Shown: positions 1 to 64,000 of the stretch, piece after piece | Position numbering within the stretch: position 1 is the first letter of the stretch | Layout of the letters: each line of letters opens with the position of its first letter | DNA from: an uncultured Faecalibacterium sp. | GTDB lineage: Bacteria > Bacillota > Clostridia > Oscillospirales > Ruminococcaceae | Reading direction: 5' to 3' | Assembly: GCA_934561555.1 (NCBI GenBank) | Contig: CAKTGQ010000007.1 | Location: 58,669 to 122,668 of the forward strand | Length of the DNA stretch: 64,000 nucleotides | Position numbers and translations under genes: made by a program | The notes under the pieces: model-generated | What the model saw: only the letters and a program-made list of their open reading frames with translations | Databases searched by the model: none | Told to the model about the DNA's origin: nothing

Positions 1-2
1 TG

Positions 3-368
3 TCCGGCTGCTTCGGCACCCTGATGGCGGAACTGTTCGACTACCGGCAGGACCGCTGGGCACCGGAGCTGCGCAGCATCGGCTTCCATCTGGGCAAGTT
101 CATCTACCTGCTGGACGCCTACGACGACCTGCCCCGCGACAAGCGCCGGGGCGCGTACAACCCCCTGCGAGAACTGAGCACCCACCCGGACTACGAGGAA
201 GAGATGCTGGACATCTTCGAGCTGCTGCTGGCACGCTGTGCGCAGAACTTTGAGCGTCTGCCCTGCGTGGAGGACGCAGACCTGCTGCGCAATATCCTGT
301 ATTCCGGCGTGTGGCTGAAATACAACTGCAAAAATGCAAAACGCACCGGAAAGCCCGATGCGTCTTGA
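3..368 (+). CDS. DUF5685-family protein, C-terminal part (truncated by window edge)
   Basis: The reading frame is open from the first complete codon at 3, so the gene starts upstream of the window and only about 121 C-terminal residues are seen. The in-frame ATG at 24 has no ribosome site before it and is probably internal. The stretch FIYLLDAYDDLPRD followed by a YNPL segment resembles the DUF5685 family, whose function is unknown; the helical, Asp/Glu-rich character agrees with that. A J-domain gene follows 87 bp downstream on the same strand, so the two may be cotranscribed. The family call is from memory of the motif and is moderately confident. Confidence 0.6.
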   Translation, partial: SGCFGTLMAELFDYRQDRWAPELRSIGFHLGKFIYLLDAYDDLPRDKRRGAYNPLRELSTHPDYEEEMLDIFELLLARCAQNFERLPCVEDADLLRNILYSGVWLKYNCKNAKRTGKPDAS

Positions 369-455
369 TTTTGTGCCGATGTTCCGGTAAAATAAAACGG
401 ATGCGGTGCAGCGATGCTGTACCGTCAGTATAATGAGTGAGGAAGTATACCGAGC

Positions 456-1223
456 ATGAGAGATCCCTATGAGGTGCTGGGCGTTCAGCGCGGCGCAAGC
501 GACGACGAGATCAAAAAAGCATACCGCGCCAAGTGCAAGCGCTGGCACCCGGATTTGAACCCCAACGACCCCACGGCCGAGGAGCACTTCAAAGAGGTGC
601 AGGCCGCCTACGACGCCATTACCAAGGGCGATACCGGCCCGCAGATGGGTGGCAACCCTTACGGCGGCAACCCCTACGGCGGCTACCAGCAGCGGGGCTA
701 TAACCGGCAGGGCTATGGGCAGCAGGGCTACGGCCAGCAGAACTACGGCTACACCGGTTTTGACGGCTTTGACGGGTTTGAGGGCTTCGACCCCTTTGGC
801 TTCGGATTTGGCTTTGGCGGCTACCAGCAGGCCGGGCCCAGCGCCTCCGGCACCGACACCCCGGAAATGCAGGCCGCTCGCAATTTTGTGGCCAGCGGCC
901 GCTACGCTGAGGCGCGCCGCGTACTGGACGGCATGACCGGCCGCAACGCGCGGTGGTATTATCTCTCCTCGCTGGCCAATCAGGGCCTTGGCAAAAGCGT
1001 GGACGCTTTGCAGGACGCCCGCCGCGCCGTGCAGCTGGACCCGAACAACACCGAGTACCAGATGCACCTGCGCCGGATGCAGAACCCTGGCCAGACCTAC
1101 CGCACCCAGACCACCTACGCCCAGCCCGGCGGATTTGGAAGCTGGTGCTGGAGCATGATCCTGCTGAACCTGCTGTGCAACTGCTGCTGCGGCGGCTGGG
1201 GCTTCCGTGGATTCCGGATGTGA
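456..1223 (+). CDS. J-domain (DnaJ-like) protein with Gly/Tyr/Gln-rich linker and Cys-rich tail
   Basis: Residues 1-65 form a J domain with the HPD tripeptide at 31-33, the contact that stimulates the ATPase of DnaK/Hsp70. Residues 65-130 are a low-complexity Gly/Tyr/Gln/Phe-rich linker with NPYGG- and QQGYG-type repeats. Residues 135-205 look like a short TPR-like helical region. The end is hydrophobic and cysteine-rich (CNCCCGGWG near the C-terminus). The zinc-finger and substrate domains of classical DnaJ are missing, so this is a class III/J-only co-chaperone, possibly membrane-associated. GAGGAAG stands shortly upstream of the ATG. A terminator follows directly. The exact client is unknown. 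Confidence 0.85.
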   Translation: MRDPYEVLGVQRGASDDEIKKAYRAKCKRWHPDLNPNDPTAEEHFKEVQAAYDAITKGDTGPQMGGNPYGGNPYGGYQQRGYNRQGYGQQGYGQQNYGYTGFDGFDGFEGFDPFGFGFGFGGYQQAGPSASGTDTPEMQAARNFVASGRYAEARRVLDGMTGRNARWYYLSSLANQGLGKSVDALQDARRAVQLDPNNTEYQMHLRRMQNPGQTYRTQTTYAQPGGFGSWCWSMILLNLLCNCCCGGWGFRGFRM

Positions 1224-1237
1224 TATGATTTTATACA

Positions 1238-1274
1238 AAAAAGGCTGCTGCACGCACGGTGCAGCAGCCTTTTT
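1238..1274. terminator. Bidirectional Rho-independent terminator
   Basis: A 16-bp perfect stem (1238-1253 with 1259-1274) with a 5-nt loop and A-run/T-run flanks. It lies between the convergent J-domain gene and the lipoprotein gene and can serve both. Confidence 0.9.
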
Positions 1275-1300
1275 CTGTTTGCGGATGTAAGGGTTTGCTC

Positions 1301-1795
1301 TTACTTCTGGGGAGCCTCGAAAGCAACAGCGGTAGCACCGGCAGCGGCGTCCACGCTCTTCAGAGAGATGGGAGCCACCTCGTAGTGCAGGGTATCAAAG
1401 CTCTGAGTATTGCCGTCCTCGGTGGTGAACTCCAGAACGTAGACAACGTCAGCCTGCTTGTCAGCCTCGACGTCACGGGTGATGACGATGCTCTCGCCGT
1501 CAGCCAGACCCTCGCCTGCCAGGTTCTCACCCTTGTCCTCAGAGCCTGCATCGTACAGGTACAGCTCGGTCACCTTGCTGCCGGTGGTGTTGTACACGGT
1601 GTACTCGGCAGAAGCAGCCTCAGCCTCAGAGGAAGCAGCCTCAGAGGAAGCAGCCTCGGAGGAAGCGGCCACAGAAGAGGCAGCAGCAGAGGATGCGGTG
1701 GAGGATGCAGCGGTAGAGGCAGAGCCGCCGCAGGCGGTCATGCCAACAGCCAGTGCCAGAGCGGCAGCGGCAATTGCAACAGTCTTGAGCTTCAT
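1301..1795 (-). CDS. Small Ser/Ala-rich secreted lipoprotein
   Basis: The 164-aa product starts with a Sec-type lipoprotein signal: a short basic N-terminus (MKLK), an Ala/Val/Leu-rich core and a lipobox MTACGG that places the lipidated cysteine near residue 22. Residues 25-62 are a repetitive Ala/Ser/Glu linker with several AASSEAASSEA units. The remaining ~100 residues form a beta-rich globular region (EYTVYNTTGSKVTELYLY and onward) resembling extracellular beta-sandwich domains, but I do not recognise the family. An AAAGGAGATA ribosome site precedes the ATG. The promoter and a 30-bp palindrome upstream suggest regulated expression. Role unknown. Confidence 0.85.
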   Translation of the reverse strand: MKLKTVAIAAAALALAVGMTACGGSASTAASSTASSAAASSVAASSEAASSEAASSEAEAASAEYTVYNTTGSKVTELYLYDAGSEDKGENLAGEGLADGESIVITRDVEADKQADVVYVLEFTTEDGNTQSFDTLHYEVAPISLKSVDAAAGATAVAFEAPQK

Positions 1796-1878
1796 AGGGA
1801 TATCTCCTTTTTCTTCTTTTGTCTGGTTTCAGGCCCCCGGCAGCATACTCACCGCCTTGGTTGGCCTGATGTTCTCTT

Positions 1879-1920
1879 ATTATACGCACATTAACGAAAA
1901 AAGCAAGCTTTTTTCGTTAA
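1879..1920 (-). promoter_or_regulatory. Lipoprotein promoter overlapped by a 30-bp palindrome
   Basis: On the minus strand TTGCTT (1901-1906) and TATAAT (1879-1884) are spaced by 16 bp. The -35 box lies inside a perfect inverted repeat with 14-bp arms (1891-1904 and 1907-1920) around a 2-nt centre. This has the form of a repressor operator, or less likely a hairpin. The rest of the gap to the TetR gene holds only the promoter described at 2077. Confidence 0.7.
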
Positions 1921-2076
1921 AAACCAACGATGAAGCAGGAACTGTTACCATTTTGACATGAATCTGGCACATTTTAGGAGATGTAAACTTGAAGCAAATC
2001 GTTGATACGCTCTTCTGCTCCGGTCTGTCCCTGTGCGCCCGCCGGAGAGCGGACAAAAAAATTTTTATTTTCCCCC

Positions 2077-2126
2077 TTGACAGCAGCCCACCGCCGTTGT
2101 ACACTAAGCATAGTGAACAGCGTTCA
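2077..2126 (+). promoter_or_regulatory. TetR-gene promoter and operator
   Basis: TTGACA (2077-2082), a 17-bp spacer and TACACT (2100-2105) form a good sigma-A promoter. Directly downstream, TGAACAGCGTTCA (2114-2126) is an inverted repeat with 5-bp arms and a 3-bp centre, of the form bound by many TetR repressors. Its place at the transcription start implies autorepression. Confidence 0.8.
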
Positions 2127-2152
2127 TGTTGGGAGGTGAGCTTACGAATCCA

Positions 2153-2701
2153 ATGGCAACGTCCAAAGCGGACATCCTGAAAATCAGCCGGGAGCTGATC
2201 CAGCAGAACGGCTGGGCAGCGGTCAACATCCGTGCGGTCGCCGCCGCCTGCGGGGTCTCTGTGGGCTGCATCTACAACTACTTCGGCTCCAAGACCGAGC
2301 TGGTAAGCGCAGCCGTGGAAAGCATCTGGAACGACATCTTCCACCACCCGGAGGACGAAGCCGTGTTTCAGGACACCCAGTCCTGCATCCGGTGGATGTA
2401 CCGGCAGATGGAATACGGCTGCCGGCAGTATCCCGGCTTTTTCACTCACCATGCACTGGGCTTTGTACAGCAGGACACTGCCGACGGCAAGCAGCAGATG
2501 CGGCAGACATGGCAGCACATTCTGGATGCCCTGTGCAGCGTGCTGCGCCACGATGCCAAAATTCGCCCGGGTGCCTTTACCGAGCAGTTCACCCCGGAGC
2601 AGTTTGCAGGCATCCTGTTCTCCCTGATGCTGTCTGCGGTGGTGCAGCAGAGCTTCGACCCTTCTGCGGTGCTGGAGATCGTGCGCAGAACCATTTATTA
2701 A
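2153..2701 (+). CDS. TetR/AcrR-family transcriptional regulator
   Basis: The 182-aa product has an N-terminal TetR helix-turn-helix (residues ~5-50), with the typical core VAAACGVSVGCIYNYFGSK. The ligand-binding helical domain follows and has no recognisable ligand signature. I chose ATG 2153 because GGGAGGTGAG at 2131-2140 is the only ribosome site; the ATG at 2126 lies inside the operator and has none. The operator at 2114-2126 points to autorepression. A terminator follows at once, so it is monocistronic. The downstream membrane-protein gene is a possible target but this is only inferred from position. Confidence 0.9.
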   Translation: MATSKADILKISRELIQQNGWAAVNIRAVAAACGVSVGCIYNYFGSKTELVSAAVESIWNDIFHHPEDEAVFQDTQSCIRWMYRQMEYGCRQYPGFFTHHALGFVQQDTADGKQQMRQTWQHILDALCSVLRHDAKIRPGAFTEQFTPEQFAGILFSLMLSAVVQQSFDPSAVLEIVRRTIY

Positions 2702-2712
2702 ACAAAAAAACA

Positions 2713-2738
2713 TCCCACAGCCCTTGTGGGAGTTTTTT
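2713..2738 (+). terminator. Rho-independent terminator
   Basis: TCCCACA (2713-2719) pairs with TGTGGGA (2725-2731), followed by six T residues at 2733-2738. It ends the TetR transcript. Confidence 0.85.
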
Positions 2739-2903
2739 AAGCCCCAATATGAACATCGTTCAATTTGGTTTCAGCGCCCCGCAGACCACACTACTGCAAG
2801 CCCTTTTCCCTACGATGCCTCCGGTACGGCTGTGCCGCGCCGGTTCGCTATAAAAATCAAAAAACAAAAACCTGCGATCAAAACAAACAAAGGAGAAAAA
2901 CGT

Positions 2904-3578
2904 ATGAGAGCAATCATTGAGACCGTTTTCGACATCTTCTATCTGGTCACCGTGCTCACGGTGGGCATCCGCATGATCTGCGGCAGCAAGGCCGGCACCC
3001 AGTTCCGCCTGTTTGGCCTGATGGCCGTTGTGCTGGGCGCGGGCGATTCCTTCCATCTGGTGCCCCGCGCACTGGCGCTGTGCACCACCGGTCTGGAAAG
3101 CTACGCCGTGCCGCTGGGTCTGGGCAAGTGGATCACCTCTATGACCATGACCGTGTTCTATGTGCTGCTGTACTACGTCTGGCGCAAGCGCTACCAGATC
3201 GAGGGGCAGAAGAACGTGACCGCCGCGGTGTACGCCCTGTCCGCTGTGCGCGTTGTGCTGTGCATGATGCCGCAGAACCAGTGGCTCACCAACCACACCC
3301 CGCTGGCATGGGGCATCCTGCGCAATGTGCCCTTTGCCCTGCTGGGTCTGCTGATCATCGTGCTGTTCTACCGCAGCGCCAAGCAGAACAACGATAAGGC
3401 TTTCCGCTGGATGTGGCTGACCATCGTGCTGAGCTTCGGCTTCTATATCCCCGTAGTGCTGTGGGCAGACGTCAACCCCCTGATCGGTATGCTGATGATC
3501 CCCAAGACCTGCGCCTACGTCTGGACCGTGCTCATCGGCTACAACGCCATGAAGGCCGAGACCGGCAAGCAGAACTAA
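2904..3578 (+). CDS. Polytopic membrane protein of unknown function
   Basis: The 224-aa product has about seven hydrophobic segments and few charged residues outside short loops, so it is an integral membrane protein. A GDSFHLVPR sequence near residue 50 and a Trp-rich region around residue 135 (NQWLTNHTPLAW) are its most distinctive features. The start at 2904 is set by AAAGGAG nine bases before the ATG; the reading frame is open upstream without a ribosome site. It stands between the TetR gene and a terminator. I do not recognise the family and give no function. Confidence 0.8.
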   Translation: MRAIIETVFDIFYLVTVLTVGIRMICGSKAGTQFRLFGLMAVVLGAGDSFHLVPRALALCTTGLESYAVPLGLGKWITSMTMTVFYVLLYYVWRKRYQIEGQKNVTAAVYALSAVRVVLCMMPQNQWLTNHTPLAWGILRNVPFALLGLLIIVLFYRSAKQNNDKAFRWMWLTIVLSFGFYIPVVLWADVNPLIGMLMIPKTCAYVWTVLIGYNAMKAETGKQN

Positions 3579-3611
3579 GCTTTCCCCCCTGCGGTTTTTC
3601 CGCTGCTTAAC

Positions 3612-3664
3612 AAAAAAGTCCGCCGACAGACAGCGATGCACTGCTCTGCCGACGGGCTTTTTAT
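3612..3664. terminator. Imperfect terminator hairpin between convergent genes
   Basis: A long stem with G-U pairs joins 3612-3630 to 3646-3664, with an A-run on the left and a T-run on the right. It can end the membrane-protein gene and, in reverse, the GntR gene. Confidence 0.75.
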
Positions 3665-3684
3665 ATTATGTAAATAATTTCTTT

Positions 3685-4359
3685 TTACCCCTCGGTAAAG
3701 TATTCCGGGTGGACGCTGCGGGCCTGCTCCACCGAAAGCTTATAGCGGTTCAGGTGGCTTTCCAGCGCCTCGCCCAGTTCTTCGGCGGTGCCGTGCAGCA
3801 CCATTTCCAGAATACGGGTATGGGCGGCACAGACGGATTTGTTCTCGTTGGTCTGCAAGCTGAACTTGCGGATGCGCTCCACGTGCTGCAGCTCTCCGAG
3901 CATGTGGTCAAAATGCGCCTCCATACCGGTGATCTCAAAGGCCTTGCGGTGGAACTGGTTGTCCAGTTCCAGCAGGCGGGTCTCCCGGTCCGGCTGGGTC
4001 AGGTCGGCCTCCAGCAGGCGGTAGTTTTCAATAATCTGCCGGTACTCCTGCTCCTGCTGGTCTGTCAAGTGGCCGCGCACGCGGTTCAGGATCTCTTTTT
4101 CAAGAGTAAAGCGGGCAAACTGCTCCAGCTCCATCCGTTTCAGGTCAATGGGGGCCACATGGGTGCCGCTTTGCGGCTTGATGTCCACCATGTGGGCAAT
4201 GTTGAGCATGATCAACGCCTCCCGCATGGGGGTGCGGCTGATGCCCATCTGCTCCGCAAGCTCCCTGTCGTTCAGGGGGTCGCCGGGCTTCAGCTCCATA
4301 GTGATGATCCGGCTTCGGATGGTCTGATACGCCTGTTCCCTCGCACTCAAAGATGCCAT
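3685..4359 (-). CDS. GntR/FadR-family regulator (FCD domain), likely uronate-responsive
   Basis: Residues ~8-75 form a GntR winged helix with the typical DRELAEQMGISRTPMREAL recognition region. Residues 85-215 form the all-helical FCD effector domain, including the metal-binding pattern of the family (D and H in LDNQFHRK, and later HTRIL and SHLNRY). A perfect 14-bp palindrome lies at its own promoter and an 11-bp identical core lies at the eda promoter 1.9 kb away. Members such as UxuR, ExuR and KdgR-type GntR proteins control hexuronate catabolism, so repression of eda-kdgK-kduI-kduD is the best inference. The inducer is not identified. Confidence 0.88.
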   Translation of the reverse strand: MASLSAREQAYQTIRSRIITMELKPGDPLNDRELAEQMGISRTPMREALIMLNIAHMVDIKPQSGTHVAPIDLKRMELEQFARFTLEKEILNRVRGHLTDQQEQEYRQIIENYRLLEADLTQPDRETRLLELDNQFHRKAFEITGMEAHFDHMLGELQHVERIRKFSLQTNENKSVCAAHTRILEMVLHGTAEELGEALESHLNRYKLSVEQARSVHPEYFTEG

Positions 4360-4390
4360 TGCAGTGTTCTCCCTTCGGGGTCAATTGGTG

Positions 4391-4437
4391 ATATACTAGT
4401 ATATGACCATATTACCCAACTGCCGGGCAACTGTCAA
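4391..4437 (-). promoter_or_regulatory. GntR-gene promoter with palindromic operator
   Basis: On the minus strand TTGACA (4432-4437) and TAATAT (4409-4414) have a 17-bp spacer. ATATACTAGTATAT at 4391-4404 is a perfect 14-bp palindrome just downstream of the -10 box. Its core TATACTAGTAT recurs at 6301-6311. Confidence 0.85.
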
Positions 4438-4482
4438 TAGCAGGAGCAACCGAAATTTGCGGGCAATTTTTTGCTATTTTGT

Positions 4483-5124
4483 TCAATGAAGTGCCCGCGC
4501 CGGGCGGTAAACCACCGGCAGCCACACAAAAGCCACTGCCAAGCCGCAGGCCACATCAATGACCGAGTGCTGCTTGGTGAACACGGTGGACAGGCAGATC
4601 AGCGCCGCCCACACCCATGCCAGCACCTTGCGCAGGGGCTTGTCCTCTGCCAGCTTGCTGTGGCTGAAGGCCATTGCCATACAGGCAGAGCTCTGGCAGT
4701 GGATGGAGGGGCAGACGTTTACGGCAGCGTCTGCCTTCCACAGCAGCTGCATGACCCACAGCGCCGGGTTATCCCGGCCGAGGGTCTCCACGGCGGGGCG
4801 CAGCTCCAGCCCGTTGGGCAGGATCATGTACACGATCAGGCAGAAGGTCATGCCGGAAAACATGGTCAGGCAAAGTTTATCGTAGCTGGCGGTATCGCAC
4901 CACCACAATGCCGCCGTTACCCCCGCCAGCAGCAAAAACCAGCTGCAATAGGGGATCACGAACCACTCGTTGAAGGGGATCAGATCGTCCATCGGACTGT
5001 GCAGGATATATTTGGGGGCGGTGACGGTGAGATCCAGCCAGAAGAACCAGATCAGGTACACCACCCAGTACAGCTGGTACCACAGGTGCGGGCGGCACCG
5101 GCTGCGCAGTTGACTAAGCTTCAT
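4483..5124 (-). CDS. PAP2-like membrane phosphatase/transferase
   Basis: The 213-aa product has about five or six membrane segments. Near the C-terminus it has CPSIHCQSS and then FTKQHSVIDV, which match the PSxH and HxxxD-type motifs of the PAP2/acid phosphatase superfamily. Such proteins dephosphorylate lipid phosphates (phosphatidate, undecaprenyl-PP, sphingolipid-type) at the outer face of the membrane. I set the start at 5124 because TAGGAGAAACGAC precedes this ATG; the 19 extra upstream codons have no ribosome site. Its promoter shares its -35 region with the divergent HAD gene. The lipid substrate cannot be told from sequence. Confidence 0.82.
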   Translation of the reverse strand: MKLSQLRSRCRPHLWYQLYWVVYLIWFFWLDLTVTAPKYILHSPMDDLIPFNEWFVIPYCSWFLLLAGVTAALWWCDTASYDKLCLTMFSGMTFCLIVYMILPNGLELRPAVETLGRDNPALWVMQLLWKADAAVNVCPSIHCQSSACMAMAFSHSKLAEDKPLRKVLAWVWAALICLSTVFTKQHSVIDVACGLAVAFVWLPVVYRPARALH

Positions 5125-5160
5125 GTCGTTTCTCCTATTTTTTATGTGAATTGACGTGTT

Positions 5161-5210
5161 ATTATAGCATATTCCGTCCACTTGCGCAATTGCTGCCCCT
5201 GCGATACAAT
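5161..5210. promoter_or_regulatory. Divergent promoters sharing one TTGCGCAA -35 region
   Basis: Leftward: TTGCGC (complement of 5184-5189), 17 bp, TATAAT (complement of 5161-5166) for the PAP2 gene. Rightward: TTGCGC (5182-5187), 17 bp, TACAAT (5205-5210) for the HAD gene. The two -35 boxes overlap within the palindrome TTGCGCAA. Confidence 0.75.
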
Positions 5211-5247
5211 AAAAATAAGCTGGATCTTATTATAAAAGGAGTACGTC

Positions 5248-6156
5248 ATGCCACAACAATTTCCCACCATCCGTCTGGTCGCGCTGGATCTGGACGGCAC
5301 CCTGCTGAACCGCGAGGGGCACGTCACGCCCCGCACCCGCGCCGCCCTGCAAGCTGCTGTGGATAAGGGCGTGTACATCGTGCCCGCCACCGGGCGTCCG
5401 CTGGCCAGTCTGCCGCCGGAGGTGGCGCAGCTGCCCGGCATCCGCTACGTTATCACCTGCAACGGTGCCGCCGTGTGGGACTTGGGCACCGACCCCGTGG
5501 GTGCAGTGTACAGCCGCTATTCCAACGCAAAAGAGCACCGCACCAGCACCCCGGTCTGCCTGCTGCACAGCCTGATGCCGGTGGAGACTGCCCGCGAAGC
5601 CTTTGCGGTCTGCGAGAGCTGCCACGCCGACCTGCGCATTTTTTCGGACGGATACGCCTGCACCGATGCCCGCAGCATTGCGCTGGCCGCTGCCCGGGCA
5701 GCAAAGAAGGACAGCACCGAAGCGCGCCAGCCCAACGATGGCCGCTTTACCATTCTGCGGGACGCAGCCGAGTGGATGAGCCGCAACGCCTTTGCCATTG
5801 AAAAGCTCTGCGTGTTCTTTGAAAACCCGCAGCAGGCTGCGGCTGCGCTGCCCCGCTTCCGCGCCGTCCCGGGCGTGGAGGTCGTGCAGGGGTCGCCGAA
5901 AAATGTGGAGGTGACCGCCGCCGGTGTGGACAAGGGCGAGGCGCTGCGCGCGCTGGCCGACCGGCTGGGCGTCCCGCACGCATGCACCCTTGCGGTGGGC
6001 GACAGCGAGAACGACCGCGCCATGCTGCAAAAAGCCGGGGTGGCCGCCGTGATGGCAAACGGTATGCCGGAAATTCAGGCGCTGGCGCACCTTGTCAGCA
6101 AGGCCGACTGCGACCACGACGGCGTAGCAGAGATACTGGAAAAGCTTGGCATCTGA
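5248..6156 (+). CDS. HAD-superfamily (Cof-type) phosphatase
   Basis: The 302-aa product begins with the nucleophile motif DLDGTLL (Asp14 and Asp16). It has the motif II region CNGAAVWD and the C-terminal metal-binding motif GDSENDRAML, the layout of the Cof/YbiV subfamily with a C2 cap inserted between. These are cytosolic Mg-dependent phosphatases acting on sugar phosphates, nucleotides or FMN/PLP-type compounds; the substrate cannot be told. AAAGGAG precedes the ATG. It lies just upstream of the uronate operon on the same strand, but 237 bp and a separate promoter come between. Confidence 0.88.
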   Translation: MPQQFPTIRLVALDLDGTLLNREGHVTPRTRAALQAAVDKGVYIVPATGRPLASLPPEVAQLPGIRYVITCNGAAVWDLGTDPVGAVYSRYSNAKEHRTSTPVCLLHSLMPVETAREAFAVCESCHADLRIFSDGYACTDARSIALAAARAAKKDSTEARQPNDGRFTILRDAAEWMSRNAFAIEKLCVFFENPQQAAAALPRFRAVPGVEVVQGSPKNVEVTAAGVDKGEALRALADRLGVPHACTLAVGDSENDRAMLQKAGVAAVMANGMPEIQALAHLVSKADCDHDGVAEILEKLGI

Positions 6157-6277
6157 GCCATTTTTTACAGCGATTTCACAGCATTTTCACCGGCATTTGC
6201 CCCGTTTTTTCGGTTCGTTCGTCATTTTTGTGCAATGTATACAAGCTATTATGCTAAACATTGTGCTTGTTGAGTAT

Positions 6278-6311
6278 TACCAAAGTCGGGCTGTTCGTTT
6301 ATACTAGTATC
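6278..6311 (+). promoter_or_regulatory. eda-operon promoter with GntR operator over the -10 box
   Basis: TTACCA (6278-6283), 17 bp, TATACT (6301-6306). The -10 box is part of ATACTAGTAT (6302-6311), a perfect palindrome whose 11-bp context is identical to the operator before the GntR gene. Binding here would block RNA polymerase. Confidence 0.82.
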
Positions 6312-6393
6312 ATAAGCGCGTAGGGGGGTATTGCGCCCACAGGAGCAAACCCGACGCACCGAGAGAGTTCAAATATAAAAGGAGAAATGCGTT

Positions 6394-7356
6394 ATGAATC
6401 CCATCGTAGAAAAGGTCTATCAGATCGGCATTATCCCTGTTATCGCTTTCAACAGCGTTGATGAGGCCCTGCCCCTGTGCAAGGCTCTGGCTGAGGGCGG
6501 TCTGCCCGCAGCTGAGGTCACCTTCCGCACTGCCTGTGCTGAAGAGTGCATCCGCAAGATCCACGAGGAGATGCCCGAGATGCTGCTGGGTGCCGGCACC
6601 GTTCTGACCTGCGAGCAGGCTGACCGTGCTATGGCTGCCGGTGCTTCCTTCATCGTTGCTCCCGGCTTCGACCCCGAGGTCTGCAAGCACGTCATCGACA
6701 AGGGCGGCATCATGATGCCCGGCACCTGCTCCGCAGGCGAGATGCAGCAGGCCATGAACCTGGGCTGCGAGGCTCTGAAGTTCTTCCCCGCTGAGGCAAA
6801 CGGCGGCGTGGGCATGCTGAAGAACATCGGCGCTGCCCTGAAGGGCGCACGCTGGATGTGCACCGGCGGCGTCAACGCCAAGAACGTCAACGATTATCTG
6901 GGCTATGACCAGATCTTCGCTGTGGGCGGCACCTGGATGTGCAAGAGCGACGTGATCAAGGCCGGCGACTGGGCAAAGATCACCGCACAGAGCAAGGAAG
7001 CCGTTGACACCATGCTGGGCCTGAAGCTGCTGCACGTTGGCATCAACACCGAGAACGAGGAAGAGGCCATGAAGGTGGCTAACCTGATCAGCGCTATGCT
7101 GAACATGAAGGTTGCTCCCGGCAACTCCAGCATCTTTGTCGGCAACAAGGAGTTCGAGATCATGAAGAAGCCCGGCCGCGGCACCAATGGCCACATCGCC
7201 ATCGGCTGCAACAACGTGGACCGCGCCATCTACCACCTGTCTCAGCGCGGCGTGAAGTTCGATCTGGACAGCAAGAACGTGAAGAACGGCAAGACCGTTG
7301 CCTGCTACATGGCAGACGAGATCGCCGGCTTTGCCTTCCATCTGGTGCAGGCATAA
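6394..7356 (+). CDS. eda: KDPG/KHG aldolase fused to a C-terminal VOC-like domain
   Basis: Residues 1-205 are a class I 2-dehydro-3-deoxy-6-phosphogluconate aldolase: catalytic Glu41 and Arg45 in EVTFRT, Schiff-base Lys129 in LKFFPAE, and the phosphate-binding CTGGVN loop. It splits KDPG into pyruvate and glyceraldehyde-3-phosphate. Typical Eda is ~210 aa; here another ~110 residues follow, with a LLHVGINTENEEEA start and a GRGTNGHIAIGCNNVDRAI repeat typical of vicinal-oxygen-chelate (glyoxalase-like) folds. AAAGGAGAAATGCGTT precedes the ATG. It is the first gene of the uronate operon. Whether the VOC part is catalytic, regulatory or structural is not known. Confidence 0.92.
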   Translation: MNPIVEKVYQIGIIPVIAFNSVDEALPLCKALAEGGLPAAEVTFRTACAEECIRKIHEEMPEMLLGAGTVLTCEQADRAMAAGASFIVAPGFDPEVCKHVIDKGGIMMPGTCSAGEMQQAMNLGCEALKFFPAEANGGVGMLKNIGAALKGARWMCTGGVNAKNVNDYLGYDQIFAVGGTWMCKSDVIKAGDWAKITAQSKEAVDTMLGLKLLHVGINTENEEEAMKVANLISAMLNMKVAPGNSSIFVGNKEFEIMKKPGRGTNGHIAIGCNNVDRAIYHLSQRGVKFDLDSKNVKNGKTVACYMADEIAGFAFHLVQA

Positions 7357-7384
7357 GCGCCTGTCCCCTTTTACCCGTAAAAGC

Positions 7385-7414
7385 CCCGCCGCAGCGGGTA
7401 TGCCCTGCGGCGGG
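7385..7414 (+). other. Intercistronic GC-rich hairpin
   Basis: A perfect 10-bp stem (7385-7394 with 7405-7414) between eda and kdgK without a following T-run. It is more likely to stabilise or process mRNA than to end transcription. Confidence 0.7.
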
Positions 7415-7448
7415 ATGATGAAACACTTGATATAAAGGAGAATAACCA

Positions 7449-8474
7449 ATGAAAGTCGTTACTTTTGGCGAACTGATGGTCCGTCTGCAGCCCTTCAACT
7501 ACGAGCGTTTCGTTCAGGCCAACAGCCTGGAGTTCACCTTCGGCGGCGGTGAGGCTAACGTTGCTGTTTCTCTGGCCAACTACGGTCTGGACGCAGCTTT
7601 CGTTACCAAGCTGCCCGCACACGCAATCGGTCAGGCCGCTATCAACAGCCTGCGCCGCTACGGCGTTGACACCAGCATGATCACCCGCGGCGGTGACCGT
7701 GTGGGCATCTACTACAACGAGAAGGGCGCTTCTCAGCGTGGTTCCGTCTGCATCTACGACCGTGCCAACAGCGCGATCCAGCTGGCTCAGCCTTCCGACT
7801 TTGATTGGGAGAAGATCTTCGAGGGCGTGGATTGGTTCCACTTCACCGGCATCACCCCGGCTCTGGGCGAGAACGTTGTCGAGATCTGCCGCGAGGCCTG
7901 CAAGGCTGCTAAGGCTCACGGCGTGAAGATCAGCTGCGACCTGAACTACCGCGGCAAGCTGTGGACCCGTGAGCAGGCCCGCGCTGCCATGACCGACCTG
8001 TGCCAGTACGTTGACGTCTGCATCTCCAACGAGGAGGACGCAAAGGACGTGTTCGGCATCGAGGCCGAGGCTACCGATATCTACGGCGGCAAGCTGAATG
8101 CTGAGGGCTACAAGAGCGTTGCCAAGCAGCTGGCTGACAAGTTCCACTTCGAGAAGGTGGCTATCACCCTGCGTGAGAGCCACAGCGCTTTCGACAACGG
8201 CTGGAGCGCTATGCTGTACGATGTTGCTTCTAACGAGTACTGCTTCTCCAAGAAGTACGACCTGCACATCATCGACCGCGTTGGCGGCGGCGACTCCTTC
8301 GGCGGCGGCCTGATCTACAGCCTGCTGACCGGCAAGAGCACGCAGGAGGCTGTCGAGTTCGCAGTTGCAGCTTCCGCTCTGAAGCACTCCATCGAGGGCG
8401 ACTACAACATGATGACCGTGTCCGAGGTCGAGAAGCTGGCCGGCGGCGACGGTTCCGGCCGTATCCAGCGCTAA
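7449..8474 (+). CDS. kdgK: 2-keto-3-deoxygluconate kinase (PfkB family)
   Basis: The 341-aa product is a ribokinase/PfkB-family sugar kinase. It has the N-terminal GGGEANVAV substrate region, the central helical domain, and the C-terminal anion-hole motif DRVGGGDSFGGG with the catalytic base Asp282. Its length and its place between eda and kduI identify it as KDG kinase, making KDPG from 2-keto-3-deoxygluconate and ATP in the cytosol. AAAGGAGAATAACC precedes the ATG. Fructokinase or other PfkB specificity is possible from sequence alone, but the operon context argues strongly for KDG. Confidence 0.9.
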   Translation: MKVVTFGELMVRLQPFNYERFVQANSLEFTFGGGEANVAVSLANYGLDAAFVTKLPAHAIGQAAINSLRRYGVDTSMITRGGDRVGIYYNEKGASQRGSVCIYDRANSAIQLAQPSDFDWEKIFEGVDWFHFTGITPALGENVVEICREACKAAKAHGVKISCDLNYRGKLWTREQARAAMTDLCQYVDVCISNEEDAKDVFGIEAEATDIYGGKLNAEGYKSVAKQLADKFHFEKVAITLRESHSAFDNGWSAMLYDVASNEYCFSKKYDLHIIDRVGGGDSFGGGLIYSLLTGKSTQEAVEFAVAASALKHSIEGDYNMMTVSEVEKLAGGDGSGRIQR

Positions 8475-8493
8475 GTGCAGGAGGGAGTCCGCT

Positions 8494-9342
8494 ATGGATA
8501 TCCGTTATTCCTGCAACCAGAAGGATTTTAAGCGCTATACCACCGAGGAAATGCGGGACGAGATGCTGATCGCCGGCCTGTACAAGGCTGATGAAGTGGT
8601 GGCCGTTTACAGCCATGTGGACCGTATGGTCACGCTGGGCTGCATGCCGGTGCACGAGACCGTGTCTATCGACAAGGGCATCGACATCTGGGCCAACTTT
8701 GGCACCCACTACTTCCTGGAGCGCCGCGAGATCGGTATGTTCAACATCGGCAAGGATTCCACCGGTATCGTGGTGGCCGACGGCGTAAAGTACGAGCTGG
8801 GCTATAAGGACTGCCTGTACATTACGCAGGGCACCAAGGAAGTCACCTTTGCTTCCGCCGACCCGGAGCATCCCGCCAAGTTCTACATGGTCTCCGCTCC
8901 GGCACACTGCGCTTACCAGACCCGTCTGATCAAGATGGCTGATGCAAACCACCGCCCGCTGGGCAGCGTGGACACCTGCAACAAGCGCACCATCAACCAG
9001 TTCATCCACCCGGATGTGCTGAAGACCTGCCAGCTGAGCATGGGTATGACCGAACTGGCACCGGGTTCCAACTGGAACACGATGCCCAGCCACACCCACG
9101 AGCGGCGCATGGAGATCTATACTTACTTTGAACTGCCCGAGGGGCAGGTGGTGTTCCATATGTGCGGCGAGCCTACCCAGACCCGCCACATCGTGATGCA
9201 CAACGAGGATGCTGTCATCAGCCCCTCCTGGAGCATTCACAGCGGCGTAGGCACCTCGAACTATACGTTTATCTGGGCAATGGGCGGCGAGAACATGGAG
9301 TTTGACGACATGGACAACATCGCTACCACTGACCTGCGCTAA
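8494..9342 (+). CDS. kduI: 5-keto-4-deoxyuronate isomerase
   Basis: The 282-aa product matches KduI in length and in its double cupin layout. The zinc site is seen in PSHTHERRMEIY (two His and a Glu) with a further His in the SWSIHSGVG segment. KduI turns 5-keto-4-deoxyuronate, formed from unsaturated galacturonate or glucuronate released by pectin and glycosaminoglycan lyases, into 2,5-diketo-3-deoxygluconate. It starts 19 bp after kdgK with a GCAGGAGGG ribosome site, so it is in the same operon. A strong hairpin with T-run follows. Confidence 0.93.
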   Translation: MDIRYSCNQKDFKRYTTEEMRDEMLIAGLYKADEVVAVYSHVDRMVTLGCMPVHETVSIDKGIDIWANFGTHYFLERREIGMFNIGKDSTGIVVADGVKYELGYKDCLYITQGTKEVTFASADPEHPAKFYMVSAPAHCAYQTRLIKMADANHRPLGSVDTCNKRTINQFIHPDVLKTCQLSMGMTELAPGSNWNTMPSHTHERRMEIYTYFELPEGQVVFHMCGEPTQTRHIVMHNEDAVISPSWSIHSGVGTSNYTFIWAMGGENMEFDDMDNIATTDLR

Positions 9343-9354
9343 AAAGCACCAATC

Positions 9355-9391
9355 AAACGCCCCGTACCGGGTTGCCGGTACGGGGCGTTTT
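9355..9391 (+). terminator. Strong hairpin terminator between kduI and kduD
   Basis: A perfect 16-bp stem (9355-9370 with 9375-9390), 4-nt loop and TTTT. It lies inside the uronate gene group, so it probably reduces kduD expression or ends an eda-kdgK-kduI transcript. Confidence 0.85.
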
Positions 9392-9433
9392 GCTAAAAAA
9401 TTAACTTGGATACTGTAAAAAAAGGAGAACATC

Positions 9434-10234
9434 ATGGATCTGTCTGCATTCAACCTGCAGGGCAAGGTAGCCCTGATCACCGGCGGTGCCCACGGCATCG
9501 GTTTTTCCATCGCAGAGGGCATGGCCAAGTGCGGTGCCGTCATCTGCTTCAACTGCTCCTCTGAGGCCAGCTTGGAGAAGGGCATGGCCGCCTACAAGGC
9601 TGCCGGCATCGATGCCCACGGCTATGTGGCAGACGTTTCCGACGAGGACGCCGTCAACGCCATGGTAGCAAAGATCAAGGCCGAGGTCGGCTCTGTGGAC
9701 ATTCTGGTGAACAACGCCGGTCTGATGAAGCGCGTTCCCATGATCGAGATGAGCCACGCCGACTTTATGCGGGTGATCGACGTCCATGTGGGCGGTGCCT
9801 TCAACTGCTCCAAGGCCGTGCTGCCCGACATGATGGAAAAGCGCGAGGGCAAGATCATCAACATCTGCTCCATGATGAGCGAGCTGGGCCGCGAGACCGT
9901 CTCCGCCTACGCCGCCGCCAAGGGTGCACTGAAGATGCTGACCAAGAACATCGCCTCCGAGTACGGCGAGTACAACATCCAGTGCAACGGCATGGGCCCC
10001 GGCTACATTGCCACCGCCCAGACCGCTCCCCTGCGCGAGATCCAGCCGGACGGCAGCCGTCACCCCTTTGACCAGTTCATCGTTGCCAAGACCCCCGCAG
10101 GCCGCTGGGGCGACCCGGAGGACATGGTTGGCCCCTGCGTGTTCCTTGCCAGCCACGCATCCGACTTCGTGAACGGCCAGATCCTCTACGCCGACGGCGG
10201 CATTCTGGCCTATATCGGCCGCCAGCCTAAGTAA
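9434..10234 (+). CDS. kduD: 2-keto-3-deoxygluconate 5-dehydrogenase (SDR family)
   Basis: The 266-aa product is a classical short-chain dehydrogenase. It has the TGGAHGIG nucleotide-binding motif, NNAG (about residues 95-98), catalytic Ser in ICSMMS, and YAAAK. It resembles KduD and gluconate 5-dehydrogenases. In this context it reduces 2,5-diketo-3-deoxygluconate to 2-keto-3-deoxygluconate with NAD(P)H, the step between KduI and KdgK. AAAGGAG precedes the ATG. It is separated from kduI by a terminator, so its transcription is either by read-through or from a promoter in the 43 bp after it that I cannot define. Confidence 0.88.
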   Translation: MDLSAFNLQGKVALITGGAHGIGFSIAEGMAKCGAVICFNCSSEASLEKGMAAYKAAGIDAHGYVADVSDEDAVNAMVAKIKAEVGSVDILVNNAGLMKRVPMIEMSHADFMRVIDVHVGGAFNCSKAVLPDMMEKREGKIINICSMMSELGRETVSAYAAAKGALKMLTKNIASEYGEYNIQCNGMGPGYIATAQTAPLREIQPDGSRHPFDQFIVAKTPAGRWGDPEDMVGPCVFLASHASDFVNGQILYADGGILAYIGRQPK

Positions 10235-10247
10235 AAGCACACAAAAA

Positions 10248-10285
10248 CACACCCCCGGCGCTGCTTTTGCAGCGCCGGGGGTGTT
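10248..10285. terminator. Bidirectional GC-rich terminator
   Basis: A 15-bp stem (about 10250-10264 with 10269-10283) and TTTT loop, between the convergent kduD and CorC-like genes. A-rich and T-rich flanks lie on both sides. Confidence 0.85.
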
Positions 10286-10300
10286 GTGTTTTATAACGTT

Positions 10301-11629
10301 TTATTTAGAGGTTATCCGGCCAAAGTGGCCTTTTTCCTCTTCGTCCTTTTTGGAGTCGGGCTTTTCTGCGGGGGTCAGGCGCACCTCGGTCACGCGGCGC
10401 TTGGCGGTACGGGTGACCACGCCGTCGTAGCTGCCCAGCGTAAAGCGGTCGCCTACCTTGGGCAGACGGCAGGTCTTTTCCTGCACCAGACCGTTCACCG
10501 TGTTGGAGTCGATGTCCTCATCCTCCGGCAGTCCCAGCCGCTCGTACAGGTCATCCACGCCGGCGCTGCCCAGCACGATCCAGCTGCCGTCCGACTGCTT
10601 GCGGAAGTCCTCGGTCACCTCGTCGTGTTCATCCCAGATCTCGCCTACCAGCTCCTCCAGAATATCCTCCAGCGTGATGATGCCCTCGGTGCCGCCGTAC
10701 TCGTCCACCACCACAGCCATGTGATGGTGCTGCTCGCGCAGGGTGCGCAGCAGCTGAGAGATCTGGGTGGAACCGGTGGTGTAGAGGGTGGGCTTGACCA
10801 ACTCTTCCAGCTTGACCTCCTTTTTCAGGCGCGCCATGTAGAAGTCCTTTTCATGTACCACACCGATGATGTTATCAATGGTGTCGTGGTACACCGGCAG
10901 GCGGGAGTAGCCAGACTCGGCAAAGGTCTGCGCCACCTCTTCCAGCGGCATGTCGTCCTCCACCGCGATCACATCCACGCGCGGGGTCAGGATCTCTTCC
11001 ACCTCCACGTCATCAAACTCGATGGCGCTGCGGATCAGTTCGCTCTCCCGGTCGGTCAGTTCGCCGTCATTCTCGGCTTCGCTGACCATAGTTATCAGCT
11101 CACCCTCGGTGATGGTGTCCTCCTCTGTGCTGTGGACAAAGTGCCCCAGAAAGCGCTTCCACTGGCTGAACAGCCATGTCAGCGGGGTAAATACCAGCAT
11201 CAGCAGGCTGAGCGCCGGTGCAACTGCGGTGGCTACCGTTTCCGGCATCTCCTTGGCAAGGCTCTTGGGGGTCACCTCGCCAAAGATCAGCACCACCACG
11301 GTCAGCACCATAGTGGACACCGTAGCGCCCCGCTCTGCACCCAGCATCTTGGTGAAAATGATGGTGCCGATAGAGGCTGCGGCAATGTTCACGATATTGT
11401 TGCCGATAAGGATGGTGGAAAGCAGCTTATCGTATTTTTCAGCCATTGCCAGCACCCGGGCGGCAGAGGCATCGCCGTCCTCGGCGCGGCTTTTCAGGCG
11501 GATCTGATTCAGGGAAGAAAATGCGGTCTCGGATGCGGAAAAAAAGGCGGAGAATGCCACCAATACTACCAGCGCTACCCAGAGCGTCATACTACTGCCA
11601 TCGTCCATAAAAAGGGAAATCACACTCAA
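10301..11629 (-). CDS. CNNM/CorC (HlyC) family membrane protein with CBS pair
   Basis: The 442-aa product has an N-terminal DUF21/CNNM membrane domain (residues ~10-190, with FFSASETAFSSLN and FGEVTPKSLAKE), a CBS-domain pair (~205-330, VDVIAVEDDMP and EYGGTEGIITLEDILEELVGEI), and a CorC_HlyC FAD-fold-like end (~345-425). The family moves Mg2+ or Co2+, or regulates such transport, with ATP bound by the CBS pair. The tail is charged and Lys/Glu-rich. The start is uncertain: TTG at 11629 follows AGAAAG directly, GTG six bases on is possible, and ATG at codon 8 has no ribosome site. It appears monocistronic. Confidence 0.9.
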   Translation of the reverse strand: MSVISLFMDDGSSMTLWVALVVLVAFSAFFSASETAFSSLNQIRLKSRAEDGDASAARVLAMAEKYDKLLSTILIGNNIVNIAAASIGTIIFTKMLGAERGATVSTMVLTVVVLIFGEVTPKSLAKEMPETVATAVAPALSLLMLVFTPLTWLFSQWKRFLGHFVHSTEEDTITEGELITMVSEAENDGELTDRESELIRSAIEFDDVEVEEILTPRVDVIAVEDDMPLEEVAQTFAESGYSRLPVYHDTIDNIIGVVHEKDFYMARLKKEVKLEELVKPTLYTTGSTQISQLLRTLREQHHHMAVVVDEYGGTEGIITLEDILEELVGEIWDEHDEVTEDFRKQSDGSWIVLGSAGVDDLYERLGLPEDEDIDSNTVNGLVQEKTCRLPKVGDRFTLGSYDGVVTRTAKRRVTEVRLTPAEKPDSKKDEEEKGHFGRITSK

Positions 11630-11861
11630 CTTTCTGTTTTAAATTTAGATTTAGATTTATTTGCCCGTTGTATTCCCATTGTGCTTCAACAGTGCCAAGC
11701 GGGCTTTTCCGTATACAAAAATGTGCTCTCCACCGTGGCTGTTCCGCGATAAAAAGCACATCAATGTTATTTGTTATAATACCATATTCTGTACGGTGAT
11801 GCAAGCTTTCTGACCACAGTGTATGTACAAAACAGGTAAAAAGTCTGACATTTTTCTGCTT

Positions 11862-13058
11862 TCATTCCATCTGTGCATCCTGCGGATCTGCGTTATAATG
11901 CAGCGTGATCGTGCATCTGCTGTCCCCGACAATATTCATCTCGTCCGTGATGCCCAGCTGCTCCCACTCTTCCCTGCTGCCTTGATAGTACAGTTCCTTA
12001 TCTGCTGCCGGGAAAGAAAACGGGCATTCAAACTTTTTCATGCTGCGCGGAATATAGACCTTCACCAGCGCGGTACAGCCCTGAAATGCACAGTGCTCCA
12101 CGATGGTTTCTTTGCCGTCCGTATTTTCCGGGATAACAACATGGTTCAGCTTCGTATTTCCCACAAAGGCCAGCGGCTCAATGGTTTCCAGCGTAGAAGA
12201 AAACTGTACCTTTTCCAAAGCTGTGCAGCCGGCGAAGGCACTACCATCGATTCGTTTTACGCCGCCTTCCAGCATGGTCACAGTTTTCAAGCCGGTACAG
12301 CCGCAGAATGCATAGTTGTAAATCTCCTTGACCGTAGCCGGGATCACAATACTTTCCAGACTTGTACAATACTGAAATGCACACCGCTCGATCGCAACAG
12401 CCCCTACTGGAATCGTGATATTTTTCAATTTGAAGCAGTTGTCAAAAAGGTTGCCCGGGATCGTTTTCAGCGAAGCCGGAAGCTGCACACTTTCCAGACT
12501 TTTACAGCCTGAAAAAGTCATATTTCCGACTTGTTCCACCGTGTTCGGAACAACGATTCCAGTCAGCGCTGTGCAGCCCATAAAAACACCGTTCAACATT
12601 TTTTTCAACGAGCCCGGCAGCGACACACTGGAAAGGTTCGTACATTTTTCAAAGGCAAAGCCTCCGATTTTTTCTACCGTATTGGGGATGATCACGCTTC
12701 GGATATTTGTGTCCTTTGCAAATGCGTCCGTTGCGATCTCCACAATTTTATAGTGGTCGATCTCACTTGGCAGGGTCAGCACGCCGTTTGGCATGTTGAG
12801 AAGCGAAGCATCATAGCCGGTCAGTACCGCCGTCATATAGGCATGACTCTGAACCGTATATCTCCACGGAGACTTTTTGTCATCCCCGCCTGTGGACGTT
12901 CCCGAACCAGGCCGGCTCGCCGCACCCGAGTTTGACCCGCCGGAGGAGCTTCCCCCTCCAATCGGGGGGATGATATCGCTACAGCCCACCAGCAGACCCG
13001 ATACTGCCGCCGCTGCTGTACCTTTGATGAAATCTCTTCGAGAAATCGGTCTACGCAT
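11862..13058 (-). CDS. Tat-exported lipoprotein with BspA-type leucine-rich repeats
   Basis: The 398-aa product starts with a twin-arginine signal (SRRDFIKG, residues 6-13) followed by a lipobox LLVGC, so it is likely a Tat-exported lipoprotein. Residues 30-60 are a Gly/Ser-rich linker. Residues ~70-370 hold about ten LRR_5 (BspA-like) repeats of ~23 aa with the pattern I-x-x-x-A-F-x-x-C-T-x-L-x-x-V-x-I-P. Such proteins sit on the surface of gut and oral bacteria and bind host or bacterial ligands. The promoter is at 13148-13176 and AGGGAGGAAG precedes the ATG. Cysteine in nearly every repeat is notable. The ligand is unknown. Confidence 0.9.
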   Translation of the reverse strand: MRRPISRRDFIKGTAAAAVSGLLVGCSDIIPPIGGGSSSGGSNSGAASRPGSGTSTGGDDKKSPWRYTVQSHAYMTAVLTGYDASLLNMPNGVLTLPSEIDHYKIVEIATDAFAKDTNIRSVIIPNTVEKIGGFAFEKCTNLSSVSLPGSLKKMLNGVFMGCTALTGIVVPNTVEQVGNMTFSGCKSLESVQLPASLKTIPGNLFDNCFKLKNITIPVGAVAIERCAFQYCTSLESIVIPATVKEIYNYAFCGCTGLKTVTMLEGGVKRIDGSAFAGCTALEKVQFSSTLETIEPLAFVGNTKLNHVVIPENTDGKETIVEHCAFQGCTALVKVYIPRSMKKFECPFSFPAADKELYYQGSREEWEQLGITDEMNIVGDSRCTITLHYNADPQDAQME

Positions 13059-13147
13059 AAAAGCTTCCTCCCTACCGTTCTCTTATTCAGTTGTCCCTTC
13101 TGGCTATGGCACATCAGCTGTTCCGCACCACAGCCATTTTCAGGCTC

Positions 13148-13176
13148 ATTATAGCACATCTCATTTTCGCATACAA
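13148..13176 (-). promoter_or_regulatory. Promoter of the LRR lipoprotein gene
   Basis: On the minus strand TTGTAT (13171-13176), a 17-bp spacer and TATAAT (13148-13153). It leaves a leader of about 85 nt. Confidence 0.8.
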
Positions 13177-13178
13177 GC

Positions 13179-13229
13179 AAACTGCCGTTCCTGATCCTGT
13201 AAAATTCAAGATCAGGAACGGCAGTTTTT
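13179..13229 (-). terminator. clpB terminator
   Basis: An 18-bp inverted repeat (13179-13196 with 13210-13227) with a 13-nt loop, 24 bp after the clpB stop, with T residues on the minus-strand side. Confidence 0.8.
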
Positions 13230-13252
13230 ATTCAGAATACACAGCCAGATGC

Positions 13253-15865
<2,613 letters not shown>

Positions 15866-15923
15866 AAAGTCAAGCCTCCATTCATACCGGAAGGTTTATT
15901 TTAGCGGACGGATAAGTTCTTTG

Positions 15924-15986
15924 CTAACAGCTCCGCGCCCGGCGGCGGCAGAGCCGTGATTCAACTGTATTGATGTTCTTCTTCAT
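15924..15986 (-). CDS. Putative 20-aa leader ORF in the clpB 5' UTR
   Basis: A reading frame MKKNINTVESRLC and seven further Arg/Ser/Cys-rich residues begins with ATG after GCAGGAGGTG, the best ribosome site of the locus. It lies between the CIRCE operator and clpB and ends 58 bp before the clpB ATG. It may be translated as a leader peptide or the site may act only as a ribosome standby. No homology is recognised. The rest of the ~180-nt leader holds nothing else that I can name. Confidence 0.4.
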   Translation of the reverse strand: MKKNINTVESRLCRRRARSC

Positions 15987-16024
15987 GGTCTTGCACACCT
16001 CCTGCGGAGCAGCTCGTTTTGTTT

Positions 16025-16081
16025 TTAGCACTCTATCTGCTCGACTGCTAAAAATATACTCTTATCCACCCTCTTTGTCAA
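16025..16081 (-). promoter_or_regulatory. clpB promoter with CIRCE operator
   Basis: On the minus strand TTGACA (16076-16081), 17 bp, TATATT (16053-16058). It is followed at once by TTAGCAGTC-N9-GAGTGCTAA (16025-16051), which differs from the CIRCE consensus TTAGCACTC-N9-GAGTGCTAA at one base. This predicts control by HrcA. Confidence 0.92.
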
Positions 16082-16142
16082 TAGGGTTCACAAAAAGTTT
16101 GCAGAATAGACGCAAACCCATGCTTTTCTGCCCCGCAGAAAC

Positions 16143-16169
16143 AAAAAAGCTCCCCCTTTCGGGAGAGCT
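16143..16169 (-). terminator. Terminator of the signalling operon
   Basis: On the minus strand AGCTCTCCC pairs with GGGGGAGCT (one G-U pair) and is followed by six T residues. It lies 31 bp after the stop of the hybrid kinase gene. Confidence 0.85.
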
Positions 16170-16199
16170 GGCATCGCGCAGCGATGACTGAGAGGGTTC

Positions 16200-18779
16200 T
16201 TATTTCAGCGCTTCGTCCAGCACCTTCATCAGGTGCGGGATATCCAGCGGCTTTGCGATGTGGCCGTTCATGCCCGCATTCAGGGCGTTCTGCCGGTCCT
16301 CCTCAAAGGCGTTGGCGGTCATGGCAAAAATGGGGATGCCCGCCTTGCGGGGGTCGGGCAGGGCGCGGATGCGCCGAGTGGCTTCGTAGCCATCCATCCG
16401 GGGCATCTGGATGTCCATCAAAATCAGGTCGTACTGCCCGGGCGCGGACTGCTCCATCTTTTCCACTGCTTCAACGCCGTCCTCGGCGGTGTTCACAAGG
16501 AAGCCCTCTTCCTTTAAGATCTCCACGGCGATCTCCCGGTTCAGGGCGTTATCCTCCACCAGCAGTAGGCGCTTGCCGTCAAAGTTTGCCTTGGGCTGCA
16601 GAGCGGGCGTCTGCGCCGGCTGCACCCGGAAGGGCTCTGCCAGCACCTTGCGCAGCTCCGAGAGGAACAGCGGCTTTTCGCAGAAAGCGGTCACACCGGC
16701 GGCGCGCGCCTCCTCCTCGATATCCGCCCAGTCGTAGGCGGTCAGGATGATAATAGGGCAGCTGTCTCCGATGACCTTGCGAATCTGCCGCACGATCTCG
16801 ATGCCGTTCATATCCGGGATGAGCCAGTCGATGATATACACGCTGAAAGCATCGCCCTGCTCCACGGCGTACTTGGTGCGGATGACCGCTTCCTTGCCGG
16901 AGATGGTCCACTCCGGCCGCATCCCGATCTTGGAAAGCATGGTGCTGACGCTCAGACAGGTGTTGGTGTCATCGTCCGCCACCAGTGCCCGCAGCCCCTC
17001 CAGCTGGGGCAGCTGCTTGATCTCCGCCTTCTGCCCGCTGAGGGGGAAGCAGAGGTTCACGATGAACTCGCTGCCCTTGCCCGGCTCGCTTTCAAGGGTG
17101 ATGGTGCCACCCATCAGGTCCACGATATTCTTGGTGATGGAAAGACCCAGACCCGTGCCCTGAATGCCGCTGACGGTGGAGCTTTCCTCCCGGGTGAACT
17201 CCTCAAAGATATGCTTCTGGAACTCCTTGTTGATGCCGATGCCGTTATCCTTGATGCGGAACTCGTAGTTGCCGCAGCCCTTGGGCGCGCCGGGCTTTTG
17301 GGCGATGCGGATGCTCACCATGCCGCCAGTGGGGGTGAACTTGATGGCATTGGAAAGGATGTTCAGCAGCACCTGATTCAGCCGCAGCGGGTCGGTGATG
17401 ATGTCCTCGTCCACCACATCCATGGTGTCGATGAACAGCGCCAGGCGCTTGGAGCTGATGTTGGGCTGGATGATGGAGCGTATATCGTGCACGAGATCCG
17501 GCAGATGCACCGCTTTTTCCTCGATCTTCACCTTTCCGCTCTCGATGCGGCTCATATCCAGCACATCGTTGATGAGGGAGAGCAGGTGCTGGCTGGAAAT
17601 GGAAATCTTTTTCAGGTAGTCCAGCACCTGTTCCTTATTCTCAATATGGGTCGCCGCCAGCGAGGTGAAGCCGATAATGGCGTTCATCGGGGTACGGATG
17701 TCGTGGCTCATGTTGAACAAGAACTCCCGCTTGGCGCGGTTTGCCGCTGCCTCGTGCCGGACGGCAAGCTCCAGCTTGCGGTTCTGCTCTTCCAGCTGGG
17801 CGTGGTATTTCTGCTCCTGCTCCCGCTTTTGCTGTTCCGCAAGCTTCATGGAGCGGCGGCGCAGCGTTTGCAGCACCGCCACGCAGATCAGATAAAGGAT
17901 CAGGGTGGCCAGCAGTGTGCTGCTGGAATTGCGGAACACCGATTTTTCGTTGATATAGATATACAGATCAAAATTCCGTCCGTTGCTGTACATTCCGAAA
18001 TAACAGCCGGAATTTGCCCAGTCGCGGGTATGGGTCAAAGTATCGGGCGCACCGGCTTTGCGGATGCCCTGCACCAGCGGGCTGTTCGTGGTGTACAGCC
18101 CGATAAGGCTTGGGTCGTTTGCGGCGATCACTTTGTTATCCTGCACGATAAAGATGGTGCCGCTGATGTTCTGCGGGTAGCCGTCCAGCACGCTCTGGAT
18201 GGACAGGGCTGCCCCCTCCACAAACTTCGGCGGGGTCACCCGGTACGCCAGCAGCACGGCGTCTCCCGCTGCGGCGCGGCGGGTGGCAACATCCACCGCC
18301 GTGCCATCCTGCAGCAGAATGCGCTTGACGTAGGTCTTTTGCGGGTTTTGCAGCACGTTCAGCGCGGCTTTCTCCCGCAGCGATTCCGCAAACTGCGCAT
18401 AGTCGATATTACCACTTGTATATTCGCACAATGATTTTCCGTTTTCGTCCAGTACGGCAATGCCGGTAAGCCAGAGGGATTCCGTTTCTGCCCGGAGGCT
18501 TTCGGGGTCGTAGAGGTCCAAGGCGTCGTTTTCAGCCAGCTGCCGCACCGCCACCGCCATCCGGCGCAGCGCCTTTGCGGTGATGGTATCGTTATGTTTT
18601 TCGTAGCTGGTGGACTGCACCTTTACAAAGTTGATGGTGCGTTCAAAGTATTCCTCGGTAACGCGCATGGACTCCCGCCCGGAGAAGAGGGTGACTGCCA
18701 ACAAAAGCAGCACGCCCATCAGCAGATAGAGCGCCGCCACCCGCATCCCGGAGGGGAACGTTTTCTTTTTACGGTTCAA
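16200..18779 (-). CDS. Hybrid sensor histidine kinase with two receiver domains
   Basis: The 859-aa product has a membrane segment at ~12-32, an extracellular dCache-like sensor region (~33-280) and a second membrane segment (~283-305). A coiled coil leads to the HisKA domain with phospho-acceptor His359 in [17 protein letters not shown]. HATPase_c follows with N, G1 and G2 boxes ([14 protein letters not shown]). Two receiver domains come last: REC1 ~595-715 (phospho-Asp in IIDWLIPDM) and REC2 ~735-855 ([11 protein letters not shown]). No HPt domain is present, so phosphotransfer needs a partner encoded elsewhere. Its start overlaps the solute-binding protein gene by 11 bp, showing translational coupling in a three-gene operon. 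Confidence 0.93.
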
Positions 18780-19596
18780 GGGCGTCCACCTCCAGATATT
18801 TTTCCGGGTCCGGCAGATACCTGCTTACGATCTGCTTCATTGTGCCGTCGGCGCGCATGGCGGCAAAGGTCTCGGTCAGCTTTTCGTCCAGCCCGCGGGT
18901 GTCATTCAGCGCAAAAGCCACGCCGATGCCGGTGACCAGCAGCGGCTCATCCAGAATGCGGAAATTGGCATTGCAGTCCTGCATATACTGCAAAATGGCG
19001 GTTTCGTGGGCGGCAACGGCGTCCACATAGCCGCAGTTCAGCATAGCGTACTGCACGCCGCGGTCCTCGGTGCTCAGCACCTCGCCCAGCTGCGGGATGC
19101 GGGGGTCGGTGCCGGCAAGGAAAATCTCCTCCGGCTTGGTGGTGCTTTGCACCATCATGGTCTTGCCCGCAAGGTCGGCAAGCGTTTCAATGCCGCTGTC
19201 CGCATTGACCGCCACCACCTGACGGCTGGTCATATACGGCCCTGCCCAGCGGTACAGCTGCTCCCGCCCGTCCATGGAAAAGCAGCCCCAGATGCAGTCG
19301 ATGGCACCGCTTTCCACCAGATTGGTTTTCTGCTCCCAGTCAATGATCTCGATCCGCACCGCATACCCCATGCGGGCAAAGGCTTCGGTGGCAATGTCCA
19401 CATCAATGCCGGTGGGCGTACTGTCATTGCTCAGGTAGACAAAAGGCGGATAGGAATCGCTGCCCACCGTAAGTACGGGCAGCGCTTCCGCCGCCTGCGT
19501 TTTGCCGCAGGCGGTCAGCCCGGCTGCCGCAGCCGCCGCGCACACCTTTAAAAAGGTGCGGCGGGGTATTTTATGGTTGAATCGCTGTTCTGTCAC
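18769..19596 (-). CDS. Tat-type lipoprotein, family-3 solute-binding protein
   Basis: The 275-aa product has a twin-arginine motif PRRTFLKV (residues 11-18) and a lipobox GLTACG, so it is probably a membrane-anchored lipoprotein outside the cell. Residues 40-265 are an SBP_bac_3 domain ([24 protein letters not shown], later [14 protein letters not shown]), the fold that binds polar amino acids and similar small solutes. No ABC permease or ATPase gene is beside it. It lies between the c-di-GMP protein gene (17-bp gap) and the hybrid kinase gene (11-bp overlap). It may therefore feed a ligand signal to the kinase rather than serve transport; this is inference from context. Confidence 0.88.
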
Positions 19597-19613
19597 GCGT
19601 AATTTTCCTCACA

Positions 19614-21719
19614 TTACCATTGTAAAATTTCCTGTTTCAGTTCCCCCTGCACGTCCAGCAGGCACTGGATCAGCAGCGGGTTGAACGCCCCGCACTCGCC
19701 GTTTGTGATCATCTGGACGGCGGTCTCGTGCGGGAATGCCTTTTTATAGCACCGCTCGCTGGTCAGCGCGTCGTACACATCCGCCATGGAGACCAGCTGC
19801 GCGCTGATGGGGATATCGTCGCCTTTCAGCCCGTCCGGGTAGCCCTTGCCGTCCCAGCGCTCGTGGTGCCAGCGGGCGATCTCGTAAGCGGTCTGCAAAA
19901 GCGGCTGATCTGCAAAGCTTTCGGTCTTTTGCAGCATCTCTGCGCCCAGCATACTGTGGGTCTTGATCACCGCAAATTCCTCTGCGGTCAGCCTACCGGG
20001 CTTATTCAGGATGGCTTCGTCAATGCCGATCTTGCCGATATCGTGCAGCGCCGACGCCAGCGGGATGTTATCCTGCTGCTCCGGGGTCAGGTCGTAGCGG
20101 CTGGTCAGCTCCATCAGCCGGTGCAGCAGCGTCTCGGTGATGACGCGGATGTGCCGCACATGAGAGCCGGACTCGCCGTTGCGGAACTCCACAATCTGGC
20201 TCAGCACGCCTACCAGCACATCGGTGTTCTTTTCGCGGGCGCGGATCTGGTCGGACACCATCTGCACCAGCCGCCGCTGCTTGGCGTACAGCTTGATGGT
20301 GTTGGACACCCGGCGGTAGACGATTTTAGCGTCAAAGGGGCGGTTGACATAATCACTTGCGCCCAGCTCGTAGGCTTTGCGGATGACTTCTTCCGAGTCG
20401 TCGCTGGAGATCATGATCACCGGCACATCCTCGATGGTGTGGTTGGTGTTCATGGTGCGCAGCACCTCAAAGCCGTCCATGACCGGCATATTGATATCCA
20501 GCAGCACCAGCGAGATCTGCCCCGCCTTTGCCCGCAGCTGCTCCAGACACCGTTTGCCGTTCTCGGCTTCCAGAATGCGGTAATCCTCGCCCAGAATGCT
20601 GGCCAGCATCATGCGGTTCATCATGGAATCATCCACCAGCAGGATCACGGGCTTTTCCTCTAAGACATCCTTCTGTGCAGCCAGTCGGCCATCCTGTGTG
20701 TCCACCGCCACTGCGTCCTTGTGGTTTTTTGCCTGATACATTAAAAAGTCTGCCCGGCGCACCACGTTCTCCATGGGGTCGGCAAGGGTCTGCATCGCGC
20801 CGCCGATGCTCAGCGAGAGCCGGAAATGGGGGTAGCCCGGCACCACAGCCTTTTGCACTGTGTCGCGGATCTGCTCCAGCTTTGTCCTGAAAAAGTCTGC
20901 CGGGATGCCGGACAGCACCAGCAAAAATTCATCGCCGCCGTAGCGGATCAGCAGATCTGTCTCCCGGATGCAGCTGCGGACAGCCTTTGCAACGGCTTCC
21001 AGCGCCATGTCTCCGGCGTGATGGCCGTAGGTATCGTTGCAGATCTTGAAATCGTCGATATCCATCAGAGCAATGCCCGCCGGGCCAAGGTTATTGCGCA
21101 CTACCTCCTCGTAATAGCGGCGGTTGTAAGTGCCGGTCAGGGCGTCCCGGTTCAGCTGTTGCTGATAGCGCTGCTCCTTTTCCATATTCCGGGCGGTGGT
21201 CTGGTCGAACCGGAGCTTTTGCTCCTCCATCTGCCGCATCATCTGCAGCAGGTTGCGATTGGCGGTTTCCAGCGCTTCCTTCTGGGTGCGGCTCTGCTGC
21301 TCCAGCTTTTCCCGCAGTTCCACATAGGGGGTGATATCCGTGACGGTAGCTATGATGTAGCCATCGCCGTGCCATACGATCCTATTGGCGGCGCTGGAGA
21401 CCCAGCGGTAGCCGTTTTTGCCCAGCAGCCGGAAGATGCTGTCGCCCTCCTGCGCGTAGGATGCACTGTTTTCCGCGTTCCGGTAGCGCAGCCCGGCCTC
21501 ATGATCGTCCGGGTGCAGCAGCGCGACATAGCGGTTATCGAACCTTGCCGCAAACTCTGCCCGCTCCCAGCCCAGTATCTCCAGAAAGCGGTCGCTGATA
21601 TAAACAAAGGGATAGCCGTTTTCCGGGTCGTCTGCACAGTAGTGAACGCCGCCCGGCATATTCTGTGCATAGCGTTCCAGCTGCAGAAGTTCTTCAGTTG
21701 TCGCTTCGTTTGTTTCCAT
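19614..21719 (-). CDS. PAS-GGDEF-REC-HD-GYP bifunctional c-di-GMP protein
   Basis: The 701-aa product has a PAS domain (~15-125), a coiled coil (~130-185), a GGDEF domain with intact catalytic motif at 261-265 and an RxxD inhibitory I-site five residues before it. A receiver domain follows (phospho-Asp in LLDINMPVMDG), then an HD-GYP domain with H559-D560 in HDIGKIG and HHERWDGKGYP. Both synthesis (GGDEF) and hydrolysis (HD-GYP) of c-di-GMP look possible. ATG 21719 is chosen because the longer frame to 21788 lacks a ribosome site, although AGGGA before 21719 is weak. It is the first gene of the operon with the solute-binding protein and hybrid kinase. It has no membrane segment. Confidence 0.92.
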   Translation of the reverse strand: METNEATTEELLQLERYAQNMPGGVHYCADDPENGYPFVYISDRFLEILGWERAEFAARFDNRYVALLHPDDHEAGLRYRNAENSASYAQEGDSIFRLLGKNGYRWVSSAANRIVWHGDGYIIATVTDITPYVELREKLEQQSRTQKEALETANRNLLQMMRQMEEQKLRFDQTTARNMEKEQRYQQQLNRDALTGTYNRRYYEEVVRNNLGPAGIALMDIDDFKICNDTYGHHAGDMALEAVAKAVRSCIRETDLLIRYGGDEFLLVLSGIPADFFRTKLEQIRDTVQKAVVPGYPHFRLSLSIGGAMQTLADPMENVVRRADFLMYQAKNHKDAVAVDTQDGRLAAQKDVLEEKPVILLVDDSMMNRMMLASILGEDYRILEAENGKRCLEQLRAKAGQISLVLLDINMPVMDGFEVLRTMNTNHTIEDVPVIMISSDDSEEVIRKAYELGASDYVNRPFDAKIVYRRVSNTIKLYAKQRRLVQMVSDQIRAREKNTDVLVGVLSQIVEFRNGESGSHVRHIRVITETLLHRLMELTSRYDLTPEQQDNIPLASALHDIGKIGIDEAILNKPGRLTAEEFAVIKTHSMLGAEMLQKTESFADQPLLQTAYEIARWHHERWDGKGYPDGLKGDDIPISAQLVSMADVYDALTSERCYKKAFPHETAVQMITNGECGAFNPLLIQCLLDVQGELKQEILQW

Positions 21720-21932
21720 TTTGTTTTTCCCTGCCTCTTTCTCCGTGCACCGCGCCTTGGCAGCACACGGTCCCCCCTGTTGCCGCAATATGCAAATTCA
21801 CCTTCCTATGACGTCCCAATTTTGGGCGTACTGTAACAGTGTAATTTTATCATCAAAACCGCCTAGATGCAAGCATTTTTTGCCAATGGAAAGGCAGCAG
21901 CCGTTCCCCTTTACGCCCCTTCCCGTGAAAAA

Positions 21933-22035
21933 GTTGCTCAGAAACGCCCGCAGGCGTTTCTGAGCAACAAATCATAAATACTATTCCGCTGAAAATGCCC
22001 AGAGCAAAGCGGAGGGCATTCAAAATCGTTCCGCG
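21933..22035 (-). repeat. Dispersed intergenic element, copy A (near full length)
   Basis: Read on the minus strand: GAACGATTTTG, a 7-bp stem AATGCCC/GGGCATT around the loop TCCGCTTTGCTCT, then TTCAGCGGAA, an AT-rich linker, and a perfect 16-bp hairpin (21933-21948 with 21953-21968) with a TGCG loop and five T residues. AGCGGA can pair with TCCGCT in the first loop (pseudoknot). Copy D at 54697 has the same layout with compensatory changes in the first stem. The final hairpin can act as a terminator. Confidence 0.8.
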
Positions 22036-22039
22036 CAGC

Positions 22040-22073
22040 AAAAAAGCCGCCGCACAAAAAGTGCAGCGGCTTT
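22040..22073 (-). terminator. Rho-independent terminator after the micro-ORFs
   Basis: On the minus strand a 13-bp stem (22061-22073 with 22043-22055, one G-U pair) and T5 loop are followed by six T residues. It lies 14 bp after the second micro-ORF. Confidence 0.88.
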
Positions 22074-22086
22074 GCGGGGTGTCACC

Positions 22087-22167
22087 TCACAGCCAGCGCT
22101 CTGCGATGATCCACCACATACCGGGCAGGTTGATCCGACCCAGCAGATGCTCCAATACGATCAGCAT
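22087..22167 (-). CDS. Putative 26-aa small protein (micro-ORF 2)
   Basis: The frame encodes MLIVLEHLLGRIN, then LPGMWWIIAERWL. GAAAGGAG stands seven bases before the ATG, a consensus ribosome site. The peptide is amphipathic and hydrophobic with a WW pair, fit for membrane association. It follows micro-ORF 1 by 27 bp and is followed by a terminator, as a real gene would be. No family is recognised. A longer frame (22082-22312) overlaps both micro-ORFs but lacks such a site. Confidence 0.55.
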   Translation of the reverse strand: MLIVLEHLLGRINLPGMWWIIAERWL

Positions 22168-22194
22168 GGTATTCTCCTTTCAGACCGTCCGTTT

Positions 22195-22287
22195 TCAGCC
22201 GAACAGCCCCTTTAGCAAAAACAGAAGCAGCTTTGTAAAGCTGCCGCCGCCCAAAAGGCTGAGCAGCGGCCCAAGGCTTTGAAACAT
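22195..22287 (-). CDS. Putative 30-aa hydrophobic small protein (micro-ORF 1)
   Basis: The frame starts MFQSLGPLLSLLGGG and ends FTKLLLFLLKGLFG. AAAGGAG lies ten bases before the ATG. Almost all residues are Leu, Phe, Gly or Ser with two lysines, so a single membrane helix or an amphipathic surface-active peptide is likely. It lies 118 bp after enolase on the same strand with no clear terminator between, and just before micro-ORF 2. Possible roles include a small membrane protein, type I toxin-like peptide or leaderless bacteriocin-like peptide; none can be assigned. Confidence 0.55.
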   Translation of the reverse strand: MFQSLGPLLSLLGGGSFTKLLLFLLKGLFG

Positions 22288-22405
22288 GGAAGGTTTGCTC
22301 CTTTCGTTTCATTCCGTCCCGGCTGCTGCCGGGTGCCGGTCTGCCTTATATACGAACCAGCCCGCCGCAGGATTGCAAATACCATGGTGGTAAATGCTGG
22401 AAAAC

Positions 22406-23761
<1,356 letters not shown>

Positions 23762-23766
23762 TTAGA

Positions 23767-23782
23767 TAGTTATATATAACTA
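23767..23782 (-). promoter_or_regulatory. Perfect 16-bp palindrome upstream of eno
   Basis: TAGTTATATATAACTA is a perfect palindrome in the likely promoter region of eno, with TTGGCA at its upstream side on the minus strand. It has the size and symmetry of a repressor operator. The remaining part of the 364-bp gap holds the MATE promoter (23969-23997) and no other feature that I can see. Confidence 0.6.
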
Positions 23783-23968
23783 ACTGCCAATATCCTACCA
23801 CGCTTTGCGCCCCGGCGCAAGAGCCGGTGCGTATGTTTGCAGACCTAAATTTTTAACAGGGGCGCAAACCGCCGTGGAAAACCCGTTTACAGTCTGCCCC
23901 TTTGCGGCAGCGGGGATACGCTATGCCTGCCATGTAAATTTCGTATGGTAGATACACCAAAAATTCTC

Positions 23969-23997
23969 TTTACTTTTTGGCAGTTCAGTTCTATACT
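23969..23997 (+). promoter_or_regulatory. Promoter of the MATE transporter gene
   Basis: TTTACT (23969-23974), 17-bp spacer, TATACT (23992-23997), giving a leader of about 55 nt that ends in GAGGAGGA before the ATG. Confidence 0.75.
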
Positions 23998-24056
23998 GGT
24001 TGCGGCATTTACGCTGTTTTTCCCATTTATAGTCGTTATAGAGGAGGATTTTTGCA

Positions 24057-25478
24057 ATGAATAAGGATCTGACGGTGGGCAAGCCGTCACAGGTATTGTG
24101 GCAATTCTGTCTGCCCATGTTCGGCAGCATCATTTTCCAGCAGCTGTACAACATCGCTGACAGTCTGGTGGCGGGCAAGTTCATCGGCGAGAACGCACTG
24201 GCTGCGGTGGGCAACAGCTACGAGATCACCCTGACCTTCATCGCCTTTGCCTTTGGCTGCAACATTGGCTGCTCGGTCATCGTGTCCCGCTACTTCGGCG
24301 CAAAAGAATACGGCGAGATGAAGACCTCGGTCTACACCTCCCTCATCGGCTCTGCCGTGCTGTGCGCGGTGCTGATGGCCATTGGCCTGTTTGGCTGCGA
24401 CGCCCTGCTGGAGCTCATCAACACCCCGGAGGAGATCCTTGCAGATTCTGCACTGTATCTGGACATCTACGTTCTGGGTCTGCCCTTCATGTTCTTCTAC
24501 AACATTGCCACCGGCATCTTCTCTGCCCTTGGCGACAGCAAGACCCCCTTCTACTTCCTTGCGGTCTCGTCTTTGTCCAACATCGGCGTGGATATCCTGT
24601 TCGTAGCCGGTTTTAAGATGGGCATTGCCGGTGTGGCATGGGCCACCTTCCTGTGTCAGGGTGTCAGCTGTGTGCTGGCCATGGTGGTGGTGTTCCGCCG
24701 CATCCGCGCTTTCCACACCACGGGTCATGTGCAGCTGTTCTCTTGGGTCATGCTGGGCAAGGTGGCTGTGGTGGCTGTGCCCAGCATTCTGCAGCAGAGC
24801 TTTGTCTCGGTGGGCAACATCATCCTGCAGAGCATCATCAACACCTTTGGCGCCAGCGTCATTGCCGGCTACTCTGCCGCCGTCAAGCTGAACAACATGG
24901 TCATCACATCCTTTACCACCTTGGGCAACGGCATCTCCAACTACACCTCCCAGAACATGGGTGCCGGTAAGATGGAGCGCGTCAAGGAGGGCTTTGGCGC
25001 AGGCCGCAATCTGGTGTGGCTGCTGTGCGTGCCGCTGGTGGTGCTGTACTTCTTCTTTGGCCGCTTTTTGCTGCTGCTGTTCATGAACGACCCGCAGGGT
25101 CCCGCCATTGACACCGGTATGCTGTTTTTGCGCATTCTTTCTCCCTTCTACTTTGTGGTGTCGGTCAAGCTGGTGGCCGACGGCATTCTGCGCGGCTGCG
25201 GCCTGATGGTGCGGTTCATGATCGCCACCTTCACCGACCTGATCCTGCGCGTAGGCATTGCCGCCGTGCTCAGCGCCACCGCACTGGGCTCTACCGGCAT
25301 CTGGATGGCATGGCCTGTGGGCTGGTGCATCGGCACGGCGCTTTCCATGGTGTTCTACGCCACCGCCATCCGCAAGGCACTGGCACAGCCGGTGGCTGCT
25401 GCTGAGGCCGAGGGACAGGCCGCCGAGATGCGCGCCGAGGCCGAATTTGCAGCCGACGCCGAGATGGAGACGCTGTAA
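24057..25478 (+). CDS. MATE-family efflux transporter
   Basis: The 473-aa product has twelve hydrophobic segments in two similar halves, each beginning with the MATE-type pattern (QQLYNIADSLVAGKFIGENALAAVGNS in the first half and SFVSVGNIILQSIINTFGAS in the second; quoted in part). It would export drugs or metabolites with Na+ or H+ entry at the cytoplasmic membrane. The last ~40 residues are an Ala/Glu-rich cytosolic tail with no known role. GAGGAGGA precedes the ATG. It has its own promoter and stands alone. Its substrate cannot be predicted. Confidence 0.93.
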   Translation: MNKDLTVGKPSQVLWQFCLPMFGSIIFQQLYNIADSLVAGKFIGENALAAVGNSYEITLTFIAFAFGCNIGCSVIVSRYFGAKEYGEMKTSVYTSLIGSAVLCAVLMAIGLFGCDALLELINTPEEILADSALYLDIYVLGLPFMFFYNIATGIFSALGDSKTPFYFLAVSSLSNIGVDILFVAGFKMGIAGVAWATFLCQGVSCVLAMVVVFRRIRAFHTTGHVQLFSWVMLGKVAVVAVPSILQQSFVSVGNIILQSIINTFGASVIAGYSAAVKLNNMVITSFTTLGNGISNYTSQNMGAGKMERVKEGFGAGRNLVWLLCVPLVVLYFFFGRFLLLLFMNDPQGPAIDTGMLFLRILSPFYFVVSVKLVADGILRGCGLMVRFMIATFTDLILRVGIAAVLSATALGSTGIWMAWPVGWCIGTALSMVFYATAIRKALAQPVAAAEAEGQAAEMRAEAEFAADAEMETL

Positions 25479-25623
25479 CCTTTTTGCAACTTGTGAATCC
25501 GTTTCATGTCACAAATAAACAAAATGAACAATTTGAAATAGTGCACAAAATCGCGCTTTAATTTTTGTATAAAGTATCAACAAAGCCGAGAAAATGCGCC
25601 CAAAAGTATGGACGGTTTGTGAA

Positions 25624-25710
25624 TTGCGGATTTGGACCCGGATAGCTATAATAACAGACAAGGACAGGAGCAAGGCCGCTTTAGAGGGGAAGGGCCTTGC
25701 TTCCGTTTTT
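25624..25710 (+). promoter_or_regulatory. livJ promoter and leader attenuator-like terminator
   Basis: TTGCGG (25624-25629), 17 bp, TATAAT (25647-25652). Eight bases after the expected start, GGAGCAAGGCC (25667-25677) can pair with GGCCTTGCTTCC (25693-25704, one bulge), followed by GTTTTT. This is a terminator inside the leader, 42 bp before the livJ ATG, and suggests attenuation. No T-box or known riboswitch pattern was seen. Confidence 0.7.
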
Positions 25711-25751
25711 ATCAATTTACTTTATAGAACACTCCGAAGGAGGAGATTTTT

Positions 25752-26975
25752 ATGAAAAAGATGATCACTCGTCGTCAGTTCATGGCTGCTGCCGGTGTTG
25801 TTGCCGCAGCAAGCGCTCTGACTGCCTGCGGCGGTTCTTCCGCAAGCACTGCCGCTTCTTCTGCTGCCGGTTCTACCGCCGGTTCCGCTGCTGCTTCCGG
25901 CAGCACCATCAAGGTGGGCGTTCTGGGCCCCATGACCGGCGATGTTTCCGTTTACGGTCTGGCTGTTATCAACGGCGCAAGCCTGTATCTGAAGCAGGTC
26001 AATGCCGATGGCGGTGTCAACGGCAAGCAGCTGGAGATCATCACCATGGACGAGCAGGGCGATGCTACCCAGGCTGTTACCAGCTTTACCAAGATGTGCG
26101 ATCAGGGCATCACCGCTCTGGTGGGCGATGTTACCACCACCCCGACGCTGGCTGTCGCCGCTGAGAGCGCCGATTACAATATGCCCATGGTCACCGCTTC
26201 CGCTACTGCCGAGGCCGTCACCTACGATGCCGAGACCGACACCGTGAACGCCAACGTGTTCCGTGCCTGCTTCACCGACCCGTTCCAGGGCGTGAAGATG
26301 GCTGACTACGCTTACAAGAAGCTGGGCTACACCAAGGCAGCCGTCATCTTCCTGAAGGGCGCAGACTACAACGAGGGTCTGGCCGAGAACTTTGTGACCG
26401 AGTTCGAGAGTCTGGGCGGTACCGTCGTGGATCAGGAGAGCTACTCCGAGGGCGATGTGGACTTCAAGACCCAGCTGACCAGCATTCTGGGCAAGAACCC
26501 TGAGGTGGTGTTCTGCCCCAACTACTATCAGGATGTGGGTCAGATCTTGGCGCAGGCCGAGAGCGTTGGCCTGACTGTTCCGTTCCTGGGCGGTGACGGC
26601 TGGGATGGTCTGGAGGGCTACGCTACCGCAGACCAGCTGAAGGACTCCTACTTCTGCGCCGGTTACGCCAAGGGCTCCAGCGCCGATTTTGAGGCCGCTT
26701 ATAAGGCTGAGTACGGCGAGGATTACCCCAACGGCTTTGCACCTCTGGGCTACGATGCCGCCATGACCGTTGTGTACGGCATCAAGGCAGCCGAGGAGCA
26801 GGGCCTCGAGGCTGGCTCTGACGAGTACAAGCAGGCCGTCATCGACGCCATTGCCGGCGGCACCATTGAGGGCATCACCGGCACCTTTACCTTCGACGAG
26901 CACCACAACCCCATCAAGAGCACTGCCATCCTGACCTATGTGGACGGCAAGCCCGAGCTGAAGGAAATGTTCTGA
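25752..26975 (+). CDS. livJ: Branched-chain amino-acid ABC transporter, substrate-binding lipoprotein
   Basis: The 407-aa product starts with a twin-arginine-like signal (TRRQFM, residues 6-11) and a lipobox ALTACGG, followed by a Ser/Ala linker. From residue ~52 it is a type I periplasmic binding fold (IKVGVLGPMTGDVSVYG, GGVNGKQLEIITMDEQGD) of the Leu/Ile/Val family. It captures the amino acid outside the cell and hands it to LivHM. GAAGGAGGAG precedes the ATG. It is the first gene of a complete livJHMGF set, separated from livH by a terminator that should favour its own transcript, as is common for binding proteins. Leucine versus other ligands cannot be told. Confidence 0.93.
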   Translation: MKKMITRRQFMAAAGVVAAASALTACGGSSASTAASSAAGSTAGSAAASGSTIKVGVLGPMTGDVSVYGLAVINGASLYLKQVNADGGVNGKQLEIITMDEQGDATQAVTSFTKMCDQGITALVGDVTTTPTLAVAAESADYNMPMVTASATAEAVTYDAETDTVNANVFRACFTDPFQGVKMADYAYKKLGYTKAAVIFLKGADYNEGLAENFVTEFESLGGTVVDQESYSEGDVDFKTQLTSILGKNPEVVFCPNYYQDVGQILAQAESVGLTVPFLGGDGWDGLEGYATADQLKDSYFCAGYAKGSSADFEAAYKAEYGEDYPNGFAPLGYDAAMTVVYGIKAAEEQGLEAGSDEYKQAVIDAIAGGTIEGITGTFTFDEHHNPIKSTAILTYVDGKPELKEMF

Positions 26976-27037
26976 TCCGCGCCGTTCCATCCACCGGTGA
27001 TGGAGCCGCCCGCACAGAGCAAAACCCATGATTTTTT

Positions 27038-27085
27038 GGAGAACGCCGGAACAGCTTTTTTCTGGTCAGGCGTTCTCCGTTTTTT
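27038..27085 (+). terminator. Partial terminator between livJ and livH
   Basis: GGAGAACGCC (27038-27047) pairs with GGCGTTCTCC (27069-27078), followed by GTTTTTT. Read-through would be needed for livHMGF. Confidence 0.85.
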
Positions 27086-27129
27086 ATATCAAAAAGTGTA
27101 AACGCCGCAAAGAAAGGAAGTATCCAACC

Positions 27130-28008
27130 ATGACAGTGTTCTTTAGCCAGCTGATCAACGGCTTGTCCCTTGGCAGCATCTATGCACTGATCGCACTGGG
27201 CTACAGCATGGTGTACGGCATTATCCTGCTGCTGAACTTTGCCCACGGCGATGTCATCATGGTGGGCGCATACATGTCTTGGTTCGTCATGAACCAGCTG
27301 GGTCTCGGCCCGGTCACCGCTGTGTGCGCCACCATCCTCACCTGTACGCTGCTGGGTGTGGTGATCGAAAAGATCGCCTACACCCCCCTGCGCAGCGCAC
27401 CCCGCATCTCGCTGCTGATCACCGCCATTGGCGTCTCCTTCTTTCTGGAGTACACGGCAGAACTGATCCTCGGCTCCGGTGCAAAGGTGATCCCCGCCTA
27501 CTACACCAACCAGACCTTCCGTTTGGGCAAGGTGCCGCTGGGCCTTACTTCTATCATCACGCTGGTGGTCACCGTGCTGTCCATGCTGGTGCTCACCTTT
27601 CTGGTGCAAAAGACCAAGCTCGGCAAGGCCATGCGCGCCGTCTCGGAGGATATGGATGCTGCCCGCCTGATGGGTATCAATGTCAACAGCACCATCTCCT
27701 TCACCTTTGCCGTGGGCTCGGCGCTGGCGGGCATCGGCAGCGTGCTGTACTGCTGCTCCTACCCGCAGGCCACCCCCACCATGGGCTCCATGCTGGGTCT
27801 GAAGGCCTTCGTCGCCGCCGTGCTGGGCGGCATCGGCTCCATCCCGGGTGCCATGGTCGGCGGCATTGCCATCGGCCTGTGCGAGTGCTTTGTTTCTGCC
27901 ATCGGCCTTTCTGCATGGAAGGACGCTGTTACGTTTGCAATTCTGATCATCGTGCTGCTGGTCAAGCCCACGGGCTTCCTTGGCCGCAAGGTGCAGGAAA
28001 AGGTGTAA
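27130..28008 (+). CDS. livH: Branched-chain amino-acid ABC transporter permease LivH
   Basis: The 292-aa product has about eight membrane segments and the LivH family start LINGLSLGSIYALIALGYSMVYGIILLLNFAHGD. The EAA-like loop region EDMDAARLMGINVN contacts the ATPase. With LivM it forms the membrane channel of the importer. ATG 27130 is chosen for AAAGAAAGGAAG upstream and for family length; the frame extends 34 codons upstream through the terminator. livM follows after 12 bp. Confidence 0.95.
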   Translation: MTVFFSQLINGLSLGSIYALIALGYSMVYGIILLLNFAHGDVIMVGAYMSWFVMNQLGLGPVTAVCATILTCTLLGVVIEKIAYTPLRSAPRISLLITAIGVSFFLEYTAELILGSGAKVIPAYYTNQTFRLGKVPLGLTSIITLVVTVLSMLVLTFLVQKTKLGKAMRAVSEDMDAARLMGINVNSTISFTFAVGSALAGIGSVLYCCSYPQATPTMGSMLGLKAFVAAVLGGIGSIPGAMVGGIAIGLCECFVSAIGLSAWKDAVTFAILIIVLLVKPTGFLGRKVQEKV

Positions 28009-28020
28009 GGGGGCATAACG

Positions 28021-29049
28021 ATGAATACCAAACGCAAGACCCTCAAAATGCCCGTGCGCTACCTGATGAATCTGGTGCTGGTGGGGCTGCTGTTCGTGGG
28101 GCTTTCCTATGTGACCGGCAATATGCTGTCCACCTACCAGAATAAGGTGCTGCTGACCGTGGGCATCAACATCATTCTGGCCGTCTCGCTGAACGTTGCC
28201 ACCGGTTATCTGGGGCAGCTGCCGCTGGGTCACGCCGGTTTTATGGCAGTAGGTGCTTATGCCTGCGCCCTGTTTACCAAATCCTCCAATCTGCCCAAGG
28301 GCGTGGCTTTTGCCATCGGTCTGGTGCTGGCATGGGTGATCGCCGGGCTGTTCGGGGTGCTCATCGGCATCCCTGCCCTGCGCCTGACCGGCGACTATCT
28401 GGCCATCCTGACGCTGGGCTTTGGCGAGATCATCCGCATCACCTTGAACAACATTGATGATGTGCTGGGCTTCAAGCTGTTCTACGGCGCAAAGGGCCTG
28501 AAGAACATCCCCAAGTATTCCAACTTTACCAATGTGTTCCTGTGCGTGGTCATCACCTGTTTCCTCATCCACGCCATGATGAAGAGCCGCCACGGCCGCG
28601 CCGTGCTGGCCATCCGCGACAACGAGATCGCTGCCGAGAGCTGCGGCATCCAGACTACCTATTATAAGGTGATGGCCTTTGCCTTCTCTGCTGCCTTTGC
28701 AGGCTTGGCGGGCGGCCTGTATGCCTGCTACATCGGCGTGCTGAACCCCTCCACCTTCGGCTTTATGAAGTCCATCGAAATTCTGGTCATGGTGGTGCTG
28801 GGCGGCATGGGCTCCATGCTGGGCTCCATCCTGTCCGCTACCGTGCTGACCATCCTGCCAGAGGCCACCCGCAGCTTCGACAGCTACCGCATGGTGGTCT
28901 ACTCGCTGGTGCTGATTTTGATGATGATCTTCCGCCCGGGCGGACTGCTGGGCAGCTACGATTTCTCCCTGAGCCGCATCGTGGAAAAGGCCATGAATGG
29001 CGAACTGTTCCGCAAACATACCAAAAAGGAGGCCGCTGACCATGAGTGA
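28021..29049 (+). CDS. livM: Branched-chain amino-acid ABC transporter permease LivM
   Basis: The 342-aa product has about ten membrane segments. It has the LivM hallmarks ATGYLGQLPLGHAGFMAVGAY (in part), RLTGDYLAILTLGFGEIIRI (in part) and the loop RDNEIAAESCGI that engages the ATPase. It pairs with LivH. AAGGGGG lies before the ATG. The end overlaps livG by 8 bp, so the two are translationally coupled. Confidence 0.95.
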   Translation: MNTKRKTLKMPVRYLMNLVLVGLLFVGLSYVTGNMLSTYQNKVLLTVGINIILAVSLNVATGYLGQLPLGHAGFMAVGAYACALFTKSSNLPKGVAFAIGLVLAWVIAGLFGVLIGIPALRLTGDYLAILTLGFGEIIRITLNNIDDVLGFKLFYGAKGLKNIPKYSNFTNVFLCVVITCFLIHAMMKSRHGRAVLAIRDNEIAAESCGIQTTYYKVMAFAFSAAFAGLAGGLYACYIGVLNPSTFGFMKSIEILVMVVLGGMGSMLGSILSATVLTILPEATRSFDSYRMVVYSLVLILMMIFRPGGLLGSYDFSLSRIVEKAMNGELFRKHTKKEAADHE

Positions 29050-29881
29050 GTTCCAGACCAGACTGCACAGTGTGCCCTCCGGCGGTTTTCTGACCGACCG
29101 CGACAAGGACAAAAAGCCCATTCTGGACGTGCGTGAGCTGGGCATCGACTTCGGCGGTCTGACCGCCGTGGACAACTTTAACCTGATGATCGGCCGCAAC
29201 GAGATCGCCGGTCTGATCGGCCCCAACGGCGCAGGCAAGACCACCGTGTTCAACCTGCTCACCAACGTCTACCAGCCCACCCGCGGCTCCATCCTGATCG
29301 ACGGGATGCCCACCGCCGGGAAAAAGACCTACCAGGTCAACCGTATGGGCGTGGCGCGTACCTTCCAGAACATCCGCCTGTTCAAGGAGCTGAGCGTCAT
29401 CGACAACATCAAGGTGGGTCTGCACGAGTCCATGAAGTATAATCTGGCCTCCTCTCTGCTGCGGATGCCGAACTACTGGAAAGAGGAAAAGCAGTGCACC
29501 GAGCGTGCGCTGGAGCTGCTGGATATCTTCCACATGGCAGACCTTGCCAACGCACAGGCCGGCAGCCTGCCCTATGGTGCACAGCGCCGCTTGGAGATCA
29601 TGCGCGCACTGGCTACCGGCCCGAAACTTCTGCTGCTGGACGAGCCTGCCGCCGGTATGAACCCCTCCGAGACTGCCGAGCTGACCGAGACCATCCGCCG
29701 CATCCGCGACGAGTTCAACATTGCCGTGCTGCTCATTGAGCACGACATGAGCCTTGTCATGGGCATCTGCGAGGGCATTGCGGTGCTGAACTTCGGCCGC
29801 ATCATCGCCAAGGGCACCCCGGACGAGATCCGCAATAACCCGCAGGTCATCGAGGCCTATCTGGGCAAAAAGGAGGGCTGA
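29042..29881 (+). CDS. livG: Branched-chain amino-acid ABC transporter ATPase LivG
   Basis: The 279-aa product is an ABC ATPase with Walker A GPNGAGKTT, the Q-loop region FQNIRLF, and Walker B LLLLDEPAAGMNP. The signature segment is LPYGAQRRLEIMRAL, where the usual LSGGQ is LPYGAQ as in most LivG proteins. The switch His is in IEHDMSLVM. An N-terminal extension of ~28 residues precedes the ATPase fold. ATG 29042 has AAAGGAGG upstream, inside the end of livM. Confidence 0.95.
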   Translation: MSEFQTRLHSVPSGGFLTDRDKDKKPILDVRELGIDFGGLTAVDNFNLMIGRNEIAGLIGPNGAGKTTVFNLLTNVYQPTRGSILIDGMPTAGKKTYQVNRMGVARTFQNIRLFKELSVIDNIKVGLHESMKYNLASSLLRMPNYWKEEKQCTERALELLDIFHMADLANAQAGSLPYGAQRRLEIMRALATGPKLLLLDEPAAGMNPSETAELTETIRRIRDEFNIAVLLIEHDMSLVMGICEGIAVLNFGRIIAKGTPDEIRNNPQVIEAYLGKKEG

Positions 29882-29884
29882 GCC

Positions 29885-30598
29885 ATGGCTGATACATTAC
29901 TGAAGGTGGACGGCATCAACGTCTACTACGGCAACATCCACGCCGTAAAGGATATCTCTTTCACCGTCAATGCGGGCGAGATCGTCACCCTGATCGGTGC
30001 AAACGGCGCGGGCAAATCCACCACCCTGAAAACTATTTCCGGCCTTTTGAAGCCCCGCACCGGCGATGTGCTGTACAAGGGCAAAAGCATCAAGGGCGTG
30101 CGCGCCCACAAGATCGTGGAAAGCGGCCTTGCACAGGTGCCGGAGGGACGCCATGTGTTTCTGCACATGACGGTGGACGAGAACCTTGACATGGGTGCCT
30201 ACACCCAGCCCGCTTCCACCATCGCCGCCAACAAGGAAAAGGTGTTCACCCTGTTCCCCCGCCTGAAGGAGCGCCGCAAGCAGCTGGCGGGCACCATGTC
30301 CGGCGGCGAGCAGCAGATGCTGGCCATGGGGCGTGCGCTCATGAGCAACGCTTCCATGCTGATGCTGGACGAGCCTTCCATGGGTCTTTCGCCGCTGCTG
30401 GTGCAGGAGATCTTTGACATCATCCGCGACATCCACAAGGAGGGTATGACCATCCTGCTGGTGGAACAGAATGCGCAGATGGCGCTTTCGGTGGCCGACC
30501 GCGCTTATGTGCTGGAGACCGGCCGTGTGGTCATGGACGGCACCGGTGCCGAGCTGCTGACCAACGAGCGCGTCCGCAGCGCCTATCTGGGCGGGTAA
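29885..30598 (+). CDS. livF: Branched-chain amino-acid ABC transporter ATPase LivF
   Basis: The 237-aa product has Walker A GANGAGKST, signature MSGGEQQMLAMGRAL, Walker B MLMLDEPSMGLSP and the switch region VEQNAQMALSVAD, all typical for LivF, the partner ATPase of LivG. It follows livG by 3 bp and ends the liv operon. A repeat-associated terminator follows directly. Confidence 0.95.
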   Translation: MADTLLKVDGINVYYGNIHAVKDISFTVNAGEIVTLIGANGAGKSTTLKTISGLLKPRTGDVLYKGKSIKGVRAHKIVESGLAQVPEGRHVFLHMTVDENLDMGAYTQPASTIAANKEKVFTLFPRLKERRKQLAGTMSGGEQQMLAMGRALMSNASMLMLDEPSMGLSPLLVQEIFDIIRDIHKEGMTILLVEQNAQMALSVADRAYVLETGRVVMDGTGAELLTNERVRSAYLGG

Positions 30599-30660
30599 AC
30601 GGAAAAATAGTTTGATTTGCAGTTCCGAAACGCCCTTGGGTGTTTCGGAACTGCTTTTTC
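30599..30660 (+). repeat. Dispersed element, 3' fragment (copy B), acting as liv terminator
   Basis: Right after the livF stop, ACGGAAAAATAGTTTGATTT matches the linker part of copies A and D. It is followed by a 16-bp hairpin GCAGTTCCGAAACGCC with its partner (one G-U pair) and TTTTTCC. The first stem-loop of the element is absent. Confidence 0.65.
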
Positions 30661-30670
30661 CTGTTATCAC

Positions 30671-30699
30671 TTTACTTTCGTAAAAAATTGTGCCATAAT
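30671..30699 (+). promoter_or_regulatory. asnA: asnA promoter
   Basis: TTTACT (30671-30676), 17-bp spacer, CATAAT (30694-30699). The ~80-nt leader contains two small GC hairpins (near 30715 and 30732-30755) but no known riboswitch pattern. Confidence 0.7.
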
Positions 30700-30783
30700 G
30701 GGTGCAGTATTCCGGCTTTGCAAAAGCCACGCCCCGGCTCGGGAAAGCGGGGCGCAAACCACACAAAATGAGGGGTAAACGTT

Positions 30784-31797
30784 ATGAGCAAGATCATCAT
30801 CCCGGCAAACTACAAACCCGCGCTGAACCTGTACGACACCCAGCGCGCCATCGGCACGGTGAAGCGGCTGTTCGCCGATACCCTGTGCGCCACGCTGAAC
30901 CTGTACCGCGTGTCTGCACCGCTGTTTCTGGAGGCTTCCACCGGCCTGAACGACGATCTGAACGGCGTGGAGCGCAAGGTGACTTTTGACATCAAGGACA
31001 GCGGCACCGAAGCACAGGTGGTGCAGTCGCTGGCAAAGTGGAAGCGTCAGGCACTGAAGGACTACGATTTCCGCGTTGGCAAGGGCCTGTACTGCGATAT
31101 GAACGCCATCCGCCGGGACGAGGAGCTGGATAACCTCCACTCGGTCTATGTGGACCAGTGGGACTGGGAAAAGATCATCACGGTGGAGGACCGCAACGAG
31201 ACCTATCTGAAAAACGTGGTGCGCTGCATCGTATCTGCGGTGTGTGCCACCGAGATGAACCTGCACGCCATGTTCCCCCAGCTGCAGGATCTGCCCCTGC
31301 ACACCCCCAACGTGACCTTTGTCACCACGCAGGAGCTGGAGGATAAGTACCCCGATCTGACCCCGAAGGAGCGGGAGAACGCCTTTGTCAAGGAGAACGG
31401 TACCACCTTCCTGATGAAGATCGGTGCACCCCTGCGCAGCGGCAAGCCCCATGATGGCCGCGCCCCGGACTATGACGACTGGGATCTGAACGGCGACCTG
31501 CTGTTCTGGAACGACCCGCTGCAGTGCAGCTACGAGTTGAGCAGCATGGGCATCCGCGTCAGCCCGGAGAGCATGGATAAGCAATTGACCATGGCGGGCT
31601 GCAACGACCGCCGCGCCCTGCCCTTCCACAAGGCAGTGCTGGCTGGCGAGCTGCCCTACACCATCGGCGGCGGCATCGGCCAGAGCCGCCTGTGTATGTT
31701 GCTGCTGGGCAGTGTTCACATCGGTGAGGTGCAGTCCAGCGTCTGGGACAAGGCCACCCGCGAAGCCTGTGCCAAGGCCGGTATCCCGCTGCTGTAA
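30784..31797 (+). CDS. asnA: Aspartate-ammonia ligase (asparagine synthetase A)
   Basis: The 337-aa product matches AsnA in length and motifs: VSAPLFLEASTGLNDDLNG near the start, the class II tRNA-synthetase-like fold, DQWDWEK (about residue 120) and the C-terminal GGGIGQSRLCMLLL motif 3 with the ATP-binding arginine. It makes asparagine from aspartate, ammonia and ATP in the cytosol. ATGAGGGG precedes the start. It has its own promoter and a strong terminator, so it is monocistronic. Confidence 0.97.
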   Translation: MSKIIIPANYKPALNLYDTQRAIGTVKRLFADTLCATLNLYRVSAPLFLEASTGLNDDLNGVERKVTFDIKDSGTEAQVVQSLAKWKRQALKDYDFRVGKGLYCDMNAIRRDEELDNLHSVYVDQWDWEKIITVEDRNETYLKNVVRCIVSAVCATEMNLHAMFPQLQDLPLHTPNVTFVTTQELEDKYPDLTPKERENAFVKENGTTFLMKIGAPLRSGKPHDGRAPDYDDWDLNGDLLFWNDPLQCSYELSSMGIRVSPESMDKQLTMAGCNDRRALPFHKAVLAGELPYTIGGGIGQSRLCMLLLGSVHIGEVQSSVWDKATREACAKAGIPLL

Positions 31798-31860
31798 GCG
31801 GAAAGAATATTTTTAATTTGAAATACAGCCAAGCCTGCGGGCTTGGCTGTATTTCGCTTT
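31798..31860 (+). repeat. Dispersed element, 3' fragment (copy C), acting as asnA terminator
   Basis: Directly after the asnA stop, GCGGAAAGAATATTTTTAAT continues into a perfect 16-bp hairpin with TGCG loop and a T-rich tail. The linker is nearly identical to copy D at 54736. The first stem-loop is absent, though CCGCT and AGCGG around the stop codon could form a small stem. Confidence 0.7.
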
Positions 31861-31867
31861 TTCTTTT

Positions 31868-31917
31868 ATAAAAACCAAGAAGGGACAGCCCGCAGGCTGT
31901 CCCTTCTTGGTTTTTAT
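31868..31917. terminator. Very long perfect hairpin between asnA and degV
   Basis: A perfect 23-bp stem (31868-31890 with 31895-31917) around a 4-nt loop, A-run and T-run at the ends. It can act in both directions; on the minus strand it starts five bases after the degV stop. Confidence 0.9.
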
Positions 31918-31921
31918 CCTA

Positions 31922-32824
31922 TTAGTTCTGCTTTTTCCAGCGGCGCATGACGCCCATGCCCAGTGCATAGGGGCCAGTGTGCACCGCGATGGTGCAGCCG
32001 ATCTGCAAAAGCCCTACCTCGCACTGTGCGCCGGGGTACTTGGCGCGCAGGGCGGCACGGGTCTGCATCCACAGACGCTTGCCTTCGTCGGCATCGTAGC
32101 CGTAGCCCACCGTAATGCGGTAGTCATCCGGGGTGCCGCCGTGGGCATCCAGATAGTTCATCAGCTGCTCCAGCGCCTTTTCAAAGCTCTTCTGGCGGCC
32201 GCGGGCTACGCCGCCGGAGAAGATCTCGCCCTCCTTGAACAGGATCATGGGCTTGAGCCCCAGCATATTGGCGGCGCGGCCGGTCACCTTGCCGATGCGC
32301 CCGCCCTTGATGAGGTAGTCCAGATCACCCACGGTGAAAAAGATCTGGTTGGTAGACTTTTCCGCTTCCAGCCAGGTCACAGTCTCGTCCAAGGTGCAGC
32401 CTGCGTCCCGCATGGCCACGGCGTTTTCCACCATGGTGGATTCGGTCACGGTGGCGGCGGCAGAGTCGATAACCTCGATGCGGGCATCGGGGTAGTCCTC
32501 CAGCACCAGATCCCGGGCGTTGCGGGCGCTGCCCACGCAGCCGCTCATCTTGCCGGTGAACACCAGACACAATACCTCCCGACCCGCCTCGGCGTATGCG
32601 CGGAAGGCCTTTTCAAAGTCCTCGATGGAGGCCAGACTGGTCTTGGGATAGGCCGCCGGATTATCTACCATGAACTGATAGAAGTCCCGCACAGGGATCT
32701 CCAACCCTTCCTTGCGGTAATGCTCGCCGTCCAGCGATACATAAAAGGGCACGACCTCGATGCCAAGCTGCTTGGCGGTGTCCAGCGTCAGGTCGCAGGC
32801 GCTGTCGGTAATGATATCAAACAT
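31922..32824 (-). CDS. DegV-family fatty-acid-binding protein
   Basis: The 300-aa product has the DegV fold motifs: DSACDLT at residues 7-13, the SQ/TS-type segment YPKTSLAS, FTGKMSGCVGSARNA, and the C-terminal domain with HTGPYALG. DegV proteins bind single fatty acids; FakB members present them to FakA kinase for phosphorylation. No fakA-type gene is in the window, so this paralogue's role is open. It begins 48 bp after purA on the same strand with GGAAGCG before the ATG, so it is probably cotranscribed with purA. Confidence 0.9.
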   Translation of the reverse strand: MFDIITDSACDLTLDTAKQLGIEVVPFYVSLDGEHYRKEGLEIPVRDFYQFMVDNPAAYPKTSLASIEDFEKAFRAYAEAGREVLCLVFTGKMSGCVGSARNARDLVLEDYPDARIEVIDSAAATVTESTMVENAVAMRDAGCTLDETVTWLEAEKSTNQIFFTVGDLDYLIKGGRIGKVTGRAANMLGLKPMILFKEGEIFSGGVARGRQKSFEKALEQLMNYLDAHGGTPDDYRITVGYGYDADEGKRLWMQTRAALRAKYPGAQCEVGLLQIGCTIAVHTGPYALGMGVMRRWKKQN

Positions 32825-32872
32825 CTGTGACGCTTCCTTTTCTGAAACTCAGGGGCTGCTTTTGGCGGCAGC

Positions 32873-34165
32873 TCAGCCGCGATGGATGTAAGCCTCGCGC
32901 TCTGCGCCCACCGAGATATAGGTGATCTTGCAGCCCACAGCCTTTTCCAGATACTCCACATAATCGCGGGTCTGCTGGGGCAGGTCCTCCCACTTGCGGG
33001 CTGCGGTGATATCGCAGTGCCAGCCGGGCAGGTACTCCACCACGGGCTGTGCGGTATCCAGTGCCTCACCCATGGGGAAGCGGGTGGTGGTGGTGCCGTC
33101 GGTCAGCTTGTAGGCGGTGACCATGGGGATCTTTTCCATGTAGTCCAGCACGTCCAGCAGAGTCAGAGCGACCTCGTCGCAGCCCTGGCAGAACACGCCG
33201 TAGCGGCTTGCCACCAAGTCGATGGGGCCCACGCGGCGGGGACGGCCGGTGGCTGCGCCGTACTCGTGGCCGGCCTCACGCAGGGCGTGCTTCTCTTCCT
33301 CGGTCATAGCCAGCTCGGCGGTAAAGGGGCCGTCGCCCACGCAGGAGGAGTAGGCCTTCATGACGCCGATGGAGTTGTGCAGCTTGTGGCCGGGGATACC
33401 GGCACCGATGGGGGCATAAGCACCGATGACGTTAGAGGAGGTGGTGTAGGGGTAGATGCCGAAGTCGATATCGCGCAGGGCACCCAGCTGTGCCTCAAAC
33501 AGCACCTTCTTACCGGCTGCATCGGCATCGGCCAGATACTGGCCCACATCGCAGATATAGTCCTTGAAGATGGCGGCATACTTTTCGAGCCATGCCCACA
33601 TCTCGTCCACGCTGATGGGTGCTGCGTTGTAGCTGCCCTCCATGACCAGATTCTTGGAATCCACCATGGTGACCAGACGCTTCTTCACAGCGTCGTCCAG
33701 ATGCAGCAAGTCGCCCATGCGCAGGGTCTTTTTCATGTACTTGTCGCCGTAAGCGTAGGCAATGCCGCGCTTGGTGGAGCCGAACTGTGCACCGGTCTTG
33801 GACAGGCGTGCCTCCTCCAGACCATCCTGCTCCACATGGTAGGGCATGGTGATGGTTGCGCGGTCGGAGATCTTCAGGTTCTCCGGGGTGATCTCAATGC
33901 CCTGCTCGCGCAGCTTATTGATCTCGCCGTCCAGATGATGCGGGTCGATGACCATGCCGTTGCCCATGACGCACACGACGTTGGGGCGCAGGATGCCGGA
34001 GGGCAGCAGGTTCAGCACGAACTTGCCGCGCTCGTTTTTAACGGTATGGCCTGCGTTATTGCCGCCCTGATACCGTGCAACGATGTCGTACTCCTGGCTG
34101 ATCAGGTCGACCATGCGGCCCTTGCCCTCATCGCCCCAGTTGATACCCGTAATTGCAGTAAGCAT
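32873..34165 (-). CDS. purA: Adenylosuccinate synthetase
   Basis: The 430-aa product has the N-terminal P-loop GINWGDEGKGRMVDL (catalytic Asp), the NAGHT motif, and a C-terminal GTP-binding KLTDG segment. It joins IMP and aspartate with GTP in AMP synthesis. ATG 34165 is preceded by AAGAGGT and gives the family length; the frame stays open 77 codons upstream without a start site. A promoter lies at 34284-34312 with a ~110-nt leader in which I see no purine-riboswitch pattern. degV follows. Confidence 0.97.
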   Translation of the reverse strand: MLTAITGINWGDEGKGRMVDLISQEYDIVARYQGGNNAGHTVKNERGKFVLNLLPSGILRPNVVCVMGNGMVIDPHHLDGEINKLREQGIEITPENLKISDRATITMPYHVEQDGLEEARLSKTGAQFGSTKRGIAYAYGDKYMKKTLRMGDLLHLDDAVKKRLVTMVDSKNLVMEGSYNAAPISVDEMWAWLEKYAAIFKDYICDVGQYLADADAAGKKVLFEAQLGALRDIDFGIYPYTTSSNVIGAYAPIGAGIPGHKLHNSIGVMKAYSSCVGDGPFTAELAMTEEEKHALREAGHEYGAATGRPRRVGPIDLVASRYGVFCQGCDEVALTLLDVLDYMEKIPMVTAYKLTDGTTTTRFPMGEALDTAQPVVEYLPGWHCDITAARKWEDLPQQTRDYVEYLEKAVGCKITYISVGAEREAYIHRG

Positions 34166-34283
34166 AATAAATGACCTCTTTATCCTTTTTTCAAAAGACA
34201 GCCTTTTCCGTGCACCTTGCCCGGGATACGCTACCTTGGGTAAAACGCACCGGTTTGCTGCCTTTGCGGCACGCACCAATGCT

Positions 34284-34312
34284 ATTATAGTATAGCACAG
34301 TCTGCCGCGCAA
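34284..34312 (-). promoter_or_regulatory. purA: purA promoter
   Basis: On the minus strand TTGCGC (34307-34312), 17 bp, TATAAT (34284-34289). Confidence 0.78.
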
Positions 34313-34356
34313 AAAAAGGGGGAACGCACCTTTTTGCGGCGGATTCCCTCTTAAAA

Positions 34357-34386
34357 CAAAAAACGGCTCTGCCGAGGCAGAGCCGT
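34357..34386 (-). terminator. rplM-rpsI terminator
   Basis: On the minus strand an 11-bp perfect stem (34376-34386 with 34363-34373), 2-nt loop and a run of six T residues, 21 bp after the rpsI stop. Confidence 0.9.
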
Positions 34387-34407
34387 AAAGTCGCATACTG
34401 AGATAAA

Positions 34408-34806
34408 TCAGCGCTTAGAGAACTGGGGAGCACGACGTGCAGCCTTCAGACCGTACTTCTTACGCTCCTTCATACGAGGATCGCGGGTCAGGAAGCCAGC
34501 CTTCTTCAGCACAGGACGGTTCTCGTCGCTCTGCTGCAGCAGGGCGCGGCTCAGGCCGTGACGGATAGCGCCAGCCTGACCGGAAACACCGCCGCCGGAA
34601 ACGCGGACGACGACGTCGTACTTGCCCTCCAGGCCCAGCAGGACCAGCGGAGAACGGACGATCAGCTTCAGGGTCTCCAGACCGAAGTAGTTGTCGATAT
34701 CACGATCGTTGATGGTGATCTTACCGGTGCCGGTGTAAACGCGAACGCGGGCAACGGAATCCTTACGACGACCAGTGCCGTAGAAATAAGGTTTGGTTTC
34801 GTACAT
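34408..34806 (-). CDS. rpsI: 30S ribosomal protein S9
   Basis: The 132-aa product has the S9 features [13 protein letters not shown] near the start, [19 protein letters not shown] in the middle, and the basic end [13 protein letters not shown] whose tail reaches the P-site tRNA. ATG 34806 is chosen because AAGGAGG lies nine bases upstream; a TTG two codons earlier is only three bases from it. It follows rplM by 17 bp as in most bacteria. Confidence 0.98.
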
Positions 34807-34823
34807 GTTCAATTGCCTCCTTC

Positions 34824-35252
34824 TTAGAACTCGATCTTCTCGGGCTTCTGAGCAGCGTGAGCGTGCTCGGCACCCTGGTAGCAGTGCAGGCGGGTCAGAG
34901 CCTTAGCACCGATGGTGTTGGAAGGGATCATGCCCTTGACAGCGTAGGTCATGGCCAGATCGCTGTTCTCAGCCATCAGCTTGCTGTACTGGACCTTCTT
35001 CAGGCCGCCGATGTACTTGCTGTGGGTGATGTGGAACTTCTGCTCGGCCTTCTTGCCGGTCAGAACAGCCTGATCGCAGTTGATGACAACAACGAAATCG
35101 CCGCAGTCAACGTTGGGGGTGTAATCGACCTTCTGCTTGCCGCGCAGCAGAACAGCGGCCTCAGCAGCGACGTGGCCCAGGCTCTTGCCGGCAGCGTCGA
35201 GCAGGTACCACTTACGCTCGACTTCAGCGGGCTTTACGAGAGTAGTGCTCAT
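34824..35252 (-). CDS. rplM: 50S ribosomal protein L13
   Basis: The 142-aa product has the L13 pattern [19 protein letters not shown], the [14 protein letters not shown] segment, and the end [19 protein letters not shown]13 is an early-assembly protein of the large subunit. AGGAGGAAATAGAT precedes the ATG. It heads the rplM-rpsI operon with a strong promoter and a ~60-nt leader that has a GC hairpin. Confidence 0.98.
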
Positions 35253-35289
35253 ATCTATTTCCTCCTGATAAGCTTTTTGTACGTTTCAG

Positions 35290-35342
35290 GCGCCCTTTTG
35301 GGGCGCGAGTGTCAGTATACAACACAAAAACGCGCCTGTCAA
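35290..35342 (-). promoter_or_regulatory. rplM-rpsI promoter and leader hairpin
   Basis: On the minus strand TTGACA (35337-35342), 17 bp, TATACT (35314-35319). The leader has a 6-bp GC hairpin (35301-35306 with 35290-35295, loop 5 nt). It could be an L13-type autoregulatory leader, but I cannot verify the family. Confidence 0.75.
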
Positions 35343-35504
35343 CATGATTTTTGGATTTTTTCGGCGCAGATTTTTGAAACTCTCAAAATCGCCTGTTTTC
35401 TCTTGAATGCTCTTGATTTCTGAATTCCGATTTTTGCAAAAGTTTTTTGCCCGCCCTGGCATATTTTTGCCATTTGCCCGCTACAAATCCCGCTGCGGTT
35501 GTGG

Positions 35505-35510
35505 TATACT
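35505..35510 (+). promoter_or_regulatory. Extended -10 promoter of the ttcA-alr-lepA operon
   Basis: TATACT (35505-35510) is preceded by TG with one base between, an extended -10 element. No good -35 box is seen. The AT-rich stretch 35343-35500 holds nothing else that I recognise. Confidence 0.6.
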
Positions 35511-35564
35511 ATAAAGGATATGGGCGGCGTACCGCTGCCTTGCCAACACAAGGAGAATACATCC

Positions 35565-36134
35565 ATGCCAAATGAGATCGACCGCACTTCTTCGGCGCAG
35601 CGCCGCAGCTCCAAGCTGCTGACGGCGATGGCCATTTTCATCTGTCTGGGCATTGCAGCCTACATGGTGCTCACCCTGCTGGTGAACCGGCAGACCCCCG
35701 CGACACCCGACACCCATTATACCGGCACAAACGGCGTCTCTGTCTACTACGACAGCAGCGTGTGGAGCGTGTGCCGCATGACCGAGGACGCAACCCTCGG
35801 CACCGTGCTGGAACTGGCTACCGCCGACACGGCAGACAGCGAGGACTATCAGGCCGTTTTGTTGCAGCGCGGCACCGCCGACAGCTACGACAACTTTATT
35901 GAGGATTCGGAAACCGACCTCAAGCAGGCTTACGGCGTCATCAAGCCCCGCAAGGTCAACCTGACCGTGGAAGGCGCAGCCGTAGAGGCTGTGCGCTGCG
36001 ATATCCGCACCTATTACGCCGTGCTGGCGACTATCACCTACGACAGCGGCGATGTGGTCTATGTCTCGGCGCTGACAAAGCTTGCCTCCATCAGCGATGT
36101 GGTCAATCTGGTAGAAAGCGTGAGCCTGTCATGA
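35565..36134 (+). CDS. Single-pass membrane protein of unknown function
   Basis: The 189-aa product has a charged N-terminus (residues 1-18), one membrane helix (about 19-41, LLTAMAIFICLGIAAYMVLTLL in part) and a ~145-aa domain outside the cell. That domain has alternating beta strands and short helices (GVSVYYDSSVWSV, YQAVLLQRGTA, YDSGDVVYVSAL) and many acidic residues. ATG 35565 has AAGGAGAA upstream. The stop overlaps the ttcA-like start (ATGA), so they are translationally coupled. I do not recognise the family. Confidence 0.8.
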   Translation: MPNEIDRTSSAQRRSSKLLTAMAIFICLGIAAYMVLTLLVNRQTPATPDTHYTGTNGVSVYYDSSVWSVCRMTEDATLGTVLELATADTADSEDYQAVLLQRGTADSYDNFIEDSETDLKQAYGVIKPRKVNLTVEGAAVEAVRCDIRTYYAVLATITYDSGDVVYVSALTKLASISDVVNLVESVSLS

Positions 36135-36931
36135 GTGATCTTCGTGCAATGCAGCGGCTGTGCGGCCTGATGCGCAAGGCCGTACAAGACTATGAAATGA
36201 TCGCCCCCGGCGACCGGGTGATGGTGGGTGTTTCCGGTGGCAAGGACAGCGTGGCGCTGACCATCGGCCTTTCCATGCTGCGCAAGTACATCGGCTTTGA
36301 TTACGAGGTGGTGGCGGTCACGCTGGACCCGCAGTTCGACCATCAGCCCATGGACTACTCCGCGCTGGCAGAGCTGTTCCGGCAGCACGGCATCCCCTAC
36401 GAGGTGCGCCGCACCGAGATCGGCCCTGTGGTGTTCGAGTACCGCAAGGAAAAGAACCCCTGCGCCCTGTGCGCCAAGCTGCGGCGGGGCGCGCTGCACA
36501 CCGCCGCGCAGGAACTGGGCTGCAACAAGGTGGCGCTGGGGCATCATCTGGACGATGCCGTGGAGACCTTTTATATGAACCTCTGGCGGGAGGGACGCAT
36601 CGGCTGCTTCTCGCCGGTGACCTACCTCTCCCAGCGGGACCTCACCCTCATCCGTCCCATGCTGCTGGCAACGGAGTACGAGGTGCAGTGCGCTGTGCGG
36701 GAGGCGGGCTTGCCCATCGTGAAAAGCCGCTGCCCCGCCGACGGCGTTACCGTGCGGGAACAGACCAAGGAATTTGTGCAGGAACGCTGCCGCACCGACC
36801 ACGCCTTCCGCCAAAAGACCCTCCATGCCTTGCAGGAGAGCGGCATTGACGGCTGGCGTCCCGTCCATACGGGCCGGGGCAGCTTTATCGTACCAAAAAA
36901 GGAAACAGATCATGCAGACACAACCGTTTGA
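36131..36931 (+). CDS. TtcA-like tRNA 2-thiolation ATPase (PP-loop)
   Basis: The 266-aa product has the PP-loop SGGKDSVAL (about residue 35-43) that binds ATP, the CALCAKLRR CxxC motif, and GHHLDDAVETF, all as in TtcA/TtuA-type sulfur transferases that make 2-thiocytidine or related thiolated bases in tRNA. The CxxC plus a later Cys (SRCPADG) may hold an Fe-S cluster. It overlaps the upstream gene by 4 bp and the alr start by 20 bp. Which tRNA base is thiolated cannot be told from sequence. Confidence 0.85.
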   Translation: MSDLRAMQRLCGLMRKAVQDYEMIAPGDRVMVGVSGGKDSVALTIGLSMLRKYIGFDYEVVAVTLDPQFDHQPMDYSALAELFRQHGIPYEVRRTEIGPVVFEYRKEKNPCALCAKLRRGALHTAAQELGCNKVALGHHLDDAVETFYMNLWREGRIGCFSPVTYLSQRDLTLIRPMLLATEYEVQCAVREAGLPIVKSRCPADGVTVREQTKEFVQERCRTDHAFRQKTLHALQESGIDGWRPVHTGRGSFIVPKKETDHADTTV

Positions 36932-38114
36932 AAAACACGTCTGGGCCGAGATCGACCTCGAGGCCCTTCGGTATAATTTCCGGGAAGTCAAAGCCCGGGC
37001 AGGGGCGTTGCCCCTGTGCGCAGTGGTCAAGGCGGACAGCTACGGCCATGGCGCGGTACAGTGCGCTCGGGTGTTCGCCGAGGAGGGCGCCGCATGGCTG
37101 GCGGTCAGCTGCCTGACCGAGGCCGTGCAGCTGCGCAAGGCAGGGCAGACTTTGCCCATCCTCATTCTGGGGCATGTGCAGCCCGCCTACGCCGCCGCTC
37201 TGATCCAGAACGACATCACCGTGGCCTGCTACTCCCTTGGGCAGGCGCGCGCCCTGAGCGACGCTGCCGTGGCGGCAGGGGGCAGGGTACACATCCATCT
37301 CAAGGCCGACACCGGCATGGGACGCATCGGCTTTGCCCTGCGCACCGATTTTGACGCCGCCATCCGGGAGATGCTGGAAGCCTGTGCGCTGCCCGGGCTG
37401 GAGATGACCGGCCTGTTCCAGCATTTTTCCGTGGCCGATGATACCGCCCCGGAGAATGTGGCCTACACCGCCGAACAGCACGCACTGTTCGTGAAAGCCT
37501 TCCACGCGCTGAAGGCTGCCGGGCGGGAGCCTGCCCTTGTGCACTGCGACAACTCTGCCGGGGTCATGCTGCACCCGGACTGGCCGGAGGGCTTGCCCCG
37601 GGAGCGCTGCATGGCGCGCCCCGGCATCATCCTGTACGGCTACGACCCCAGCGACGAGGTGCGCTTTGGCCGCTTTAAGCCGGTAATGACCCTCAAGACC
37701 GTGGTGAGCATGATCAAGGAGATGCAGCCCGGTCAGTGCGCCAGCTACGGCCGCCGCTTTACCGCCGAAAAGCCCACCAAAGTAGCCACCCTTTGCACCG
37801 GCTATGCCGACGGCTACCCCCGGCTTTTGAGCTGCGGCAAGGGCGTGGTGGAGATCCACGGCAAGGCCTGCCCTGTGCTGGGGCGGGTGTGCATGGATCA
37901 GATGATGGTGGACGTGACCGACGTGCCGGAAGTGCGCGAGGATGACGAGGCCATCCTGTGGGGCGGCACCGTGAGCGACACCGCAGAGACCATTGCCCGC
38001 AAGACCGATACCATCCCCTACGAAGTGCTGTGCGGCGTTTCCCGCCGCGTGCCCCGCGTCTACCGCGACCACGGACAGATCGTGGCTGTGGAGGACTGGA
38101 TCTTAGAAGCATAA
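36912..38114 (+). CDS. alr: Alanine racemase
   Basis: The 400-aa product has the PLP lysine Lys40 in [10 protein letters not shown], the TIM-barrel segments [13 protein letters not shown] and [10 protein letters not shown], and the C-terminal catalytic tyrosine region [10 protein letters not shown]. The [13 protein letters not shown] beta domain follows. It forms D-alanine for peptidoglycan. ATG 36912 follows AAAAGGAAAC and gives family length. The start lies inside the ttcA-like gene. lepA follows after 19 bp. Confidence 0.97.
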
Positions 38115-38133
38115 AGCTGCCCGGAGGAACTAC

Positions 38134-39945
38134 ATGGCAAGAGACAACATCCGCAACTTCTGCATCATTGCACATATCGACCACGGTAAGTCCACCCTGT
38201 CCGACCGCATTCTGGAACTGACCAAGAGCGTGGACGAGCGCACCATGGAAGACCAGATTTTGGACAACATGGATATCGAGCGCGAGCGCGGCATCACCAT
38301 CAAGGCGCGTGCCGTGACCATGAACTATACCGCAAAGGACGGCAAGACCTACGAGTTCAACCTGATCGACACCCCGGGTCATGTGGACTTTGCCTACGAG
38401 GTCAGCCGCAGTCTGGCCGCCTGTGAGGGTGCGATTCTGGTGGTGGACGCCACGCAGGGCGTGGAAGCGCAGACGCTGGCCAACACCTATATGGCACTGG
38501 AGCATGATCTGGAACTGGTGCCCATCCTGAACAAGATCGACCTGCCCAGCGCCCACCCGGACGAGGTGGCGCAGGAGGTGGAGGATGTGATCGGCCTGCC
38601 CTGCATGGACGCGCCCCGCGTCTCCGCCAAGACCGGCCTGAACATCGATCAGGTGTTGGAGCGTGTGGTGAGCGATATCCCCGCACCCACCGGCGACCCG
38701 GACGCACCCCTCAAGGCACTGATCTTCGACAGCATCTACGACAGCTACAAGGGTGTCATCGTCTACATCCGCGTGTTCGAGGGCACGGTGAAGCCCGGCG
38801 ACACCATCCGCATGATGGCTACCGGCGCAGAGTTTACGCTGGTGGAGGTGGGTCACATGGGTGCCACCGCCCTGACCCCCTGTGCCCAGCTGCAGGCCGG
38901 TGAGGTAGGCTACCTGACCGCCAGCATCAAGACAGTGCAGGACACCCGCGTGGGCGATACCGTCACGCTGGCAGAGCGCCCCACCGCAGAGGCGCTGCCC
39001 GGCTATCGTCAGGTCAAGCCCATGGTGTTCTGCGGCATCTACCCCGCCGATGGTGCCAAGTACCCCGACCTGAAGGACGCACTGGAAAAATTGCAGCTGA
39101 ACGATGCCTCCCTGACCTTCGAACTGGAGACCAGTGCTGCGCTGGGCTTCGGCTTCCGCTGCGGCTTTTTGGGTCTGCTGCACATGGAGATCATCACCGA
39201 GCGTCTGGAGCGGGAGTTCGATCTGGACATCATCACTACCACCCCCAGCGTGCGCTACCGCCTGACCCTGACTGACGGCACAGTGGAGATGATCGATAAC
39301 CCTTCCAGCTACCCGGACCCCAGCAATATCGTCAAGCAGGAAGAGCCCTTTGTGGATGTGCACCTGTACACCCCCAACGACTATGTGGGCGGCCTGATGG
39401 ATCTGTGCCAGAGCAAGCGCGGCGTGCTGATCGATATGAAGTATCTGGACGATGTGCGGGTGGACCTGCACTACGCTTTGCCGCTGGGCGAGATCGTGTA
39501 CGACTTCTTTGACGCCATCAAGAGCCGCAGCCGGGGCTACGCCAGCTACGACTACGAGTTCAAGGAGTACCGCGAGAGCGATCTGGTCAAGCTGGACTTC
39601 CTGCTCAACGGCGACCCCGTGGACGCCCTGTCCATGATCGTGTTCCGGGACAACGCCTACGCCAAGGGACGCCGCATCTGCGAAAAGCTGCGGGACAACA
39701 TCCCGCGCAACCTGTTCGAGATCCCGGTGCAGGCAGCCATCGGCGGCAAGATCATTGCCCGCGAGACGGTCAAGGCCATGCGCAAGGACGTGCTGGCCAA
39801 GTGCTACGGCGGCGATATCTCCCGTAAAAAGAAGCTGCTGGAAAAGCAGAAGGAAGGCAAAAAGAAGATGCGTCAGCTGGGCAGTGTTTCCCTGCCCAGT
39901 GAGGCGTTTACCGCAGTGCTCAAGCTGGACAGCGACGACGATTGA
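38134..39945 (+). CDS. lepA: Elongation factor 4 (LepA)
   Basis: The 603-aa product has the GTPase motifs AHIDHGKST (G1), DTPGHVD (G3) and NKIDLP (G4), the EF-G-like domains II, III and V, and the LepA-specific C-terminal domain with [16 protein letters not shown]. LepA acts on stalled or assembling ribosomes. GGAGGAAC precedes the ATG. It is the last gene of the operon and is followed by a terminator. Confidence 0.98.
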
Positions 39946-39958
39946 TCTGCAAATATAC

Positions 39959-39992
39959 AAAAGGGATGCTGCGTGCGCGGCATCCCTTTTTT
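39959..39992 (+). terminator. lepA operon terminator
   Basis: AAAGGGATGC and GCATCCCTTT form the stem around a 10-nt GC loop, followed by T residues. Confidence 0.88.
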
Positions 39993-40063
39993 GATGGGAA
40001 ACGCCCAATTGTGAAATCCGCTCATGACAGAGATGCACTCTTTGCTTTTCCTACTAAATATGT

Positions 40064-40069
40064 TATAAT
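40064..40069 (+). promoter_or_regulatory. Probable promoter of the surface-polysaccharide operon
   Basis: TATAAT at 40064-40069 with a weak -35 (TTTGCT, 17 bp upstream). No other promoter is seen before the seven tightly spaced genes ending at 48719. Confidence 0.6.
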
Positions 40070-40087
40070 TTATCCATATATTGATTT

Positions 40088-41107
40088 TTGTATCCGTTTT
40101 TGGAGAGATGGGCTGCGGTCTGGTGCCGTGACCTTCTCTTTGCAACGCTTCCCGGCAGAAAGGATGTGGCCTTTATCAAAGCAAAACACAGAAAAGATGC
40201 AGCGCAAAGCGGCAAACAGAAACACAGCGGCAGCTACGCACAGACACCGGCATCCCGCTGGAAGCAGGTGCTGCTGACGCTGCTGATCTTTATTGTTCTG
40301 CTCGCCCTGCTGGGCGGGGCACTGTGGCAGAATATCTGTTATAACCGCACCCACTACACCACGGAGTTTTATCAGATCCATTCCCGCAAGCTGACCCAGA
40401 GCTGCCGGGTCGTTTTTTTGACCGATGTGCACCTGCGGGAATACGGAGAGGACAACTGCGAGCTGGTGCAGGATATCCGCAGTCTTGCCCCGGATCTGAT
40501 TTTGCTGGGCGGCGATCTTGTGACCTATGGCGCAGGTTCCAGCTATGATAATATGCTCTCCCTGTGCAGCCAGCTGAGCGAGATCGCGCCGGTGTGCGGG
40601 GTGCTGGGCAACCACGAGGACGAGCTGTATTTTCTGGACGGCGATCAGGCACTGGTGGAAAAGTTCACCGCCGCCGGGGTGACCATCCTGCGCAATCAGG
40701 AGGCGCGCTACACCGTCCACGACAATGTTATCAGCATTCTGGGCGTGGAAGGCAGCCCGGAGGACTTTTATAATTACGGAGCAAGCACCTTTATGGACGG
40801 CGTGGAATCGCAGACAGATTACGACCTGCGCATCTGTCTGGCACATGTGCCCACTTACTTTACCGAGTATCTGGAAAATTATTCCTTTGAGCTGGGTCTG
40901 GCCGGGCACACCCACGGCGGCATCGTCCGTCTGCCGAAGGTCGGCCCGCTATACAGCGCCGAGGAGGGCTTTCTGCCCGACTATGCCGGTGGCAGCTATG
41001 GGCTTGCCAACAACGCCACCCTCATCGTAAGCCGGGGACTGGGCGATTCCAGCCGGGTGCCCCGCATCAACAACGTGCCGGAGCTTTCGGTCATTGACAT
41101 CGACTAA
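40088..41107 (+). CDS. Membrane-anchored metallophosphoesterase
   Basis: After a basic N-terminal region a membrane helix lies at ~60-82. Then comes a calcineurin-like phosphoesterase domain with TDVHLRE, GGDLVTYG, GNHEDE and GHTHGG, the metal and phosphate ligands of the family (YkuE-like). The active site faces outside. The start is uncertain: TTG 40088 has a weak site close to the transcription start, while GTG 40166 directly follows AGAAAGGA. As first gene of the polysaccharide operon it may remove phosphate from a lipid carrier or polymer; this is inferred from position. Confidence 0.85.
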   Translation: MYPFLERWAAVWCRDLLFATLPGRKDVAFIKAKHRKDAAQSGKQKHSGSYAQTPASRWKQVLLTLLIFIVLLALLGGALWQNICYNRTHYTTEFYQIHSRKLTQSCRVVFLTDVHLREYGEDNCELVQDIRSLAPDLILLGGDLVTYGAGSSYDNMLSLCSQLSEIAPVCGVLGNHEDELYFLDGDQALVEKFTAAGVTILRNQEARYTVHDNVISILGVEGSPEDFYNYGASTFMDGVESQTDYDLRICLAHVPTYFTEYLENYSFELGLAGHTHGGIVRLPKVGPLYSAEEGFLPDYAGGSYGLANNATLIVSRGLGDSSRVPRINNVPELSVIDID

Positions 41108-41153
41108 GCAGTCTGCGCTGCGCGTGCAGGCCGCTGCAAAAGGGTAGAATACC

Positions 41154-42452
41154 ATGGATGACATCAAAGAAAAGATCAAACAGGCGCTGCGCCATATCTG
41201 GACAAATAAATACCGCCTGTTTCTCTGCCTGCTGACCTTGTGCTGTCTGTTCGGGCTGTTCCACTATTTTAAAAGTGCCGACAGCGCCACCGCCAGCATC
41301 TCCTTCAATTACTCCGAAGCCGCGCTGGGCATGAACCCCAACAAGACCCGCTTCAACGCCTACGAGATCGTTTCGGACGAGGTGATGGAACGCGCCATCC
41401 GGCGAGTGGGATTGCAGGACAGCCTTACCCCGTCCCAGCTGGCTGCGTGCCTTTATCTCAGCCCGGACAGCACCGGCAGCGCCAATGGCAGCGAGTACAT
41501 CAGCACCAACTACTACCTTTCCATCAACACCCGCAAGCTGGATCTGGGCAGCCGCAAACCCACGGATCTTTTGCAGAGCGTGTGCGAATCCTACCGGGAG
41601 ATCTTTCAGAGCAACTACTGCGACAATCAGAGCATCCTCATGGAAAACCTGGAAGTGACCACTGCGTGCGAGCCTTACCTGCGGTTGAACGAGCTGGAAG
41701 TACGCGCCGCTGCGCTGAACCGCTACCTGAACGCCCGCCTACAGGCGAACAAAAGCTTTACGGATGAAGCAAACCCCGACTCTGCCACCAACAACTTTAC
41801 TACGCTGGGTAAAAAAATCAACAATCTGGTGGATTACGACCTGCCCAACGCCATGGCCTTTGTGATCGAAGGCGGCGTTGCCCGGGATCCGTCCATGCTG
41901 ACCAGTATTCTGGAATATAAGAATAAGATCGATGATATTGCCATGCGCAAGAAACAAGCCTACTATGATGCAGACAAAAAGGGCATCTCCTTCTACGAAA
42001 AGTCCATGACCTCCATCATGATGATCCCCACCGTGGATGAGGCCCGCGAATACTATATGTCCCGCACCAAGACCGCCATGGACGCGCTGGCGCGGTCGGC
42101 AGATAGTGCCCTGTCCGATGCCACCGGCTATCAGTCCGAGATCGTGAGCACAAATTATGTGATCCAGAAGATCCGGGAGCTGGACGCCGGGCAGCCTCGT
42201 CTGGCAGAAGCACAGGCCATGGTGAACAAGCTGGAAACCGCCATCAACGAGATCTCGGAGCAGCTGTTCGTGCTGGATAAGTCCTACATCAAGTATAAAT
42301 CCCAGAACTATATCACTTTTACCTATGGTGTGGTCTCTTTCCTGCAGCGCTTGAACCCGAAAAAGACCCTGATGGAGTCTGTTGCCGTCATGCTGGGCGG
42401 CGCATGGCTGCTCCACGAACGCAAACGCAGAAAGGCAGAAAAACGCAAATGA
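41154..42452 (+). CDS. Wzz-like polysaccharide chain-length/co-polymerase protein
   Basis: The 432-aa product has a membrane helix near residues 20-40, a long extracellular helical region with coiled-coil character (~60-385), and a second hydrophobic segment near 408-422 before a Lys/Arg-rich end. This is the two-helix layout of Wzz/Gum polysaccharide co-polymerases, although sequence identity is not obvious to me. No kinase domain is fused. The start codon lies about 46 bp after the phosphoesterase gene. Its stop overlaps the next gene by ATGA, so both Wzz-like proteins are made together and may form a hetero-oligomer. Confidence 0.75.
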   Translation: MDDIKEKIKQALRHIWTNKYRLFLCLLTLCCLFGLFHYFKSADSATASISFNYSEAALGMNPNKTRFNAYEIVSDEVMERAIRRVGLQDSLTPSQLAACLYLSPDSTGSANGSEYISTNYYLSINTRKLDLGSRKPTDLLQSVCESYREIFQSNYCDNQSILMENLEVTTACEPYLRLNELEVRAAALNRYLNARLQANKSFTDEANPDSATNNFTTLGKKINNLVDYDLPNAMAFVIEGGVARDPSMLTSILEYKNKIDDIAMRKKQAYYDADKKGISFYEKSMTSIMMIPTVDEAREYYMSRTKTAMDALARSADSALSDATGYQSEIVSTNYVIQKIRELDAGQPRLAEAQAMVNKLETAINEISEQLFVLDKSYIKYKSQNYITFTYGVVSFLQRLNPKKTLMESVAVMLGGAWLLHERKRRKAEKRK

Positions 42453-44287
42453 AAAAGTTTGAGATCCTGCGCTATCTGAAGCGTTTCAGCCTGCTGATCT
42501 TTCTGGTATCGCTGGCAGGTGCGGCCGCCATCTATCTGTATGCAGACGGGCGGCAGAGGTACACCGCCTCTGTCATCATCCGCTATACCAACGATGGCAT
42601 CTCAGACGGCTACACCCCGGACGGCAGCGATCTGGACGTCAACGAGATCTATTCCTCCACGGTCATTTCGCAGGCCATGGATGCGCTGGGCGCTTCCGGG
42701 CGGCTAAGCACCATCCGCTCCAACATCTCGGTGACCCCGGTCATTTCGGAGGATCAGGAGACCATCAACGAGGCCCTACTGAAAAAGGGCGAAGAGACGA
42801 CCTATTTCCCCGACACCTACAAGGTAAGCCTTGTGGTGGATGGGTCGCAGGGCGCGGGCTATGCCCGCAATATGCTGGATGCCATCATCCAGAGCTACTG
42901 CACCTATTATACCGAAAAATATGTGGAGCAGAAACTCTCGCTCAACCCCTCGTCCGGCCTGCTGGACAACGGCTACGACTACTACGAGTGTATCCGCATT
43001 CTGGAAAACGATACCAATGAGATGCAGGCCTACCTGCAGAGCAAGCAGGAGCACTACCCGGACTTTCGCTCCTCCCGCACCGGCTATGCCTATGCAGACC
43101 TGTGCGATATTTATTCCGATTTTAAAAAATATACCATCCCGGAGCTGTACGCCTATGTGCTCAACGGCCCGCAGGTGCGGGACGGCACGGTGCTGCAGGA
43201 GTATTTGGCCAACAGCATCGAGAATGCAAAGCAGAACGAGCAGATCAGCACCGAGCAGCGGGACAGCCTGTGGAGCCTGACCGACCAGTATGTGTATAAG
43301 AACGCCGACCTGCTGGAAAATTACTTTACCGACCGGGGCGAGGTGGTGTCCTCGGACTACATCCTGGGCAACATCGAACTGGAAGGCGCAGGCGCTAAGG
43401 CACAGACCACCTACGACGGTCTGGTGCTGAAGCTGGTGTCGCTGGAACAGCAGGTCGCTGCCAGCCAGATCGACCGGCAGTTTCAGGAGGAGATCCTGCA
43501 AAACTTCCGCAACGTGGATTTTGGCGGCACAGACGAGCAGCACACCAAGATGGAAAGTCTGATCAATGACTACGAGACAGAGCTGAAAAAATACTACGAG
43601 ATCATCAATACCAGCAGCAAGGAACTAAACCTGTACATCAGCGCGGATTATCTGAAGATGATCAGCTCGGTGCAGGTGGCTGCCGCCATCAATGTCAAAC
43701 TGTATCTGATGCTGGCGCTGGTGCTGTTCTTCGTCATCGGCTGCTGCGGTGCCATTTTGCTGGGACGCATCTCGGATGTGGTGGATTACCTGCTGTATGT
43801 GGACAAAAAGACCGGGCTGCCCAACCGCGAAAAGCTCAATGTTTATATCAGCAGTCTGGCAGACCGTATCCTGCCGGAGGATTATACCTGCTTTGCCCTG
43901 CAGCTGGATAATCTGTCTGATATGAGCCGCCGCTTCGGCTACCATGTGGGCGACGGTATTCTGAAGGATTTTTCCGGTCTTTTGCTGCTGATGGGCGATA
44001 CCGATGGCATAGTGGGCTACAACGGCGTGGGCAAGTTCCTTGCCTTCTTTAGTGAATGCAGCAGCCGGAAGGCAGAGGTCATGATCCGCATCCTGCAAAG
44101 TCAGGTGGACGAGTACAACAAGCTGAACCCGGAATACCCCATCCTGTTCACCGCCGCATGGGCGACTTCCTCGGAGGATGACATCTATAATGTGCGGGAT
44201 CTGGTGCGTACGGCACAGAAAAAAATGTCCCTGATCGCAGAAGCGGGCGGCTCTGCCCCTGCCGGAATGGAGCGTGGTAAAGTATGA
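42449..44287 (+). CDS. Wzz-like protein fused to a degenerate GGDEF domain
   Basis: The 612-aa product has a membrane helix (~12-32), an extracellular Wzz-like helical region, and a second membrane helix (~415-440). A cytosolic GGDEF-fold domain (~448-600) follows, with the start pattern KKTGLPNREKL, then LQLDNLSDMSRRFGYHVGD matching the metal- and base-binding region of diguanylate cyclases. The signature loop is GVGKF (526-530) instead of GG(D/E)EF, so catalysis is unlikely and nucleotide sensing is more plausible. No RxxD I-site stands before it. It overlaps both neighbours by 4 bp. The layout would link a cytosolic signal to polymer length outside. Confidence 0.82.
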   Translation: MKKFEILRYLKRFSLLIFLVSLAGAAAIYLYADGRQRYTASVIIRYTNDGISDGYTPDGSDLDVNEIYSSTVISQAMDALGASGRLSTIRSNISVTPVISEDQETINEALLKKGEETTYFPDTYKVSLVVDGSQGAGYARNMLDAIIQSYCTYYTEKYVEQKLSLNPSSGLLDNGYDYYECIRILENDTNEMQAYLQSKQEHYPDFRSSRTGYAYADLCDIYSDFKKYTIPELYAYVLNGPQVRDGTVLQEYLANSIENAKQNEQISTEQRDSLWSLTDQYVYKNADLLENYFTDRGEVVSSDYILGNIELEGAGAKAQTTYDGLVLKLVSLEQQVAASQIDRQFQEEILQNFRNVDFGGTDEQHTKMESLINDYETELKKYYEIINTSSKELNLYISADYLKMISSVQVAAAINVKLYLMLALVLFFVIGCCGAILLGRISDVVDYLLYVDKKTGLPNREKLNVYISSLADRILPEDYTCFALQLDNLSDMSRRFGYHVGDGILKDFSGLLLLMGDTDGIVGYNGVGKFLAFFSECSSRKAEVMIRILQSQVDEYNKLNPEYPILFTAAWATSSEDDIYNVRDLVRTAQKKMSLIAEAGGSAPAGMERGKV

Positions 44288-45483
44288 TCCAGAATCGACG
44301 CGCTTATCAGCTGATCCACTGCCGCACCCACAGCCGTCTGCTGGCGGGCACTGCTGCCGTGTGCGGCGCCGCCTGCGGCCACGCAGACCTTGCGTTGTAT
44401 CGTCTGCTGCACCGGGGCGGTGCGCCGCTGCCGGACAGCACACAGGCCGACCGCGCTGCGCTGGCAGCGCTGTGCCCGAAGCCCGCAGCGGAGGAGACCT
44501 GCCCGCCGCTGCCGCCGCAGGACCCGGCGGTGGCCCTTTCGGTCATCGTGCCGGTATATAACGGCGAAGCCACCATTGCTGCTTGTCTGGACAGCATTTT
44601 GCAGCAGGAGACCGGCTGCACCGTGCAGCTGATCGTGGTAGACAGCAATTCCACCGACGGCACAGCCGCCGTGCTGGAACGCTACCGGACACAGCCCGGA
44701 GTGGTGCTGTGCAATTGCAGCGCACCCCGCAGCGCTGCCGCCGCCCGCAATGAAGGGCTGCGCCATGCCGTGGGGCACTGGCTGATGTTCGTGGACAGCG
44801 ATGACCTTTTGCTGCCCGGCGCCGTCCGCACCCTGCTGGAGGCCGCGCAGCGCCTTGACGCCGATGTGGTGCAGGGCGGCTGGCAGTACCTGTACACCGA
44901 CGGCACCCACGGCCCGGTGCAGCGCTACCCGGCGGCAGTCTACACCGGTGCCGCCGCGCCGGAGCGGTTCGAGCTGCCCGGGATGCCATGGGGCAAGATC
45001 TACCGGCGGGAGCTGTTTGCGCAGGTGCGCTTTCCGGCTTACTATACCTGCTTTGAGGACGCCATCATTCATTTTCTGGTGTTCCGGCAGGCCAAAACCG
45101 TGGCCTCTGTGCCGGAGATGGTCTATCTGTGGCGCAAAAATCCCAAGGGGCTTACTGCCACCAGCCAGCACCGCCCTGCCGCCGTGCAGAGCTACTGGAT
45201 CATAGAGCAGCTGCTGGCACAGGATGCCGCGCTGGGCTTGCCCCACGATGCGCTATACCGCTGCACCCTGACGCTGCAGCTTTCGGCTTTCTGCTATGCC
45301 ACCGTATCCGGCCTGCCACCGGAAACGCAGCAGGCGGTTTTCCGGCTGTGCTGCGCTATGTACGCCAAGGCGCTGCCACAGGAAGGCACACTGCCCCGCC
45401 GTGCCCGCTGGGGTGCCCGCGCCCTGCGGCAGCGGAACTTTGGGCTGTGGTGCCGCTACGGCAGAAGATTTCAATTGTTATAA
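44284..45483 (+). CDS. Family-2 glycosyltransferase
   Basis: After ~80 N-terminal residues of unknown role, a GT-A fold starts with LSVIVPVYNGEATIAACLDS. It has the DSNSTDG nucleotide-binding segment, ARNEGLRHA, and the FVDSDD metal-binding DxD motif. It would move a sugar from a nucleotide donor to the growing polymer at the inner membrane face. The ATG overlaps the previous stop (ATGA). Donor and acceptor cannot be predicted. A His/Cys-containing N-terminal extension is unusual for GT2 enzymes. Confidence 0.9.
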   Translation: MIQNRRAYQLIHCRTHSRLLAGTAAVCGAACGHADLALYRLLHRGGAPLPDSTQADRAALAALCPKPAAEETCPPLPPQDPAVALSVIVPVYNGEATIAACLDSILQQETGCTVQLIVVDSNSTDGTAAVLERYRTQPGVVLCNCSAPRSAAAARNEGLRHAVGHWLMFVDSDDLLLPGAVRTLLEAAQRLDADVVQGGWQYLYTDGTHGPVQRYPAAVYTGAAAPERFELPGMPWGKIYRRELFAQVRFPAYYTCFEDAIIHFLVFRQAKTVASVPEMVYLWRKNPKGLTATSQHRPAAVQSYWIIEQLLAQDAALGLPHDALYRCTLTLQLSAFCYATVSGLPPETQQAVFRLCCAMYAKALPQEGTLPRRARWGARALRQRNFGLWCRYGRRFQLL

Positions 45484-45497
45484 TGTGAGGAGTACCT

Positions 45498-46607
45498 ATG
45501 ATACGAGTGCTGCATTCGGTCAGCAATATGGACCGCGGCGGGATCGAGACCATGCTGATGAACTACTACCGGCATATCGACCGCAGCAAAGTCCAGTTCG
45601 ATTTTATCGTCAACAAGAAAAAGCCCGGCGATTACGATGACGAGATCCGCCGTCTGGGTGGCCACATCTACCAAAGCCCGGGGCTTGACCCGCTGCATTA
45701 CCCGGCGTATCTGCGCTTTGTGCAGCAGACCGTAGCCGCAGACCCCCGCATCCGCATCCTGCACGCCCACAACGAGGCCATGGAACTGTACGCCCTGAAG
45801 GGCGCGGAGAAGGCGGGGCTGCCCGTGCGCATTGCCCATGCCCATAATATCTGGATCGTCCGGGACTACAAGTGGCCGCTGAAGATGTTCTGCAAGCAGC
45901 TGCTGCCCGGCGCGGCTACCCACCTGTGGTCCTGCGGCCGGGACGCGGGCATCTACTACTTTGGCAAAGCAGACTGGGAGCGCCGGGGACAGATCATTCC
46001 CAACGCCATCGAGCCGGAGACCTTCCGCTTCTCCCCCGCCGTCCGCGCCGAAATGCGCGCCCGCTACGGACTGGAGGACCGGGTGGTGCTGGGTCATGTG
46101 GGACGCTTTGATGTCCGCAAGAACCACGAGCGTCTGTTGGAGATCTTTGCCGCCTTTTTGCAGCTGGAGCCCCGGGCGATGCTGGTGCTCATCGGCACCG
46201 GCAGACTGGAACAGGCTGTCCGCACACAGGCGCAGGAACTGGGCATCACAGACCATATCCTGTTTGCCGGACTGCAAAGCAATGTGGCAGACTGGTACCA
46301 GCTGATGGACCTCTTCGTCATGCCCTCCCGCTTCGAGGGTCTGCCGGTGGTGGGCATCGAGGCGCAGGCCGCCGGGCTGGGGTGCGTATTTTCGGACGCA
46401 GTGCCGGAGGAGGTTCTGCTTTCGCCCCATGCCATCCAGATCCCGCTTTCTGCCAGCAATGCAGACTGGGCGGCAGGCTTGCAGCGGATGCTCCAACAGC
46501 CCTGCGAACGCTCTGCCGGTGCAGAACTGATCCGGCAGGCGGGCTACGATATCAACATCGCCGCCGCTCGCTTACAGCAGCAGTACCTGCAGCTGAGCGA
46601 AAGGTAA
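45498..46607 (+). CDS. Family-4 glycosyltransferase
   Basis: The 369-aa product is a GT-B fold enzyme with MDRGGIETMLMNYYRH near the start (acceptor loop), HAHN (about residue 93), GHVGRFDVRKNHERLLEIF, and the EX7E-type donor region PSRFEGLPVVGIEAQAAG. These match capsule and exopolysaccharide GT4 enzymes. TGAGGAGT precedes the ATG, 14 bp after the GT2 gene. It acts in the cytosol at the membrane on a lipid-linked sugar, probably. Confidence 0.93.
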   Translation: MIRVLHSVSNMDRGGIETMLMNYYRHIDRSKVQFDFIVNKKKPGDYDDEIRRLGGHIYQSPGLDPLHYPAYLRFVQQTVAADPRIRILHAHNEAMELYALKGAEKAGLPVRIAHAHNIWIVRDYKWPLKMFCKQLLPGAATHLWSCGRDAGIYYFGKADWERRGQIIPNAIEPETFRFSPAVRAEMRARYGLEDRVVLGHVGRFDVRKNHERLLEIFAAFLQLEPRAMLVLIGTGRLEQAVRTQAQELGITDHILFAGLQSNVADWYQLMDLFVMPSRFEGLPVVGIEAQAAGLGCVFSDAVPEEVLLSPHAIQIPLSASNADWAAGLQRMLQQPCERSAGAELIRQAGYDINIAAARLQQQYLQLSER

Positions 46608-46616
46608 GGCAGCAGG

Positions 46617-47678
46617 ATGCAACAAACTGCCAAGCGTCTGGATCACATCGACATTGCTAAGGCCATTGGCCTGCTGCTGGTGATCTACGGCCACACCTTT
46701 CGGATGTCCATGCGCGCCATGCATCCATGGTGTGCGTTTTCGTATACCTTCGTCTACCGGTTCCACGTTCCGCTGCTGTTTCTGCTCTCCGGTATGGGCT
46801 GCACCCTGACCGCGCAGAAGAACCGCAGCCTTTCTGCCCGGCAGTTTTTGCACAAAAAGGCGCACAGCCTATTGCTGCCATGGGGCGTGTATTCGGCCTT
46901 TTTGTACCTGCTGTTTTATTTGGCAAACCAGCTGCCGCCGGTGCGAGCGCTGTTAGCCAGCAGCGCATACCAGCTGCGGCAGCCCGCAGAATATCTCTGG
47001 CTGGTGCTGCGCAACGAAAACCCCTACGGTTTTCATCTGTGGTATCTGCCCACCTTGTTCTGGTTTGTCCTCACGGCATGGCTGCTGGACAAGACCCTGT
47101 CCCCTGCGGCAGCCCGGGCGGCAAAGCTGGCGTTGGTGGTTGCGCTGCCCGTGTGCTATCAACTGCTTTTCTCCGGTTGGTTCTGGACGGTAAAAAGCTA
47201 TTTTCAGCAGGGCGCGTTTTTCTTTCTGGGCTGCGTACTCCCGCGTGAAAAGGCTGAACAGCATGCAAAGCCGCTGGTGCTTTTTGGCGCTTTGTGCGGC
47301 CTGTGGGTGGTGTGGGAGCTGCTGTCCCCCACTATGATCCGGTCGGACGGTCTGTTTGCCGAGGCTGTGCGCGCATGGGTGGACTATTTTGCGGTCAGCG
47401 GGTTCTGTGTGGGCATCTGGGCAGCGTGCGTGCTGCTGCAAAAGCCCCTGCGGCGGCTGGTTCCTTTGGGAAAGAATTCTATGCTGTTCTATCTGTATCA
47501 TCAGCCCTTTTGCTGCGCAGTGCCGGGGCTTGTGCTGTATGATAAGCTGGGTGTTTCTGCAGGCTGGACCGTTTTCATCTGCGGTGCGGCCAGTCTGGTA
47601 ATGCCGTGCCTGCTCTGTTGGCTTGCCGGCCGACTGCATCTGCGGCCGCTGTTGCGGCGGCTCGGCCTGCCGGGATAA
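46617..47678 (+). CDS. Acyltransferase-3 family membrane protein
   Basis: The 353-aa product has about ten membrane segments and starts RLDHIDIAKAIGLLLVIYGHTF, with the His of the Acyl_transf_3 family, followed by a FRFHVPLLFLLSG-like segment (here YRFHVPLLFLLSGMG). Such proteins acetylate or otherwise acylate sugars of surface polymers. It lies between the GT4 and second GT2 genes, so O-acetylation of the same polymer is likely. AGGCAGCAGG precedes the ATG. Confidence 0.9.
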   Translation: MQQTAKRLDHIDIAKAIGLLLVIYGHTFRMSMRAMHPWCAFSYTFVYRFHVPLLFLLSGMGCTLTAQKNRSLSARQFLHKKAHSLLLPWGVYSAFLYLLFYLANQLPPVRALLASSAYQLRQPAEYLWLVLRNENPYGFHLWYLPTLFWFVLTAWLLDKTLSPAAARAAKLALVVALPVCYQLLFSGWFWTVKSYFQQGAFFFLGCVLPREKAEQHAKPLVLFGALCGLWVVWELLSPTMIRSDGLFAEAVRAWVDYFAVSGFCVGIWAACVLLQKPLRRLVPLGKNSMLFYLYHQPFCCAVPGLVLYDKLGVSAGWTVFICGAASLVMPCLLCWLAGRLHLRPLLRRLGLPG

Positions 47679-47699
47679 TCATTTCAAGGAGTTTGGATC

Positions 47700-48719
47700 A
47701 TGCCCTGTATTACGTTTATACTGCCCATTTATAATATGGAGCGCCTGCTGCCCCGGGCGCTGCGCTCACTGCGGGCACAGACCCTGACCGACTTTGAGGC
47801 TATCCTTATCAACGATGGCTCTAAGGACGGCAGCGCCGCGCTGTGCGCACAGGCTGCTGCCGAGGATGCGCGGTTTCGCTTTATCGACCAGCCCAACGGC
47901 GGTGTAGCCGCTGCCCGCAATGCGGGTCTGGATGCCGCCCGGGGAGAATATATCTTCTTTCTGGACCCGGACGACTGGGTGGAGCCGGACGCCGCAGAGG
48001 TGCTGTACAGTGCCGCCCGGGACGCGGATGCGGACTGCGTGGAGTTTGGGATGTATCTGGACAGTTATGATGAAAACGACCAGCTGCTGCACACACAGAC
48101 CAGCAGCTGCGCCCTCTCCGGCATGTACCGGGGCGAGCCCTTCAAGGAGCATTTCGACGAGATGGCATCCTCGTATCTGATCATCAATAAGCTGTTCCGC
48201 AGGGCATTTCTGGAACAGTACCATCTGCGCTTTCCCTGCCATCAGCTGGGGGAGGACGGGCTGTTTTTTGTAGCCTTCTATCGCCAGAATCCCGGCTGTC
48301 TGGTGGTGCTGGAAAAGCCGCTGTACCACTACACGATTGCCCGGCAAGGCAGCCTGTCCAACCGCTACCACCCGGAACGGCTGGAGGATAACTTCTATCT
48401 CAGTGACGCCGTGTGGGACACCGTTGCCGCGTGGGGCATGCAGGACAGCCCCATGCACCGCGCAAAGGCCAATTACTGCACCGTCCGCGACCTGATGATG
48501 GGGGTCAAGAACCTTGGCAGCAGTCCGCTTTCCCTTGCAGAGCAGAGCGCATGGCTGCGCAGTACTCTGCAAAAGCCCCGGGTGCGCACCGCTGTGCGCA
48601 CCACCCCGCTGCACGCCATGCTGAGCCGGAACGACCGGGTAAAGCTGCTGTTGCTCAAGCTGCGGCTGTACCGCACGGTGCTGCTGCTCTCGGGCGCAAA
48701 TCAGCGTAAGAATACCTAA
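47700..48719 (+). CDS. Family-2 glycosyltransferase
   Basis: The 339-aa product has a GT-A domain starting ITFILPIYNMERLLPRALRS, with LINDGSKDGS, AARNAGLDAARGEYIFFLDPDDW (DxD-type metal site) and a C-terminal helical part. It resembles capsular GT2 enzymes. CAAGGAG precedes the ATG. It is the last gene of the operon and is followed by a perfect terminator. Flippase, polymerase and priming transferase are absent from the operon, so these must lie elsewhere. Confidence 0.92.
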   Translation: MPCITFILPIYNMERLLPRALRSLRAQTLTDFEAILINDGSKDGSAALCAQAAAEDARFRFIDQPNGGVAAARNAGLDAARGEYIFFLDPDDWVEPDAAEVLYSAARDADADCVEFGMYLDSYDENDQLLHTQTSSCALSGMYRGEPFKEHFDEMASSYLIINKLFRRAFLEQYHLRFPCHQLGEDGLFFVAFYRQNPGCLVVLEKPLYHYTIARQGSLSNRYHPERLEDNFYLSDAVWDTVAAWGMQDSPMHRAKANYCTVRDLMMGVKNLGSSPLSLAEQSAWLRSTLQKPRVRTAVRTTPLHAMLSRNDRVKLLLLKLRLYRTVLLLSGANQRKNT

Positions 48720-48730
48720 AGAGAAACGCA

Positions 48731-48768
48731 AAAAGCCCCCGCTGCCAGCTGGCAGCGGGGGCTTTGTT
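48731..48768. terminator. Terminator after the polysaccharide operon
   Basis: A perfect 15-bp stem (AAAGCCCCCGCTGCC and its partner) around AGCT. T-runs are short, but the A/T flanks allow action in both directions between convergent genes. Confidence 0.85.
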
Positions 48769-48792
48769 ACCGATTTAAATGAAAATCAGCGC

Positions 48793-49080
48793 TTAGTTCT
48801 GCTTCATGCGAGCGAAGCAGTCAGAGCAGTAGACCGGACGGTCCTCACGGGGCTGGAAGGGAACCTTGCAAGTCTTGCCGCAAGCTGCGCAGACAGCGTC
48901 GAACATCTGACGCTCACCGCTGTTGCTGCGTGCGCCGCCGTTCTTGCGGGCGTCACGGCAGGGCTTGCAGCGCTGGGGCTGGTTCTCGAAGCCGCGAGAA
49001 GCGTAGAACTCCTGCTCACCGGCAGTCCAAACAAATTCCTTACCGCAGTCCTTGCAGACCAGAGTCTTGTCTTCAAACAT
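48793..49080 (-). CDS. Zinc-ribbon protein with two CxxC-CxxC units
   Basis: The 95-aa product has one zinc ribbon from CKDCGKEF to RCKPCRDAR and a second from CAACGKTC to CSDCFARM. This is the CxxC-x17-CxxC arrangement found in small proteins of Firmicutes with no settled function. A basic Gly/Arg-rich linker joins them, so RNA or DNA binding is possible. AAAGAGGAG precedes the ATG. It has a strong promoter at 49217-49245 and a leader of about 130 nt. Confidence 0.85.
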   Translation of the reverse strand: MFEDKTLVCKDCGKEFVWTAGEQEFYASRGFENQPQRCKPCRDARKNGGARSNSGERQMFDAVCAACGKTCKVPFQPREDRPVYCSDCFARMKQN

Positions 49081-49216
49081 AGTAGTATCTCCTCTTTAGT
49101 TAGTTCTTGCCCACGGAAGGATTGTAACCATACCTTTGGTTTTGGGACCATCGCGCTGATCAGTAAGCTTACCAGGGGCTTGAATAGATAAACGCCCTCG
49201 GATTGAGGACTTTCCT

Positions 49217-49245
49217 ATTGTACCGTTAATTTAGGCTTTTGTCAA
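49217..49245 (-). promoter_or_regulatory. Promoter of the zinc-ribbon gene
   Basis: On the minus strand TTGACA (49240-49245), 17 bp, TACAAT (49217-49222). The ~130-nt leader to the gene holds no feature that I can name. Confidence 0.82.
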
Positions 49246-49338
49246 CCGAAAAACAGACAGCCGGGATTCTATTTGTATAGATAGTACAATATTTCGGAGC
49301 GGAAATGAACATTCTGACGAAAGCACTTCGATGAATTT

Positions 49339-50355
49339 TCAAATTCCGACAAGACAGATGTCATAATACTCAAAGCGATAGTTCCTGTCATAAGAAAAAT
49401 CAGCGCTAACGACGCAATGAACAGGGGGATTCATCGAGTCAGGCTCTTCGGAAAGCAAACACTGTTCAACCGGATAAGAAACAACTTGACCATTATTTAA
49501 CGTCATATACTCTGTTCTGGAAAAAACTGTATCCTTTGGAACGAACAAAATCAAATGTCCGAGCGTCCGAACAACTTTTTGAACAGGCTTTGAAAAATTC
49601 AACGTACCATAAGAAGCAGTATAGGGAATATCTGTATCGGTTTCAGGATCCCAATAATAACCGGAAACATCAGAAAAAGAAAATGGAATGGTCATATCAC
49701 CCACAGCAACCGTCACAGACACGTGGTTGTCCCGTGTGGTAAAGGACTTTTCAGAAGAAGAATACCAGCGCTTGATTTCTTTCAATTGGGCCTCTTCATT
49801 TGCATAGAGTTCAGGATCGTTCCAAGAGGCAATAGCTTCACGCCGCAGTGCAGCATAGCTGCTTTCCATGTGGGCAATATAAGAAGCCTGATCGCCCAGA
49901 TCTTCTGCATAAATATCTGCCATCATGGAGTGATCGCAGCTTACTTCAGAATAGTAGCTATAGGAGTCATAATAATTGGGCTGAGCAGCAATTTTGGCTT
50001 CCGCTAAAGAAATCGCTGTCTGGTAATCATTCAGAATAAGGTTCAGGACAGCTGGGTCACGATAGGAAGGAGAACCGAGAACCCATTTTCCATCCTCCTG
50101 ATGACTGTAGTACATCAGCTCTGCACGGGCAGAAAATGCTGCTGGTTCAGAAGGATACTGCTGAATGAGTGAAGTATAGCGGTCATAAGCTTCCTGCGCG
50201 CTTATCGCATAATCATCATACATAAGCTTATTGATGTTGCTACAGGCCTCTTCGTAGGAAAGATTTACTGCACCCGCACTCGCTACAACCATGCCTGCGG
50301 CAAGTGCAACTGTTGTAAGCAGCGCCGCCACACGTTTCCACAAATTTGTTTTCAT
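49339..50355 (-). CDS. Secreted protein of unknown function, AT-richer than its neighbours
   Basis: The 338-aa product has a Sec signal peptide (MKTNLWKR, a hydrophobic core, cleavage near ASAGA at residue ~29). The mature part starts with a helical, TPR-like region (~30-190; AISAQEAYDRYTSLIQQYPSEPAAF in part). The end is beta-rich with a SYGTLNFSKPVQKVVRTLG segment. ATG 50355 is set by TAGGAGGT; the frame runs on upstream without a site. Codons use visibly more A/T than the neighbours, which suggests recent acquisition. I do not recognise the family. The promoter is probably TTGACA at 50430-50435. Confidence 0.8.
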   Translation of the reverse strand: MKTNLWKRVAALLTTVALAAGMVVASAGAVNLSYEEACSNINKLMYDDYAISAQEAYDRYTSLIQQYPSEPAAFSARAELMYYSHQEDGKWVLGSPSYRDPAVLNLILNDYQTAISLAEAKIAAQPNYYDSYSYYSEVSCDHSMMADIYAEDLGDQASYIAHMESSYAALRREAIASWNDPELYANEEAQLKEIKRWYSSSEKSFTTRDNHVSVTVAVGDMTIPFSFSDVSGYYWDPETDTDIPYTASYGTLNFSKPVQKVVRTLGHLILFVPKDTVFSRTEYMTLNNGQVVSYPVEQCLLSEEPDSMNPPVHCVVSADFSYDRNYRFEYYDICLVGI

Positions 50356-50379
50356 AAAATACCTCCTAAAAATTTTTGC

Positions 50380-50435
50380 AAAGCTTCCCCAAGCTTTCAC
50401 AAAGCAAGCGTAATACGCGTTTAAAAAAATGTCAA
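50380..50435 (-). promoter_or_regulatory. Promoter region and inverted repeat of the secreted-protein gene
   Basis: On the minus strand TTGACA (50430-50435) is followed by a weak -10 (TACGCT at 17 bp or TATTAC at 15 bp). In the leader AAAGCTT and AAGCTTT (50380-50397) form a 7-bp inverted repeat with four C/G between, just before the ribosome site. Confidence 0.55.
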
Positions 50436-50533
50436 GGCAGAAGCAGAAATTCAGGATTCTGCCGAAGGCAGGCCGGTGGATTTGTGCTTTTTTGCAAAAA
50501 ATAGGAGCGGCAGCCATTCAAATCGTTCTACAC

Positions 50534-50570
50534 AAAAAAGGGGCTGCCGCACATTCTGTGCAGCAGCCCC
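50534..50570 (-). terminator. ackA terminator
   Basis: On the minus strand a 13-bp stem (50558-50570 with 50540-50552, one mismatch/G-U) is followed by six T residues, 23 bp after the ackA stop. The bases just beyond (AGAACGATTTGAATGGC on the minus strand) resemble the start of the dispersed element. Confidence 0.88.
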
Positions 50571-50592
50571 TGCAAAGCCCTTTGGGAAAAGC

Positions 50593-51789
50593 TTACTTCT
50601 CGATGACTTCCTTAGTGTCGCGGGCGATCATCAGCTCCTCGTCGGTAGCAATGACCAGCGTGCGCACCTTTGCGCCCCAAGCGGTGATCTCGCACACATC
50701 GCCCACGGGGTGCTTGTTCTTCTCGGTGTCGATGCGGATGCCCAGCCAATCCATGTGGTGGCAGATCTTTGCACGGGCAATGGCATCGTGCTCGCCGATG
50801 CCGCCGGTAAAGACGATGGCATCCACGCCGCCCATGGCTGCAATGTAGCTGCCAATGGTCTTTTTGATCTGGTAGTTCAGCATATCGGAAGCCAGCTGTG
50901 CGCGCTTGTTGCCGGCCTCGGCAGCCTCTTCCACGTCGCGCTTATCGCTGGAAACACCGGAGATGCCCAGCAGGCCGGACTTCTTGTTCAGGATCTCGTC
51001 CAGCTCGTGGCCGGTGATGTTCAGGGTGTACTTCAGGTAGTTGACCACAGAGGGGTCCAGGTCGCCGCAGCGGGTGCCCATCATCAGGCCGGCCAGCGGG
51101 GTCATGCCCATGGAAGTATCCACGACCTTGCCCTGATCGACTGCGGCAATGGAAGAACCGTTGCCCAGATGGCAGGTGATCAGCTTCAGGCGCTCAATGG
51201 GCTCCTCCAGATACTCGGCTGCCTTGTGGGCAACGTACTTGTGGCTGGTGCCGTGGAAGCCGTAGCGGCGCACGCCGTACTTCTCGTAGTACTCGTAGGG
51301 GATGGCGTACATATAAGCCTTCGGCGGCATGGTGCTGTGGAAAGCGGTGTCGAACACGGCCACCATGGGAATGTTGCCGAACACCTTGCGGGCGGCCTCG
51401 ATACCCAGAATACCGGCGGGGTTGTGCAGAGGAGCCAGCGGGCTCAGCTCACGCAGGGTGCTGATGACCTCATCGGTGATCAGGCAGCTGCTCTTGAACT
51501 TCTCGCCGCCGTGCACGACGCGGTGGCCGATGGCGTCGATCTCGCTCACGTCATCAATGCACTTGCCGGCGCCGGTGGTCATCTTCTTCACGACCTCGGC
51601 AAAAGCCTCGGTATGGGTGGGGAAGATCGCCGGGGTGGTAGCCTTGGTGCCGTTGGCCTCGTGAGTGATCATGCTGCTCTCCATGCCAATGCGCTCGCAC
51701 AGGCCTTTGCACAGCACCTTCTCGCCGTCCATATCGATCAGCTGATACTTCAGGGAAGAAGAACCGCAGTTAATAACCAGAACTTTCAT
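50593..51789 (-). CDS. ackA: Acetate kinase
   Basis: The 398-aa product has the start VLVINCGSSSLKYQLID, GHRVVHGG, DTAFHSTMPP, the phosphate-binding HLGNGSSIAAV, GTRCGDLDP and the end GGIGEH motif of ASKHA-fold acetate kinases. It interconverts acetyl phosphate plus ADP with acetate plus ATP. No pta lies beside it. CAGGAGGCAACACAG precedes the ATG at 51789; the frame runs far upstream but only this start fits the family. The promoter is at 51869-51897. tmcAL is divergent. Confidence 0.98.
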   Translation of the reverse strand: MKVLVINCGSSSLKYQLIDMDGEKVLCKGLCERIGMESSMITHEANGTKATTPAIFPTHTEAFAEVVKKMTTGAGKCIDDVSEIDAIGHRVVHGGEKFKSSCLITDEVISTLRELSPLAPLHNPAGILGIEAARKVFGNIPMVAVFDTAFHSTMPPKAYMYAIPYEYYEKYGVRRYGFHGTSHKYVAHKAAEYLEEPIERLKLITCHLGNGSSIAAVDQGKVVDTSMGMTPLAGLMMGTRCGDLDPSVVNYLKYTLNITGHELDEILNKKSGLLGISGVSSDKRDVEEAAEAGNKRAQLASDMLNYQIKKTIGSYIAAMGGVDAIVFTGGIGEHDAIARAKICHHMDWLGIRIDTEKNKHPVGDVCEITAWGAKVRTLVIATDEELMIARDTKEVIEK

Positions 51790-51868
51790 CTGTGTTGCCT
51801 CCTGAAAATTTTTGTACCATCCGCAGCCTGAAAAACCTGCGGACAGAATTTTACAGATTCCTACGTTT

Positions 51869-51897
51869 ATTATATAATAGGGATGGCGGCTTTTCAA
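51869..51897 (-). promoter_or_regulatory. ackA: ackA promoter
   Basis: On the minus strand TTGAAA (51892-51897), 17 bp, TATAAT (51869-51874). Confidence 0.82.
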
Positions 51898-51945
51898 GGC
51901 GCAACCCGGGCAAAGCGGTAAAACTTGTGTACAAGGTTTTTGTAC

Positions 51946-51981
51946 ATCCTGCCCACAAATCCCGGAGACGGCAGGATTTTT
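51946..51981 (+). terminator. Hairpin with T-run in the tmcAL upstream region
   Basis: ATCCTGCC (51946-51953) pairs with GGCAGGAT (51970-51977), followed by TTTT. It is either an attenuator of tmcAL or the end of a short upstream transcript. Just upstream, CTTGTGTACAAG (51923-51935 region) is a near-palindrome. Confidence 0.6.
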
Positions 51982-52032
51982 CTGTATATGCGATATAAAT
52001 TTAACAATCTTTTGGCGAAAAGGAGCAGTTCC

Positions 52033-53235
52033 ATGAAGTTTGCAGGCATCATTGCGGAGTACGACCCCTTCCACAACGGCCACGCATGGCAGCTGGCGCA
52101 GGCGCGGGCACTGGGGGCGCAGCGGGTGGCCGTAGCCATGAGCTGCGGGCTTACCCAGCGGGGCGCGCTGCCGCTGTTGCCGGAACCGGTGCGGGTGCAG
52201 GCGGCGCTGGCCTGCGGGGCAGACCTTGTATTTGCCCTGCCCGCGCCCTGCGCCTGCGCCGGTGCCGAGGCCTTTGCCCGGGCGGGGGTGCGCATTCTTG
52301 CCGCTGCCGGGTGCGATGCGCTGGTCTTTGGGGCAGAGACCCCGGACACCGCCCTGCTGCAAAAGGCCGCCCGGGTGCTGTGCAGCGAGGAATACCGCGC
52401 CGCGCTCAGGCAGCAGCTTGCCGCCGGGGCGCGCAGCTTTGCCGCCGCCCGGCAGGCGGCGGTGCAGGCGCTGTGCCCGGGGTCGGACATTGCCGCCCTG
52501 CTGGACAAGCCCAACAATAATCTTGCCGTAGAGTATTGTAAAGCCATTATAGAACAAAATGCAGAAATGCAGCCCATTGCCCTGCCCCGTCAGGGGGCGA
52601 ACCACGGACAGGCGCTGACCGAAAGCGCTCACGCTGCCTTTGCCAGTGCCAGCGCCCTGCGGGCGCTCTGGGCAGAGGGCGGCGCGGCAGCGCTGGCACC
52701 CTATGTGCCGGAAAAGGCTCTGGAATTGTATAAGCAGGCAGAATATGACGGAAAGTATACGGATTTTGCGGTCATGGGGCACTGTGAGCTGGCACTGCTG
52801 CGGGCGGCCTGCGCAGAACCATCCCCCTTTGCCGCGGTGCGCGGGGTATCCGAGGGGCTGGAGCACCGGCTGGAAAATGCCGTGCGGGAGACCGCAAGCC
52901 TGCCCGCTTTGCTGGACGCCCTGACTACCGTGCGCTACCCCCGGGCGCGGATGCGGCGGCTGGCGATGGATGCGGCGCTGGGCTACACCGCCCAGACCCC
53001 GGCGCTGCCGCCTTACCTGCATCTGCTGGGCGCACGCAAGGAGGCACTGCCCCTGCCCGGGGAGACGGCGTTGCCGCTGTCCCACTCGCTGGCGCGGCTG
53101 GCGCGGGAAAACGCGACCTGCGCCCAAATGGCTGCTGCCCAGAGCAGAGCCAGCGACCTTGGCGCACTGTGCCGGGCAAAACCGGAGCCAATGGGCGGGA
53201 TATATCGTCAAAAAATTATCTTTTTGACGAATTGA
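52033..53235 (+). CDS. tmcAL: tRNA(Met) cytidine acetate ligase
   Basis: The 400-aa product starts MKFAGIIAEYDPFHNGH, the HxGH-type nucleotidyltransferase motif (YlbM/TmcAL family). It has LPEPVRVQAALACGADLVFALP, KPNNNLAVEYCKAI and a C-terminal substrate domain. TmcAL activates acetate with ATP and makes N4-acetylcytidine at the wobble base of elongator tRNA(Met). ATG 52033 follows AAAAGGAG and gives family length. It is divergent from ackA, which shares acetate as substrate. The gene is very GC-rich with many GCC/GCG alanine codons. Confidence 0.93.
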   Translation: MKFAGIIAEYDPFHNGHAWQLAQARALGAQRVAVAMSCGLTQRGALPLLPEPVRVQAALACGADLVFALPAPCACAGAEAFARAGVRILAAAGCDALVFGAETPDTALLQKAARVLCSEEYRAALRQQLAAGARSFAAARQAAVQALCPGSDIAALLDKPNNNLAVEYCKAIIEQNAEMQPIALPRQGANHGQALTESAHAAFASASALRALWAEGGAAALAPYVPEKALELYKQAEYDGKYTDFAVMGHCELALLRAACAEPSPFAAVRGVSEGLEHRLENAVRETASLPALLDALTTVRYPRARMRRLAMDAALGYTAQTPALPPYLHLLGARKEALPLPGETALPLSHSLARLARENATCAQMAAAQSRASDLGALCRAKPEPMGGIYRQKIIFLTN

Positions 53236-53271
53236 CAAAAAATAACGTGAAAAATTTTATATTGTGCCCTC

Positions 53272-53300
53272 TTGTATCCGGCGCGGTTCGGGTGTATGAT
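53272..53300 (+). promoter_or_regulatory. Promoter of the GltD-like gene
   Basis: TTGTAT (53272-53277), 17-bp spacer, TATGAT (53295-53300). A TTGACA at 53232-53237 with TTTTAT 17 bp on is a second possibility. Confidence 0.65.
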
Positions 53301-53375
53301 TAAAGCAATGCAATGTTGGATACAACGAACCTGTAAAAACGACTGTCCCCGCAGGGGAAACACAAGGAGGAACCC

Positions 53376-54692
53376 ATGGCACTTCATGTTCTGGACGAAG
53401 CCAACCGCTGCCTCGGCTGCAAAAAGCCGATGTGTCAGGAGGGCTGCCCCATCCACACCAATATCCCGGAGGTCATCCGTCTGCTCAAGGCAAACCAGAT
53501 GGACGATGCAGGCCGGATGCTGTTTGAAAACAACCCTCTGACCACTGTGTGCAGTCTGGTGTGCAACCACGAAAAGCAGTGCGAGGGCCACTGCATCCGC
53601 AACCGGATGCCCAGCCACGACCCCGTGCACTTTTCCATCATCGAGGACTATATCTCCACCACCTACGCCAACAAGATGACCGCAGGCCCTGCCCCGAAAA
53701 ACGGCATGAAGGCCGCTGTGGTGGGCTCCGGCCCGGCAGGTCTGACCATCGCGGTGCTGCTGGCACGCTGGGGCTACGATGTGACCATCTTTGACGCCCG
53801 GGATAAGATCGGCGGCGTGATGCGCTACGGCATCCCCAACTACCGTCTGCCGGACAGCGTGCTGGACGATTTCCAGTATCGCCATCTGGAGCTGAAGGGC
53901 ATCAAGGTGCGCCCCAACACCACCATCGGCAAGACCATCACCATTGACGACCTGTTCCGCGACGGTTACAAGAGCGTGTTCATCGGTGCCGGTCTGTGGA
54001 AGGCCAACGCCATGCACATCAAGGGCGAGAGCCTTGGCAACGTGGCCTTTGGCATCGACTATCTGGCAAACTCCAAGGCCTTCCGTCTGGGCGATGACGT
54101 AGCCGTCATCGGCGTGGGCAACTCCGCTATGGACTGCGCCCGCACCGCCATCCGCAATGGTGCCCGCCATGTTACCTGCTACGCCCGCCGGGACGAGAGC
54201 TGCATCAGCGCTTCCGAGTACGAGGTGAGCTACGCCAAGCTGGAGGGCGTAGGCTTCCGGTTCTGCAAGGCACCGGTGGAGATCCGGGAGGATGGCCTGA
54301 TCTGCCGTGACACCGTCAAGGGAGAGGACGGCAAGTTCACGCAGGTGGAGGGCAGCGAGACCCTGTACCCCCACACCGGCGTTATCGTGTCGGTCAGTCA
54401 GGGCTCTGAGAGCAATCTCGTCAAGACCACGACCGGCATCGAGACCAACCAGAAGGGCCTGCTGAGCGTCAGTGAGGACGGCCGCACCACCCGCGAGGGC
54501 GTATTTGCCGGCGGCGATGCCGTCATGGGCGCACGCACCGTGGTGGAGGCTGTGGCTGTTGCCAAGAAGGTGGCTGTGGCTATGGACGAGTATATGAAGA
54601 GCCTGCCCGCCGACACCGCTGCCGACCCCTATGCCGGCATCCCGGTGTTCCAGACCCCTACCTCTGACGTGCTGGCAAAGCAGCAGCTGTAA
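53376..54692 (+). CDS. GltD/NfnB-like FAD-dependent NAD(P)H oxidoreductase
   Basis: The 438-aa product has an N-terminal Cys-rich Fer4_20 domain (CLGCKKPMCQEGCPIHTNIPEV and CSLVCNHEKQCEGHC, both in part) that can hold two [4Fe-4S] clusters. Then come an FAD-binding motif VVGSGPAGLTIA, GGVMRYGIPNYRLP, an NAD(P)-binding VIGVGNSAMDCART, and the end GVFAGGDAVMGARTVVEA. This is the glutamate-synthase small-subunit family, which also includes NfnB and SudB-like subunits. No large subunit or partner gene is adjacent, so the electron acceptor is unknown. CAAGGAGG precedes the ATG. Confidence 0.9.
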   Translation: MALHVLDEANRCLGCKKPMCQEGCPIHTNIPEVIRLLKANQMDDAGRMLFENNPLTTVCSLVCNHEKQCEGHCIRNRMPSHDPVHFSIIEDYISTTYANKMTAGPAPKNGMKAAVVGSGPAGLTIAVLLARWGYDVTIFDARDKIGGVMRYGIPNYRLPDSVLDDFQYRHLELKGIKVRPNTTIGKTITIDDLFRDGYKSVFIGAGLWKANAMHIKGESLGNVAFGIDYLANSKAFRLGDDVAVIGVGNSAMDCARTAIRNGARHVTCYARRDESCISASEYEVSYAKLEGVGFRFCKAPVEIREDGLICRDTVKGEDGKFTQVEGSETLYPHTGVIVSVSQGSESNLVKTTTGIETNQKGLLSVSEDGRTTREGVFAGGDAVMGARTVVEAVAVAKKVAVAMDEYMKSLPADTAADPYAGIPVFQTPTSDVLAKQQL

Positions 54693-54696
54693 CAGG

Positions 54697-54800
54697 ACGA
54701 TTTTGCATGGCCTCCGCTTTGCTTTGGCCATGTTCAGCGGAAAGAATATTTTTGATTTCGGGACACCGGAGCGTCTGCGGACGCTCCGATGCCCCATTTT
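54697..54800 (+). repeat. Dispersed intergenic element, copy D (near full length)
   Basis: After the GltD-like stop: ACGATTTTG, a 7-bp stem CATGGCC/GGCCATG around TCCGCTTTGCTTT, TTCAGCGGAA, the linker AGAATATTTTTGATTTC, and a 9-bp hairpin CGGAGCGTC/GACGCTCCG with a TGCG loop. It aligns with copy A (minus strand, 21933-22035), with two base-pair changes in the first stem matched on both sides. AGCGGA can pair with TCCGCT in the loop. Confidence 0.8.
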
Positions 54801-54823
54801 CACAGAGAGAAATTCATGTTGTA

Positions 54824-54867
54824 AAAAAGGGACTTGGAAACGCCGCGGCGCATCCAAGTCCCTTTTT
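54824..54867. terminator. Bidirectional terminator
   Basis: A 14-bp stem AAAAAGGGACTTGG with its partner around a 16-nt GC loop. It separates the GltD-like gene from the convergent histidine-kinase gene. Confidence 0.88.
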
Positions 54868-54869
54868 CA

Positions 54870-56150
54870 TTATAACATCACTCTCAGGGTGAACTGCCCG
54901 TCCTTGGCGGCAAAGCTGGTCAGGCCGCCGTACCGCTCCGAGATAGCGCAGATGCTGCGCACCCCAAGCCCGTGGCCGGTGCGGTCGGTGACCGGGATGC
55001 CCTCCCGGAACTGCACGTCCGGCAGACAGCTGTTGGTGATCTGCAAAAACAGCTTTTTCCCCTTTTCGTGCCCGGAGGTCTCGATAAAAGCCCCCTGCCC
55101 TGCCTCGCGGCAGCCCACGGCGGCGTGCAGAGCGTTTTCCAGCGCGTTGGAAAGCAGCACGCACAGGTCGCTCTCTGAGACCGGCAGTGCCTGCGAGATG
55201 CCCGCCTGCACCGTGAACTGCACCCCGGCCTTGGCGGCGCGGGCGGCAAAGGCGGAAAAGATCAGGTTCGCGGCTTCGTTCTCGCAGTAGACGGTCACCT
55301 TACCGGCTTCGATCTCACTGCACACGCTGCGGATGTAGCCCAGCGCCTGCTCGGTGCGGTCGTTCTCGATGCAGCCCGCCAGAAACTGCATGTGGTGGCG
55401 CAGGTCGTGGCGGTAGGTGCTGGCGCGCTGCTGGGAAAGGCGCAGCGCTTCGATCTCGCGCATGGCCTGCGTGACCTGTAAATTCAGGCTGGTTTGCAGC
55501 TGCTCCATCTGGATGCGCTGCCGCTCCACCCGGGAGGCGCGCAGGATGGAGCACAAAAAGGCCGCGCAGCACACAAAGAACATGAATTCCACCGCCGCCG
55601 GGTTTGCCTCGGACAAAAGGCTGGTGTAGACATGGGTGATGTAATCAAAGAGATAACTCACCAGCGGTACAACGCCGAACTGGCACTGCACCGAGGCCGG
55701 GTAGCGGGAAAGCTGCCGCATGGAGGGCGCAAGGAACCGGATGAACAACAGCAGCAGCGGCAGGGTGAACAGCAGCTCTGCCACCGGCAGCACCAGCGGA
55801 TGCTGCGGGAAGAACAGCGCCACCACCAGCGCTGCCCAGCGCCGCACCTGACAGCACAGGTAAGCCGTGAGCACCGCCACCAGCGGCCAGACCTTCTGCC
55901 CGCTGAACAACACCAGCACGACGTACAGCGGCAGATGGGTGATGAGCGGGTAAAGGTACTGGGCAGCCGTGGGGCTGGCACCAAAGTAGAACACCCCTTG
56001 CAGCGCCAGCAGCCCGGCGGTGCAGCCCGCCAGCGCCCAGCGTTTTTTGTCCGTCCAGCGAATGGAGCAGAACGCCGCACTGAGCAGGATGCCGAAAACG
56101 CCCACCGCTGCGCCGTCCAGCAGCTCCAGCAGCGCCCCCGGGGCGGTCAC
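54870..56150 (-). CDS. AgrC-like sensor histidine kinase (GHKL type)
   Basis: The 426-aa product has about six membrane segments in the first 215 residues, then a coiled coil with the phosphoacceptor region STYRHDLRHHMQFL, and a GHKL ATPase domain with NALENALHAA and GHGLGVRSI. This is the AgrC/ComD/VirS layout that senses peptide or other small signals. Its start overlaps the LytTR regulator gene by 4 bp, so they are coupled. No agrB, agrD or other peptide precursor gene was seen nearby, so the signal is unknown. Confidence 0.92.
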   Translation of the reverse strand: MTAPGALLELLDGAAVGVFGILLSAAFCSIRWTDKKRWALAGCTAGLLALQGVFYFGASPTAAQYLYPLITHLPLYVVLVLFSGQKVWPLVAVLTAYLCCQVRRWAALVVALFFPQHPLVLPVAELLFTLPLLLLFIRFLAPSMRQLSRYPASVQCQFGVVPLVSYLFDYITHVYTSLLSEANPAAVEFMFFVCCAAFLCSILRASRVERQRIQMEQLQTSLNLQVTQAMREIEALRLSQQRASTYRHDLRHHMQFLAGCIENDRTEQALGYIRSVCSEIEAGKVTVYCENEAANLIFSAFAARAAKAGVQFTVQAGISQALPVSESDLCVLLSNALENALHAAVGCREAGQGAFIETSGHEKGKKLFLQITNSCLPDVQFREGIPVTDRTGHGLGVRSICAISERYGGLTSFAAKDGQFTLRVML

Positions 56151-56881
56151 AGAACGACCTTCTTTCCCGCAAAGGAGTACTCCAGATACTGGTCCCGCAC
56201 GGCGGTAAAGCGCCCGTGGGGCAGCGGCACCTCGGCAAGGCTTTCCATGGTGATGCTTTTGGCGGTGATGTTCTGGATGTATTCCATATTGACCAGATAG
56301 GAGCGGTGCGGGCGCAGAAAGCCCGGGTAATCTGCCAGCTGCCGGGCCAGCTCATCCATGCTGCCGCTGCTCTCGATGACAGTGCCGTCCAGCAGATGGA
56401 ACACCAGTGTGCGCCCCTGCACCTCGCAGTATTCCAGACTGTCCAGCGTAATGCGGGTCACGCCGCTTTTGCAGCGCAGGATCAGGCTGTGCTGGGTGCG
56501 CTTGCGGCACTCGGCCAGCACGGCATCGGTAAGGCGGAAAAAGCTGTCCTTCCAGATGGGTTTGAGCTGGTAATAGTAGGCGCCCACCACATAGGACTGT
56601 ACGGCAAATTCCGACGAGGAAGTGACAAAGATGATCTGCACCGCCGTGTCGTACCGGCGGATCTCCCGTGCGGCATTGATGCCGTTGATGCCGGGCATGA
56701 GTACATCTAAAAACAGCACGTCAAAGCGCACCCCGGCCTCGATATCTGCCAGAAGCTCCACGGGCTTTGTATAGGGAGTCAGTTCCAGCTGCACCCCCCG
56801 CAAGGTGCGGTACTGCTCCAGAAAATCCTGCATCTGATGCAGCAGGGCAGCATCGTCATCACAGAAAGCGATCCGGGTCAT
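56147..56881 (-). CDS. LytTR-family response regulator (AgrA-like)
   Basis: The 244-aa product has a receiver domain (~1-120) with acidic Asp8-10 and phospho-Asp59 in FLDVLMPG. A LytTR DNA-binding domain (~135-240) follows, with RPHRSYLVNMEYIQNI. It pairs with the overlapping GHKL kinase. ATG 56881 is chosen because GGAAAGGA lies upstream and the protein then starts TRIAFCDDD as in the family; 16 more codons upstream are open. LytTR targets are usually imperfect direct repeats, and I could not identify one. Confidence 0.93.
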   Translation of the reverse strand: MTRIAFCDDDAALLHQMQDFLEQYRTLRGVQLELTPYTKPVELLADIEAGVRFDVLFLDVLMPGINGINAAREIRRYDTAVQIIFVTSSSEFAVQSYVVGAYYYQLKPIWKDSFFRLTDAVLAECRKRTQHSLILRCKSGVTRITLDSLEYCEVQGRTLVFHLLDGTVIESSGSMDELARQLADYPGFLRPHRSYLVNMEYIQNITAKSITMESLAEVPLPHGRFTAVRDQYLEYSFAGKKVVL

Positions 56882-57081
56882 AGCAAAGAAATCCTTTCCG
56901 AACAATAATCTACCCCTTAACGATACCACATCCGCGCTGTTTCGTCACGTCTTTTTCGCAAAATCGCGCGATGTATCCAAGTCTTTCACATCCCCGGCGG
57001 CTGCACTGCATTCCCTTTCGGCAGAGTGTTCAACGGCGGGGCGGCTCCCTTGTGCAGAACGTCCAAAAATCGCGCTGAAGC

Positions 57082-57190
57082 TTGTATTTTGCCTGCGGAG
57101 CGTGTACAATAAACACAGAATATGTTTGCGCAGAGCAGGAGAGCGACAGACAGAGCAGATAGCTTTGTTTGGTGCGCTCTTTTTTGTTTT
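57082..57190 (+). promoter_or_regulatory. glpK: glpK promoter and leader terminator (attenuator-like)
   Basis: TTGTAT (57082-57087), 17 bp, TACAAT (57105-57110). In the ~105-nt leader AGAGCG (57140-57145) can pair with CGCTCT (57175-57180), followed by TTTTTTGTTTT. A terminator between promoter and gene suggests antitermination, as GlpP does for glycerol genes in Bacillus. The other bases between 56882 and 57082 hold nothing that I recognise. Confidence 0.65.
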
Positions 57191-57203
57191 GCGCCCAGCT
57201 TGA

Positions 57204-58724
<1,521 letters not shown>

Positions 58725-58745
58725 GGCGGAAACGATACTATAAGC

Positions 58746-58785
58746 ACACAGGAAGGGTCCGGCAGTTGCCGGACCCTTCCTGTGT
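58746..58785 (+). terminator. Long perfect hairpin after glpK
   Basis: A perfect 19-bp stem (58746-58764 with 58767-58785) with a 2-nt centre and no T-run. It may end or stabilise the transcript. GCGGAAACGATACTATAA just before it is loosely like the linker of the dispersed element. Confidence 0.65.
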
Positions 58786-58834
58786 ATGTGACCATAGCCT
58801 GCGCAGCAGAACCGCGCCTTGCGGAAGGCTGCGC

Positions 58835-59161
58835 TTACTGTACAACGGATTTATAGTAGTTGCCAAAGTCTGCAAGGGCATCCATCACCGGCAGCAGTTC
58901 CCTGCCCAGCGCCGTCAGCCCATATTCGACCCGGGGCGGCAATTCCTGATAGTCGTGACGGTAAACAAGACCGTCCTCCATCAGTTGACGTAGGCTGTCG
59001 GTCAGAACTTTCTGCGAAATGCCCTCCAGATCCCGCTGCAACTCATTGAAACGCCATGGTCTTACCCGCAGGTTGCGCAGGATCAGTAGTTTCCATTTTC
59101 CGCCGATCAACGCCACAGCGGTGGCAACCGGACAAGCCGGAAGCTCTTCCTTTGTTTTCAT
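58835..59161 (-). CDS. HxlR-family transcriptional regulator
   Basis: The 108-aa product is a winged-helix HxlR protein with ALIGGKWKLLILRNL, FNELQRDLEGISQKVLTDSLRQL (in part) and the wing VEYGLTALG. Cys10 (PACPV) is at the position used for thiol or electrophile sensing in several HxlR members. GAGAGGTGAT precedes the ATG. It is divergent from a cupin gene, a common pairing, and probably regulates it and itself. Confidence 0.93.
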   Translation of the reverse strand: MKTKEELPACPVATAVALIGGKWKLLILRNLRVRPWRFNELQRDLEGISQKVLTDSLRQLMEDGLVYRHDYQELPPRVEYGLTALGRELLPVMDALADFGNYYKSVVQ

Positions 59162-59230
59162 CGGATATCACCTCTCTTTATAAGAATAGCACATTCTGTT
59201 TTGTATGTACAGTTATAAAAAGGTGCGTAC

Positions 59231-59259
59231 TTGTCTGCACAGTCGCGTCCGTGTAAACT
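59231..59259 (+). promoter_or_regulatory. Cupin-gene promoter near HxlR-type half-sites
   Basis: TTGTCT (59231-59236), 17 bp, TAAACT (59254-59259). Two GTAC-containing sequences (TATGTAC near 59202 and GCGTAC near 59225) lie in the shared region and may be HxlR half-sites. Confidence 0.6.
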
Positions 59260-59304
59260 ACAAACAGCAAGGAAACTTGCAAAACAAATTGGAGGGTTAC
59301 GACC

Positions 59305-59658
59305 ATGGCAAACTATACAAAGATCAATGTCGGAAACGAAAACCGCGCAGAGCTGCACGACAAGCTGGCGCTGACCGGTGCAGAGGTGAGCATCAACCGA
59401 CTGCCTGCCGGTGCAGGAGTACCGTTCGTGCATTCTCATCAGCACAACGAGGAAATTTATGGAATCCTTGAGGGAAAAGGCACCGCTGTGATCGATGGCA
59501 CGGCTGTTGCCCTTACCGCCGGTGACTGGCTGAAGATCGCCCCGGCTGCCAAGCGCCAGTTTGCCGCCGCAGCCGACAGCGGGATCACTTACATCTGCAT
59601 TCAGGTGCGGGAGAACACGCTGGAAGGCTTTACGGCAACGGATGCTGTCGTCTATTGA
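59305..59658 (+). CDS. Small cupin-domain protein
   Basis: The 117-aa product is a single cupin barrel. Motif 1 is HSHQHNEEIYGILEGKG with two His and Glu as metal ligands. Motif 2 (LTAGDWLKIAP) lacks the usual fourth His near its end. Such proteins may be dioxygenases, isomerases or quercetinase-like detoxification enzymes. TTGGAGGG precedes the ATG. Divergence from HxlR suggests induction by reactive carbonyl or oxidative compounds; this is inference. Confidence 0.88.
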   Translation: MANYTKINVGNENRAELHDKLALTGAEVSINRLPAGAGVPFVHSHQHNEEIYGILEGKGTAVIDGTAVALTAGDWLKIAPAAKRQFAAAADSGITYICIQVRENTLEGFTATDAVVY

Positions 59659-59726
59659 GTGCAGACAAATGCGGTGATGATGCTGAATTTTAGGTGCATC
59701 GCCGCAGAGAATAACTGAAAAATATG

Positions 59727-59773
59727 CCCCCGGCAGGCTGCCGCCGCAAGAGTGATAGCCTGCCGGGGGTTTG
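59727..59773. terminator. GC-rich hairpin terminator
   Basis: A 13-bp stem (59727-59739 with 59757-59769) and TTT. It follows the cupin gene and also flanks the remnant at 59774. Confidence 0.75.
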
Positions 59774-59902
59774 TTATGCCAGTATTTTGTCCAGCTGGAA
59801 TTGCAGGATGCCGTCCAGCCGCTCCAGCCGTTCCGGGTCGATAGAGAGCACGGGGTGGTCGGTAAAGTGGAATGCCCGCAGCGCCCAAAGGCGTGAGGGG
59901 GA
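59774..59902 (-). pseudogene. C-terminal gene remnant
   Basis: A minus-strand frame without a start encodes about 42 residues with protein-like character (LWALRAFHFTDHPVLSIDP, then a Leu/Glu/Asp helix) and ends at a TAA followed by a terminator. The upstream part is missing because the MATE gene begins to overlap in another frame. It looks like the tail left by deletion of an older gene. The family is not recognised. Confidence 0.4.
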
Positions 59903-59904
59903 CT

Positions 59905-61281
59905 TTACTTCAGAAACTCTTGCTGGTGGGTGCGGAGCCCCAGCCCCTGCTTTTCGTACCGTTTGAGCCAGAAAAAGAAACAGACGTTTAGTAAGATGCC
60001 CACTGCCGTGGAGGTGGGTGCAGACAGACCGATCATCGTCAGGCTGGCGTTGGGCTGGATGCTCATAATATACGCCATGGGGAGGCGTACCAGCAGAGTC
60101 TGCACAAGTCCCTGTATCATGACCCAGAGCGTTTTGTCGTTGCCATTGAAGTAGCCGATCATGCTGAACAGGATGGCAGTGGCGATGGTCTCGGGTGCAA
60201 AGCCTTTGAGATAGGCGTAGCCGTTGGCAATGACAGCAGCATCTGCCGTAAAGAGACCGGAGAGAGCATCACCCTTGAACCACACCAGTGCAAATACGGC
60301 GCAGCCGAACACCAGACCGATGCCGATGCCGGTGAACATGGACTGCTCGGCGCGTTTTTTGTTGCCGGCGCCCACGTTCTGCGACACAAAGGATGCCATG
60401 GACTGCATCAGAGAACTGGGGATCAGCATGGCAAAATTAACGATTTTGCACGCCACACCGTAGCCGGAAGATGCTTCCAGCCCCAACCGGTTGACGAAGG
60501 CGCAGAGTGCCAGAAAGGAAAGCTGGGTCAAAAACTCCTGCAAAGCCAGCGGCAGACCGATGCCCAGAAATTTTTTGCACTGGGAGTTCAGCTTGAAGTC
60601 CGAGCGATGGAGTTTGAAGGGCAGCTCCTTCTTCAGCAGCATCACGACTGCGCAGACTACACTGACAGCCTGTGCCGCTACCGTAGCAATGGCAGCACCG
60701 GCAGCATCCAGATGAAAACCAGCCACCAGTACCAGATCGCCAATAACATTCACAATGCAGGCCACCAGCACAAAGATCAGCGGAGAGCGGCTGTCGCCCA
60801 GACCGCGGAAAAGAGCCGAGAGCATATTATAGGCCACAATAAAAAAGATGCCGCCGCCGCAGATGCGCACATAACTGGCGGTCAGGTCTAAGGCTTCGGC
60901 AGGAGATTGCATCAGGCTGGAAATAGGCCGGGCAAAAAATACCAGCACCACGAACAGTGCAGCTGCCAGAAGGGTGAACACAATGGCTGCCCCGCCAATG
61001 ACCTGCCCGATATACTGCGGTCGTTTTTCGCCCAGATAGCGGGCAATGAGCACTGTGACGCCCATGGCAAGCTGGGTGACAACAAAGGTGACGAGGTTGA
61101 GCACCTGACTGCCGGTGGAAACCGCAGACAAGCCCGAAGTGGAGCCAAAACGCCCCACCACCAGAAGGTCTACTGCGCCGTAAGCGGCCTGCAGCACCAG
61201 CGCACCCAGAATGGGCAGCATGAAAAAGGCGAGCTTTGGCAAAATGCTGCCTTGGGTAAAATCAGTCTTATCGTTTTTCAA
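59905..61281 (-). CDS. MATE-family efflux transporter under MarR control
   Basis: The 458-aa product has twelve membrane segments in two MATE halves (LVLQAAYGAVDLLVVGRFGS and FLTQLSFLALCAFVNRLG). It exports drugs or metabolites by ion antiport. I prefer the TTG at 61281, which follows AAAGGAAAG and gives a protein starting MKNDKTDFTQGSILPKLAFF (in part, 19 residues); the ATG at 61347 lies inside the marR gene. It overlaps marR by 14 bp, so it is in the same operon and presumably derepressed by the MarR ligand. Confidence 0.92.
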   Translation of the reverse strand: MKNDKTDFTQGSILPKLAFFMLPILGALVLQAAYGAVDLLVVGRFGSTSGLSAVSTGSQVLNLVTFVVTQLAMGVTVLIARYLGEKRPQYIGQVIGGAAIVFTLLAAALFVVLVFFARPISSLMQSPAEALDLTASYVRICGGGIFFIVAYNMLSALFRGLGDSRSPLIFVLVACIVNVIGDLVLVAGFHLDAAGAAIATVAAQAVSVVCAVVMLLKKELPFKLHRSDFKLNSQCKKFLGIGLPLALQEFLTQLSFLALCAFVNRLGLEASSGYGVACKIVNFAMLIPSSLMQSMASFVSQNVGAGNKKRAEQSMFTGIGIGLVFGCAVFALVWFKGDALSGLFTADAAVIANGYAYLKGFAPETIATAILFSMIGYFNGNDKTLWVMIQGLVQTLLVRLPMAYIMSIQPNASLTMIGLSAPTSTAVGILLNVCFFFWLKRYEKQGLGLRTHQQEFLK

Positions 61282-61723
61282 GAGAATCTTTCCTTTCGCA
61301 CATAATCGCATAAAATTTTTCCAGCGTTTGGATGGTGCACGCTGCATCCTCCTCGGAAATGCTGTCCAGATACGGGAGCAACTGCGAGAAGTAGTCCGTA
61401 TTGTACTTCTGAGAAAGTGCCTGCCCGCTCTCGGTGAGGAACAGATAGGTCACGCGGCCATCCTCAGAGGATACCTGTTTTTTCAGGTATCCCTTGCGCT
61501 CCATCTCCTTTACGGTGCGGGTCACACCGGGGCGGGGCAGGTTCAACGCATCGCTGAGATCTGAGATCTTCGGCTGGATGCCACGGGTCTGCAATTTCTG
61601 AATGACATCCAGACACTGGATATAGGAGGACGTCACACCCTCCGGCAGGGCAGGCAGCATCTCCCGTGCCCGCTTTGCCAGATAGCAGGCATCCAGCAGC
61701 TGCTTGATCAGTTCGATGGTCAT
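61268..61723 (-). CDS. MarR-family transcriptional regulator
   Basis: The 151-aa product has the MarR winged helix with KISDLSDALNLPRPGVTRTVKEM (in part), KGYLKKQVSSEDGRV (wing) and long N- and C-terminal dimer helices. GGAGGGAAATTTCATT precedes the ATG at 61723. A 9-bp inverted repeat covers its promoter, so autorepression with the overlapping MATE gene is likely. The inducing compound is unknown. Confidence 0.93.
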   Translation of the reverse strand: MTIELIKQLLDACYLAKRAREMLPALPEGVTSSYIQCLDVIQKLQTRGIQPKISDLSDALNLPRPGVTRTVKEMERKGYLKKQVSSEDGRVTYLFLTESGQALSQKYNTDYFSQLLPYLDSISEEDAACTIQTLEKFYAIMCERKDSLEKR

Positions 61724-61743
61724 AATGAAATTTCCCTCCAAAC

Positions 61744-61798
61744 AATTATCAAAGGTAATTAACATTGATAATTATATAGAGCTGCCCGGGAATGTCAA
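61744..61798 (-). promoter_or_regulatory. marR-MATE promoter and MarR operator
   Basis: On the minus strand TTGACA (61793-61798), 16 bp, TATAAT (61771-61776), both consensus. AATTATCAA (61744-61752) and TTGATAATT (61765-61773) form a perfect 9-bp inverted repeat with a 12-bp centre that touches the -10 box. Confidence 0.88.
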
Positions 61799-61882
61799 GC
61801 CTTTTCGAAAAATATTTGCGGACGCTGCATTTTTGATTGTCTGTCCTCTCTGCGGTTCTGTGCTGTCTATTTGTATAAACAC

Positions 61883-61921
61883 AAAAGGCAGGATACCATC
61901 ACCACGATGATACCCTGCCTT
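61883..61921. terminator. Hairpin between marR and the recombinase gene
   Basis: A 16-bp stem with two G-U/A-C positions (61883-61898 region with 61906-61921) and A/T flanks. It separates the mobile-element side from marR. Confidence 0.75.
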
Positions 61922-61953
61922 CACTTATTTCGGTTCTCGTTCTGTACCGCACA

Positions 61954-63456
61954 CTACAAAAAATCCCCAGACCGAATGGTCTGGGGATGTGGTGGAGCAT
62001 TGTCCACAGCACTCGAACCCAACACTTCCTCACGGGTGACCGTTTTGGCATCGTCCGTGAAGTTGAAATTGAGCACGACCCGGTCATCAAAGACGTAGAC
62101 CGAGTTGACAAAGGTATCAATGATTTGCCGCTGGTGCTCCATGTCTCTCATGTCACCCTTGCGGAATTTTTCAAACCAGAACCGCATCCATTCGCGGGTC
62201 AGGACGGGCTTTTTCAGTTCTTCTTCCAAAATGCTGGTGTTCAGGGCTTCTTTCCGGGCTTCCAGCTCGTCCAGCCGCTGCTTGGTGGTCGGGGTCAGGA
62301 TGCCCTGTTCAATGGCTTCCAGAAGGTTTGCCAGCCGCTTCTCTGTATCCCGCAACTGGTCTTTCAGGACAGGCAGCCGGGTGTTCTCCTGCTGCTGGGC
62401 TTCCATGATCAAATCTATCAGCCGTTCGATGATTTCATCGCTAAAAATCACTTTAATAGCGGTCTCCACCACGAACCGTTCCAGCGGCTCTTTGCGGATG
62501 GCTTTCAGGTCGCAGTGCGCCTTGCCGTGGCGTTTGGCGTTGCCGCACTTGTAGTAATAGTAGGTGTTTCCCATGTGGCTGGTGCCGCTTTCGCCGCCCA
62601 TCAGGGTGCCGCACTTGCCACAGAACAGCTTGGTCGTCAGCAGATAGCTCACATCCTCTTTTGCAGGCCGACCGTGGGCGATCTTGTTTTGCTCGAAACG
62701 CTGCTGCACCCGGTCGAACAAGTCTTTGTCAACAATGGCCGGAATGCCGCCCGGCGTCACGATGTCCTTGTAGCGGTATTCGCCGATGTAGCGGCGGTTG
62801 CGGAAGATCTGGAAGAAGCTGTTCTTCACGAACGGCTTCCCGGTGCGGGTACGCAGGCCGCGCTCGTTCAGGGAGGCGGCAATCTTCTCAGCCGGTTCGC
62901 CGTCGGCATACCGGGTGAAGATCTCCTGCACGATGGGAGCCGTCTCCGGGTCGATATGGTACAGCCTGTCCTCCTTGCCAATGGTGAAGCCCAGCGGAAC
63001 GATACCGCCGTTGTACTTGCACTGGAGGGCATTTTCGCGCTCACCGCGCGCTACTTTCAGGGCAAGTTCGGCGGAATAGTATTCCGCCATGCCGATAAGC
63101 ATACTCTCCACCATAATGCCTTCAGGCCCCTGCGAAATGGGTTCCATGGCAGACACCAGATGGACGCCGTTCTTTTCCAGCTGGTACTTGTAGTTCACGG
63201 CATCGAACCGATTCCGGGCAAAGCGGTCGAGCTTCCAGACCAGAACTACATCGAAGATTTTCTTTCCGCTGTCTTTGATCATCCGCTGAAAGTCCGGGCG
63301 GTCATCCGTTTTGGCAGAGTAGGCACGGTCAATGTAGGTGCCGACCACGGTGATACCGTTCTTCTCGGCGTAGTCCTTGCAGTCGCGCAGCTGCCCTTCA
63401 ATGGACGCTTCGCGCTGGCTGTCGGAAGAATAGCGGGCGTAGATTACGGCGGTCAT
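61954..63456 (-). CDS. Large serine recombinase
   Basis: The 500-aa product has a resolvase/invertase catalytic domain (~1-145) with YARYSSDSQ (nucleophile Ser10) and LVWKLDRFARNR. The recombinase domain follows (~160-270, with YRYKDIVTPGGIPAIVDKDLF in part), then a zinc ribbon (FCGKCGTLMGG ... YYKCGNAKRHGKAHC), a coiled coil (~345-410) and a C-terminal region. Large serine recombinases integrate and excise phages and conjugative or mobilisable elements. The length (500 aa) fits this family. AAGGAGGTGC precedes the ATG. The last ~9 residues come from terminator DNA, which may be an addition. It marks the edge of a mobile element that goes on past the window. Confidence 0.93.
   Translation of the reverse strand: MTAVIYARYSSDSQREASIEGQLRDCKDYAEKNGITVVGTYIDRAYSAKTDDRPDFQRMIKDSGKKIFDVVLVWKLDRFARNRFDAVNYKYQLEKNGVHLVSAMEPISQGPEGIMVESMLIGMAEYYSAELALKVARGERENALQCKYNGGIVPLGFTIGKEDRLYHIDPETAPIVQEIFTRYADGEPAEKIAASLNERGLRTRTGKPFVKNSFFQIFRNRRYIGEYRYKDIVTPGGIPAIVDKDLFDRVQQRFEQNKIAHGRPAKEDVSYLLTTKLFCGKCGTLMGGESGTSHMGNTYYYYKCGNAKRHGKAHCDLKAIRKEPLERFVVETAIKVIFSDEIIERLIDLIMEAQQQENTRLPVLKDQLRDTEKRLANLLEAIEQGILTPTTKQRLDELEARKEALNTSILEEELKKPVLTREWMRFWFEKFRKGDMRDMEHQRQIIDTFVNSVYVFDDRVVLNFNFTDDAKTVTREEVLGSSAVDNAPPHPQTIRSGDFL
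61957..61988 (-). terminator. Terminator overlapping the recombinase stop
   Basis: On the minus strand ATCCCCAGACC and GGTCTGGGGAT pair around a 4-nt loop, followed by TTTTTTG. The T-run runs into the TAG stop, so the last codons of the gene are the terminator. Confidence 0.85.
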
Positions 63457-63597
63457 GGTTGCACCTCCTTGGCAGTATGTTCGGGTTGCCTTTATAGTAT
63501 CGAGTTAAGCGCAGCTTGTCAGCAATCTGCGAGCAGATTGAAATGTGAAAATTACGAAACGCAGCGAAAAAGGGGAGAGCAAGAATCGTCCCGTGGC

Positions 63598-63627
63598 CAC
63601 AAATTTTCAATTCTTGAAAATGTTGTG
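63598..63627. other. Inverted repeat upstream of the recombinase
   Basis: CACAAATTTTCA and TGAAAATGTTGTG form an imperfect inverted repeat around TTCT-type bases within the 275-bp gap between the recombinase and the small membrane protein. It could be a recombination, transfer or regulatory site. The remaining gap (63457-63597 and 63628-63731) holds no gene that I can support. Confidence 0.4.
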
Positions 63628-63731
63628 CCCTTCCGGGACTGCACTTCTGCAACGCTCCCGCGTTTTGAAGTGTTCTTGTTGGGGCGTGCCTGCCCCAGAC
63701 CCTGCTGGAAACGAGTACAGCAAACTGGAGG

Positions 63732-63884
63732 TTATCGTTTGTTTTTCATATTGCTAAAAGTAAGAACAACGCAAACAGCTATAACTACTGCTGCGACGAT
63801 TAAAAGCATATCGTTATGAAAATACAGACTCAATAACAACAAAACCAAATCTATGATTTGCAAAATTGGTAATAATTTTCTCAT
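63732..63884 (-). CDS. Putative 50-aa membrane protein on the mobile element
   Basis: The frame starts MRKLLPILQIIDLVLLLLS and ends TFSNMKNKR, with two hydrophobic segments (~5-21 and ~26-43) around a short polar turn YFHND and a basic tail. GAGGAGGAAAAGTAG stands before the ATG, an excellent ribosome site. It is on the same strand as the recombinase and upstream of it. An inverted repeat lies at its likely promoter. The family is unknown to me. Composition is AT-rich like the rest of the element edge. Confidence 0.65.
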   Translation of the reverse strand: MRKLLPILQIIDLVLLLLSLYFHNDMLLIVAAVVIAVCVVLTFSNMKNKR

Positions 63885-63924
63885 CTACTTTTCCTCCTCA
63901 AATTCTTATTTGTTGAACTAAGCC

Positions 63925-63939
63925 GAGTATACCATACTC
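63925..63939 (-). promoter_or_regulatory. Inverted repeat at the small membrane protein promoter
   Basis: GAGTAT-ACC-ATACTC is a perfect 6-bp inverted repeat. On the minus strand it contains a TATACT -10 box with a weak -35 (TGTTCT) 17 bp upstream. It has operator form. Confidence 0.55.
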
Positions 63940-64000
63940 TCCAATGAAAGAACACCCCCGATATAGTGAAATTTTGCCATTTTCCTGCGTACGTGCGTAC

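Follow-up and report, generated by a model that had tools for sequence, protein, structure and literature searches.

What might a degenerate GGDEF domain do when it is attached to a protein that resembles a Wzz/Wzc-type polysaccharide co-polymerase? This question is raised by a locus within the window, which is the whole stretch of 64,000 nucleotides analyzed here from an uncultured species of Faecalibacterium, a genus that is common in the gut. All genes described for this locus are on the plus strand. A metallophosphoesterase gene (positions 40088..41107; Pfam Metallophos, 47.7 bits), whose start codon is uncertain and whose product carries one N-terminal membrane helix as judged by a hydrophobic segment, is followed by a gene (41154..42452) for a first co-polymerase-like subunit that lacks a cytosolic domain. 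This subunit, called PCPA, matches the profile of the fusion family with 46 bits. The fusion gene itself, PCPB (42449..44287), overlaps by 4 bp with the start of a GT2 glycosyltransferase gene (44284..45483; Pfam, 109.9 bits), in agreement with the overlap first described for this DNA. Genes for a GT4 glycosyltransferase (45498..46607; Pfam, 82 bits), an acyltransferase (46617..47678; Pfam Acyl_transf_3, 84.9 bits) and a second GT2 glycosyltransferase (47700..48719; Pfam, 114.3 bits) lie downstream. An Rfam scan of the window yielded no c-di-GMP riboswitch or other element at gathering score.

The cytosolic GGDEF domain of PCPB

Hydropathy and a structure model place a large outer domain of alpha/beta and helical character between two membrane helices of PCPB. 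The second of these (residues 420-438, positions 43706..43762) was located by hydropathy and corresponds to a helix spanning residues 416-450 in the model. The original prediction held that this Wzz-like protein is fused to a degenerate GGDEF domain with a GGDEF fold. This is supported by the agreement of Pfam with the predicted structure, Foldseek matches and fold comparison, which define a C-terminal GGDEF domain at residues 450-600 (43796..44248).

An alignment of 31 family domains with five intact GGDEF domains reveals that the sequence YNGVGKF (residues 524-530, positions 44018..44038) replaces the RYGGDEF loop in the window protein. A GG[DE]EF motif is found in none of the 31 family domains, which rules out an active diguanylate cyclase. 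The YN of the loop is kept in 30 of 31 domains and the motif Phe in all 31, while the base-contacting Asn and Asp residues are kept in 24/31 and 29/31, respectively. In the window domain this Asn has been changed to Ser, and residues of the phosphate and metal sites are altered as well. The I-site (RxxD, five residues before the GGDEF motif) has neither its Arg nor its Asp in any of the 31 domains, and so c-di-GMP binding through this site is ruled out on sequence.

These losses are not the result of neutral decay, as evident by dN/dS values of 0.07-0.23 for the GGDEF part, which are similar to those of the outer part (0.08-0.20; 10 pairs among five genes of the genus). In eight homologues (P0015-P0021 and P0026) the co-polymerase part is 99% identical to that of P0002 and the GGDEF domain is just 39-40% identical, and thus the cytosolic domain seems to have been swapped as a unit. 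One 880 aa member of the fusion family (L056:1501-4143, genome G210) carries a long low-complexity tail beyond its GGDEF domain.

PelD, a degenerate GGDEF receptor for c-di-GMP encoded in a polysaccharide operon, and PssE from Listeria resemble PCPB in that a non-cyclase GGDEF domain is linked to polysaccharide synthesis. The GGDEF domain of PCPB differs from both in having no I-site and in being part of a co-polymerase-like protein that is encoded in a Wzy-type cluster. PssE is reported as a dead GGDEF protein of a Gram-positive polysaccharide operon that binds c-di-GMP via its I-site (PMC4125290). Because none of the 31 family domains has the I-site and the window protein carries Ser at the position of the base-contacting Asn, this route of c-di-GMP sensing is unavailable to the window GGDEF domain.

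A gene pair in Wzy-type polysaccharide clusters

A protein search with PCPB returned 605 proteins at an E value of 1e-3, the best 120 of which were listed. Among the matches listed, full-length matches to the fusion occur in at least 20 of 391 genomes of the class and are spread across many of its families, which rules out a one-off fusion or an assembly artefact. One protein cluster that is 92% identical to the window PCPB represents 15,617 member sequences. Within the genus the gene is patchy, with copies at 90% identity or higher in 4 of 31 genomes; variants include a 33% version in G026 and an EAL-type version in G014. The fusion can accordingly be found in other Clostridia. The original remark that no described system with this exact layout was known agrees with the literature searched, but the layout is that of a widespread family. 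A full-text literature search, judged by titles and the openings of abstracts of top matches and with subscription journals mostly outside its scope, produced no description of a protein in which GGDEF or EAL is joined to a Wzz/Wzc-type co-polymerase.

Genes for PCPA and PCPB are adjacent in 11 of the 61 genomes of relatives searched. In G042, the PCPA and PCPB searches both match one gene near a contig end, and G012 has a PCPA-like gene alone, with no match to PCPB. This lone gene (L031:9896-11275), which is on the opposite strand and has a divergent tail, adjoins lepA as does the window locus, and is possibly a decayed remnant. Among the 13 clusters mapped with homology weighting, 12 have a metallophosphoesterase gene next to the pair, the exception being L038; none was labelled for the L037 cluster in an earlier map.

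The clusters of relatives encode Wzy-type machinery. They include a sugar transferase (217 and 210 bits in the two tested), Wzy_C polymerases (40-47 bits in 3/3 tested) and glycosyltransferases. Further Wzy_C matches score 36.6, 31.6 and 30.6 bits, the latter two just below the cut-off of 31.7. Only one of six flippase-like candidates exceeds its Pfam cut-off (Polysacc_synt, 34.3 bits), and the remaining flippase labels derive from similarity to genes of L004 and L005, or are guesses.

In the window, the wzy gene is missing. Four further loci of the genus (L001, L002, L003 and L039) have it after the GT4 gene, and the GT4 and acyltransferase genes of the window are separated by only 9 bp (46608..46616, no strand), with no wzy between them. 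A tblastn search of the 64 kb window with two wzy proteins gave no match. Therefore, the pair in this strain may use a polymerase encoded elsewhere or may be idle.

Assignment of the outer part of PCPB to the co-polymerases draws on several types of evidence. Foldseek matches PCPB to Wzc (9r62) with an E value of 3.7e-6, but with a low TM-score of 0.18. The Pfam Wzz profile scores 14.5 bits, below its cut-off of 25.5, and reaches 23.1 bits at best among the relatives scanned; none of four PCPA-type relatives tested has a Pfam match. A sequence-profile search of the PDB with PCPB gave matches confined to the GGDEF part and found no co-polymerase. The 50 VIA-align matches listed likewise align mainly with the GGDEF part, and so barely probe the outer part. 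No fused kinase is detected in PCPB by Pfam, and in 0 of 16 genomes does a BY-kinase gene (TIGR01007, over cut-off) adjoin the PCPA/PCPB pair, although such a gene is present elsewhere in 15 of the 16.

We infer that PCPA and PCPB form two subunits of a Wzy-type co-polymerase, which would act in polymerization and chain-length control. Like Wzc and CapA-CapB (PCP-2a proteins with a BY-kinase), PCPB has two membrane helices, a large outer domain, a regulatory cytosolic domain C-terminal to the second helix, and a place in a Wzy-type cluster. These systems have the kinase at the position where the PCPB family has either a degenerate GGDEF domain or an EAL domain. The presence of two paralogous subunits, with BY-kinase genes located elsewhere in the genome, is a further difference. 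The PCP-1 proteins Wzz and WzzE share the topology and weak N-terminal similarity with PCPB, and are devoid of its additional cytosolic domain.

An EAL sister branch and neighboring signaling genes

In relatives of about 730-765 aa, the alignment with PCPB stops at or shortly after the second membrane helix, and an EAL domain occupies the position of the GGDEF domain in all eight of those given to Pfam (92-203 bits). A search with one such protein returned 152 proteins, and all 120 matches listed carry a precomputed EAL domain. All 129 EAL-type relatives retain eight residues of the EAL site (E, R, N, E, D, K, E, Q). Of the 129, only one still has the second Asp of the DD motif and only two have the Glu of AEG; the loop Glu is kept in none, and the Leu of EAL has become Phe in 112. 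From this residue pattern, the EAL domain of the sister branch looks mostly dead yet competent to bind.

A third group has the co-polymerase part without any cytosolic domain and is found in similar clusters. A tree built from the co-polymerase part alone separates the 31 GGDEF forms by one branch (support 99) and 12 EAL forms by another (support 97), while the domain-less forms lie elsewhere. This tree has 55 rows, carries a long-branch warning, and counts one PCPA-type protein (L067_76) among its 12 domain-less rows. An ancestral GGDEF-EAL tandem followed by reciprocal loss is a possible origin of the two branches.

The family can be distinguished from other proteins with degenerate domains of this type. 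LapD combines a dead GGDEF domain and an EAL domain in one protein with a HAMP relay, whereas Pfam gives solely GGDEF in the window protein and solely EAL in the eight sister-clade proteins scanned, so that each occurs singly. LapD has also lost the E of its EAL motif (KVL), which is kept in 129/129 EAL-type relatives, and its outer domain differs from the co-polymerase-like one seen here. The EAL domains of FimX, MorA and DosP are not fused to a co-polymerase-like protein as in the sister branch, most members of which differ from these proteins in lacking the second Asp and the AEG Glu.

Intact GGDEF proteins, as well as EAL and GGDEF-EAL proteins, are encoded in or near several of the clusters. 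Of 36 genomes, 19 have another GGDEF/EAL match no more than 10 kb from the co-polymerase gene, where 2.05 are expected from genome-wide numbers, and 22 have one within 15 kb (2.92 expected); the other 14 have no such match within 15 kb on the contig searched. The 36 genomes are not independent, since a single clade (13 examined) contributes 12 of the 19 genomes with a match inside 10 kb, and leaving out this largest clade yields 7 positives among 23 genomes where 1.43 are expected (P 0.0002). Neither of the two domain-less genomes counted has a nearby GGDEF/EAL gene. In 12 of 13 genomes of the clade just mentioned, an EAL protein of ~455-475 aa is encoded at a distance of 6.3-6.5 kb from the fusion gene (for example L033:16785-18149, L035:17033-18397 and L110:3030-4430), and in the thirteenth (G112) an EAL match of similar size is on a different contig. 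This protein is a candidate partner of the GGDEF-type domain.

Some genomes confine these domains largely to the locus. In G113 (96% complete) and G239 (88%), both GGDEF matches, one of which is the fusion, and both EAL matches reside inside it. The non-fused GGDEF protein, also confirmed by Pfam for G113, has an intact GGDEF motif, with neighboring site residues that differ from those of the intact domains of G001. The one GGDEF gene of G417 lies 6.6 kb away and encodes both the GGDEF and the RxxD motif in intact form, and the fused EAL domain is the only one of the genome, as is also true for G208, G362 and G398. The link is weak in the genus of the window, where G001 has 11 GGDEF matches, the nearest other one being 11.7 kb away. 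PilZ domains were detected in 0 of 15 genomes of this kind, and in 2 of 12 genomes of an earlier set (G004 and G023). With 150 candidates scored per genome, a search for c-di-GMP-I riboswitches gave matches in 2 of 4 genomes of the genus and in none of 6 from outside it. Given these PilZ and riboswitch occurrences, the notion that the fusion could be the only target of c-di-GMP remains conjecture.

Several other explanations deserve consideration. The degenerate GGDEF domain could be a plain structural or oligomerization module that joins the cytosolic ends of co-polymerases with no ligand or signal. This idea fits the loss of the cyclase motif and I-site in every domain and the existence of domain-less relatives in similar clusters. 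However, it does not readily account for the preserved loop YN, for the presence at the same place of EAL, another fold of the c-di-GMP family, with eight invariant site residues, or for the clustering of GGDEF/EAL genes around the locus, and we regard it as unlikely. A purine-nucleotide sensor, for GTP or another nucleotide unrelated to c-di-GMP, that tells the polymerase the growth state of the cell would be in keeping with the retention of the base-contacting Asn and Asp in most members. We find this improbable, since the metal and phosphate residues are mostly lost, the window domain has Ser in place of Asn, and both the EAL sister clade and the nearby GGDEF/EAL genes would be left unexplained.

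Sensor-TM-GGDEF is a very common protein layout, and PCPB could thus be a degraded sensor cyclase with an ordinary extracellular sensor whose polysaccharide neighbors are there by chance or as targets. The subthreshold Wzz score of PCPB would suit this scenario. It is very improbable in our estimation, given that PCPA and the domain-less members have the same outer part without GGDEF, that clusters with the sugar transferase, Wzy_C protein and glycosyltransferases recur, and that Wzc is among the Foldseek matches.

Possible control of surface polysaccharides by a signaling domain

The interpretation we favor, as somewhat the better bet, is that the PCPA/PCPB co-polymerase is gated by a non-enzymatic cytosolic signaling domain whose input is related to c-di-GMP and which alters polymerization or chain length. 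PCPB would carry this domain just inside the membrane in place of the Wzc tyrosine kinase, as a dead GGDEF in the branch of the window and as an EAL in the sister branch. For the EAL branch, c-di-GMP itself is the most likely input, to which the conserved site residues point indirectly. For the GGDEF branch, either a ligand that occupies the altered YNG loop or a docked GGDEF/EAL protein encoded at the locus might serve as the input. A change of state in the cytosolic domain would then be relayed by the second membrane helix to the outer part, which would modify polymerization or chain length by inside-out signaling, as in LapD, a reported precedent for dead GGDEF/EAL domains that work in this direction (PMC3032553).

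The proposal that a second messenger sets polymer length or export is therefore retained in part. The EAL sister clade, its conserved site residues and the GGDEF/EAL genes around the locus speak for it, but the absent I-site and the Asn to Ser change in the window protein speak against it in the form of the I-site sensing described for PssE. Because an EAL domain is present at the same spot in relatives, an internal signal molecule may control the building of surface sugars.

More broadly, and more tentatively, Clostridia that include the genus of the window might possess a co-polymerase family in which the kinase has been replaced by a dead GGDEF or EAL domain that binds c-di-GMP or docks its enzymes, and that directly controls surface-polysaccharide polymerization. 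In some species c-di-GMP might have this as its main or sole protein target, with the whole system serving one polymer; we lean slightly against this larger proposal as a whole. In the sections seen of a 2025 review (PMC12220298), c-di-GMP is mentioned solely in connection with polysaccharides of the synthase type, and autophosphorylating co-polymerases are credited with control of Wzy-type chain length. F. prausnitzii HTF-F is reported to have an extracellular polymeric matrix that attenuates DSS-induced colitis (PMC4409148), and that the window cluster makes such a matrix is a conjecture at most. If the proposed function is true, such a co-polymerase, with a GGDEF or EAL domain of its own, would tie c-di-GMP directly to Wzy-type polymers at the protein level, and might provide an answer to what c-di-GMP does in Clostridia without detected PilZ domains.
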